From Diprion similis (Eukaryota; Arthropoda; Insecta; Hymenoptera; Diprionidae), in NCBI RefSeq assembly GCF_021155765.1, contig NC_060105.1:6446001-6510000 (forward strand): a stretch of 64,000 nt of DNA, given 5' to 3'. The first letter of the stretch is position 1. The number at the start of each line of letters is the position of its first letter. The translations under genes were made by a program, and so were the position numbers. A model generated the notes under the pieces. The model was not told the DNA's origin. It saw only the letters and a program-made list of their open reading frames with translations, and did not search any database. Below are positions 1 to 64,000 of this stretch, piece by piece.

Positions 1-863
1 TCTCAGACTTTCAACATGTAACTAGCAATTGTCTACCGAATTGGTCAATGACTGATTTTCATTAACTTTTATTCGTAATAATTTATCAATTTCACTTATT
101 CGAAAAAATATTTACAAGTAGTATTTTTGTGCAGAATGGTCTGCGTTTTCCACTGCAAATAAATTATATTTTTGAAAAACCACGTAAATCTAGCGTAAGT
201 TAAAAAATTAGTTTTATACGTCCGCTGCATCTTCGTCCGCAATGAAGTTATTAGCCTTGACTGAAGACTATATATTCAGTCAACGGTATGGGTTATGTAA
301 TAAACATATGTACACAAATTACATGAGGTACATATAGGAACAATCATTTATTTTTATCCTTTGATTAACTTCATCGACTCATTCTCCCATTATTTGCATC
401 AAGAAAAGGTTTCTAACTCTATTCCTTTTAAACCGGGTGTATGTTTATTGTGCATCTACTTGGATAATATTATTTTTATCGTTCCGATGGAGTTGGATTA
501 TCATTGCTGAATTTGGCTCAAATGAATTTGCGTAGATGAAAAGCATGCGGCGTCCATACGGGGTTACATTAAAATTTCAGTGCGTTCTCTCTTTGGTTCG
601 TCCTTCCATAGGCATAATAATATTCGACTCGGCATTGTCTGGGTACATACTCTATATTATCTTAGGTACACGCGGTGAGCGATGGTAACATCAGTTCTTG
701 TCACCTTTGCGTACCCACCGCCTACCGACTTGAGTTTGCTTGAGTTGCGGGTGCAGGGTAGACGCAGAGGGCGCCGCTTGACGATGAATTTTAGAGATCA
801 GAGTTCATAATCGGTTACGAAAAGTCCCATAAGGCTATCAGTCTTTATATATCCTCAGTCAAC
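1..863 (+). promoter_or_regulatory. Upstream/promoter region of the plus-strand feo-like copy; left outer arm of an inverted repeat
   Basis: No coding frame is seen here. Positions 53-863 are repeated almost perfectly in reverse orientation at 6165-6975. Sampled stretches (361-420, 721-780, 781-863) show zero, zero and one mismatch. A TCAGTC initiator-like motif lies at 855-860, right at the inner end of the arm, so this is plausibly the promoter and transcription start of the plus copy. The start of transcription is inferred from the motif only. Confidence 0.5.
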
Positions 864-2511
864 ACCAGTCGTAACGGCGAAATGTGTGCTCGCTGCTTCA
901 ACAAATCGTATTAATATATAAATTTTAAAGAAATTGCTCGATATTTTATACTGTTGACAGTTATTTTAAAAGATATATTCTATAACTTAATAATATTGTT
1001 TCAATTTTATTCTTCTGACCAAGACCAGAAAAAAACGGAAGATTCTCCACTTTGGTAAGTACAGTTCGTTATCGTCTTTACCAGCCAGTTTTTACACGGG
1101 CACGATATGTTGTCGTTGAGACGATTCAGAACTTCTGAAATGCATTAATTAAGATTCAACCGTCATGATAAATATTTCGAAAATACGTCTGCACCCGAAA
1201 AAGGCCGAGACCGCTGCATCAGACAAACTTTAGACAGTTTCAAGGAGTTGGACGCTGTAGTTGCCTGTGTGATGGCTGGTTTGATTCTCGTGAAAAAAAC
1301 CCACACAATTGAAACGAGAAACTATTACCTCGATCTATTCATTTTTATCAGATTACGTTCTTAATTTGGTATATGGGCTGAGGTGCCCATAACTGGTTGA
1401 AGGAAAAAAAAATGCGTTGTTAACGTCATGCGAATTTGAGGGGTCTTGTGTCACGACTGTCACGACTCTTTGCCGATTAATGTTTGCAGACCCTAGAGGT
1501 GTTGGCCGTGACGCCGCAATCAAAATAGGACCACAATGACGGGATTAGTTGGAATGTTGTCATCTAAGACCAAGTTATTTTTTGTAGTGTGTTTTGATTC
1601 TCATATCGTAGCATGGTAATTCTTCTACCATGTATGGGCATTGCGTTTGATGGACCAAGGTAAAATGAATGTGAAACAGCTTTGGTTTCGATATATTAGT
1701 CGGGGTGTAGCTTGGAAATGTAAAAAACGAACACATAATTGATAAGTAAACTCATGTGAAACCTTTCTTTTGCAAACTAAGGTACTTTATACAAAAGTAG
1801 AATAAAATGCAGTCAATTTCGATAAATATTGTGGTTGAGACTCATTGCCGATTATTAGGAATCCTGTAACTTCAATTTAGCTAATTTAGATTATTTGGTT
1901 TGCATAATGTCGCCGAAAACTTGTTTTACTCAAAAATGTTACTGTTCGACATTCCTTTGGGATTGTCATCATTTTAAATCCTTTTAAACGTAGTTACAAT
2001 TTTGGTCAAGTTGGATGATTTCTTGCAATAAATGAGTAATCAATCAATCAATCAATAAACAATCTTGTAATAGGTAAATTAAAAATAACCAAAGTAAACA
2101 TTGATCTTATAAATCTTGGCTAAACTTGATCTCGATGAAATTGGGTGGTTCATATTTGATAACACAAAAAGTGAATGAGCAAAAGCAAATTATCCACACT
2201 GAAAAAAGTTTGAATTTAAAAAAATGGAGTGGCAGTTTTTATAGAAGTACGAACTTAAGCACTGAAATTTCTTCATCGCAACATAGTCAAGTAGTCGAAG
2301 TTTTACTTCTCACTGACTCTCGTGCAACACGCTCATATTAAAATTCTACTGCAATTTTGTAATAAATATTCTTGGTTAATCCTGCCACTAATATAGTCAC
2401 GAATTGATCGTATATTTGTGTTGGTCGTTTCAAACTAAAAGTAGTTGAAGCCATTTTATGTGTTATTGATTATTTTTTAACACAACATTGAGGTGCTACT
2501 TATGTTTTCAG
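864..2511 (+). other. 5' leader and first intron of the feo-like copy
   Basis: A likely non-coding first exon ends at 1054 with a good donor (TTTG/gtaagt). The first recognisable PRC1 exon begins at 2512 after a TTTTCAG acceptor. No start codon in frame with that exon was found in the leader. The PRC1 family normally has only about ten residues before this point, so a tiny coding exon could be hidden in the intron, or the start could be lost. A short (CAAT)n run is at about 2040-2056. Otherwise I see nothing in this stretch. Confidence 0.4.
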
Positions 2512-5313
2512 GGAACCAGTGGCACAAAAGATCTCTGATTCGATTAGGGATTTTATGGGTAAGGTCGCAAACATTTGGGATGAGATAGGTTCTCCTCTTG
2601 AAACTAAGGAAATTCACTTGAAGCAAGTCTTCGAACATTTTGAGGTAATACTTTACGGCTTAACGTGCCTACCACCCACTGCCCCGGAATAAAGTTAGCT
2701 TACTCGTAACTTACATTCAAAATGCTGTTTCATATTGCTTATATTTTTGGTTATTAATTTATGCAGCTGGAAAAAAGTATAGTTTAAAGTATAGTTTTAA
2801 GTGTTGGTTCTAATTTTTAATGGGCGGATCATACAACAGGATCTCCAAAGTGCCATGCTTGCTGAAATGGAAGAACGAAGAGCACTGCTGGCAAAGGAAG
2901 TCGATCAACTGACGAATGAGGCAATTACCCTCCAAAAGGTTTGATTATTCAGTATTGTACATTTATTTTCGTTTTATTGTAGATTTATCAATCGTTTTAT
3001 CAACAATAGCTTTATATTGACTACAGTCATTTAATTATACCAAATTTGAATTACCATTCACTTTCGAACTCTGCTGATTTTCCTCGATCCCTTAAGAAAC
3101 TGCATAGTTGTATTGATTAGTTTTCACCATTTTGACATCCGCCCTATTGTAGGATCTGCAAATTGAAGTCAAAGTTGATGGATATGAAAACTTATCGCTA
3201 TATGAAATAAGAACAAAGATTGATCATCACCTACAAAGGTTACGGTCGGTTAAACAACAGAGGTTAAACTCCACCGAGGAACTTCTGAAAAAGGTTGGTT
3301 GAAGTTGAAATTCATGATAAAAAATTGAAAACCCGTCATTTACTCCCTGACGATTAGGTCTTCAGGTGTTGGATGAATTTACATTTGATGTAAATAATTT
3401 ATGATATTGTTAATAACTCATTTTCAGGAAGTAGATATTTGCAAGGCTCTTGGGTCTGAACCTATTGGAATGGTGGCCAAAATACCAAGTGAAACTGAAC
3501 TGAAGAAATTCAAATTATACTTGGAGAAAATTGAAGCTGAAAAGGTGAACGTTGTATACGATATTTTAGCCACGGTCATTTCAGTAATATTTGTCTCTAG
3601 CTTGTTATATAATCGTTCGATTTGATGTCAAAAATATTTGTAAATTCCTTAGCATCCCAAAATTTGTACCTTTTTTCTAATTTGGGTTTGTTTACTTCTC
3701 ATCTTTCAATCTTAGACGCGCAAGGAAGAGACTTTCAAGGATGCCCGAAGCGGTATAATCGCGATAATGGATGAACTACGTCTTACACCTGAAAACAGTT
3801 TTGAAAGCCAAGTATATAATCGCGGAGATTTTATTTACAACACCGTGAATATCGCGAAATTGAGAGAATTCTACGATAACTTGAAAAAAACGCTCATAAA
3901 TGCTAAGCAAGCGGCAGAGGACAAACGAGAGCAATTATCAAATTTGTGGAAATATCTAGCGGAGCCTACTGAAAAAGTTCAAGAATTTCTGGGTAAAAAT
4001 AAAGGATGTGCTGTCGTTGGGCTAAAAGCTGTGAGTTTCTCTTTAAATACTACGAAGATAACAGGTATCATTTTTCTCAATTTTTGTACTATATGCCATA
4101 TAAGAAGAAGGTCTGCCGTTGATAAGTAATGGTGGTTTTTGTAGAGCAATATTTGAACTTCTGGAAGAACGAGATAACATGTGGCAGCAAATTGAGAATC
4201 TGGAACAGCGTGCGAATGATCCCAATCGTTATCAAAATAGAGGTGGTCAACTCCTTGCAGAAGAAAAAGAGCGTAAAGTTATTCAAAAGGTATTTATATC
4301 AGAAGTAAATTTGATGCATTAAATATCAATTCTGAAGACTAAATGCTTTGTACTGGTAACTTTGCACTAGATTGAACAAAAGCAAGCGATAGATTACGTC
4401 GTTTTTCGTTCTTGCTGTTTTCGTATTTGTGACCAGCCTTGCAATAATATCATCTATCTGCGATGATAATATTGTAGTGTGATATTTTAATGAATTAAAA
4501 AAGTGCTCAGTCGGATTTATGTATCAATTTTTATGCATTCAGAAACTGCCGAAGATAGAGAAAGAATTGGAAGGTTTGCTTGAAGATTACCAATCGAAAA
4601 ATGGAAAACCTTTTACCACACACGGAGTACCATTGGCCGAAACGTTGAAAAGATCTTGGGCAGAATACATAGCAGCTAAACAAACTATGATTACAGCCAG
4701 GGTAAGCAAGCTAGTATATGCCCATAATTCTTTTAAGAAAGCGCGATTGTGGTAGCATATACATGGAAAAGTTTTCTTGAACACATTCATTTTTATTAAT
4801 CAAAATCGGGGTTATTACTTATTTATGTAAATATTGTAAAATATGCTTGGAATTAAATTTTCAGAAGCAGGCAAAAGATCACCCTACAACCGTAAAAAAA
4901 AACACCTTTGAGCGTTTCTAAACGCACACCGTCCGCAATGAGTATACGGCGTCCATCTCCTGCGAATTCCACACAGAGGAAACAGCAGAGTGATCTGACA
5001 CCTTCCAATCCCTCACGAAAAAGAGGTCATCGAAGTAGCGAATCAAGGAAAATGACAGTCAGCGCATCGAAAATTAAACGAGGAAGGGTGAGAGAGATTT
5101 ATTTTATATAGTTTGCATCTACAAACAAGCCTGCATCTCTGCGTTTTCAATCTGGAAAAAAAGAAATAATCCAGCATTTTACATATTTCCAATTTTCAGG
5201 TTTCAAGAAGAATATTCACTCGCGGAGATAAGAGTATACTAAACGATAACGAAAATCGTACGATTAGTCAAACAGCTTCCTCTTCGAGCGCGAGTATGTC
5301 CAGTTGGTGTTGA
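2512..5313 (+). pseudogene. feo: PRC1/Ase1-family cytokinesis protein (fascetto-like), disrupted copy
   Basis: Encodes a microtubule-bundling protein of the PRC1/Ase1/Feo family, which crosslinks antiparallel microtubules of the central spindle. Exons read from splice sites: 2512-2644, 2840-2938, 3153-3293, 3428-3544, 3716-4030, 4145-4289, 4543-4701, 4865-5087, 5200-5313. The family shows in the coiled N-terminus (GKVANIWDEIG), the conserved DPNRYQNRGG block with the following LLAEEKERK, and a Ser/Arg/Pro-rich tail. Three faults are visible. The exon expected between 4030 and 4145 is missing. Joining the flanking exons directly is out of frame and stops at once. A nine-A run near 4894 shifts the frame; eight As would restore the expected TPLSVSKRTPS reading. 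The last residues, from about 5270, overlap the inverted copy in antisense. No start codon was located. The functional feo is probably elsewhere. Family assignment is strong; pseudogene status is inferred. Confidence 0.75.
3420..4044 (+). repeat. Left inner arm of the inverted repeat
   Basis: This block, from the acceptor of the fourth recognised exon to just inside the intron after the fifth, is repeated in reverse at 5524-6148. Both copies are 625 bp. By eye the fourth exon differs at 2 of 117 sites, the intron at roughly 11 of about 171, and the fifth exon at about 42 of 315. Confidence 0.85.
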
Positions 5314-6164
5314 TATATCAAGGGCTTGAAAGCTCGACGTTCTTCGTCGCCAATTTGACATTGATTCAGCAGGCAGCTTAGATTTTGTACATACTTTGCA
5401 ATATTCTCATTCCTCTTCTGTTTGCATCTTTTGATTTCATCATGAAACGGAAGTATCACAAAAAATTGGCTAGACACAATACTTAACGACAGGTAACACT
5501 AGAGTGATGCTGAATCAAATCTGAAAGAGAAACTCACAGCTTTTAGGGTAACGACAGTATTTCCTTTATTTTTCCCCTGAAATTCTTGAAATTTTTCAGT
5601 CGGTTCCTCTAGATATTTTCACAAATTTTTTGATTGCTCTCGTTTGTCCGCTGCCGCTTGCTTCGCATTTACGAGCGTTTTCTTCAAGTTATCGTAAAAT
5701 TCGCTCAATTTCGCCATATTCACGCTGTTGTAAATGAAATTTTCCCCAGTATAAACTTGGCTTTCAAAACCATTTTCAGGTGAAAGACCTAGTTCATCCA
5801 TTATCGCGATTATACCGCTTTGGGCTTCTTTGAATGTTCCTTCCATGCGCGTCTACGATTGAAAGATGAGAAGTAAACAAAACCAAATTAGAGAAAAGGT
5901 ACAAATTTTGGGAAGCCAAAGAGTTTACAAATATTTTTGACATCAAATCGAACGACTATATAACAAACTAGAGACAAATATTACTGGAATGACCGTGGCT
6001 AAAATATCGTATACAACGTTCACCTTTTCAGCTTCAATTTTCTCCAAGTATAATTTGAATTTCTTTAGTTCATTTTCACTTGGTATTTTGGCCACCATTC
6101 CAATAGGTTCAGACCCAAGAGCCTTGCAAATATCTACTTCCTGAAAATTTTCCCCAGTATAAAC
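5268..6164 (-). pseudogene. Inverted partial feo/PRC1 copy
   Basis: Reading on the minus strand, this fragment has an exon at about 6141-6025 (EVDICKALGSEPIG...), its intron, an exon at about 5853-5538, and a further exon ending at 5268. The second exon carries an in-frame TGA where the plus copy has TGG (after REQSKNL). The last exon (KRCKQKRNENIAKYVQNL, then QIGDEERRAFKP) matches the PRC1 segment missing from the plus copy and ends at a stop right at the junction with it. The first three coding exons are absent: the promoter-like arm (6165-6975) joins directly to the acceptor of the fourth through a short insertion. It is a truncated, broken duplicate with introns, so it arose by DNA duplication and not by retroposition. 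Confidence 0.75.
5524..6148 (-). repeat. Right inner arm of the inverted repeat
   Basis: Inverted partner of 3420-4044. It contains the two shared feo exons of the minus-strand fragment. Beyond 5524 the two copies lose similarity: the plus copy continues with unrelated intron sequence, while this copy continues to the exon missing there. Confidence 0.85.
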
Positions 6165-6975
6165 GTTGACTGAGGATATATAAAAACTGATAGCCTTATG
6201 GGACTTTTCGTAACCGATTATGAACTCTGATCTCTAAAATTCATCGTCAAGCGGCGCCCTCTGCGTCTACCCTGCACCCGCAACTCAAGCAAACTCAAGT
6301 CGGTAGGCGGTGGGTACGCAAAGGTGACAAGAACTGATGTTACCATCGCTCACCGCGTGTACCTAAGATAATATAGAGTATGTACCCAGACAATGCCGAG
6401 TCGAATATTATTATGCCTATGGAAGGACGAACCAAAGAGAGAACGCACTGAAATTTTAATGTAACCCCGTATGGACGCCGCATGCTTTTCATCTACGCAA
6501 ATTCATTTGAGCCAAATTCAGCAATGATAATCCAACTCCATCGGAACGATAAAAATAATATTATCCAAGTAGATGCACAATAAACATACACCCGGTTTAA
6601 AAGGAATAGAGTTAGAAACCTTTTCTTGATGCAAATAATGGGAGAATGAGTCGATGAAGTTAATCAAAGGATAAAAATAAATGATTGTTCCTATATGTAC
6701 CTCATGTAATTTGTGTACATATGTTTATTACATAACCCATACCGTTGACTGAATATATAGTCTTCAGTCAAGGCTAATAACTTCATTGCGGACGAAGATG
6801 CAGCGGACGTATAAAACTAATTTTTTAACTTACGCTAGATTTACGTGGTTTTTCAAAAATACAATTTATTTGCAGCGGGAAACGCAGACCATTCTGCACA
6901 AAAATACTATTTGTAAATATTCTTTCGAATAAGTGAAATTGATAAATTATTATGAATAAAAGTTAATGAAAATCA
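6165..6975 (-). repeat. Right outer arm of the inverted repeat (promoter copy facing left)
   Basis: Reverse complement of 53-863, equal in length (811 bp) and nearly identical by eye. The initiator-like motif is mirrored at 6168-6173. In this orientation any promoter activity would point into the locus, towards the plus-strand copy. The arm ends where the match breaks off, at TGATTTTC on both sides. Confidence 0.85.
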
Positions 6976-8262
6976 TTCACTTAACCTTTCATATTTGATT
7001 TTCTGGACATTTTTAATTTATTAACCAAGAAAGTATAATATTTATGACCTGCGTACAAAAATTCAATTCCGATTTCGCATATCGGATTTGCGGAAAAGTA
7101 TATGACTTCTGTTTTTGATCAGTCAAGCGTCTAGAAAAAAAATTGTTTTGTTTAAAAACCTGCTTTTGTAAATTTTTGAGATAGCTTCAGGTATTCTGAC
7201 TAAGGAAGCAAAAACAGGATCTTAGTAAAATGACGGACTGTCAGTCTGTTGTACTTTCTGTCAGTGGGACTCAATGATCTCCAAATCAGAATTGCAAACT
7301 TGTTTTGATTACTCACGTTACATTTGTGGAGGTATTTTTTCTAGTTAAGCCCAAAATCGTCTTCAATCAATCATCCGTCAGCATCAATTGTCTATTTATT
7401 ATATCGGATTAGTTATTTCCCACTGTAAGTACTATATAAAGAACAAAATGGCGATTAGATGATGTCGATTCCTGAACGATCCATATCACTGTTGAAAACT
7501 GAGAGAGAATTTTATTACTGTGAGCGTAGCTAATTGTAGATACATAAGTGTATGTGCATTACTTGATATAACAGATAGAATTAGCAGCAAGTTATTTCCT
7601 TTTCTAATCTCTATATAAGATATAATGTTTATTTCAAACGTGTATAATGACGGTACTTGATAGTTTTTCGTTTGGTAAGCCATTAACAATAAAGTACCGG
7701 AAATATATTGCAAAACTCTTCGAGATTATTGTTTTCGTTCAGTGCGGTCGAGTAATTGAACTTGAAGACCTGTAAGGTCAGTACGAGTTTATATTTTCCA
7801 AGAACATGGCATTCTACACCGAATGCAACGTTGGTAAATACTAGAATGGCTCACGGTATTTAATTGTCGAGTGGTCAGTGTCGAGCCTGCAGCGCGACGA
7901 CGAGCATATCGGTTTGAATCATTCATTTATTCCTCCGTTGTGTTAATCTAGTAGATTTCGGTCTGCCGATCATTCTAGAGTCGAGTCAAGCGTTTTTTTC
8001 GGATTACCGACGCGCGCGTGTTAATTCCCGCAGGCTGTGCGAAATCTCAACCAACTCACTTTTCATCGAAAGCTAAGTATTTGACCGATTCACCGGTTTT
8101 CCGTAGTCTGGTCAGCAACATTGCCGACTCCCGATGGTTAAAATGGTTGTGTGTGATTGGAAGTAATTGAATATCTAACAATTGCATAGTATTGAATCCC
8201 AAAGTGTATCGTTTATACAGTCCAATGGTGGTAATTGATCGTTCAGCGAGCAGCAGCGCGAG
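6976..8262 (+). other. Intergenic; possible non-coding first exon near 7870-8262
   Basis: No protein-coding gene is recognised. A stretch from about 7870 (TCAGT initiator-like motif) to a donor at 8262/8263 (GCGCGAG/gtaact) is richer in CG dinucleotides than its surroundings. It could be a 5' untranslated exon of a plus-strand gene, perhaps the opsin 16 kb downstream. No splice evidence links them, so this is a weak candidate. Confidence 0.2.
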
Positions 8263-8391
8263 GTAACTATCTGTATGTTATTCTTTGCTTCTCTTTGTGT
8301 TTGAAACTTAGCGGTGTTGTAATTTGATTGATACATGAATAATTTATTCGATTATGTCCATTTATATTATAAACAAATATATTTATGTGTT

Positions 8392-8423
<32 letters not shown>

Positions 8424-11400
8424 CAAAAAAGGTAAGCTAATTAACACTGTCGGGTAAATGATTCACGAAGTGACACTAGATAAGCATTCTCGTGGTCCTA
8501 CGCGAAGCTTTGAATATCCCTTGATTTTCCCTACGGCCAGGTAAACGATGGTCATAGTTTATTGTGTGCTTACAACCCGCGTGCTTCATGAAACTTTAAT
8601 AAGTGCGGCGCAGCGGCCTCAATTGTACAGAGATTTATTTCTTTATGTATAAAAAAGTACAACTCCGCCGGGAATCGAGCTCGTAATTACGAGTTCCGAG
8701 TAACGGGCCAAACAGATTTGTTTTCTCATTTCCAGACCAGCTTGTAATAATTTCTTGTGTAAAAAAATTCACTAATTCCGTGGGTCGTCTCATCGGCAAA
8801 CGAACTTCCGTAAATATTTCATAACAAGTTATTATACCTATAGCTATAGATTATCGATCGTTACCTGCATAATACAAAAATTTTTTTTGCCCTTATTCCC
8901 CATGCTTAGCGGTCATGGATTGCAGATTATACCTCTGGGAAGCATGTTGGCTTCGCCCTAAAGGCTAGGCTTCTTAGGTAATACATAGATTATGTGTAGA
9001 CACTGTACACGCATAAACTGATCGAACGTATCGAGATTTATTAGCGTTAGGTAAGCCTTGGCATGCGCTGGTGTGTTTAGCCGAAATTGATCTCTTTATG
9101 TAAGGATGACAGTTCCGTTCCTGTCGTCCCTTCAGAGCTTCCCTTGTTGCCGATACGTATTTTACGAGGTATTTTCTGTACATTTATCAAACTTTTTTCC
9201 TCCCCCAACCGAATTGGTCGGAAACGTAACATTTGCTCCCACCGAAGACCTTCCAGCTTAACAGCTTCACTATATATGTATACAGGTACTACGTAACATG
9301 TGCACCCCTATTTGTACGCGTACATAGTCATACAGATTCAGGAATATGTGAGTGGATAGGACATATAATAGGACCCGGTATACGAACATATTCAACTAAC
9401 GAGGACTTGACTTTGTAAGTTACACCCACTTCGACGGAGACGTATAATTTTCAGAATCTCTTCACACTCGGTGTATGCCCTTATCTATAATTTATCTGCA
9501 TTATTCAGGTGCACTTCGTAGCGGAAAGTTTGCATCCTTATTTCCATTTCTTAGACAAATTCTGAAAATAGTTGAGAGATTATACATGCCACGCATCATT
9601 AAAATTATTCACGACGTTTTTCACGTACCTACCTACGGATAGGGTGCATATCTACTCTGGGTATACATAATCACTCGACTTGAACAAGTCTCGAGGCTAC
9701 GATATTGCATATAATCTCGTATTCGCCTCTTAAAGGGGAGAGTATTACTTTACGTTTGACGTATGGTTAAAAAATAAAAAATTAAACGCATTATTTTCGA
9801 AACAGTTGTCAAATTAGTTTATTGCATTAACGAAAAGTACGCACAAAAAATAAATAAAACAAGTCACACGCGATTTGAGTATGAAAGTTGATGCTTTCTG
9901 AAACCAATTTTCCATTGACTATCGTTATATAGGTAGATGTGTAAAGAAATGAACAAATTAATAATTTTTCAGCGATGAATAATTTTTCTTGAAAAAAAAA
10001 AATCATTGTTTTCAATTTTTAATACGTTTCTTTAAAAACAGGAGCACGGTAGGATCTTTGCAAATAACGATATTACTGGCATTTGAGTGGGCATTTGTTT
10101 TATCTTATCTGATCCGCCTTCATACTCCGTAATTTTTATTATCATAGGTTGTACATAGCCACATGGCTATCATCTGATTGTTTGAAAATAATTACTACGA
10201 CAGCTCGCCGAGCCAAGTCATCCTGGCGATTCTGTGTTATTTTTTTTACTCCTACATTTTCCTTAAAAAGTATGACACTCATATTTCATTTCTTTTTACC
10301 CGTCCGGTATTTCTCTACCTCATGTTTCGGATAAGAACGCGAAGAGGACTCGGAGTAAGGAGACGTGTAATAAAGAAAATACTAAAATGCAATGACCTGC
10401 TTAAGGAGGTTTGTTAGCTTAAAATCTACACTTTTTTGGTAATTGGTAACAAGGTGGTAGCACGTTGAGTGTTTATCAGATTAATGGTGAAAAATTTGGT
10501 CATGGCAAGAATTCTTCACAATTCCACTGTGAATCTGGTTTTCTGACGATGGTACAGTTAAATATTTATTTGTCCAACTCTGTAATGATATATTGATTTT
10601 GATGAAAAAAATAGCAATACTGTATTGACTATTGAGAGAAAACAATATCCTTTTCGGTGAATTTGCAAGAAACAGTTTTTGAAACCAATAAGTTATCAAT
10701 GGAGTGGAATTGAACAAGTTTACTAAATTTTTCACCGTTTCAAAGCCATTTGCGAAATGAAAAATCAACATTGAAGCTCATGTTCTTAAGGAACGATAAA
10801 AAATAGATAAAATGATATATAGAATAGGAAAACAACGTCTTTTCACCTTGAATCGTGGATAAAAATGTTTTGACTCGAGAACGCGATATTGTTTCTCGTA
10901 AAAAAAAAATCTATTTGGCTGTTTTTGAGGTAGGCTAAAAAATTGACAGGGTAAAAGCGTGTGATTCAAAAAATTGACGGTGAAAATTTTTGTGCGAGGT
11001 TTTCAGGACGTCGTACTAATTGACATAGAAAATCCTCGATGAAATAAAAAAATGTCACGGTCAACCGTTTATTGAGTTTACATGGACATATAATACACCC
11101 ATGAATTTAACGCGGAACCAAATCGCTTAATTGCTCACTCTGTAGTTAGCGGCCGAAACCTCATGGCTCCACCTATGACACGGTACGAGGTCTCTCGCAC
11201 ACGAATTGACACGCGAATGTGGATCAAGTGGACACAATTAGTCGCAGGTAGACAAAGTGGAGGAGATGGTGTAGCTTAATTGTAGGGACGAGGTATATTG
11301 TATAGACAATGTCGCGAAGCCTTGATCCTGCGCTTCTGCCTAACGGAATGCATCTCTCAAATTTCCCTCAGGTTAATCGGAGGTCTCAACTCTCCGAGGA

Positions 11401-13857
11401 CTTTCGGATACTTGGTTTCAGGGTCGAAAGACTCCTTGAGACGTCCGAGAGGGAAATAACATTGATCATTATTTATATTACTTATATATATTTTTTTTTA
11501 TAAGCCAACTTAATTTCTTATTTAAATTTAATTTTTTTCCTTTGTAAACAGATAATTCTGGCACGAATTCAAACTAATTCAAATCAGTTTGATTTAATTT
11601 TTTATGATTCAGTTATTTCTCAGATAAGTCTCGATATTTCAGTTAATTTTTAGTAATTCGGATAATTCTCGTTAAATCAGTTAGTTTGCATTTATTCAGT
11701 TAATTCTCATTAATTCAGGTGAAATATAGTTAATTTACAAACCTGATTGAAAATTGACACGTCAATTCAGCTAGTTATTTTTCGATCCCTAGACTGTGGG
11801 CTTTCGTAATTCCGCAACTTCGGAAATTCCCACATTTTCTCTGATCCCGGTTTTCTCTGATAAATCGTCTGAGTCACGAATCGTTCGTTATAATTATAAT
11901 GCCGTAGAAATCTGAATCATGCTTCAAAGTCGTTTCGTAGAATTCTCGTTTCTAGGTACGACTTGAACGACTTCACAGCGAGACTTACCGCGCTTTGTGG
12001 ACTTTATGACCAAATTCTATACACCTACAAGACCTGAAAGGTTTAATGGTTTTGCACAGAGCACGCTTGGACTTTCCCGTTTATTGACTGATTTACTTTG
12101 ATCAATTCCACTGACTTTTTCTTTCGGCTTGTTATCCGTTTCCCCGAAAGTGTTGGCTAGCAGCTGCACACGCGAACCATGGCAAATCTAAATTTCGCAA
12201 AGTTCGCTTGTAAAATAAAACGTCCAATCGATATTCGAAGCTCCAGTGCCTGTTGAACATTATTTACTCAGGGTTCAGGCCTGTTTACACAAGCACGTAC
12301 ATACATCGTTCGAAACGGATTTTCTCGCAAGTGCAAATTCTCTGGTTATGTTTTTGCGTAATGAGCTCAGACTGCGGGATTATAGGGTGGTACACCCTCC
12401 CTCCGCCCCCTCCTCTTTAATACCTGTACCGAGTATGAAAAGACGTCTGTCGACGACGTTTAGAGAAATGCCGGCCTAATTAGTAAATTTGATTATCTGT
12501 CTAATTGAATCCTTTTCATACGTTTGTCAATTGAATCGCGTATAGAAAATTCGTATACATATCTACCTACGTATTTCCTGATTGCAGCACGTTTCAAATA
12601 ATGCGCTACGTTGTTCTTCATTTCTTCATGAATCGAACTTTCATCGAGTGCCGATCACTGACTTGTGAAAACAGGTGAATTGACGATGTGTTTAATTGTC
12701 GAGATCAACTTGAAGGAAGAAATTTATTCTTCGTATCCTTGAAGCGTAATATACAAATTATCATATTATACATTCAACTGATTCACGCGCCAAATTTGTG
12801 CAGCCTGAATTTCCACTGAATTAATTAAAACGCAGTACATTCGTCCTCGTCGCGGATTTCTCTGATGACTGTATATATGTTGAGAGTTTTTTTTTCACAC
12901 ACATGGTAGAAAATTAGGCGAGGCAGTATTTTGTACGGCAATTTTGCCGGTTTATTTCGTCTTGCGAACGTGGGGAAAAACGCGGGGACGTAGAGGGCAT
13001 TTTGACTTTCGGCATAGTACTACATTTCTTGTTGTTTTTTTTTTTTTTCATTTACGTTCATTCTCGCTCATTTCGTGGCCAAATGACGGCTTGCGAATAC
13101 AGTAGGAGCTTGTGTGCTTACGCGAGCTTTATTTTGCTGTTACATGCGGGTAAAATGGAAACTGGAACCGTCGCAAAATTACCCAGTTTTATTAGATGTT
13201 CCAATCCTGGATTCGGCTAGTCATTAGATTTTTTCATGAGAATATATTAATATAATAGATATGAATTCAATTTTAATCATGAATGTTCAGTGCGTCTGGT
13301 TCTATTTGAAAATGACGAAAAGGTACAAGGAAATTTACCATGGTTTTATTATATATACGGGCAAAAAAAAAATTACAAGTTTCTAAGCGAAACGTTCCGT
13401 TGAAAATTCCGATTGGCGGTAATAATTCCTCGAAGTGCTAAACTGTCGTTTGCCAACCGTGTCCCACCCACCTAAAGTGGATGAATACTGAAAATTATAC
13501 GCCGAGATGCTTATTATGCCACTTTTGGTAATATTCATTGGGGTTGATTATAAATAGGGAGGTTTCATGGACCGCATTTATAACTGATTTAATGCGTGAG
13601 GAAAGCACTGGAGAGTTAAAAGTCTAACAATAGCGGTTCCTTATTTTACATAATCGTTTAGGGTATCAGTACGCATGTATCAGGATGAGTATACAAAGTA
13701 GAAGTAGAATCAATCTTTCAAATTATGTAAGCGTGGATAGATCCTTTCTTAGCTTCCATTTTATTTACGGTTTACAATTATTGGTCTCTTTATGAAAATG
13801 GATATACACTAGGTGTAAAAGTAGTAATACAGATTTCGTTTGCATTCGTATTATGTA
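8263..13857. other. Non-coding stretch, no gene recognised
   Basis: AT-rich DNA with only short chance open frames. A poly-A run of more than 20 bases lies at about 8397-8419. A degenerate array built on TTCAGTTAATTCT-like units occupies about 11560-11770. Nothing else with a recognisable function is seen. Confidence 0.5.
11560..11770. repeat. Degenerate tandem repeat, TTCAGTTAATTC-like units
   Basis: Variants of ATTCAGTTAATTCT recur irregularly through about 200 bp, mixed with AATTCAAAC-type variants. The units are too diverged for exact boundaries. It reads as an old AT-rich tandem array. Confidence 0.45.
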
Positions 13858-14146
13858 CAGGGTGGACCCAAAAAAAAAAAAAAAACGGAACCGATTTAAA
13901 ACGTGAATAAAATCCGTACACGTTGACCAATTTTCGAAAATTTCAATCCACCAGCGATTTCTTTAAAATCTGTTTAGCAGGAGCGTGAATCTCAACAACG
14001 AATATTTCCCGAATTTTCAAACGTGAAATGAAAGAATCGTTCTTCTACATTCGAGAAGAAAACGTTTTCGAAAATTGGTCAACGCGTTTGGATTTTATTC
14101 ACGTTTAAAATCGGTCCAGTTCTTTTTTTTTTTTCGACCCACCCTG
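13858..14146. mobile_element. Foldback MITE with long terminal inverted repeats
   Basis: The element starts CAGGGTGG and ends CCACCCTG, and is flanked on both sides by TA (13856-13857 and 14147-14148), the target duplication typical of Tc1/mariner-type elements. Long imperfect inverted repeats of about 83 bp (13858-13940 and 14063-14146) each contain an A/T run, then GACCGATTTTAAACGTGAAT-like sequence and TTGACCAATTTTCGAAAA. The middle, about 120 bp, has no coding capacity, so it would depend on a transposase encoded elsewhere. Superfamily assignment rests only on the TA and the terminal bases. Confidence 0.8.
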
Positions 14147-14679
14147 TATCATGTTTTCAAAAGACTTCACCTCATCTCGAGCATTACTTCAATATAAGCG
14201 TAATTTTTTCAGTCAATACGTACGGATTCAGAGATTTTTGTTGCGGTTTAATCAGTCCTCGCTGTATAGAAATGAATTACAAATCCCAACGTCAGGCTTG
14301 TGCTGTATTGTTTTTGTGTCTTTTAAAAATTCAAGCCAGAGATGGACAGGTAATACTTTTTTCGCTAATGAAGTTGCGCAACGAGGCTTTGTCGTATTAA
14401 TCCTTATAAGCCTTCGTAATTATGTCGGTTAGAGAGATAATGAAGATATCATAAAAGTGCTGAATCTTTTCTGCACATGTTAATTAAAAAAAAAAAAAAA
14501 AAATACCGAAAATCACTTGAGACTAACACGAAATACTGAAAAATTTAAGATTTATATTTTTTTACAAAGCGTAAGGATATCTGAAAATTATCAAAATTCA
14601 TTGTACGTCCAAAACTGCAGTGTATAGTTTTCTTTCCCCGCTAAAGTGGTTAAAAGTATAATAAACTACTTATCTGCAG

Positions 14680-14910
14680 CTTAAACAGAAATGGTCGGAT
14701 TCTTTGAATAGTATCCTGGATAAAGGACAGGATCTGAAAAGCCCCTTCGAATTGTACACAGCAGTCCTCTTTGAGTCAGCTCCAGCTTTCAACGACTTAA
14801 GAACAAATAGCAACGGAGCAACAGCTTTGCTTGAAAGTTTTCTTGAGGCGTACGAAGCGGAGACAAGACCAGACACGAAGAAGGATGGTTCAAATAACTT
14901 TGCCGTATAG
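14680..14910 (+). other. Orphan exon-like coding segment, unknown product
   Basis: After a CTGCAG acceptor, an open frame of 76 codons runs to a TAG at 14908-14910, with AATAAA directly after the stop (14911-14916). The translation (for example DLKSPFELYTAVLFESAPAF and TALLESFLEAYEAETRPD) looks like alternating helical protein, not random sequence. No upstream partner exon or start was found and I do not recognise the family. It could be the last exon of a small unannotated gene, a stranded fragment of a dispersed gene, or chance. Confidence 0.35.
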
Positions 14911-16530
14911 AATAAAGGTACCAGATGAAATAAATGGTCAAGGGCTTGAACAGTTCAATCGAATTTCAATTACACGTCTTATTGGTTATGATATATGTTT
15001 ACCCTCGAGTGTTTTCGACGTGAATTGACGCTCGTTCTTCAGATGGTTCGGTTTTCAATGTGCTTCGGTGATTGTTCGAGTTTCACAGCTGTGTATAAGC
15101 TGCCCCGCAGTTTTGAAAATGTTCACGTTATGTGTTCAATTACGCTTCAATTATTCCATTTCATATCGCACAAAGCTAATTAGATTTGGGGCGACAGCAT
15201 TTAACCCAAGGATTCTACATCGAAGTCGGGTTCATCCCTCGATGCGTTATCAATTATTATAGTCAATTAATCGGAGACTGATGAACCGGGCGTATTTAAA
15301 GCCAATATAGTTGACCACGTGCCAACCAATGTCCGTAGAAATGAAAAGTAATTTTTTTAATACTTATCAGATTTTTTCACCTTATTACATTCGCTGTAAG
15401 GCGAGTTTTATATTCTATTCAATTATTATTTTTTTTTGATTTGTCGATCGTGATGTTTCCGATGACATTTGTCGACATGTGGTTTTTACAGCTTTCTTTC
15501 TTTGACTTATTGATAGTCGTTAACACGTTTTAGGCGAATAGTCACCGTTTTGCCGACTTTCCAACAATTCTTGAGTAAAATTTTTTTATCTACCGACATT
15601 ACGTCGGCTTTAATTAGACAAATAATGGTCGATATTTCAGCAAGCGTGCTACCTGTAAATTTTCATATCTTGTATAATATTATATATTATGCAATCTAAT
15701 AATTTTAATTCCAGGTACGAAGTGTAATAATATCAGAATTTTTAAACCCAATGATGTTTCATGGAATTTGTTATTAATTGTTTGGTTCGCAGTTGAGCCT
15801 TTCTTCATATTTTCGTTTGGTGAAACGAAAATTGAAAACATACTACGTCGCTATGAAGGTGTTATATATGAGAAAGGTTCTGTGAGATTCTGTTAACTCG
15901 TGTAATAGCTGCCGGAGGGCTAATTAATTTTTTTATTCAGATTCAATTCATTAAACTTTATTAAAGTTGACAAGAAATATTGAATTATGTAATTAACCGG
16001 AGAGAAGTACATCACGCGTTTATGAAAAATGGCAATATTGACATATCGTCTGCAGACCGTTGGGCGTAGAAAAAATTTAAATGGTAAGAAGACAAAAAAC
16101 ATTTAGAATGTGTCAACACACAAGCTGTTTCAACATAATGCAAATTTTGAAATGTTGCGGTATTTACGCACTGCGAAAATCGTTTACTATTGGAGAAATT
16201 AATCCTGCGTGTAATTTATCTTAACGCGAATTTCATTCTTTCCCTGCTTTGTGAGATTTTAAAAGTCGCGTCAGTGTGGTTGTGAAAATTTCAACCCTGC
16301 ACGAATCCCTTTTCTGGATTAACAACCCCGACTTGAAAGAAGCACTGCTGTACTTGATGCTGCAATTAAGCCACGTGCGCCAGCGAAGCTCGTCTCAAGC
16401 TACAGTTTTAACGATCTTTATTTTTCAAGGCTGGCGAGAAGCCTGAGATTATGGACGTTCCATGAGTTTTGATCTTTCACACCGCAGCATATGCAAAGAA
16501 ATCATTCTAACCACAGATGTGCGTTTCTAA

Positions 16531-16590
16531 CAGGGTAGCCACTCTGCTGGAAAACCTGGAAAACCGAGAAAAGACAGGGAATTTTATCAA
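16531..16590. repeat. Fragment of a dispersed repeat (CAGGGTAGCCACTCTGCTGG type)
   Basis: The segment opens CAGGGTAGCCACTCTGCTGG and continues with GGAAAACC/GGGAATTTT-type words. This resembles non-autonomous DNA transposon ends common in insect genomes. No opposite end was found, so it is probably a remnant. Confidence 0.3.
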
Positions 16591-17343
16591 ACATTTGCAG
16601 TTGGTCTTTAAAATTCTGCGAAACATGGTGTTTAATGCGATCTATAAATTTTCCAACCACTACTGATAATTTCAATTAGTCTTATACACTCGCTCGGAGG
16701 TTTTTCAAATTCTGATTTCACTTACTGCGCTCGAATTTTTCTATTTATAGAAATGTGCAAATGATTATACCACAACAATTTTATTACGTACCTTCAATAT
16801 CTAAATTCCATATTTACTGCAAATCAACACCTCCCGTTTCCTGTTTATTCGTGAACTATTCAATTAATAAATCCTCTCAAGTATACAGAAAAATTGTTGT
16901 GAAGTTCGTTCTGTCATAGCAAAATTTTATCGAAAAATTTATAACTTCGTTCAGGGAAGGAAGAAAAAGAGGATATTCAAGACAAAACTTAGAGGTCTCC
17001 GTGGATTTCCTGATTTTCACTTTCATCTGCGAATAGCAGAACCCTCGGTTACATAATGGCTCGTCAATTACGCAGGGTGAATGCAAGCATCCAAATTTAC
17101 CAACAGCAATTCGCGATCCTGGAGTATAGAATTCACGGCGGAGCTGCTGCATTATTATAAAGCCACGATGCAACGTACTTTCACATCCATATTCATATTC
17201 ATACACGCCGGAGAATCTGGGGCAGGCAAAGGTGCACGGAGGGTGATATTCCCCCTTCCCCTCTCATCCTCATCCCTGCACAATTTTCTCTATCGTGAAT
17301 TCCACCACCGTCTCCCACTTTTAAACTGCTCTATTCATCGGTT

Positions 17344-17367
17344 CACCACCACCACCACCACCACCAG
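17344..17367. repeat. (CCA)n microsatellite
   Basis: About eight uninterrupted ACC/CCA units in otherwise non-coding sequence. Confidence 0.8.
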
Positions 17368-19750
17368 CACTACCCTCGGGCTGGAAGTCTCTTTCGGTGT
17401 TCAGTCGCAACCAGCCAGTCATTCGGTCGGCACCGCGCAGCTTTCCCGTCGTGTTTTATCCACGTGCTTCATTGCTTCATATCTGGGATATAACAGCCTC
17501 GTATTAGATAATTTCGAGTTGCACCCGAGAGTATCGAAATGAATAAAAATCTTGTATCCATTTATTCTTGTTCATTATATCGCCATTTTCTATGAGCGAT
17601 TGCTGTATTATAACCACCAACGATCGAACGAGATCCGGATTTCAATTCAAGATCTTCTCGCGAACGTTCCAAGGATTAATCAATCATTCGTGTGCTTTCT
17701 GGTTCGTGTTTATACAGACTGTGCAACATATTTGTCATCAGTTCTTGGCGTCTGTGCTTAACTGAAACAGAATACATTCCAATTATGAATGCAATTGAAA
17801 GCAAAGGTACGTTTATTACACTCCACATCTCACATATGTTATACATTAATTGTATATAATAGTTACTGTGCAATTATCGCAGTCACAAGATTGCAATTAC
17901 ATATAGCCTGCAGTGTTCCGCGCACATCGGATTGCGGATATGACAATGACGCCTCATTCCTCATCGAAGTTGATCAATTTTCATGAAAAACGTAGATTAC
18001 AAACTTTTCCAATCGCTTTTTCTCTATCTCCCTCAGACTTTGCGAGCTCTTTCACGCGCAGGGAAATCCGCACAACGCTAAAATCTGGCGAAATGCGGAC
18101 TCGGCCAATTTCATCCTGAAGAGTTTGAACGGTTTTTGATTCGCGGAGGGTGTTCGGTGCTGATTCGACACTTTTGTTTTCAAGCCTGCTCACCGCCTTC
18201 GGCGTCAAGGCGAACTCAAGAAGCACTCCGCAGGCCAATCGGAACTGTCATCGACTTCCGTCCCAGATATTGTCCAGCAGTATGCATGACAGAAGTCGAA
18301 ACCGTGTCAAACGTCTGCATCGCGGTCTCGGGGACTATTTAATCAGGCCGTGATGATGGACTCGAAGTATTTTTTTAATCATTTCGACATGCCGCAGCTG
18401 TTCACAGATATACCTACCGCAGCAGCACAACATGCACTTTGAAAATTAAAAGACACCTCGTCAGTCTCCGTAGTAAAGAAAAGGGAAAAAGTCATTTGTT
18501 GCTTTTAACTCCGGTATGCATATCTTGGAATGATTTGAACGACAGCGACGAGCGTCTCTGGTCATTAGGACTTTTTATTCTGGCCATTTTTTATTCGGCT
18601 TAGATTGAACCGACTCGTATGTACGGCTCAAGGGATTGATGGATTCATTTTGATTTGGATTCCTGCTTCTCGTAGGCAGCTTAACTCTTGTGTTTATACG
18701 TGTAGATAAGTTATGATCAAGACAATGTCATACGAGTATATTATCTGAGGAACTAAGGCTTGGGAACTGAGTAATTGGCTTAAATCGACGTCTCTACTGT
18801 CATGAATTCACTACGTTTTCAACTGATTCCCTTCGTCGCATTCTTTCTTCCTCAATGGCTCTAAGTTGGCGCCTCGTATACACCTAATGTCTAATATACA
18901 TGTTCACACCTCGTTCGACCACGTGTGCGCGAGCGGTATATGAAAAGTTGGGAAATGTCAGCAACTGGGTTAAAAAATAAACTCCGATTCATACGAATTT
19001 TATTTACCTCGAGGTTCCACAGCAATTTGGCAGTTCCATCATCCTCGTATTTTTTTATAAACGCATAAAAATAGCTTGAAAAGTATTTTCCGTCATGATT
19101 GCTCGGCGTGCGAAATTGTTACTGGTATCCTGATGGGGGGAGTGAACGAGAGAGAGAGAGAGTAGGAGAGAAAATCATCATGAAATAGAATATGTAGATT
19201 GTATTTTACCGTTGAATCTTTCGTTGAAATTCAGGTTGCTTAATCTTCTTCGATGAATCTCTGAACTCCATCGGTTCAGTCGTTTCAACTGTCCAATATT
19301 CTCTTCGAAAAGGTTCCTCCGAACCCTGGATCACGCTTTTCAGAGGAGAGCTTTTCGGTTGGAGGACATACATTATGTATGGACTTTATATATCGGTAGT
19401 CAAACCGCGTTTTCTCGTACCCTCGAATATTGCGTCTTGAGAACATGTACGTCACAAATCTGTTGAAGCCTCGTCCCAAGTAGATACCAATGTGTATAGT
19501 GCTAATATTCCATCTCCTGATAGCTTTACATCTACATCGAAATCTCTGCGAAGCTTATCGGCTTCCTCACTCTCTCTCTCTCTCTTGCTTTCACCAGTCG
19601 GTTTTTCCCCCTCTCGCAGTTCACAATCAGTAGAAATTTTCCAATGCATGTATCTCGCATTTTCACGTACAGCATGCCGTGCACGCGTGAGTTCGAGCAA
19701 TTAAGGCTACCTTCACGGAGTTCATTTTGCCACCCGGAACGCCAAGGCAC

Positions 19751-20301
19751 ATGGCCGAGATCTTCCTAATCTTGATAAGCATCATGGCAGGTATAATTTA
19801 ATGTGTACAAGGTGAAGGATTCCAGTCACGTATGTAATCGCTGTCTCGAGAAGTACAGCCGGGATGAATTACGCTTGACACTTGCATATTAGCTAGGAAG
19901 GAATTAGCAGTACAGAGCTGTCGTGTAATCTCGTTTAAGTTGTACCGTTTTACCCCAGGGCGAACTCGAAGTACAAATTAAATTAGGCAATAATTAGGAA
20001 ATTACTAGTCACTGATTCCTTCTTTGTAAATTCTCTACTTCGCGATTCGCCTCTAGCAGCCAAGGTACCCAGGACGACAACGATCCCGACTACCGAGGGA
20101 CCAACGGCAACCCTGATGACCTTAATTATTCTCCCGATGACCTCATCTGCCAATTATATATTATCTGATATGCAAGCTTTGTTAAAAAGCACCCGGACCA
20201 GCATTTACCGTTGTATGAGCAGCATCTTTTCTTCTCTCGTATCTCGTGTCAGTTATCTTTTCTGCTGCACCGTGTTATGTAAGTATCTTTGTAAATCCTG
20301 A
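19751..20301 (+). other. Weak candidate for a small two-exon secreted peptide
   Basis: An ATG at 19751 starts MAEIFLILISIMA, which looks like a signal peptide, and ends at a donor (GCAG/gtataa, 19790). An acceptor at 20056 or 20059 continues in frame with a Thr/Pro-rich stretch (TTTIPTTEGPTATL) and stays open to a stop at 20301. In a different frame the second exon would instead read an Asp/Asn/Pro-rich peptide, so the coding frame is uncertain. No family is recognised. Confidence 0.2.
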
Positions 20302-23300
20302 TCCCCAGCTCTGAGTTGCATTAAGTCGTCGCGTCGTGGGACTGCATGATTTCGTCAGTTAATTCCGTATCTCTGAGAGACTACGTATAGCTATCGATTA
20401 AGTGTCTCTCGTTCACCTGAATTTAAATTAAAAAACGGCGTAAAAACGAATCCTAGCGTGACACCTTGCGGACGATTTTCCTGTTATCCGTTGCACCTGC
20501 GTATCCATCGGCATTTCAAATCTTGTTCCAAGTTTATAGTTAATTTTATACACCGTCCGCTATCGGGAATTTTCAGTTGCTGAAACTTTGCTCTGTAACT
20601 ACTGCAGGAGATTTCTAAGAGGCTTCCTACGGTTCGATGGCTTACGAGTTTCAGAAGCTGCCTCGGGTATCAACTTCGGTCAATCAATCTGTTTACTCTT
20701 CCCGAGGAACTTGAAACTCCTTCGGAATCGAGGTAACATAGGCATAGTCACTTGATCTTCTATATATGCAATGATGCATATTTTCCCCGATTTTTATTCA
20801 CTGGTTATAGTATATCCTCATTGGTTATTCAGACACGGAGAGCGGGTGTCAGGATATATCCTCGCTGCTCAAGGATTCAATATAACCGTATCAACTCCCG
20901 TTCACTATAAATAATTTTCTCAATGATATAGTTCACGGATCGTATTTCTGTACGGCATTTCCGATGAGGTAGTACCTTCAATACCTCATCATATCGCGGT
21001 GGTCAGTAATTAGTTAATATATAATAAATAATCATCATCTTGCGGTCACCGCTCGTGTTCTGGATAAAAATTTCATTAACATTAAACCTATAGATATGTA
21101 TTTCATCGATTACAACTCATCGCTGCACGATTTCTAAATAACCTGCCAGTAGAATTTGTTCATGTAACGTGAGTAGCGACGAGGATTAAATTCTTCGTTA
21201 GAAAGCTAGGCTTCAGTTAATTCTCTTACTGCAGCAGTTCTCTTATTGATCTTACCGATCGAAGACAATTGATCACTGACTATCTAAGAGCTAACAGAGC
21301 ATTCCTTTTTTCATTTAATTCTCCTTCTCTTTTTCAACTCCATCTTTTTTTCCTACAATATAACTCATTGAACACTTATTACATGCATCCGATTATTCAT
21401 TATCTCAGAATTGATTTTCTCCGATTTATTTTTGACTTTTTTTTCAAGGTTTGAGAGTATATGTTTATGTCTCATATACCTGTGAAAGCTGTTTGGTTCA
21501 AATAACTCGCCACTATCACTACGGAAAATTATTTCACTCTAGGTCAGCGCGTTGTGACCTGATTTTCATTTCTAAATATCTCATCTGGACTAATAATTTC
21601 CTCTGCTCTGGACAGCAAAGATTTTATTCAACCCTATTCAACTGATGCGCGGTTAGTGAAGTTGAAATAACTAAATACATGTAGTGAATCGTATTATACA
21701 GCATCTTCACTCATCGATCGGAAGCCTTCTGAAAGTTTATTCAATAAAAAGAGAGGGGAACAAAGGAAACCAAATTGAAGTCCCGACCCTGAATTATTCA
21801 AGGTCATTGTCGAAGCTCAACGACTTGGCAATAGTCGATATTACCCTCGATTCAGATCCATCGAGATGTGAATTTCTCAACTGCGGAAATCGAAGAAGAT
21901 TTCGACGTGGGAACATATCTGTCCGACGATTAGTCAAAGTGGCTGAAGATGAAGATTATAGATTCAAAGGAATTAAAGCTTTTTCGGACGGATAGACAAA
22001 ATAAAGACTAATTTCAGATACACGTAAGCTCTTCGATGATACTGAAAAGTAAAATATATTGCCTGAATAATTTTCAACTTCTCAGCGTGTCTAACAATTA
22101 TTTCAACGAAGTCGGAGGTAATCTACGCAAACTTGAAGTGGTATTAAGGCACTTAAGACATTGATTACTAAAGTGGTGAACAAGCCACGTAAATTCCGAA
22201 TCGAGTAAGGAGGGTGAAGTTAGCAAGGATGTCGTCAACGAAATGTTGGAAATTAATTGGTCAGCTTTTAAATTGTAATGACTTTTAATTAGATAGTTCA
22301 GTTTTCGAAATATAGATCGTGTAACGTTTTGTTAATTTCAGACACTCGCCGGGAAATTTTGAAATAAAGATGTTATCTGAAAACGTTTTGTTTTAATAAC
22401 ATTACAAATTTCAAGCTCATGCTAAAGAAGCTTTGATTCTGTTTTCACGAAGACTTATTCCTGTCAAAGAGACACGGAAGTAATCTCGTTAGATAAAGCT
22501 TATTTTCCTTGCGCTTCGATGTAACGAGTAAGAAATGCGTAATAAGAAAACATGGACGAAGAAGGGAGAAACGAGAGAAGGAAGAATTAAAAGTTTAATA
22601 ACCAATCTGCAAAATATTCTGTGGAATTTCCAAGAGCCAATTCCAAACCTACAAAGTAAAACTTACACCAGAAGATTCTGGAAGAACCCGATTTAGTTTT
22701 TTCAAAAAGGTGCTGGTTCGTTTCATCGTCCTTCGACAATCGCGATTCGAGTTTCTTCATAATCTTTTTCCTTCGTCCTTGCAAAATATTCAGATATCAT
22801 TTCAAATTGTAACCGTTATACGAGACTCCAGCTGTGTTGTGCTATACATGAAACGGGGAAGGCTTGAATACACATGAGGAATTTATTATGATTATCCCTG
22901 TTTCCGTGCGAACGAAAAAATATCCATCTCCTGAAAAATTCACTAACTTGAGTTGATGACTGAGTACAAGTGACGAAACGGTTATTCAATTTATGGGTAC
23001 GCATGAACACAATTTTGTGTGTTATTCTCATACGTTCTCTGCAGGGAAAATGCTCAGTTCGTATTATAACGTATATCGATCAAACAATAATCGATAAAGT
23101 TTGCATATCGGCCTAATTTTTTGCCGTTTACTCTCTTTTCTGCGAGTTCAACAATTCACCGAATTACTTCTAGCTAACTTATAGAGAACCGAAACAGTTC
23201 TGGACAATTAACAAACGCGTCACATTCTGATTCTACGTATAGTCATCGTCTAAGGCATGAAGTGATGTCAAGGGTATAAAGCTTTCGTTGCTAATTGGTC

Positions 23301-24435
23301 CTCGTAGTCGTACCCAAGCGTTTTTTGAATTTCTTGGCAACACTTCGCACTGAATTGATTTCGCCCGGATGAGTTTGAGGATCGTTTATACGTGACTTAT
23401 ATTTCAGGTAGCATGTAGTTTGTTTCAGATCGTTATTTTCACACTTAACGAGCATGCCGCATGCCCTGAAAACGGGCAGCAATTTTCCGTGGATAACGTT
23501 CGTCACATAAAAGTCGTAATTATAATAACCGTCCACTGATATATAAATTCTATGGAAATAATAATTTAAAGGTCTTTCATTCCGATCAAAAGCATTCTCG
23601 TACTTGGTGATTTGTCGTAGGCGGATCGGTCAGCTTACGACGAGATCTTAAGTCAATACAACCCTTTACTTAAGTAAATGAACATCTAGAAGCCAGTCGT
23701 CGACGATTGTACGAAACTTGAACCGAATTGGAAATGCTTATTGAAGATTTCCAATAACCCTTGAAAGCTTTAATCACCTTTCGATTACACCTACGACGCG
23801 ATTTTCTAAAACCGATAGAGCATTTGGAAAGATCAATTGTCCTTGCTTGAAGGTAGTCACTTTAGTCACATATTCCAACTACCCAAGTTCGCGTTATAAT
23901 ATTGCCCAACGATAAAATATACGTACATTTGAAATCAGCATGATTGAGTATTATCGGGCGTTTAAATCCAGATAATTATACGCAAAAGGTGAAAGTTCGT
24001 TTCTCGTCCTGTGTAACGCAGACGTGAAAAGCGGTCGTCGTTAAGAAGCATCCAGAATTTAGTTACTTCTCTGTCATTTCCAAAAGGCCCGGACAAAGGC
24101 GTATTGTTATACGAAGCTTGTCGCATTAATTTGACCTTGGGCACCGTGATGCTGTTCGTAGAAAGTTTCATTTATCACAATACTATCAAGTTGCCTTTTC
24201 GCGATCAGGAATCACTGCCAGCCAAGTGCGTACGCAGTACATAACGTTAAAGGGACTCCTTTGTAACCGTGTTATTGCCAGATATCGAATATCTTTCCAA
24301 AATACGGATTGATAATGGCTTACGTCTGGACAAAAAAAATATTATCTGTACATTGAAATGATTGATTCCGTTTTCTCATTTCAGACAATTTGTGAGGGTC
24401 AAGGCCCAGCTGCGGACCCAATGTAAAATTCTAAA

Positions 24436-27400
24436 GTGGATGTGGGAAGCCAGGAGGAACATTCACCCATGCCTTCGCTTTGGTTACTTTTGATACTGAA
24501 TTTAGCGCCAATAATGCCATTGACATCAGTCGGTCCGGCGCTGTGCACAAGCGGCGGTGAAAAGAGCGATACGTTTGTGTTTCGAGATCATTATGGGAAC
24601 AGTCCTGGCTTCCATGAGGTGCATTTCAATTTGAATTTTTCCTGCGTTTGGTCCGCCATCGATCCGGAATCTGGGAATAACACGCAGCCGTGTCTGAACG
24701 CCGTGAAGATATTGCCGAAAAGAATTTCCGGAGATAAAGAAAACATCTACATAAAAACTGAGGAATTCATAAGCGAGATAACACATCTTATTCCTAACGT
24801 TAAGCTGACTAACTTCACGGGAGATTTTAAGCAGGGTTTGTGGAACGGTAAGAAGCATAAGAAAAATCGTCCGAGGCTCGAGAAGAGGCTGCAGATCGGC
24901 ATTTATCGTAGTCACAGTATCAATCCTGGACAGAAATTCAACTCCTGGCAGCACAACGTTTCTCGCATGGAATCCGACGTCACGGATACCGCTGAAATAT
25001 CAACGTCATCGCGCAATAATTCTCGCGGAATACACGAGAACAGGTCTCAGCCGATTACGCGAGAAAATTGCACTAACAAGTATACCGGAAGTATCAACTG
25101 TGCTGATGATGTAATTGACCATTTCAGGTACGAGTATTCGAAATTGTTCGATAAATACACCCGTTATTCGTTATATGATTTTTATTTTATTTACTAGTCT
25201 TCTCTTTTCTTGCTTTTTTTTTATTATCCTGTAACACCTCACCCTCCTGATTCTTCTTCGTTATACCTATAGTTTTTCATTATTATTAATTAATACAGTA
25301 TAATTACACCACAAACGTATACTCGACGTTTGAACCTGCGAGACGAAGCGTGACCAATCATTTTCACTCGCTAAGGTCAAGCACACTTGTTAGGCGCCGG
25401 TATATAAAACCGGAGATCAATTTTACTCGCACGCTCGATAAACGAAGAACGTGGTTTGCTTTTTGGGGTATGAGAGCTTTGATATTCCGCAAGCCTTTCA
25501 TAACCCGTGAATTTTCGACGAATTCTTTGAAACACTGCGCGTTCAGCGATCGTTACTTGGATGTATGGTGAAGACAGTTTGTAACAAATTTCAGCTTGTT
25601 GCAAAAGTGGGGCAGAAAAATGCCAAGTATTAAAGGGACGGTATTTTTTCATTTCTCCTCCCCTTGGTCGGTTGGCTTTTATTATATTACCTCGAATTCT
25701 CGAGGAGAAACCTACTCTTCACAGTGAAATAAACGGAAAAGCAAATATTTTTCAATCCAATATAAGTATAATGATTGCGTGAACTTTTCGCAAAGTAAAA
25801 CATCGAAACGATACCAAAATGAACTATATGAGTTGAATATTTTTTTCGCTGTAATGTTCAGTTTCTCGCTTTGTTTAATTGGGCTGTTTCACACCTGACA
25901 AAACTCTACTTGATAACGTCAATTAATTCAAATTGACCAGATCAACGTGGCCGGTTCACCTGTGGCTGGCACAAAATTTTTCATCGTTCAACACCCACTG
26001 GCTAAAGTTTCCGCCGCCTTCTCCGGCCGCTTATTACACTCTGGCTGCTCTTTACGCAGTTATTATGGTGTTCGGCGTTTGCGGCAACGCATTTGCCATC
26101 TACATGTTCTTAAGGTAAGTATCTTTTGGATAAACCTGTCGTACGCGTTAATGGCTCGATTGAAAGTTGGAAATCGCCGAGGGCTCACCCATGGCTGTAC
26201 AAGGATTAACGATTTCAATCCGTGAGCATTTCGGTTTTTTATTTTTACTTTTATACTACACGTTCGGCAAAAAATGTCAATCGCACTGTATACGTAGCAA
26301 GAATTTCGAGGTACTTTTAATCGATACGAAAAGGAAACTCTTGGATATACAGATACTGACTTTGATCTCGAGGTTCTTTGAAGTCGAACGACTTCTGGAA
26401 ACGTAATATTTTATGCTTCTGTTTTTATTGTCTTCATATTTTTCTTAACAAGATGATTTTCTGTCATGGATACATTGCCGGCGAGCTGCCGCCTTGCAAA
26501 GTTCTTCCTTTGATCTCACGATCAAATTGCCAAGAATCAGGTCTTCTGTGGATAAGATTAAACTTTGTTTTAAATCGATTCGAAAATTGAAATTCACCCT
26601 TTTCAGACGGATTTGATTTTTTATCATTAGAAAGAAAATTGAGCAAAGTTATTTAAAAAAAAGTCTCCGCCTTTTATCTTTCTTTTCGTATTTGCATTTA
26701 CTTGTATTCAAATTACTTATTAATTCTGTATTATTCAAAATAAATTTTTACGCGATTTTTAAATTCTGTTCAATTCAATCACCTATTCACAATGTTCAAA
26801 TTTTACGCACGTTATACGTGAGACAACTTTCACGAACACTTATCGCCGCAATACGAGTTTAATTTACACAGTTGTAACAAAAGTTTGAAAATGTTTTGTG
26901 TAACCTGGCAGATGCCGATCCCTGCGAACGCCCGCCAATGTTCTGGTAATGAATTTGGCTGTCAGCGATCTTCTACTACTCAGCAAAATGCCGATATTTA
27001 TCTACAACAGTATCTACCACGGACCGGCGCTCGGAAATTTCGCCTGTCAATTATACGGGTTCCTCGGTGGTCTGACTGGGACCGTTTCTATCATGACCCT
27101 AGCCAGTATCGCTGCCGACAGGTGAGATAAGACACGTTTCCGACAGTTTCGGAACAATAGATACCATCACTGAAATCTGTATTTTCTCGTCCCTCCCTAT
27201 CCGCGTTAGTTTTTCACCTGCGTGGAATCCGTTCCGAGGAAGGCATTAAATTCGCGAAAGAGGAAAAAGGAATGCAAAGTGGAAATTTTTTAAGATAAAA
27301 TATTCGTCCTTCATTGTACAAAAACCCTCTGTGTTTTCGGCAAGGCTTTGCGAGGATTTATACAGACTCTGCAGGAAATAGCTGGGTTACCCACCCTCGA

Positions 27401-28637
27401 TATTTGACGACAGGTACAACGTGGTTGCGGAACCGTTCAAGCGGACGACCTACGCCAGAGCTCGGGTCACCGTCGTCCTGACATGGGTCTACGGGGTGAC
27501 ATTCGCCGGCCTTCCACTGGTCATTCCCAGCCTCGGAAGATACAAGCCCGAGGGCTATTTGACCAGCTGTAGCTTTGACTACCTCACTCCAGAGCCCAGG
27601 GTTAAAGCATTCATTTTATGCTTCTTCGTCGCAGCCTGGCTCCTGCCCTTTGGACTGATATCCTTCTGCTACATCGGGATACTTCGCGTCGTTATGGCCG
27701 CTCGTCACTTGAACGTCGGCGATCAGGTCGTCGAGACTTCCAACAAACACTGCCGGGAGGAAGAGAAAAGGCGGACGGAGCTAAGGTGCGATTTTCCCCT
27801 TATTTTCGGTGTACAAATAACGAAAGGGAGAAGAAACCGTTGCTGATAACGAACTGCATGACTCCGCTATCCCAGACTCTACACGTAAATGCTGCAACAA
27901 TTTTAGTTTTCAAATTGACCACAAAATTACACGAAATTTTTGCGCTCATTCGAAATTCAACATCAGGCAGTAGATTAGATTGACATCAAATGATGCAATA
28001 TCCGAAGTCCATGGCGGATTTTTTTACGGTACCTAGAATTTTCTCCTCAAATCTCGGATCGTTTTACCAAAGTCAGTCCAAATCGTTTACGAAAAAACAC
28101 GATACGAGGCTTCACGTTATTCCGAAACTTCACACTGCACGTTTATGGCCGATAAAAATCCCCGTTCGAAGCACCAATAGACGGTTTATATTATAACAGC
28201 CACTTCACCACCCAGACACAGAAAATAGCGACTTGACTTTCTGCTTTCTCTTCTTCTTCTCCCTGACGAAACCCGACAGATTGGCGTTCGTAGTGATCGG
28301 TATAATCGGGATGTGGTTCGTCTCGTGGAGTCCTTACGCGGTGGTCGCGCTTCTCGGCGTCTTCGGGCAGAGTCACCTGGTCACACCTTTGGCCAGCATG
28401 GTCCCAGCCCTCTTCTGCAAGACGGCTTCCTGCCTGGATCCCTACGTCTACGCGGTTGCCCATCCTCGGTTCAGAAGCGAGCTTCATCATCTGACGAAAC
28501 GTAGCCGACGCAAACGCTCCGCCAGACAGTGGAGCCCTCAGCACCGGAGTCAAACGACCTGTCCACGTCTAACGCGGCATCCGGATGGCCTCGACAACGG
28601 CGTCGAAGAGGTTGTTTTACCGATAAATTCCCGGTAG
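24436..28637 (+). CDS. Rh7: Rh7-type opsin with a long glycosylation-rich N-terminus
   Basis: A seven-helix, retinal-binding G-protein-coupled receptor. Exons: 24436-25127, 25941-26114, 26912-27121, 27414-27785, 28280-28637. All introns are phase 2, giving 601 residues. Opsin hallmarks: the retinal-binding lysine K530 in PALFCKTASC, the counterion-site glutamate E405 in EGYLTSC with disulfide partners C334 and C411, Tyr337 at the 113 position, and an intact DRY motif (358-360). Two departures from usual insect opsins: the seventh-helix NPxxY reads DPYVY (536-540), and the third intracellular loop lacks the QAKKMN motif. The latter is also a trait of Rh7 as I recall it. About 260 residues precede helix 1, with a signal-peptide-like start (MPSLWLLLILNLAP, from an inner Met) and eight N-glycosylation sequons. 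An acceptor at about 24385 suggests an upstream untranslated exon. Rh7 opsins are linked to circadian light sensing in flies. The opsin call is firm; the Rh7 subgroup is likely. Confidence 0.85.
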
Positions 28638-30759
28638 CTTGCTTTTAACTTACGTCTAGTCGTTATATCAGAGCAGCAATCACGTGTATTCTTCTTTGTG
28701 TTTTTCATAGGTGTTTCCTTATTTTTCTCTTCATTCTTCGGGTTGTGTTGTATGTTCAATTGCCGTTATTTCTCAATTGATTTTCTATAGATTTTATGGT
28801 ATACACCCTCCTCATCCTCGTTTTGTTCATCAATTGGAGGGGGGGAAAGATACATGGCGCCGAATCGTTTTCGCCTTGGTGCACGTCTCTGTGTGTGTTT
28901 GTATTTTCGTCATGTGTATAATAACATATAATGTTTTTATGTAGACTAATATTTGCACAATAATGTAATCAAGATTACAGAATAATTAAATCGACCGAGT
29001 CGAAGTAGGACATAGCGAGTGGAGAAGGGAAATTTGATAATAGTGATTTTCCTTGCAGTATAGAAGTCTTTTATGCCACCTAGACTCGGAATTTTTTTCA
29101 CAACCACATTTTCAAATTCACAATAATATCACATTATTTTTTAATAATCTTTTCAAACTTTTCAGAGCTGAAAAATTTACGCTCATTTCCACTCTCCTGC
29201 AGATTGTAACTCGGAATTTATGTGTTCGATGTGTATAATCATTCATTCTGCCACACACAAAATAACGATTAATAAATAAAAATTTTGCGGAGAATGAGTC
29301 AGTTAAATTGTTTCTCTATTCAGTTCAAAATTCAATATTTCTTACGGCTATCTCTTTGAAATATTATTCAGTAAATATTCAACCATTCAACCAAAACCCT
29401 GAGACAAATATTGTTTGTACAGATAAATTTACTCTTGGAAACGGCTGATTCATGAATAAATATCCGTTTACAAAAAATGTGGTAAAAATGTGAGATCGTT
29501 TCAAGTTGCTGATGCCGGTAGAGTGATATGAATAAAAGAACGTTGATCAGATCTGAGACAGTCAGCCTAGAATGTTACCCAACTTGGCATACAATGCTCC
29601 ATACGTGATATAGTAAAACAGCTTGTAGAATTTAGGTCTATCTACGCATATATATATATACATATGACATTATATGCAAAAAAAAAGCCTGACTAGATTT
29701 TAACCCTTTTGGAATCACTATAAAATTGAAATCGCTTACGCAGCACTGGATATCGTTGGGACGTGTCGTGCATCCTCGTTAATGTAAGTCTTGTATTGCT
29801 GAAGGAATCTTCAAGTGTATAAAAATTCGTTGAAATTTTTGTTACAAGAATATATTTTTTCACCGCAGTTTTAAACTTATTCGAACGTTTTTTCTTTTCT
29901 TTTTTTTTTTTTTTTTGTTGTTCAAGGGACTTACATACAAGTTAACGGGGTTTGAATATATGTATACAACGGTAAATCTTCATGCAATTCAGATGACTAA
30001 AAATAGCGGTATATCTGCAGTGATAAATATCAAATGCACGACACACATATATATCTTTTTTGATTTACAAAATGCAGAATAACATCACTCCAAAAATGAA
30101 TGCTTACGCAGCATTCTTATCTTTAACGCTCCATTTTTTCTGACAACAGTACGTTTCGCTTCGTATATGTATATATTAGACTCTAATTCAGAACTGTAAC
30201 TCTAAGCTTGAAAATTTAAATCGACTATAACAAGTGAAATTGAATAATCCTATTTTTCTGTTAATTTCTCAGTGCTTCGAGCTGATCCGTACCGCAGTAT
30301 CTGTTTGATTGCTTCGTATAGATTTCGTATGGGTTTGCAATAGCAGTAGTTACTCGAGTATTAGACTGATCGAAGGTGAGGTTCGAAGCTTGCTTAAAAA
30401 TTGTCATGAAATGTTAATAATTATGAAAAAAAAGCTTAGAAATATAATTTAGCGATTAAAAATCTGGAGCTTATTTTTTTTTTGACTTAGCATTTGTGCA
30501 GCTTACGGCGGTTAATGTTAATTTCTTAATCGTTGAAATGCTTTGAATCGCCACACACTTGTGTTAGATTTTTTGTTTAGAAATTAGCGAACAAGCTTGT
30601 AAATTTTACTTTTATTTATATGATATTACAGACGTAATTTCAGCGCTAGATTAACATAGAACGTAATTGTTGTCGATAAAAAATATGAACGAAAAAGGAA
30701 AAAGAAGCGAAAAAAAATTGAAAAAAAAAAAAAAAAAAAAAATCAGAAACGATTTCGCG
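28638..30759. other. Opsin 3' flank and empty intergenic DNA
   Basis: A probable opsin 3' untranslated region runs from the stop to an AATAAA near 29271-29280. The rest is AT-rich, with a T-run at about 29900-29916 and an A-run at about 30720-30741. No gene was seen. Confidence 0.4.
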
Positions 30760-31035
30760 TTAAGACGAAGCTAGACGTTTGTCTATTTTTTTTTCTACTG
30801 TTTGGTAGGAAATGCAGAGCCTCGGAAGTATCGAGATAATATCGATGGCATCGCGTCGATCAGTTTCCAGAGATACAGCGACGAACTTCAGTTCCTCGGT
30901 CAGAACCACGAGCTGCTCTTTTAACCAACCCAGGACTGTCCTGGCGTTGTATAGCGACTCACCGGAAATCGGGTGATCAAGACCAGATTTTATTTTACAG
31001 GATTCTTCCGTATCAGGATAATCGTTGTTTGACAT
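30760..31035 (-). CDS. Small unassigned protein, 91 residues
   Basis: A single open frame on the minus strand with a start at 31035. A TATA-like element (TTTTATATAT) lies about 35 bases upstream of the ATG. The translation has an acidic start (MSNNDYPDTEE), then helical, leucine-rich sequence (for example VLGWLKEQLVVLTEELKF and DAIDIISILPRLCISYQTVE) and a basic end. Codon use looks like real coding sequence. I do not recognise the family. It may be an intronless small gene or the last exon of a larger one. Confidence 0.45.
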   Translation of the reverse strand: MSNNDYPDTEESCKIKSGLDHPISGESLYNARTVLGWLKEQLVVLTEELKFVAVSLETDRRDAIDIISILPRLCISYQTVEKKIDKRLASS

Positions 31036-32018
31036 AAGTCGTTGATTGAGTAAAATTCGCGTCTATCATATATAAAACACTTAGCGAATAGGAATAATAT
31101 TTTACAAGTATCGAGAGAATTTCATTCTTCTATTTTATCATTTCAATTTATGTCAAACTTGTATAAATATCAGCACTCCGATAATCGATCTCTACAAAAT
31201 ATCCTAGTCGTCTACCAATGCATCAATGTATAGTTTATTTATTTATCAAAAGAGATGAAGGTAACAATAAAAGAAAAAAATATACGAAACTCAAAATTAA
31301 CGGCGCGATCATCAACGGAAAAACTATCACGTGCTGGGTATCGTATTCAATCCGGATCGAAGCAGGGGTATATTTTTATATATTATACGTATAAATGTCT
31401 ACCTATATTTTAGCCATGTTATGTAATAATATAGTCTATACGTATAGTGATACAGTATATTGAATATTTTGGTATGAAACTCTTGACGTAAGTGTGTTAT
31501 ACTATACACACAATAACGCCGTGAATATATATTTTCTTCAAGCGCTAATTTAAGATGTCAACTATTTTTGGAAATAGTTTAACGGTAATAACCAACCTGT
31601 AAGAAATATTTAATATTTAGCTAAGAAAATGCTATATCGTTATTTCAATATACTAAAATCGTTAAGTCGCTGTCGATCACGCGTCGCAGCAGTGAAAATG
31701 TGCTGGAGGACCAATGATCAAAAGTTTTCTTTCTGTTTTTTTTTTTTTTTTTAACAAACTCCGCGGCTTCATTTCAAATCTCTAATTACCTCATATTCGT
31801 GTCAGGAAATTTTAGGATTTAGTTTATCCACAGTTATTATACATGTAAGCATTGCGGTATTAGAATTGAAACAAAGTCGGGAAGCTTCGGAATAAATAAT
31901 GTAAATTTCGATGTTTTTTAGTTGTCTATACATATATATTTATGTATATATATAAATATAAGTTAGATATCATATATACTCGAATTTTAACAGAGAATGA
32001 GGTTGTATTATGTATCAT

Positions 32019-32020
<2 letters not shown>

Positions 32021-32056
<36 letters not shown>
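32021..32056. repeat. (AT)n microsatellite
   Basis: About 18 uninterrupted AT units in non-coding sequence. Confidence 0.9.
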
Positions 32057-32059
<3 letters not shown>

Positions 32060-35000
32060 TTGTATTCTGCCCCCTTTGTCACCGAAATATCTAGACACCC
32101 TATGAAACTATTCTTCCGCGAGATTATATCCAGGTAAAAGAAAAATCGTTATTTATGTACATGGTTGATGTAGAATATGAAAATTTTTCTTGTCTGTTAA
32201 ACAATGTAAAATGTAAAAAATGTACGTATAAATAGTACGTAAACTGAAACAATACTATACGTGTACCTAATCCTACGATCTAGTATAAAGACACACGTGT
32301 ATACAGTAATTATTATTCTTAGGATTGGATAATCAATGCCTCGTTTATTTGTTTTCTGTCGAAAAAAAAAAGAAGAAAAACAACGTTGATCAAAAAACAC
32401 ATTATCATTTATAACCAGAGGTTAAATTTTATCGAAGGATGGTAGAAATTCTGTACGTGCCAAATTTTATTTACCGCAGCAAATTTTCTTGCTTTTGTGT
32501 TTGGACTTTTTAATTGAATATTATCAGCTTAATTGGTTTATATAAATTTACCAAAAAATTAGGGCCTCTGCAAGGTTCATCTTGTCGCTGGTTAGTGCGA
32601 GGTACTTGTAAAATAATTGAGTGAAATTACAACAGTTCCGAGGCTTTATCGAGGCTGTTGGAAAAATTGATTGCCAAAATCTCGGAAACGAGACTAACTT
32701 GCAAGAAACGGAATCGGGACAGTGGCTTGATCTTGATTGTGCCAAAATACATCCCTTAATTATTCGACATAATGTAAAGTCCGCGACTGTAGCGATCTTG
32801 AATGAATTTGATTTTTTCGAAGGTTAAAGGTCGATCCCAAATGGTCTCGACCTCCTTGATTGAAAACGTATTGTTCTAAAAGGGAAGCTCTTTATTTTTT
32901 ATTTACCCGCATTTATTTTAGTCTTAGAAAGGTTTAATACAAGGTTCAAGGTATAAGATACTGAAAAGGGTGAAGTTAAATTTAGTGAATGAAATTCATT
33001 GAACCGAATTCATCGTGGAATTCAATCGTGATGAAAGTTCAACAAAGTGGATAAAAGACCTGGTCGATTCTTAGAACTAAGAATAAAAAAATAATGGAAG
33101 TCGTTTTAATCGTTCCGGCAGTGAAAAGTTGAGTTTTTACAAGATCTCGACGTCTCATGATATAGAGAACCATCTCCAACAATTTTCGGATGAACATTTG
33201 ACAAGAGCTTGTGTCTCTGATCAATTTTTGTGCGACGATATCTGTTGAAAAAAGTATAACGTATTTGGACGGTTTTGGTATCAACCAACGGAGCTTTTTT
33301 TAACATAGAACTGATGAGAAAAATTATATTTCCAGAGGAGATGCACGAATTTTTTTAACGGCTTTAGTCTCAATTCACGCAGCTGTTCTTAGCTTAGAAT
33401 CGATTAAGTTTTGAGTTTTGTAGTTTTTGTGTCATTTGAATGATAAAATTGAAAAAATGCTGAAAGATTTAAAAATGCTGGTCCCATCAAGATGAGCCAA
33501 ATTAATCACTCGTTATTATTTGTATTTGTTTATTGCAAATATTGCATTGCAGGACTTTCTAATACGTTGAGAAAACCTTGCGCGTGTCTACACGTATTAA
33601 ATCCCATAAGTCAAGATTCAAGCCACGCTTTGACGCCAGGGAAACGAATATAATCCCCACGGCGATAAAAACATGCTTGGCATAGGAATTGTGGGAAACA
33701 TCCTTGTCATGCTGTCACCGGAGAATCGCGAGATGAAAGATCGCTGTGAGCATAGAATGCGTTCCTTGATCGGCTTATGGGGTGCCTCTGGAAGTGAGTC
33801 ACGTATTCCCGCGGGATCAATACAGCCGGCGTCTTATCTTTGCATTCGAACTGGAATTCGAAATATTCGGTAATTCTGATGAAACGAACGTAGTTCTTGA
33901 TTCCGCCGGCCGTTATTATTCGGTGGTGAAAGTTTACTCACAATCAGCCAACGACCGACCGGCAAACCGTAAACACGCCGAAAGCTGTTCGATCATAATA
34001 TCCGATCGTGACTTTGCCAAATTTTGGCCAAAACAGAGCGGCGTGTATAACAATAAATACGACAGTGATTGTTTATTTATTTATTTATTTATTCATTGAC
34101 AATAAATCCCAGAGTTAAATAAAATTTATCAATAATCGGATACTTGGGATTAAATAAATGAAAAATGAATTTTTTTTCTTTACATTTATCTTTCTATGAA
34201 CTGTGTGAAATTGTTCGGCATTGAATTGAATTTTTACGTTCACCCGAAAGTGCGACGTGATGTAAATTTTTCTTTTTCTCTTCGCGTTGCTGTACGAGGC
34301 ATGACGCTTTTCGCAAACAACAGTGTCGTCTCACCCCTACATCCTGTTGATTTATCGCGTGGTGAAACTGCCTGTGTATAAAGCTGTTTGGTGGTATAAA
34401 GCGTGCGCTGCATCCACAAGGGACGAGCGTGCTTCCTGTTGGATAACCGAAGCTAAAGTATCACTGAATAGTAATTATAGCCGTAATGAGTGTGTCCTTT
34501 ATTAGCGGAATTCCAATTGCCGAGTTAATAAAGTCCTCCGGTGATTGAACGGCGTTCTCGTTGATTAGCGCGAGTACCTGCAAGCTTTACACACGATGTT
34601 TCATCGACTTTTTGCTTTTCATCTTTTCTTCTTTCACTGCAATTAAGTGCGCGTGGAAAGGCGGTCTCAAGCAGACGACAAGAATTTTCTCTACACCTAA
34701 ATTTCATCCTGGTGAGTTATTTCTTATTATCCTTTAATTGGTAGTCAAGTTTAGCTGGCTGAATCGTGCTTCTCGCAACGACAAAACCAGCAATTATTCT
34801 TACCCAGTAATCCGAAAATTTTCCTCCTTTGATAAATATTATCCATGCGTAGTTTCGAGCCTCGTCAAGTTGTTGAATGTCGTTTTTATAACGTAGTTGA
34901 AAGAAAAAAATGGGCAACCCCTTAGCTGGAGGATTTAATGGAAGAGAAATTTTCCTGCGATTTTCTGTATGTATTTCAGGATACGCGTCATGTATTACAA

Positions 35001-35295
35001 AACTTACAACGTATCTAAATACAATATTTGCGTTCAGCCTGACGTTCGAATTACATATTTTATAACACACAAATTCGGTTTTAGTTGCGTCAACGTTCTA
35101 TGCCTGAATACGTTATTCTTACCGCGTTGTTAAACGATCCAACGATCGTAAATTTAAGATCTTTTCCGCCCTATCGAATCCACTCGACGCGCATACCAAC
35201 GTCGTTATCGTCCTTTCTTGACAGCAGCTAGCATTTCCTATCTCAAACAAATTCCGTTCGTCTGAAAAATATTTCTGTCCTTGGCGCGATATAAT

Positions 35296-35301
35296 TTTAT
35301 T
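35296..35301 (-). terminator. Probable polyadenylation signal of the carbonic anhydrase gene
   Basis: AATAAA on the minus strand, about 250 bases past the stop codon. Placement fits; no transcript evidence is available. Confidence 0.4.
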
Positions 35302-35546
35302 ATTATTATTCTTCATTTTCTTTTCCTTTTTTTTCTACTTATTTTTTTTTTTTTTCGTTTTGTTTTTGTCATCGCGAAGCAAATTAGTCTCACATTTCGG
35401 AAATGTCCTTAAGCCTAGTGAATTTGCAAAAAATTTTATATGCCAAGCATACAAATTACGCCGCGGCTGCATAAGGCGAGGCCAAATAACGAGAAATATA
35501 TTTTTGCACACGGTCATCTTGACACGATGCCGTCGCTCTTGCAATT

Positions 35547-38500
35547 TCAAGGGGATCTTCCGCCCTGCATCAGGACAGAGAAAAATCCGGCGATAACGAG
35601 CAGCGTTTTTGGAATCTGAAGATTAGGCGCCGACGAATATCCCTCCAAGTGATGATACACGGTTCGGGATCCCAGATCTTGAGTCGGTCTGTTGTTGTAG
35701 ACGAGCGTTTCGTTGTTGGAATTAACCACCTTGCGAAAAACTTCGATCTGAAATAAGAAGTGGATTTTATTTGAAAAATCACTTTTCTCCCATCGTCGTA
35801 AGGGTGAATTCGCAACTTTCCGTCAGTACGCGAAGGACGATATTATGATGGAAAAATTGCATCGGACAACGGTGGAAAGTTTATACTCGAATAGTAAGAC
35901 GGGGTGAACTTTGCCCGTGGATATTTTATAACAAAGTTGCATGTTGTCGGAATCCGGGAAGCTAGTCTTTTCCTACATTCGCGAACTTCGAATCGCTGCC
36001 ATGCTTACCTGAGACACAGATATTGGCATCTTGTTATCCAGGACGGTCCAGATTGCGGCCTCTTTACATTCCGGGGTGGTTAGGGAACCGTAATATCTGT
36101 AATACGAGCTGTGATCTTTCGGTAATAGAAGGGAGGGTATCAGCTTAGTCTGCAATTTTGCCGTCGCCGTTGAGTTTATCGAGGACACGGTTTTCACCGC
36201 TTCCAGAATTTGTTCAAGATAGACGTTGTCTTCGTTGCTCACCTGGAAAGCGTCTGACTTAGTCTCAAGATTTTCTGATCAATGTGATAAATCTTGTTTA
36301 TCTTGTGTTACCGAATTTTGTATACGTTTGTCGTTTTCTTAAAATTAACAAAGAACCTTAGTCGTTCGTTTACCTCAAACAAGACAGCCACCACCGCTAA
36401 TCCATTCTCAAACTCAGAAGCGTAGGTCACGTTGTCGTAATCTTTCGAGTAGTGGACGAGATGCAGTTCGAGCGCTTCTTGTTCGCCGTTTATAGTGTGC
36501 TCCGAGCCCCAGTGGAAGTGCATCTGATCGAGGACGTAGGTCGTAGGTAGACTTCCGCCTTTCAGGTGAATCGGCACCCCCGTCATCGCGACTTGAACTG
36601 AAAAGGTAAAAAAGAAATTTTTAATTTCTCGACGAAGCATCTCGAGTCGCAAATATCTCGGTGAGAATATTTGTCACGTTCCAAATTTTCCGCCCCTTCA
36701 TCCCCAAAATTAGGGATAAGCCTCCCTCGTACGAAGGTGGCTTTGCGAAATCACATCGAGCGACGAAAGTCACGATCCTTTTTGAGACAGGTGAAATAAA
36801 TCCTCACGGAAGAGAAAGGTCGGGGGTAATTTGTAAAGTCCGGAAGTAACTCGCTGATGCAAAAACCATACAGGGTCAATGACGATTCGCTGCCTCTGTA
36901 ATAATCTATCCCGTGAAATCTTCGCCCCGTGATCTTACGTGCGCGTGCGTTTCTGCCGAGCATTCACCCCGTTTAACAAGGGAAGCGGAATAATCTACGA
37001 ACCGACAATCCTGGGGCTCGTAAACCAGATAAGAAAGGTTCTCTGAGTCGGAGGGGTGCCGAATATTAGCTGCAGAGTTTTATTCTCTCGTACCGATTCA
37101 CCCTCAGCCCAAAATTTCGGCCAGATTGCATTTGACAGCGGATAACTCATACATGGGTAATCTCCAAGAGCGTTCGCTTCGTTGGAGATGAATAATAATG
37201 AAACAGAAATAGATATTGGGGATAAGAAGGAAAAACGAAAATATGGTTGACCGTCTTTTTTTATGCGAATGCAGCTCGACGTAATAAATTTCAGCTTTTA
37301 CGCGCGATATTTTTATTCCAGGCTTCGATTCGTCCAGCGAAAAGGTTTGACTGTGAATTCTTAATACTGATCAGAAGTAATCGATTTTTGATTATTTTTT
37401 ATATTTTTTCACGATGGTTCGAGTATAATCGATTATTTTTAAAACTCGATTACTGAAATTTACGAAATTTTAGTTTCAAATGCACTGATTTAAAAAAATA
37501 CAAAATATTTTATTAATCGAAAAATTTTTACCGATTCAATCGAGACGTGTTCGATTAGTTTTTTGGACTCGATTAACCGATGCAGCGATTATTTTCAGCT
37601 TAAAATTAGTGGCCATCGCTAATTTAATTTTCCTTTCCCGCGTCGCCTTAAAATTTTTTTTTATAAAATCTCACGCACGTTACTGTATCGAAGTTGCAGG
37701 GATTATACTCACTGGAGTGGCCAGTGTTCACAACGTCGGCGCTGAAGGCAAAATCGTATCTCGTAAACTTGAGAGAGCCAAGATCCGTCTTCACGGCATC
37801 ATCGGTGATTATATCGATCGGTGATTGATTTTCACCGCTGTTGCAAAGTCCGGGCCAGTGTTCGGGGCCTGAAATATCAATAAAACCAATCACATAAAGC
37901 AACGACAATCATTAGGGACAAAGAATTCTTACCGTTTTCACCCCAGTAGCTCCAGTCGTCAGAACCATGAGCCAAGAACGCGTCTGCAAAAAGGCGAAAA
38001 CCGTGAACAGTGAATACAATATCTAAGCTAAAAAATTTGCCATAAATTTCAATTTCACATTATCAACTCTATAAAATTAGGAAAGATTCGGTATAAAAAT
38101 GCAGCAAACTTTCCCTGCAGCTCAAAAGTCCCACGGGATCGTTACTGAAATCAAAGCGCCATCCAGTGGATATCTAGCCTTTCCCCTATCGCCTGTATTT
38201 CCGGTCGGTAAACGAGGCATGAAGGCATATGCCTTCGGCCCCTCGGACTAACCAATTACATTTAATGTAACTTAATATCACGGGCAATCCCAGCTGCTTG
38301 AAATAGGTACTCCCTTAGAGCTGACGCAAGTCCTGACTATAAACGCCTAATTCGTGGCAGAGGATGAATTGACAATTGGAATGAGAAACAATAACGTTCC
38401 TTCCCTTTCGATTTGCCCAGGTATTGATCACCGCGTAATTCGCAGGAAACGAAAAACGCCGAGTTTACAATTAGTCGCATCGTCCAAGTCTTGGGAGGTA

Positions 38501-41411
38501 TTATCGTGTAATCGCGGTAGCAGATTAACCGGACTAAGTCCATTTAATTGACGTATAGCTTAAGACAAGACACGAAGGCCTGCTTCTCTGTATTTAAAGA
38601 TCGAGCCGGAGATTATTTGGGCAATTTAAATTGGTGGATAAGTATTAATTCCCTGACAGGGCATTTATAAGTCAAGTGCGCAAAGCCTGTAGGTATTCAT
38701 AATCGAGAGCCTGGGGCTTCAAGTCTCTATTGAACCGCGATACTTGATCCTTCAACGCTTATGAGAGATTGAAATTACGTAACGCTGATTTCAATTCAAA
38801 GCGTAATATCAGTTAAGATCGTTCCGATGAATTGCTCGAACAAAAATCGTCGACGGAGACTTATTCCCGCTATCTACTTCCTGTCCTGACGACTTTTAAT
38901 CACAGGCAATTTGATCAATTTTAAAAAGTTAATTAATCGGATGCCTGACGTGTAAGGAAAAACAAATAAAAAAAAAAAAAGGAAATAATCAAACATTCTC
39001 GACGACATTTTTCAGTTATATAACAATTACAAACTATTTGTTATTATTATTGCTAGTCTTATCAATTTGTCAAATCATTGTTGCATAATCATCATAATTC
39101 GGTAGGCGGTACTGATTGTAATCGGCAAAACGACGTGCTGAATACTTTAACGCGCAGTTGTATTTTTTTTTTCGCAGAAATTGAAGCGCCAGTGTTTTGC
39201 AAAAGTCACAAATTTTCATTGACAGCTATGAGACATCGCATTAGGTATATATATTTATCATTGTCAACTTGGCGACATTGCGATTGGTTTCATTCTCGAC
39301 GGAACAAGGCGATCGAAAGCTCAACTTGTCAACCGACTGTAAAAACGCGCTTATCGCGGATGAGCTTTTGACACCGCTGGTAAAATATTACACTTCGAAT
39401 TGACGCATTTAACATCCTTCGTAATTCGTTCAACGATATAAACCGCAAAAACTGCAAATCATTATACGTAGAACCGTTTTTCGGTATAAATAGTTTAATT
39501 TTGTATTTCGCATCGCCAAGTATTTTTCACGTCATTTCTAAATGCCATCGTACCAATTGATGTGCCTTGTATAAACAAAGATCACGCTTATCGACGCTGT
39601 ACGGCTATGATTTGGCCCAACTCTAATACGCTCGTGAAATGTCACGATGACTATCAGACAGGAAGATCGAGATAAGTCGTACGACGGGCTATTAAAGCCA
39701 TATTAAGTCGACTGACGGCCGATATTTGTCACTCAATTTACTTCACCCTCAATATATCATCGTCCGTCCTGTTTAAACTCTTCCAATACCGAAGGATTAG
39801 TTCCGAAGTGTAGATATAAACGGCAAGTCTCGAGCCACCTGTTGCCCTGAATATGCTGTAAGACCCGATTTACGAGTCTCGGAATTTCCTCGCTTATTCT
39901 AATTGTTGCGAAATTTTTATCTCCGACGTTATTAAAATACGACATTTACCAAATGATATGTTTTCTCCCAATTTTGCAATTCCTGCTTTACCGTTATAGA
40001 TTCACCTTATGCAAACGCGCATAGCTATCATCGAGGTCCTTACTACTCGAGTGCTGTCCAACAATTTATACCTCCGCAGAACTGCATTGCACGGTTGCAC
40101 TTGAGCCGGCTTTCAGCTCTCTGTACGTAACAATTTATTAATAACAATAGGGTGTCCTTGTTGTTATTAATACATAAGTAAGCCATCGTAATGAGGCTTG
40201 TAACCGTGTTAAGGAAAAAAAAATAATTAACGGATCTCAGCTTTTTTTGCTAATTTTTCCAAGGTATTCGGTTGACGTCGTTTTTTTGATGCAAGGCTTT
40301 CTTTTTTCTTCCCCCCCCCCCTTCCCCCCCCCCCCCCCCCTTTTCTCTTACATCTATTTTCGACGACGATTTATACACCTATATTACACACCCAGTTTCC
40401 GTTCCGAATTTACAACAAATTCCCGGAGGACAAACTTGTGCAATGCCAAAGCTCGATAATAGCTCACGCCGAGTTGAGCGTGCCAGAATGCAAGTGTGTA
40501 ATATTGTTAGTGTTTCAACGTGGGTGGAAGTCTTGTATCGTTTAAGAAACTCTGTGCACTGACAGTATCTTTAGCACGTTCTCGTATGGAGCCGTGATGA
40601 TAAGGACGTGACCGTTTTCGCATTTCTCATTACATAAACAATTGTGGCGCGTTGATAGCGGTCGAGTTAACAATGGAAACAAGAAGAAAAGAAAAAAACA
40701 ATTCCCATGAAAAGTTTAAGAAGAGATTTTGTACGTGCTTGTTATATACAGCTCGTGTAATTACGGCTAATCATTACCGATCATTCCCGCGAAACAAGCA
40801 TTTACTTGTACAATTGGAGAATTGTATTCCGACGATAACGACGTGTTTACGCGTTATTATTTATATTGCAGAAAAAAGATGCAATGCCATTATTCTTGAT
40901 TGGAGCCTAATGTCAAGGGGTCGGGTTCACACTTCGTGCCCCGGGTAACTCTTAGCAACGACTTGAACACTTAAGCAACTCGAAGAATTTCAATCGGCTA
41001 AGCTTTATACAGCGTTACATCTCAAAATGATTGCAAAGTGTTGCGGAATTTTAGCCACAAAAATGAAAAGCTTTGAAATCACATTTTGTGATAAGCTCAT
41101 TGACGGAATGGCTTCTTTATTTTTAACAAAATTTAAAACACGATTTTACCGGTTGAGAATATCAGGGAAGGGTAAATCGTTTCCTTGTGTTTTGAATGAA
41201 AAGAAAAATATGAAAAACAAGCTATGAAATAACGGCGGTAATCCGGTAAGATTTACGTATAAAGCTTCTTGTATTCAATGGAATAAAAAATGAATAAAAA
41301 CAAGTAAAGAAATAAATAAATAAAGATTATAATCGTAGTACGTTGATGAAAAATAATGAAAAATTTACCTCGGTCCAGGAGAAATACGGCGGCAAAGATG
41401 AGGAACTTCAT
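35547..41411 (-). CDS. Alpha-carbonic anhydrase, secreted or GPI-anchored
   Basis: Catalyses reversible hydration of carbon dioxide. Six exons on the minus strand (high to low): 41411-41369, 37983-37933, 37868-37713, 36597-36374, 36242-36009, 35747-35547. Phases agree at every join, giving 302 residues. The start MKFLIFAAVFLL looks like a signal peptide. The family signature is complete: WSYWGENGP near residue 25; proton-shuttle His82 in NTGHS; zinc ligands His110, His112 (MHFHWG) and His129 (ELHLVH); and Thr213 in SLTTP, the Thr199 equivalent. Cys40 and Cys217 fit the disulfide of extracellular members. The hydrophobic C-terminus (TLLVIAGFFSVLM) after a small-residue stretch suggests a GPI-anchor signal. 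It should be catalytically active. The first intron is 3.4 kb. Family is certain; the membrane anchor is inferred. Confidence 0.9.
40310..40340. repeat. Poly-C tract in the first intron of the carbonic anhydrase gene
   Basis: Two C-runs separated by TT; the longer is about 17 bases. Length may be uncertain in the assembly. Confidence 0.7.
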
Positions 41412-44400
41412 TTTGTCGGTGAAAATTGATTTTTCAAATCGCAACGAAATAAGAATAAGTCAAGTATAAAAATTTCGTTTCGAATTTGAAAAACAAACTT
41501 CGTTGTTCACAGATGTGGTAATGGGAGATGAATTTGATGCCACCGGGAGGACGACGGGTTTGCGACTGATACTCGAACAAATAACGTTGCCGGGCACATA
41601 GATATTGCAGAAGATCACTTCCTCGCCCTGGATTTAAACTCGCACACCGTTCGGACAGCGTTTATAATGTACTGTACACTGACCAATTGCCTGGTACATT
41701 GGCAATCTACATTGAAAACCGTCGGTCCGTCGGTGAGACTCGGTCGGCAAGTGTTGGCCCGGGGCATATAAATTGCTACCTCGATCTCGTTTAAACGGTG
41801 GGCACAGCAATGGCGACATTCGGAACTCCAAAACTTTTCAAGTGATAATTTTTATCTTTATTGTACTCGAAACTTGTACGAAAGGCGCGCGTTCAGAGGC
41901 TCATTAATTAATACGTCGGATCGAGTTGCTATTATTGTCTACAATTGTCGTGAATAAAAAGTGCCGTATCAGCATACATCGCGGATATGAAAAGAGAATA
42001 CATGCGAATGCTGGCAATTTAATGGCCATAGTAAATACGACGGTATGCCGATTTCTTTATTTTTGTAACGTTCAGACCATTCCGCAGAACTCATGAGCCC
42101 GCAATTATTTGCTTACGCATTACACACAACGGCTGTACAAAATTAGATGTATTTGCAAAGGCTATATCGGTGTAAGATCTGGAGTAGTTTTGTTTGGGAA
42201 TTTTTCATTCTCAAAATAACGAGGGGACATTGCTTTTTTTTTTATATTTATATCTTTTTTTTTTTTTTATAATAATCTTTCTCTCAACCCAGATTCTTGC
42301 TGTCACTTTGGCAAAGTACCCGTAAAAGGCACATCTTGAAGTTCATAGTCGAATGCATTTTTGGTTTTTTTGATTTGTTTTAATTGAACTACCGTCCGTA
42401 CAAAGTCTCCTTGAAATCAATATACAAAAATAACTTTGGAAAAAAATTGTTTTCACTTTGCAGAAAACAAATTTCTCGAATCATAATACCTCAGTTACTC
42501 TACAACTGTAAATTAATTTATAATAAATAGTACTTAGAAGATTAAAGATGTGAGTCAGAATTGGGTAGATTTAAAAAATATTATAATGATATTTATACGT
42601 TCGAAAGTAAGGCATATTTATTATGTGAATTAAAATACTCTATAGCTGTGGAATGAATATTTCTGTTGCGATTGTACGTATATTTGTTAATTATAAATGT
42701 TCACACATCCGATATCTCTTTATTACATTGTAATATAAAACAAACACTTTTGTGACTTCAATGATTTCGTTTTTGCATGTTGAGAAATTTTTCATGTATA
42801 TAAACTCGTCCGAAAAATGATTGAATTTTCGATTCAGCAGTTCAAACCTGCAAAATGTATTGTCTTTCATTTACACAGGTATGCCTATCGGTAAAAATGT
42901 TTCATCCAATTTCACTGGCTGATGAAACGATCTCAAGAGAATACCCCTCTGTCTTTATCCGGAAGCACAAGGGCTCGAAGCCCGACGAAGAAAGTCCGAA
43001 ACGTATCTCATCAATATTATAATAGCAGGTAAAAAAAAATCGCGCGGAATACCCGCGTCGCTCTAAAAATTGCGTTTCGGCCGTTTCGCGATAAGCACAA
43101 AAGCGTCGTTAAATCCGAAACCGGAAACTACGCAGGCAGCCGGGCGATTGAGCTTTATTCGATAAATGAAAAACGATACAGTGCTTGTCGATCGGAACTG
43201 AGGGGTTGTAAGGGTGGTTCGCCCTGGGCGACTATCGACCTTTTTTTCCGTCAGCCGTGTGGAATCGCGCGATTTTCAGACCCCTTTACTTTTTCAAGTG
43301 CTCCGTGAACTCCCCCCTTTCCACCCCTTCTGTACATATATGCTTACCTAAATTTCACGGAGGATATACCCTCTTTGTAGAAATTTCATTCGTATACTCT
43401 TTGCCAGGTTTACATACCGGGTAAACACCCTGACATAAATTTGATTCGTTGGTCAATAGGAGCTCTTTGCGTTATAAGGCTGTGAAGAAGAGCCCCGATG
43501 GTGCTGGGGCGTGTATTTACATAGAAACTTACACACCTACGAGTGATTTTTGCACTTCAAATTAGTTGACTTTAGACTGATTCGAAATTTCAGTTTGCGA
43601 TTCTATTATTCTTGTTATTATTGGGCGTGAAGTGGTGCTCAGTGTCTACAGAGAGCACAAAATCATCACGTCCTCAGAATGTGTTTCCAATTGATTCGGA
43701 CGGCGGCATTTTTCTCGTGGCAATGCCTGCATCCCCGTCTCAACTGTTCCGAGATTATTTTATTAACATTTCATTCCAATTTGAGGCTCATCTCTGTCTG
43801 ACCATGCGAATATTTTACCATCAATAATTGAATCCAAGGTGCCATTTTCACCCCCGAAAAGTTCTCGAAATCTATCTTAATTATTGAGAAATCGGGATAC
43901 CAAAATAACTCTACCATGGGGGCCTCGTCAACAGGCTTAGAAAAAGAATTATTATAATTTATAAAGCTATCCAGATGAGTTTTTTTCTATTTATCTGAGA
44001 AAAGATTATTACGAACATTACACCCAGGAATTATTTAAAATATATATTATAGAGATAATTTAGTATGGATGATGTCGTTGTGACATTTTGTTTGGAGTTT
44101 CCAATCAGCTGATATTTGCTTCAATTTTTGATTCATTAAAAATGGGGAAAAAACTGTCTAATTATTCGAGCTTTCTCTAGTTTATATGTATCAGAAGAAT
44201 TGTTTATTACTATTTTTTTTTTTTTGCAAAGAACTTATTTTCACGCCTGCAGGGGGCTCCGGGCCCCCTGACTCCGGCCCTGCGGTCAGATTTGCTCCCT
44301 CGGTCGTTCTGGGCTAATAGCTTGACATTGACACCGTTACAATTGACATTCAGACTTTATTTGATGGCCCGGTCTCTCCCCTCGTAAATTCGAGTCTGGT

Positions 44401-45607
44401 TCAAGTCTAATTGAACCCTAATTTTGAGCGGTAAAATTTTTTTTTTAGAATATAACCAGGCTGATTGGAACTGAAAATTGCGCCCACACGTAACAAGAAA
44501 TCCGTGTATCGTTGAGTCCAGATTTCGTTCTTTGATTTTCGCATCCGATTTTGCGTAAGAAATATTTTACAAAAATTATCGGAACACTTTGAGTGCGGAT
44601 GAGGGTTTCAATTTTCGACTAACGATGTTTATAAATTATTTCTCACGTTGGTCACTAACGAAGATTAATGAGCTCACTTTTGGTTCGTCTGGTCCTAAGG
44701 TTTCTAGCTGCAGTTACTAAATATAAATTTAAATAGCCGAACGGGGTCGCGTGAGAGCAATAATAAATGAAAAAAGTTCCAACTTTCCACTCTACTTTGC
44801 TGGTCTTGTAGCCTGCTCGTTATGTGTTTATACAAACGTGTGATAAATAATCGTTTATAAATAAATCAGGAACTTTTGTGGAATCATGTTGATTCGTCGT
44901 CGATCACCCGAAGCGAGCTTCATATTCAAATCGACTTTGCTCTTCGACACACGCGTAACTCCAACGCAAATCTACTTTTGAGTACATGCATGTTCATTTT
45001 ACGACTAACCTGACATTCGCGTATCGCAGATTTAAGCGTCCTGTAATTTGTTTCGAATTCTCAAACATGTTATCAAGCTAATTTGATTATATGCGAATAT
45101 CAAAACTCATTTACTTATTGTATTATATATACGCAAAGATTTATTTATCGGCAAATTATACCCCAACTTCCGTGAAGCCAATTGATAACAAAAGGAAAAC
45201 AATTTTTCACCCGCGTACCACTAGACATGTATATAAAAAAAGTATATAAATATTAAGAATATTCACATACAGGTATATAATATATAAATATATGATATGT
45301 AAGTTAAATTTCTACGTTTAAAAAACTGTTCATCGGCTGTTCGATCTCGGATTTGGTTTTCTCAGGCTTATGTTCAGACACCGAACTTTCATAGGCACTA
45401 AAATTTTTTATCTATCCAACTATTCGTCCACATTTCTGTAAACAACGATCTGATTCCATTTGCAACTTGTGTCACCTTTTTCGAATTGAGGAAAATAAAT
45501 AAATAAATAAATGCATAAATGAATAAACTGTCGAAATGAAAAGGTCCGTGGCAATTGAGATCGTTGCAAATACCGAGTGTCCGACCTGTCCGGTAATATT
45601 AAACGAT
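41412..45607. other. Intergenic between carbonic anhydrase and the potassium channel
   Basis: The carbonic anhydrase promoter should lie just above 41411; TATA-like words occur at about 41627-41637 and 41764-41773 (minus strand), but neither is convincing. A hAT-like transposon end is at 44242-44282. AAAT-type runs sit at 45492-45512. No gene was recognised. Confidence 0.45.
44242..44282 (-). mobile_element. Relic end of a hAT-like DNA transposon
   Basis: Read on the minus strand from 44282, the sequence begins CAGGGCCGGAGTCAGGGGGC, which resembles terminal repeats of hAT-superfamily elements. It is unusually GC-rich for its surroundings and contains a perfect 8-bp stem, CAGGGGGC with GCCCCCTG. 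No matching opposite end was found nearby, so it is probably a solo remnant. Confidence 0.4.
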
Positions 45608-46639
45608 TTACTCGTTGACAGGCAAGTGGCAGCAGAGTAAAAACTTGAGGCGAACCTCCTCGACCGTCCTTCTGAGGAATTCCTTGAGTTCCCTTGCCTT
45701 GACACGCACGTCTTCGCGCATAAGGTTGTAGCACATGGCGATGAGGCCCATGCCGAGTAGCAGGAAGACGAAGTTGATGACGAGCTTGGTTTGACTTGAG
45801 GCGTGACTTCCGTCGCGAGACCCAAAGCTAGTCACGCCAGGGACGAAGTCGCCGATGCCGATCTTACAGAGCGAGGTAACGCAGAAGTAAACGCTGTCAA
45901 GGAAGCCCCAGTTCTCCCACTGGGCGAAGGTCACGGATCCGGCCAAGACGTAGCCGAAAATTACCCAGAGGCAGGCCGTCGAGGGTACGATTATGCGCTC
46001 TCCGCCGGTTCTCTGCTTCCCGGTGCACTCGTGGGCTCGCCTGTAAAGCCACCGAAAGCTCTGGGCGAGGACCTTGCCCATATTCATGAAGTAGAGTATG
46101 TAGAGAGGGATGCCGATCACGGCGTACACGACCGTCACCCACCGGCCAAGATGGGTCCTGGGCACGATGTTCCCGTAACCGATCATCGTGAAGACCGACA
46201 TGCAGAACATCAGGGCAGCCGGGAAGGTCCAGACGTCCTTGACCCCACGACCGTGGTACTTTTGTTTCTTGGCGAGGTGGACAAGTTCGTTTTGGAAGTC
46301 CTTCAAAACCGCCCTGGTCCGGAGCTCGAACGCCGTCTGGTTCAGGGTGTTCACCAGGCTGTCGCCCGCCGTTTTGACCCAGAGGTCATTCGCGCAGGTG
46401 TTTAGTGCTCGGGCCGCGATCTCGACTTCCGGGTACTCGGACATCGTCTCTATATGGATGAAGCCGAAGGCTCCGACCACCGCGTACCCCACTATCAGAC
46501 CCCCGACGCCGACCTGGGTGCACATAAAGGCCACCAGCTTACGGCAGCAGTCTTTCACTTGCTCTCTTGGGTCCGGGCCCGTCGACGTACTCGAGGAGTC
46601 GCGGCTCCTCACCGACGACCGCATCGCTCTGCGAGACAT
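45608..46639 (-). CDS. Two-pore-domain potassium channel (TWiK-like)
   Basis: A single exon encoding 343 residues; the in-frame stop directly before the ATG fixes the start. K2P channels carry background potassium current across the plasma membrane. The layout is typical: TM1 about 40-64, an extracellular cap with Cys82 and an NQT glycosylation site at 100-102, pore 1 with TMIGYGN (151-157), TM2 about 168-190, TM3 about 219-240, pore 2 with CKIGIGD (258-264), TM4 about 286-304, and a short basic tail with a double Cys. The Thr that normally precedes the I-G-Y/F-G filter is Met in pore 1 and Lys in pore 2. The gene is GC-rich next to AT-rich flanks. K2P identity is strong; the exact insect orthologue is not assigned. 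Confidence 0.9.
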   Translation of the reverse strand: MSRRAMRSSVRSRDSSSTSTGPDPREQVKDCCRKLVAFMCTQVGVGGLIVGYAVVGAFGFIHIETMSEYPEVEIAARALNTCANDLWVKTAGDSLVNTLNQTAFELRTRAVLKDFQNELVHLAKKQKYHGRGVKDVWTFPAALMFCMSVFTMIGYGNIVPRTHLGRWVTVVYAVIGIPLYILYFMNMGKVLAQSFRWLYRRAHECTGKQRTGGERIIVPSTACLWVIFGYVLAGSVTFAQWENWGFLDSVYFCVTSLCKIGIGDFVPGVTSFGSRDGSHASSQTKLVINFVFLLLGMGLIAMCYNLMREDVRVKARELKEFLRRTVEEVRLKFLLCCHLPVNE

Positions 46640-49434
46640 TTAATCAGACCAGGAACAGGAAGACGGAGACGACGGACGTGGAGGCCGGGCTTATGGACGC
46701 TCGGAAACTGCCGCCGAGAAGATATTTGGATTCTCACAGCCTCTCCGGCTCTTCTATTTCTGTACCTTTATTGCTATGTTCCTCCCCTCGCCAGCTCGAA
46801 CTTCTAGCCGTGCTTCCGCGCTCGGCTCAATGCTCGCGATTCGACCTGGTAGCTGCTCGTTGGAACGCTGAAAAAGTCGGTGTAAGCTCCGAGCATCTTT
46901 CTTTTTTTTTTTTTTTTATCTCATTCACGATATAACGCGAACCATTTTTCTCGGTGACATGTTTTCCGGTTCTCGTGATATCCTGAAAACGGTTTAAACC
47001 CATTTACTTTAAGTTTGGAGACAGTATTGTTGAATTCTTTATCTTCTTTGTTACGATTCCGTCTCGTTTTTAACCGTCTTATTTTTTCTAGTTGGAGAAA
47101 AAAAATTGTTCATGAAAAAACTCCGACCGTTGCTAAGAAGATAAATTATGCAAGGCATCATACACGCTATCGGAAAAATTTCAAGTGAATCAGTTTGAGC
47201 TGTTTTTGAGATACCGTTGGCATTGTAAACATGTCACTGAGCTATACGGTTGACGTTATTGTCAGTGACAATTCCTCGTACTATTTGGTTCTGATAAAAA
47301 AAAATATTCCGATGCAGCTTGTTTTACACACGTTTGAATACAAGAAATGTTATCTTATTGAATAATTGGTTGTCGAGAAATGAATTTCGAAAATTCATTC
47401 ACCTTTTTAGCAGTCTATTCGTATACTCCATTCCCTTAACTGAGGATTTTTGTCAACGGGGTAGAAATGAGAACGACTTTAACGTTGATTTTGAGTCACC
47501 GGATTCCAACCAATAATTCTTCACGTTCAAGCGATTTGCGGCGTTAGTCAGTTCATTATTTGGAGTAGAAGAATACCACCAGCTGTTGGCAGGGATACAA
47601 AAATATCGTGTTGATCGAGTTTGATGGAGTTTGATCATATGTAACGGAATCAGATAGCCTCGTCTCGGACCACCCGTTGTTTAACTCCCTGTCGAATTCA
47701 GGTATTCAAAGAGAGAGAGATTAAATATCGCCGGACGACTTCCAGTTACCAATTTTATTAGGTACACATCTACACGAGCTTTTCGTTTTCTCTTTGGGTA
47801 ATTTTACTTCACTGCCTTTCGATTGACGTAGCCTTTTCATAAAACGAGAATTTTAGCTTGTTATTATTCTTTCACTATCTGCTCCGATTATACTCGGTTA
47901 TAACTCCATATCGCCTGGTTGTCTGGATCGGGTACGTTGGGCTCAGTTTTTACAGACCATAAATTTACCCGCAAGCTCAAAACCTCCGCGAATATTTCTA
48001 CGTTTGTAATACGGCAATATTTTATCTTCTCATTTTTCAACAGCAACTGTCGTGTTTTGTCAATCTTGTTATCCGTGCACTGGATCAAACGATGTAACCA
48101 CCCGTCCACTCTTGCAGATCTGATAAGAACGTCTTAGACGCGCAGTACGATGCTATCTTTACAATTAGTATAACCACAGCTGTCACATTTATTGAGACAT
48201 AATTGGAGGAAGGTTCACAGCCATCGAAGTCCAGCCGGGGGTTGCGAAATGAGAAATATCTGATCTATCTTGCTTCCTACAGAGTATGGGTGGAAAAATT
48301 GCGATTGATCGATTACCTGATCGTCCGTCAGGTCCAGAGCCTTATCAAATTGTTCAAAGTTCACGAGATGAATCACACTCATGTTCTTTGCCAATTTTTT
48401 CGCGATTGATTCGTGTTATCCGAAACCTTGATCTCCGACGCCTCTCTTCGGAGTAGAAAGAATTTTGTAGAATCTAAAAATAGAAGTGATCCGAGTTATA
48501 TATAACTCACTATCAGTCGACTCTCGGAAATTCGACGTTCATTCATAACGACAATGCGGCAACAATCTTGGCTTTATTGTCTTCGACGGTTAGGCGAGTG
48601 CCTGGAAATCTCACGGATGTCGTTTTCTCTACTTACCTTTTCACGCACTCGTTATACTTGGCCGTGGCGTGGGTGGGAGGAGGCGTTATGTGGAATGTCG
48701 TAATGCACCGTAAACAGCATAAACAGCATAAACAGCATATGCACAACGCCCCGGTGTGTCTACATGCGTAATTATTATTCCATCTCTTATTCTCCGCTGG
48801 TTGGTGCGAGGTTCGTTACACTCGCGAGACGTAGTCTTATGAAATTAATTCACACACTCCAGTCCTCTTATCTTACTCATCTTTCACTTTTATTTATTTA
48901 ATAGTTTACATAATAACGTTTCATCGCAGTGTATAATCATTTATTATTTATTTACATATGAAAATGAAACGCAGAAATACACGCTGACTACACTCGGTAT
49001 GATATATGGTGAATATTTAAAATAAAAATCGATTCCTTACTCATATGATTACTGTCTAGACAGAACGAAGCTAACAAATTCTCAACCTCCGAATGAACAC
49101 TGATCAAAAGGGAATTCATATTTATACTAATTACAACGTTCAATCACGCGGAAAATAACTACGTTAAAAATAAAATTACATAAATAGGCGTACATCTAAC
49201 TTTTTATAATAACGAATCCAGATGATGTTATATAAATTCCCCCATCTGTATTCTTCTTCGATCTAGTTCCACTCCATCAAAATTATACATATTCCCAGCC
49301 TTGTGACCCCGGTATGTTTTTTCCTCAACGCTAACGACGAACCCAATTAACCGAGTTTCTCGCAAGGCCCATTGTTCGTACCGTATTTCTGCGAGCAGCA
49401 TCCAACAGTGGTGTTGCGAAACAGGCCCAAACAT
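46640..49434. other. Intergenic, no gene recognised
   Basis: Contains the potassium channel's upstream region, a T-run at about 46904-46917 and a 9-bp tandem repeat (AAACAGCAT) at about 48712-48738. Nothing else is supported. Confidence 0.5.
48712..48738. repeat. 9-bp tandem repeat, three copies
   Basis: Three direct copies of AAACAGCAT with no interruptions. Confidence 0.8.
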
Positions 49435-52019
49435 CTACATCCCTCCTTTACCTTGTCCAAGTTCCTTCTCCTCCTCAGAGTCATCGGATATTATTTGCAC
49501 GTTTCTAACCGGTCCCATTTTTCTGTACCGATAGGGGTTCGGGGCCGGCGCAGCGGCAGCCATAACAGCCGGTGCCATTACGGGTCGATCGGGGTTGATA
49601 GCGAGCTGCAGCATCCTGAGCAGAAGAGCTTCCCTGACCGGCGGTGGAAGGACTTCCTCATCATTTCCAGGATTCTCCGTCTCCTGAGCGTAGAACTTTT
49701 GCCTGTAAACCCTCTTCCCGTACCCAGAAGCGGGCTCCTGATAATCCTCGTACCTGCCGGGCTGGTAAACGGGGTTCAGAACCCTCGATAATCCCGGGCG
49801 TCTTCCTGACGCCGGTTGGACGGCGAGTCTTTCGCCGTACTGGTTGGGCAGCGGGCCCTGTTCGTACCCGTTTCGAAAGAGGTTTTGCCGTGGAACCGGG
49901 GCCTGATAGTCGTTCCGGTAGGTGGGGAAGGTCTGCTCGTCGTAAAGAGCGTCCTCGAGGTAGGTTCGAGGGTGGGCCAGGGCTCGGGCCCCGTATTGAC
50001 TGATGAGGAGTCGCCGGAGGAGGATCTGAAAGTCGCGACGACTGAGAGGCGGTGTTATGGGTTGCAGGGGTTCCGGGGGTGGAGCAACATTCTGGGCCCT
50101 ATAGGGGTAGTCCTGGACCGACGAATAGTCCGCCTCGTCAACTGGAGACTGCTGATCGTCCTCCGGATACGGCAGTGGACGAGGAACAGGTCTCATCAGG
50201 GGCCGCAAGAAGTTGGGTCCGACCTGAACTCGCGGTTTGGGACCTTGCTCCGGCGCCGTCGGCTCCGCCAAGTACCGTGGCTGGGTCTGCTCTTGGGCCT
50301 CGGGGAAAAGGTGGTTTGGAAGCGGACGGAATATTATTCTGCTCAGCGGAAGCTGTCGGTAGGACGCGGGGTCCTCGTCATCGGGCACCCTTCGAGCCTC
50401 GACGATTATACCCTCGGGTGGAACTTCTCTGAGGTACTGTTGCTGGTCCGGATGTTCCCTGACGTAGACCGGCTCTGAACTCTGCCTCGCGTAGTCGCGA
50501 CTGGGTTGAACGGGCGTCCTGAAGAGGACCTGTTGCTGCGGCTGGGCGTTCCGCTCCTGTTCCTGGAGGTCCTTTTCCCGAGTTTCATACGCCCTAAGGC
50601 CCTCGTATTTTGAGTTCGGTTCGAACCTCGCGGGGCCCAGGTTGTCCTGGTTCACGTAGATCGTCTTTGGTCGCTCGGCTCGCGAGCCTGCGATCCTCTG
50701 GGCCACCCGGGGTGGCGTCGAGGTCGTGAATAGCGGCCTCGAGAGCGACAACGCGCCCCCGTAGACGTCGCCGTGCTCGTCCACCGCCTCTTCCGTTGCG
50801 CCGTCGGCCTTGGTCGTGTCCTCGTTGAGCTGTCGCCGCAGGTTGTTGCCCGTAGTGATTTTCACCTCGTCCTCGTGGTCCTCGAACTCCTCCGTGATGG
50901 GACGCAGAGAGTGGCTCGGTTCGATCGGCCTCTTGGCGAATATTAACCTCCGATGAACCGGGGCTCGTTTGTCCTCGACGACCGGTCGCGTGATCTGGGA
51001 GTCCTCGTCCTCCGCTTCTGTGTCCTCCTCGACCACCAGTGGCGCCGGACGCTGGTGCGGGCTGAAACGAGGCCTGTTTCTGGACGGTGATGATTTGATG
51101 TAATGTCCGTTGTAGGTTGGCCTCGAGGACGGCGGCTCGGTCGTCGTCGTTGTGCTCGTCGTCGTCGTCGAGGTCGTGGTGGTCTTCCTGAGACGCGGAA
51201 TGGTCTGGACCACCGAAGACCTGGCGCTGGCCTCGGTCGCGTAAACGACGCTCGGCTTTCGCGTCGACGTCGAGGTCAGGTTCAGACGAGGGATGCTCTG
51301 GACCACCGAGACCTGTTCTTGCAGTGGGGAAACCGTGGTCGCCTTGAAACCAGTTCCGTTTGACGAGGAGTAGGACACCCTCTTGATCTCGCCCTCGGCG
51401 TCGACGAAGCCAAAGGTGCCCTTGATGTTGCCTAAAACATCGCGGCTCTCCACCTGTCGGGGTAATTAGTGACCATGGTCAGTGCACGATGGGCATGTTA
51501 AAGTGTGATAACTGGTATCCGGCGAACCGCTCCAACTTACCTTGAAGGAGCCATCCCCAGCCTCGTAGCCAAAGGTGTACGATCCGTCCTCGTTGACCTT
51601 TCTTATTTGCTTCAGGATCGCCACCTGCTGGTCGTTACTCGTCTCGGACGTTTGCTGATCCATTGGGTTGGTGCAGCTTGCCGTCACCAAGCAAAATATT
51701 GCTATTAGCCATGGCGTCATCTTGAAACAGAGAAGACGGTTCGTCATTCAATGTAGATATACAAAAAACTCGACATTTATTATATTTTCTAAAATTTTAA
51801 CTTTCTGGCACACTTGAATCATATCACATTTTGACTCGAGTTTCACGTTTTCTACTATCAATTTCTCTTTCTACGAAAAATCTGTAACAACTAGATGTCA
51901 ATCACTGACTGATCGGGAACACACACGGGACATTTGATCGTTGATTGGATACGATTGGGAGTGGATGGAGGGCCGATGGAAACGCGACGAGGAAGACCCA
52001 CCTTGCAGGTAGAACCCAT
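49435..52019 (-). CDS. Large cuticle protein with R&R chitin-binding domain and low-complexity tail
   Basis: A secreted structural cuticle protein. Exons on the minus strand: 52019-52002, 51720-51541, 51453-49435, all phase 0, giving 738 residues. The very short first exon (MGSTCK) is typical of R&R cuticle genes. The signal peptide continues in exon 2 (MTPWLIAIFCLVTASC). The Rebers-Riddiford domain spans about residues 46-105 (VNEDGSYTFGYEAGDGSFK, then GNIKGTFGFVDAEGEIKRV) and is split by an intron at FK/VE. The long tail contains Thr-rich runs, two SVVQ-x-IPRL motifs, acidic patches, and Pro/Arg/Tyr/Gln-rich sequence. A TATA element lies at the right distance upstream. The cuticle class is firm; the exact orthologue is not named. 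Confidence 0.85.
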
Positions 52020-52072
52020 GTTACCGCGAATGCGGCTGGTGTTGACAATGGGATGCCGAGTTTCCCGGAGCT

Positions 52073-52082
52073 GGTTATATAG
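52073..52082 (-). promoter_or_regulatory. TATA box of the 49-52 kb cuticle gene
   Basis: CTATATAACC on the minus strand, about 55 bases upstream of the ATG at 52019. This leaves a 5' leader of roughly 25 bases, usual for cuticle genes. Confidence 0.6.
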
Positions 52083-55000
52083 AGTGACACAATGGTTGCC
52101 GCCGTTCACCCTGGCTTCCCCGGAGACGCGTTCCCCTCTTCGTGGAACGGAGCGACCTTGATGACCCCCAAACATTCGCCAATTACAATGAGACGCCTGT
52201 GAGTACCGGGTAACTGGTTGACCTAAAACGCGTAGCTTAGCAAAGTGAAGTAAACAGAATGTGTAATGTGCACCCTTTTACAATTGGAATTCTATACCCT
52301 TGCTACTTTCTTACGGTTCCTGTGATACGTAACCCACAATCTTCTCGCGTTACGTACACTTTCGATAATTGATATCCATACCACAGTATTTACCTGCGCC
52401 TGTTTCAGACAGAGGTGCGAATTTCATCAAGAAATACTTGTCCCTCATGGAAGGGGAATAAATTGGCTTGAACGGTCCGTTTATATCTGTGCCTCGAATC
52501 TTAGTTTGACGTATATGAAGGGTGCGTGTAGACTTTCCAATATCCAATGGGAAAATGATGTTGACTTGGACAGTATGTGAGATCCAAGATTGTCCGAATG
52601 TGGTCCGAATTACAACCTGGATGACGATCATGTTTTTTTTGTTTTTTTATTTCTCTTCTAATAACGGAATAGAGACTTGTGAAAGGAGATTGAACGGATG
52701 AAGAAAGAGTGAAGTGAAACAAACGTACATAAGTAGGAATTCAGAATTGAGAATTTAGACGTTGAAAAGTTGCGAGGGGACAAGTGAAAGCCACGTGGGA
52801 GTCAAAGCTACGCTGTATATAGCAGAGTAGAACAGTAGTAGACTAAAATCTGTAACAATAGTTCCCATAGTGTGCAATACTCTTATTGTGCCGTAGTTCT
52901 TATACCTACTACAGAACCTTAGCAGACCTCAGCTGCTACTCCCACACGACAATTATTATATCACGCAATTTCCTTTTCGCGTTTCGTTATCTCTTTTGAT
53001 CTCCGTATATACCGTGCTGGATACACACTCGTATACGCAGCATCTCCCGTCACCTGATACGTGATACAAATTGTATCTCGAGTATGTAAAGCCATTGTCC
53101 CCGGGTTTTCCTCTGGCATGTCGTTTAGGCAGCGACTTCATCGACTTTTGCCCATTCCATACTTCACGACTAAGGATTTTCCTCGTTTCTCACTTCTGTC
53201 CTTGTTGTTTTGACGCTTTTAACGATTTTTCTTACCCGACTTGATGATACGAAACGGTGATATTTTTTTTCATGGAGTCCTGAAGTGTAAGTGCCTTAAG
53301 TAAGCTAGGCAGATTTGGTAATAGATAAAAACAGAAGAGAAAAAAATAGCAACCACGTTATGAATGTTTGTTTTTTGAGGTACATTTTTAATTGCAGAAC
53401 GTTATTCACACGGTTCAATTGTCGTCTGGTCTAATCTCCTTTCATTCTTCTTGTTGCCCATTTCTATTCTTCTTTTTTTCACTTCCTACATTAGTGGATG
53501 TCTCTTTCCTGCGGTAGAGAAATTCATGTTACGTTTTCAGCGTCACAATGCCTGCTCTGTTATTACAGTACCTACAACGAGCCTTATTCGAGTTTTAAGC
53601 AGTTCCGCGAGCTCTGTAACAGTAGGTTCTAGTAGCTACTTGGTGGAAACCATTGAAGATTTCTTTTCTTTCTGAACAAAGTCACCCGAAGGAATCAATG
53701 CTTTCGAGTCGAGTGTTCGCGAAGTAAGAATTTTTATCTCATCGCGATTTTTGATGGTTGAGCAAAAATTTACCAGTAAAAAGGATTGATCGTCTTAAAC
53801 TGATTCCTTCTGATATCCTCGCGGTCTTCTATTTTCTACATGCTGCACGTTTCCTTCAATTCAATTAAATTTCCTTCAGGTATTACACAAGTCTTAATTA
53901 TTCTCTGGGCAAATTTACGGTGGCAGTCGTTATTAGCTTCATCATAACCACAGAAAATGCGTTATTACTACGAGTATGAAGGCGGCACACCTATTTAATT
54001 GCATTCATTCGTGCTGCCTTGTACCTAGCTGCCTTATGTCTACGTGAAAAACAAATATGGTCGTCGACATTCCTGCCCGGTTCTCTGGGAACTGGAGTGC
54101 GTCTCTACCTTTTTCACTCTCCACTCGTAAGTCACAACTGAGTTCACCAAACTTACATCTGACGAATGACGTCTGTAATTTGCCAAGTACAAAGTTAACG
54201 TCGACCGCTCAATTACCCAACGTTACAAATATCCTGTGGAATAATTTAAAGACTCGAGTTTCCGGTTGATATAAATGTTTTACACGATTTACAACATTTT
54301 ACTGGATAGAGCGTTAAATCCCCGAGAATGATTGAATATATGAACTTATTACTGTGTTCTGGGAAAGAAGTTATTTTTTTTTATTATCTTTCCTTTTCTT
54401 TTATTTGGAGAAGTGTTTAAGGAACAGCGATAAAAATAAACGAAACAATTAAAGTCCCCGAAGGCTATCGCGATCGTTATAAAGATAATGTCGAAGAAAT
54501 TTGCATCTGGTGAGAAATACCTCGGCCTAAAATTAAATCACCTCCTCTGAAACAAGTCGTTCCTTCGGACCTTGATTTGACTTTGGTTGATTGCTAGCTT
54601 CAGGAATTATCAACTTTCCATTCATTTGAAGTCGGAGTGAGTTCAAACCAATCGTTTTTAATATTCCATGAATTTTTCTGCACATAAAATCTTTCACGTA
54701 ATTTAATCGTGGTAAGAACTCTTTCCGATTATTTTCAGCAAGAAATTCAGTTTTCCCATCATTTACGCTCATCTATATACACGGAAGGAGAAAAAAGAGG
54801 AAAGAGCAAAAGAAAAACCGCACAAATACTAAAAACTAAATAAATTTCACGCATTAATATAGATTAAAACAGCGAGTAATGGCGTCAAGCTGATATTTCC
54901 TTGCAAACGAATAGGTATCACGATTCATGGATCGCCACCCGCGTTACATTCGTGCCGATTGAGTTGCCTAAGGTAAGGCGATTAATGCCACCGATAGAAT

Positions 55001-58000
55001 CGTGAAAACAGCATGAAATTAATAATTATCCCTCTGGCGTCTCGACATTAAACCTTTGTTTATCTATCAGAAAATCGATTCGTAGATTATTGATCTGACG
55101 AAACGATGAAAGTAATTACTCGCAATAAGTATCAATTATTTTTCCCGCTGTAATGACTGCAAAAACGTCATGTGAATTCAGGTTTTAAGTAACAGTGAAA
55201 ATAATAGAACCATGGAAATTTGCTTGTTTTATTTTCTTACCAAGATCGACTTTTTGCTGATTTTTCGTTTCGCAAAGACAGCGATCAGTGAGTATTATAA
55301 TGCACGCGTAGGTATGGAAATGCTTTCTTGCACGGTTCGTGGTTCTTACGACCGATATCTCGCGAGTTCGATTCTCCTTAGCTTAGCATACCTATATGCA
55401 TGCGACGTGATCATATGACATGACGATCTCGACGACGTATTCGGGTCACCTGCACGGATACTGCACATATTAGTTGTCCCTCTCTTGTTTGAGAGAGCAT
55501 TCGTTTCCGCTTAACATTTACCTGTGGCCAAAGGATGTTGCGTTAAAGTTGCTGTAGGTGTTACAACTAATGCGAGTAATGTAGCAGCAGTTGCAGAATA
55601 AAATCTACTCGATACATCAGACAAGTAAAAAATTCCCTTCTATTCAGGTCCGGGTCAAAAAACTTGTCTGGAAACTGGAGGGAACAGGTCATCTTCACAG
55701 GTTTCAAACGATTTCAGAAAAGCGCGAGTTTTTTTTTTTTTTTCAAGCCAAATCAGACCGGTCGCACATAAGTTTTCCTGTATTTGAACCTGTAAAAGGG
55801 TTCAAATTACGAGATGTAAATTTAGCAGAAAATTTGGATACTCACGTTTTTTTTAGGTCAATTTTTTTTATCAGGGCTTAAGTCTGTTGAGTATCTCGTG
55901 GTCAAGAATTAAAAAAAATGGCAGTAACGAGTTATGCATAGTCTGAGAAAATTGCTAAGCACTATGCATGTATATAATTATTTGTCAAGGAATAAATTTG
56001 CAAAAACAAGCTATGCCCGAGGTCAACAAACGAGAAAGTATTCGCAGAGCGTGCATTTGTAAACTGGATACCAGCTCTGCATCGCATATCTGGAACGGCA
56101 ATAGCAACCTGCTGGTATTCTCAGAAGAAAATTACCAGAGGTAAGATGTCGATCAGCGAATGGGCTACTCGTCGTTTTGGCGATAAGACGCGTTGCTATG
56201 AGATAAACGTGAAATGGAATAACGCAGAAGTTTAGAAAGTATAGATGACTCTCGATTTGAACGTTGTGTGCAGCTTTCGCTGGCAATGGAATTGCGCAGA
56301 ACGGACGGGGTTCAACAAAACTTCTACATATACCACTTTGCCAAGTCTTCTGCAGTCACGTGTGTCTGCTACTGCATATTGGCCTACATTTGCCAGATCC
56401 TCAATGTCAAGGTTTGCTCAACAGCTCAACTGCTCTGTTCAATTTACAATCGGATATTCTCGCTTTCTCATACACCAGAGTTGCATGAGTTGCAAATTGT
56501 CAGCTCACTGGCCAGCTGATTCATTCAATTCAGCAAACTGATCCCACGGTCAATAATTAGATTTCAATTAATAATCGATCGTGAAACGCGAAAGAAATCA
56601 ACACTTAAGTTCTTCAATTCTACGCATATTAGCTCTGTGAGGATTAATCATTCCTTTATGCTGATTTTCGAAATAAAAGTTACCAGTCCCAATTTTAAAT
56701 CTAATTTGTTTTCTTTTCAGCAGTAATAATTTTGTCTCTCTTCCCAGTCTGTCGAGTTGCGATTTTTAACTCTACATTTGCATTACAGGCCGAACTCCGA
56801 GCGAGAAGTTTTCTACTATTAACTTTATCGCCTCGTCGAAATTGTACCTTCTAAATACAAATGTGCAAAATGCCGGGAGAAACTCTAACGACGAATCGTT
56901 ATGATTGATTAACATTCGTTTGTACACCGACCGTATCTTGTGGCCGAATTAAGTCCGTGAATCACGTAGCGTTATATTATTGCGGTGACAAAATTCACCG
57001 TCCGGGACGGCGATCCATTGTTTCAGTTCTGTGACAAGCGGAATCATTATCCCGTAGGCGTTTCAATATGGGTCAAATGGGTGTGAACAAACTGTAAAAA
57101 TTTCACTGCGAAGGTAAAACAGGCGCAAATGTGAAAATAGTGAGGAATGTATGAAAATGTGCCCGTCTCTATAAACATTCCTTTGCAGGGAACAACGATC
57201 CATGAATTCTCATAACTGGTTGAACACAACTAGAAACGAGGATTATAGAGGTGTTACATAGCAGGAAAAATGCTAATTACACAATCAGACAAGGATCAAG
57301 GTACACATGCATACACGCTAATGCAGCGGCAGGGTAATGAGGCAAATTTCTTTCAGGTAAAAGTGCAAACGTACTTCCGAGGGTGGTAACGAAGCTGTTA
57401 CGAAACCCATTCTGTCGTGTGTAATTAACGCACGTAAAACATCTTTCTGTACAATTTACACGCGATTTATCCGTATCGACCGTTGCTTTTCGATATTCTC
57501 CTTTCTGTCAGTACCATTTTTCACTTTCTCTCTCTTGCATATATATACAGATAATTTTTAATTCGTCGTAGAATTACGAGGAGACTTGGGCTTCGCCTTG
57601 GTCAACGACCATTTTACGTAATTCATAATAGCAGCGAGGTGTTTCATTGGGTCACTCTATCAGGCCTTAACTTTAGCAAAAAGAAAAACGAGCACATGTG
57701 TAATTGCCGGAGTGATTTTAAATCTGGCGTGTTCGGGCCAAGACAACGACGTAAAAAATGACGTCCATTAGCAATTGTAACGAAATCCGATTCACAAGCT
57801 GTCCGAAGAATCACGCCCCCCACAAATTGTTCACGAAACGGGTTTATTGGTTCGGACATTAGACTATGGCTTCAAGTTTCACTTTTGTTTCGAACGACGA
57901 GGAAAGCGGACCTCGTCCAATAACCAGAGCGACGCCTGTGGGCCCCCTAATAAGAAATTACAAGGTGTCATATTAGCCGCACGCTCTATAAGCCACTCGA

Positions 58001-60193
58001 CAACTTTCTTATTTTTCTACCTTGTTATCACGGAAGTAACTTCCGCATTATGCTGCTCCGTCGAACACGTTCAGACCGTAATCAGTTCCCGGTGCTCGAT
58101 ATGCCATTTTTCCCTTTTACTCGTGCAGTTGTCGATTCGTTTCTTCTATTTCGACAACGGGGCGATCATGCGAGGGAGTGAAACTTGCCTCCGCACTTTC
58201 GCTCAGTCGCGAAAAGGAGAGAGATAGGAAAAACAATTTATTTCAATGGAAATGATAATTAGGATCTGTACATTCTGGAACACGTTTCTTTCTGCAAGGC
58301 ATGAATATAGGTATTGCAAATTAACGGATAAATTAAAATCCAGGTTTATACACTCACTTATCTTGTTTGACCAATTTTTTTTTTCCTCCTAAATTATTAT
58401 TCTGTACGTTACGTGCACACATATAACGCGTATTTGCAAATTTGTAATAACATTTTATTCACTTACTATCGTAATACATACAAACAGTATAAAAATAATA
58501 ATAACATTAATCACTATAACGCACAAGATTGTTTAAAGTTATACAATTATCGAGTTTCCGCCTCACGTTCGCGTACGTAATTTTTTTTTTTTTTTTTTTC
58601 TCTTTAAATATTAACTATCACTGCGGATAAAAATAATGATAATAATAATACGCTGTGTGTAAGAGAATTAGAGTATACTTATTATTAAAATTTAAACACT
58701 ATGTACAATCTAGTATGCGGATGAGAAAAGTTTACATATCATTAGAAATTGTAATATCGGGTGTGTCATGTTTGTATAATATATATATATATACAGGTAT
58801 AGAAAATAGATTAAATAAAGCCGTGAAGTCTGGTGCTGCGTGTGAGATGAAGAGAAAAAATAAAGCCGACGAGTACAGGATTGAAAGAGAAGAAAAAGAA
58901 AATAGGAAAAATCAATGGATGAATGGATGGATGGATAGATTAATAATTGATATAGTTTTCGTGTCAGGGAAACGGGCAGTTCCATTTCATTCTAAGGAAA
59001 ATCCAGCAGCTGCAAACATTTGGAGGGAATTGAGCTGCTGACGCGGTTCAGCACCGGTTGCGAATCGTTATTAGAATGTTGTTTAACAAGCTGCAGCCAC
59101 GCCAATGAAAGTGATTGCGTTTATACCGTGGGTATTATAGGCTACAGGAGCGGGTTCTTTATTCCCCTGTGTCCGCTAATAAAGGCAGCCAGGCAGGCAG
59201 AGTGGCTTGCAGACAGCGTTCGCGACGCGAATTGTGTGTCTTGCATAAGATCGCGGCCACCGTGTCTCGGCTTTTTAGTTTTAAGTCTAGAGTCCAGAGA
59301 TTGGATCAGAGGAAGTGTGTGAGTGTATATGCGCCTATTATAATTGTTTGGAAAGAGGAGGTAATTCTTTTGCAGAGAGGTGCATGATCCTGAGGCAACA
59401 ACCGTGACCCACATCCACTTTTAGGCATATATTAGGCACATATGTATGTATAGCGTCGTGTATGAAATAAGATCCCACGAAATTAAAAGGAGGAAGAAGA
59501 AATTACGTGGATTGCTAAAAAAATCGAAAACGCTTCTGCAATAGCAATTAAACAAGAGAGAAAGAGCAAAAAATTGACACATTCTTTTCGGATTTAATTC
59601 TCGCCCCGTGAATTATTCTTATCACGTAGTGATGCATAAATGATATTACTGCACATTAGGATTACACGGACATATTGACCGAATTGTTACCGCTATACTT
59701 GCCATGTAACACGGAAATCGGTTTTGAACGTGATCTGTGCTACACCCGTGCATTGCGTCAGGAGAGAGCTTTCACTGCGTTTGTTCCTTATAAGAAAATT
59801 TACGGAAAACCTCGTCATCGATCGCTGGATTCCATAACGTTAGCTGAATCCATAAATCATGCTAGAAATGACTGCTGGGGAATATTTTAAATCGATTTTC
59901 ACGGGCCACGATCGGCACGCGTCGGTAATATTTACCGGTAAAATTTGACTCTATTTCGCGATGAAGATCACAAGTGTTATACCAGCATTATCGCGTAGAA
60001 AAAGAATCATATTTTTATAACGTATATATTATGCATAAAAGGTTTGAATTCATCGAACGCTCTCTATGAGAGCGATTGGCGTTGATAGATCGTTAGTTCA
60101 CCGTAAGTTAAAGATCTGACGTAGTTCTACCGTCGCGAGTAAAAAAAAGACAGAAATTTCTCAAAGTGAATTAATTCAGCGACGTGAGCGCGA
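52083..60193. other. 8 kb intergenic between the two cuticle genes
   Basis: AT-rich, with a T-run at about 55731-55743 and at about 58580-58599, (TA)n near 58781-58793, and (GGAT)n at about 58917-58935. Several short open frames were read and none resembles a known family. The 3' end of the second cuticle gene lies near 60060-60193. Confidence 0.5.
58917..58935. repeat. (GGAT)n microsatellite
   Basis: A run of GGAT/GAAT units in non-coding sequence. Confidence 0.7.
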
Positions 60194-61777
60194 TTAAAAG
60201 CCAGCGGAAGCACCGCGCAAGAACTGATCAATCTGCCCAGCGGAAAGTCGGGAAGAATCGCTACCAGTTGACGGGGACGGCGAGATGTAGTAAAAGGGTT
60301 GAGAACCTTCCTGGGACTCTAGAAGTTGAAACCGATGAGGCTGCTGCTGTCTGCGTTGTTGCTGAGCGTAGAGTTGCTGGGACTGTTGAAAAAGCTGGGC
60401 CTGTTGCTGCCTGTATATGGCGGCTTGAGGCTGGGGGGCGGGGGAGGCGGCGGCGGTTTGTGGGAGCTGTTCTCTTTGCCTGTAAATCGATGCCGCGGAT
60501 GCTCTGGGCTCCTGTTCCGTCTGCTGTCTTTGAGCGAGCTGTTGCCGTGCTACAAACGGTTGCAGCTTGTGACTCAAACTAAAATCTCCGACCGTCTGCG
60601 GCAGGGTCTGATAAAGTTGTGTATTGTACTGACCGGTTGCCGGGTCAAAGACCAGTTCCGATTGGTAGATGGGGTCGGCGCGCTGCGCCTGTTTCGGTTT
60701 TTGGCTCTGCAGCGGTGCGGGCTGCGTGGGCCTCACGGGTCTGGGACTGAGTCCCACGGTGTTTACGTACCGCTCAATCTCCGCCGCGAAGTCGTCGCCA
60801 CCTAGCGGCGCGGGACTGGTACTCCGATGACGAACCGTCTGGGGCCCGGGCCTCGGGGCATAGATCACGCCAGGCCTCTCGGTCTGCGCGATGGGCGCGT
60901 ACTGGGCCGCAACCTGGGCCGCATGGGGCCTCGGCGTGATGGCGACGGCGGGCACGAACTGCGGCCTGTAGGTCTGAGGCTGGGGGGCTGGGGTGGTGGT
61001 GGCCTCAAGGGCGCGATAGATGGTCGAGGCGGGGGTGGTCGGGGCCTGGTATCGCGGGGTGGTCGGTTGGTAGACGGCTGGACGCGGGGCGGGGGTCGTC
61101 GGTGGTTGGGTGAACTGCTGACGACGGGGAATGGAGACGACGGGGGGACGGCGCTGGGGTGGTTGGGGCCTGACGTCTTCGAGTTCCTGGCTTTCGTCGT
61201 CGTCGCTGATCTGGTACTGAGTCTGGAAGATGGTGGTGGGGGCGCGTGTCGTGGGAGCGAAGGTGGGGCGTGTGGGTCGCTGGACGGGCCTGACGGAGGG
61301 GTAGTTCGCGGGCCCGGAGACGTCGTCCTCGGGCTGCCCACGCACCGGCTCCTCGTCTTCGTCCTTGGGAGCGTTGGGGTCGCAGGGGTTACCGGATACG
61401 TAGGTGAACTCGCGCTTGTTACCGTCGGGATCGACGTACCCGTACTTCCCGCGCACCACGCAGTCCGTGCCCCGGGTTTCCTCCTTGAACGAACCGTCCG
61501 CCGCCTCGTAACCGAACGTGAAAGACCCGTCGTCGTTCACCTTGTTGTAGTTGCGGATGGTCTGGACAGGCGGTGGTTTCGAGGCGCTCGTATCCTTGGA
61601 ACGTGGCGATGGAAGTGCCCGGGTTCGCGGCTGGTAGACGACCGGTGAATCCTCCTCCTCGACCCCCGCACCCTCCTCGTCCTCGTCGACGTAGTACACC
61701 TGCCGTTCCTCCACTCGCTGTCGGCTTTGCGGAACGCGTCGCGCTTCCGAAAGGACCAGGAGGCAGACTGGGATCAC
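60194..61777 (-). CDS. Large cuticle protein with R&R domain and Gln/Pro-rich tail; first exon not found
   Basis: One large exon on the minus strand, beginning after a TTCCGCAG acceptor (first codon GTG at 61777) and running 527 codons to a stop. It opens with the end of a signal peptide (VIPVCLLVLSEA), so a short first exon supplying the start Met lies upstream, between 61.8 kb and the window end or beyond. The R&R domain covers residues about 80-132 of this exon (NDDGSFTFGYEAADGSFKEE, then GKYGYVDPDGNKREFTYV). Two cysteines, in TDCVV and GNPCDP, bracket it and may pair. The tail is Pro/Thr-rich, then Gln-rich. Same strand and layout as the gene at 49-52 kb, suggesting a related pair. Confidence 0.85.
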   Translation of the reverse strand: MIPVCLLVLSEARRVPQSRQRVEERQVYYVDEDEEGAGVEEEDSPVVYQPRTRALPSPRSKDTSASKPPPVQTIRNYNKVNDDGSFTFGYEAADGSFKEETRGTDCVVRGKYGYVDPDGNKREFTYVSGNPCDPNAPKDEDEEPVRGQPEDDVSGPANYPSVRPVQRPTRPTFAPTTRAPTTIFQTQYQISDDDESQELEDVRPQPPQRRPPVVSIPRRQQFTQPPTTPAPRPAVYQPTTPRYQAPTTPASTIYRALEATTTPAPQPQTYRPQFVPAVAITPRPHAAQVAAQYAPIAQTERPGVIYAPRPGPQTVRHRSTSPAPLGGDDFAAEIERYVNTVGLSPRPVRPTQPAPLQSQKPKQAQRADPIYQSELVFDPATGQYNTQLYQTLPQTVGDFSLSHKLQPFVARQQLAQRQQTEQEPRASAASIYRQREQLPQTAAASPAPQPQAAIYRQQQAQLFQQSQQLYAQQQRRQQQPHRFQLLESQEGSQPFYYISPSPSTGSDSSRLSAGQIDQFLRGASAGF

Positions 61778-64000
61778 CTGCGGAAAATTGAAAGGATCAG
61801 CCTTCCGGGAACGTGCAAATTCCTGACCAGTAACTACTATCGGCCGATCCTGACTTCAGACTCGTGTAATAACGAGAATCGTGACCGCGCAATGCCGCCC
61901 GCATACTTCCTGCGGTGGGAACGCCCTGCGCCAGTTTACCTCGCGGTTTCGTAACCGCCTTGCTCGGCTGACCCGAATCCGACGGAGCACCTCGAGACCG
62001 GCGTGAGATTCGGATCCAGCGGACTAGATCGCCTTGAACCGTCGACGCAGTCTTTGGATCGGGTTCGCAGTTTAATGTAAAAATGCGCGGGTGGGGGGGG
62101 GGGGGGGGGGGGGGGGTTATTGATGTCTCGCAGAATGAATTTTGGGTGAATTTTCACATGGTTGAGCACAATTTTTACAAATTTAAGTCAAATTTGCGGG
62201 AGTAAGTACGAATTCTAAACTACACGAAATGTTTTTACAGGGCAATTGGCACTGATGCTGAACGATTAGAATTGGTCGGTCAGGCCTAAACTATGATAAG
62301 TCATTACCCGTGGCTTACACACTTACTCTGTATTCACTAATTACAAAGGCTTAAATCTTGTATATAGAGCGAAATCTCGATTGACGCCTTGCGACACGTA
62401 CGAAGGAGGCAGAAAAAGGATCCTTGATGACTAATGGTCGTTTCATAAACGTTAAATTCGAGACAATTTACAAGCCACCTCGAGTTTTTTTTTTTTTTTT
62501 TTCTCTTCACAAGCACCCGCAATTATCATCATACTCAAATTACAATGAACCATTATCGCCGAATTTGATCTGGTTGAAAGAAAAGATCTTGACCCTTGCT
62601 CGTGGGCATCCTAGGCTAACCTTCGGAATATTCCCAACTCATTGTTAAAAAGCGCGTCAGTGATATATATCCATCGATTTCGAACGGATGGTTCAACGAC
62701 GTGTTCTTTCAGTTTAGTCACGTAACCAATCACTTTTAATATTGTTTCCTAACCGGAACGTGGCGGAGAAGTAAGGGAAATATAAAACCGCGGGAAATGA
62801 AACCGACAAATACGTAGACTGTTGTATGAGAATCGTTGGAAAATTAAACGTTGGATATAATACCTATCGAGAATGGAAAAAGAGGATTGGCAATTTTATT
62901 ACAGGCATAATTAAACCGGGTACTGCCTGAAGCAAGCGAGCAAAATGCATGGTCTTGTGACCAACGTTGGGTAAAATATAGTAAAAATCGAAGCACGAAC
63001 ACCATTGCGCACGGTCATTTACGGTCAAGAAATGACCGTAGCCAATCTGAGATAAGTGAGTTCTGGAATATTCCTTGGCAGAGTTGGGAACACTAAAGTA
63101 TATGGTCTCCGTGTCGATCGACAAGGACGGTGAAATGAAAGTGAAATAGACGGCCGAACACGCCTTCGAGCAGATCGGCCGAGCGATGATCGTTAAGCCA
63201 CTTATATTTCGCGCAATTGTTTAGCGTCTAGAATAATCTTGTGTAAATACTACGATCCGACTTAGATCCAGCAGCGACCTCGGCGAATCAGTGATCAAAA
63301 CGCGATCAAGGTTGGCTCGTGTTCACTGTCATAACCGGTCGATCGCAGGACTGGGGATTGAAAATTGAACGAATGGTGCTGCATCGGCGATGCTATGAAA
63401 ATGACGGAATTATTTGAGGACAGTGAAACCGACATACGAATCTATATTCAAGGCGGATGGCTCCTCGCTATTTGGTTCACGTTGGTATGTAAAATAATAA
63501 GCGAGAGTCGAGTACTTCTGAGTCACATTGCCGGTATTACGACACAACCGATCGTCGGTGACGTTAACGACACCTCGGCGACGCCCCATGTTGCACTTCG
63601 AGTTTCTATGGATCACGTTTTGATCGGTAGCAAATGCACCTCGCCGCTAAGGATTGGGCTTTCCAAAATTCCCTTCTTAGAAGAATCGAAAGTGACTGTA
63701 ATTGTGACGAGTCAAGTTCAAGCGCAATGCCGCCGATCCGTTCCCCCTGATTGCCGATCGTTTTCCTTCTATTGATTAACAATAATTTGATGGAAAGTGC
63801 AGATGAAACCGCGAAGATGAGAAGCTTCAGTGGTTTTTTGTCGCGGTGCGCGTGAAGCGGCAAAGGAAAGTACCTCACGATCAAAGGACCAGTTGTAAAT
63901 CCTGACCGGCCAATCGTAATGGCGTGAAAATCGCCGTTCGATTAGAGCCTGTGGGCTGTGAAGCGTTAAGAATAGTAAACAAATAGCCTGGGACCGTGTT
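61778..64000. other. Upstream region of the second cuticle gene
   Basis: The missing first exon and promoter probably lie here or further on. A minus-strand TATA-like CTATATAC with a following GTAAGT-type donor is at about 62318-62385, but no start codon fits between them. A 24-base G-run is at 62093-62116 and a T-run at about 62487-62502. A plus-strand open frame at 63365-63775 has no recognisable product. Confidence 0.35.
62093..62116. repeat. Poly-G tract
   Basis: 24 consecutive Gs, able in principle to form G-quadruplex structure. Its length is hard for sequencing to determine exactly. Confidence 0.9.

Follow-up and report, generated by a model that had tools for sequence, protein, structure and literature searches.

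The closest described systems to the locus reported here are the feo/PRC1/Ase1/MAP65 protein family (PF03999), templated insertions made by theta-mediated end joining or microhomology-mediated break-induced replication (MMBIR), tandem duplicate pseudogenes that undergo concerted evolution through gene conversion, and Drosophila hairpin RNA (hpRNA) loci. In Drosophila, feo is an essential cytokinesis gene. Filler sequence copied from nearby is a usual sign of template switching during break repair, and inverted arms are a known source of misassembly. The hpRNAs of Drosophila simulans are described as having arms with gene-exon fragments or a transposon (PMC10317233).

The window analysed here is the 64-kb stretch C1:6446001-6510000 (contig NC_060105.1) of a 269-Mb genome in 60 contigs. 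A broken and rearranged feo duplicate, B, adjoins an apparently working feo/PRC1 gene, A; the order along the contig is gene A, a transposon-like fragment, and then tandem duplicate B with an inverted unit, C, inside it. The features, in window coordinates unless marked L004, are the following:

1..863, plus strand: right part of the transposon-like repeat fragment, which starts upstream of the window at L004 9310, is 1554 bp long as a whole and lies exactly between A and B
865..5300, plus strand: 5' and middle part of copy B, with exons 1-6, the last 20 bases of exon 7, exons 8-10 and the start of exon 11 (BLAST against A, exon map)
1035..1054, plus strand: exon 1 of B, with ACG where A has ATG (exon map)
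3420..4044, plus strand: B cassette, consisting of exon 5 (3428-3544), exon 6 (3716-4030) and the intron between them; 70/625 differences to A and 54/625 to C
4044..4045, no strand: deletion point in B; the 280 bp missing here relative to A (L004 6095-6374) include most of exon 7 together with its acceptor
4865..5087, plus strand: exon 10 of B, lengthened from 222 to 223 bases by one additional A in an A run
5310..6148, minus strand: feo fragment of unit C, from the end of intron 4 to the middle of exon 7 (BLAST, exon map)
6024-6140, minus strand: exon 5 of C (exon map)
5538-5852, minus strand: exon 6 of C, containing a TGA (exon map)
from 5447 down, minus strand: exon 7 remnant of C, with the acceptor AG changed to CG and a 12-base gap (exon map)
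6149..6164, minus strand: 16-base linker of C; 6145-6164 equals 5737-5756 in exon 6 of C at 20/20 bases
6165..6979, minus strand: transposon end of C, with 8/815 differences to 49-863 and a 676-base exact run
6978..8393, plus strand: 3' part of copy B, matching the very end of the last coding exon of A and its 3' flank (BLAST)

A genome search for an intact feo gene found the uninterrupted copy, A, at C1:6438776-6443912 (L004 2776-7912), just outside the window on its upstream side. The gene model, hand-built from splice sites and frame, has 11 exons and an open frame of 652 codons, with GT/AG present at all ten introns. Gene A matched PF03999 (MAP65_ASE1; E 7.4e-92) with 309 bits, the cut-off being 26.9, and aligned with human PRC1 (chain 4l3i_A; E 6.7e-50) over residues 19-446 of 458 queried, in agreement with the feo/PRC1 identity given by the first-pass annotation. 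By its PF03999 match and its uninterrupted spliced frame, gene A is a feo/PRC1 member. A 330-bp dispersed repeat (at least 48 matches, its own copy included) lies in intron 4 of A at L004 5112-5441 and is absent from B. Searching the genome with the A protein gave 23 matches, 22 of them within the three copies A, B and C and the remaining one on contig C10. This last match is a fragment (L061 4019-4618; C10:5661019-5661618) that has deletions and resembles parts of exons 10 and 11 and of the 3' UTR, with a DNA identity of 81-91%. It is a possible retrocopy, although no more than about 9 bases cross the exon 10/11 boundary.

Profile and sequence analysis identified the block 3420-4044 and its inverted counterpart 5524-6148 as feo/PRC1 exons 5-6. 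The first-pass annotation had described an inverted copy without the first coding exons and a plus-strand copy without a later one, and the exon map agrees: C starts at exon 5, and of exon 7 B retains no more than the final 20 bases. Two further features go beyond that account: the copy on the plus strand is a degenerate duplicate of A in tandem, and the two inverted blocks are unlike in their divergence and in its distribution. Exon 7 is 224 nt long, not a multiple of three, so that its skipping in B shifts the frame. The last coding exon of B is cut at 5300 and most of it is replaced by unit C; splice sites are intact in the other exons of B. Considered as a second working gene, B failed on the exon map for start codon, complete exons and open frame. 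Disabling lesions, by which a pseudogene is recognised, are present in both B and C. Judging from these lesions, both are most probably pseudogenes and most probably have no present function, and a working protein from either is unlikely. The duplicated unit of A ends about 1.6 kb before B. A run of about 24 A residues is located at about 8398-8421, exactly where the likeness of B to A stops, and the sequence past it is single-copy.

Comparison of the window with itself recovered the two inverted block pairs reported in the first-pass annotation. The outer pair, 38-863 and 6165-6990, is 98% complementary, its best BLAST piece being 49-863 against 6979-6165 (815 bp, 8 differences). The inner pair, the cassette arms 3420-4044 and 5524-6148, was found by self-comparison and by BLAST as 625 ungapped bp with 91% identity and 54 differences, the arms being separated by 1479 bases. 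BLAST printed E-values of 0.0 for both pairs, which excludes chance. A single continuous inverted duplication of uniform age is ruled out by the 54/625 as against 8/815 differences. The earlier description of a palindromic, partial inverted feo duplication stands for the feo exons of the cassette but fails for the block 53-863, which is a dispersed repeat with at least 58 matches and is missing from A at the corresponding place. Its dispersed nature also rules out 53-863 as a feo promoter or UTR.

The figure of at least 58 genomic matches to 38-863 includes both copies of the window and is a lower bound, since 40 of 85 candidates were scored; the upstream part of the repeat had at least 43 matches, its own copy included. 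Among the matches listed, the best other full-length match (826 bases) reached 90% including gaps, and shorter ones had up to 95% identity over some 500-580 bases. Both arms in the window exceed most family copies in length by about 45 bases. The right end of the repeat is sharp (CCTCAGTCAAC). Of the 11 copies with the left edge shown, at least 9 have shared sequence past that of the 1554-bp copy, which is therefore left-truncated. A longer copy (L059) carries a 51-bp inverted repeat (82%) near both ends, at 5212-5262 and 9667-9717, which suggests that the repeat is a DNA transposon; a Pfam search at E 1 with one 262-aa open frame of a relative, the sole frame tried, gave no match. An origin of the near-identical arms in two independent insertions is ruled out by the 676-base exact run, compared with 90% for the best other full-length match among those listed. 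The arms differ at eight sites, and each has its own departures from the other copies, the B arm at three of these sites and the C arm at five; neither can be equated with the family sequence.

Unit C consists of the feo exon 5-7 fragment, the 16-base linker and the transposon end. The sequence in exon 6 of C that matches the linker has, in the alignment, a form missing from A and B.

The divergence between A and B is patchy. The three flanks showed 51/2504, 13/1255 and 19/1417 differences, in total 83/5176, compared with 70/625 in the cassette (Fisher p 5e-29), which is bounded by the 330-bp repeat insertion in A and the 280-bp deletion in B. Within the flanks, differences were denser at the outer 5' edge (9/139 vs 42/2365) and next to C (8/207 vs 11/1210), and seven of the eight differences between the transposon arms fell within the outer 118 of 815 sites (p 9e-6); the limits of the edge tests and of the 118-site test were set after the positions were seen. 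Towards the cassette, the flanks showed no such increase (2/132 at 3264-3395 and 3/200 at 4045-4244). The change at the cassette edges is consequently abrupt, a step of the kind also expected if the cassette were a patch from another donor. Within the cassette, runs of shared sites, set against shuffles, were in excess for A=B (9 sites, p 5e-5) and for B=C (9 sites, p 0.026), but not for A=C (2 sites, p 0.99).

NG86 estimates for the cassette exons, with codon columns containing a stop excluded, were dN 0.098 and dS 0.37 for A/B, 0.113 and 0.48 for A/C, and 0.087 and 0.19 for B/C. Exon changes found only in A (unpolarised, with those on the stem of B and C counted among them) were distributed 7/6/24 over the codon positions, favouring the third (p 0.0002). 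The small numbers of B-only (4/7/3) and C-only (5/7/12) changes showed no departure from an even distribution. A-only changes were rarer in the intron between exons 5 and 6 (8/171) than at third positions (24/144; p 0.0006). The cassettes scored 69.7 (B), 64.4 (A) and 47.2 bits (C) with PF03999. The sole outgroup was the degraded C10 fragment, with part of exons 10-11 and the 3' UTR; it agreed with A at 7 and with B at 2 of the 11 A/B differences in the 3' flank adjoining C, with a gap at 2.

We consider it likely that B is an old tandem duplicate of A that was rearranged by template switching, was partly homogenised by later conversion and is now without function. A would have been duplicated in tandem long ago, and C may then have formed by break repair with template switching, through theta-type end joining or MMBIR. 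Later gene conversion would have homogenised A and B, and likewise the inner parts of the two inverted transposon arms, while the cassette, lying between the insertion in A and the deletion in B, would have escaped and retained its older divergence. The order of these events and the repair pathway are what we infer from the present arrangement. Besides the step at the cassette edges and the short A=C run, two observations count against the account in its simple form: the intron deficit of A-only changes needs further conversion or constraint, and the slightly higher PF03999 score of the B cassette means that the cassette of B has not always been the decaying one. Several features would also be expected if A had been duplicated in tandem recently (1-2% divergence) and the cassettes of B and C had been patched from a diverged feo paralogue or allele since lost from the assembly: the abrupt step at both cassette edges, the similarly low divergence of all three flanks, and the linker, which copies sequence missing from A and B and so implies the existence of a diverged template when the junction formed. 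We regard such a recent patch as rather unlikely, as the donor it needs was not found in this genome (the only match to the A protein outside A, B and C is the C10 fragment, which lacks exons 5-6) and as a recent C does not predict an outer transposon arm (7/118) diverged like parts of the cassette. That the locus is an assembly artefact, either a haplotype false duplication or a foldback join, is very improbable: the flanks of A and B are about 98% alike and inverted arms of the kind that cause misassembly are present, but the contig is 18 Mb long with zero N within the 50 kb compared, B and C have lesions of their own and a cassette diverged by 11%, the two inverted arm pairs are unlike in spacing and divergence, and a transposon fragment lies between A and B.

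A different reading concerns function. A transcript through B and C might fold on the 625-bp cassette or on the transposon arms and yield siRNAs acting on feo or on the transposon family. A long inverted repeat, one of the criteria for an hpRNA locus, is present; sense exons 5-6 and their inverted copy, 1479 bases apart, lie within one possible transcription unit, and the cassette arms share exact runs of 78 and 75 bases. The arms of D. simulans hpRNAs are likewise described with fragments of gene exons or a transposon (PMC10317233). Against this, few exact 21-mers are common to the arms and the coding sequence of A (4/605 for C and 66/605 for B), and an essential cytokinesis gene would be an odd siRNA target. 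We hold such folding and siRNA action to be highly unlikely, and just as unlikely is the proposal that the hairpin transcript feeds small RNAs regulating feo or an older feo paralogue. If it were true, a rearranged, transposon-bounded pseudogene would have turned into a regulator of a cytokinesis gene. On the favoured history of an old, rearranged and partly converted duplicate, the locus is an ordinary sort of genome relic of modest importance with an unusually legible history, in which a self-templated repair junction and an escaped island are found together with what looks like conversion, both between the direct copies and between the inverted transposon arms.

Gene models in this region could merge A with B or score B as a second feo gene. 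Elsewhere in the window, a minus-strand open frame of 343 codons at 45608-46639 appears to resemble a two-pore potassium channel. Two long minus-strand open frames, at 49435-51465 (676 codons) and 60194-61855 (553 codons), lie in G+C-rich stretches (57% and 60%); by appearance they may encode cuticle or chitin-binding proteins. Literature searches for a tandem duplication of fascetto/PRC1 and, separately, for gene conversion gave no match, and absence from print is claimed no further than those searches.

Compared with the known systems, gene A matches the feo/PRC1/Ase1/MAP65 family (PF03999), as do the cassettes of B and C, whereas B and C are fragments with lesions and only A has an uninterrupted frame. 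Like the Drosophila hpRNA loci described in PMC10317233, the locus contains gene exons and a transposon as inverted copies; it differs in that few exact 21-mers match the possible target. As in insertions templated during theta-mediated end joining or MMBIR, the filler of C is a copy, taken from about 400 bases away, although for C the pathway is inferred from one junction. With tandem duplicate pseudogenes under gene conversion the locus shares near-identical flanks and a divergent island between two indels, and to these it adds an inverted fragment that is bounded by a transposon and has a self-templated junction.
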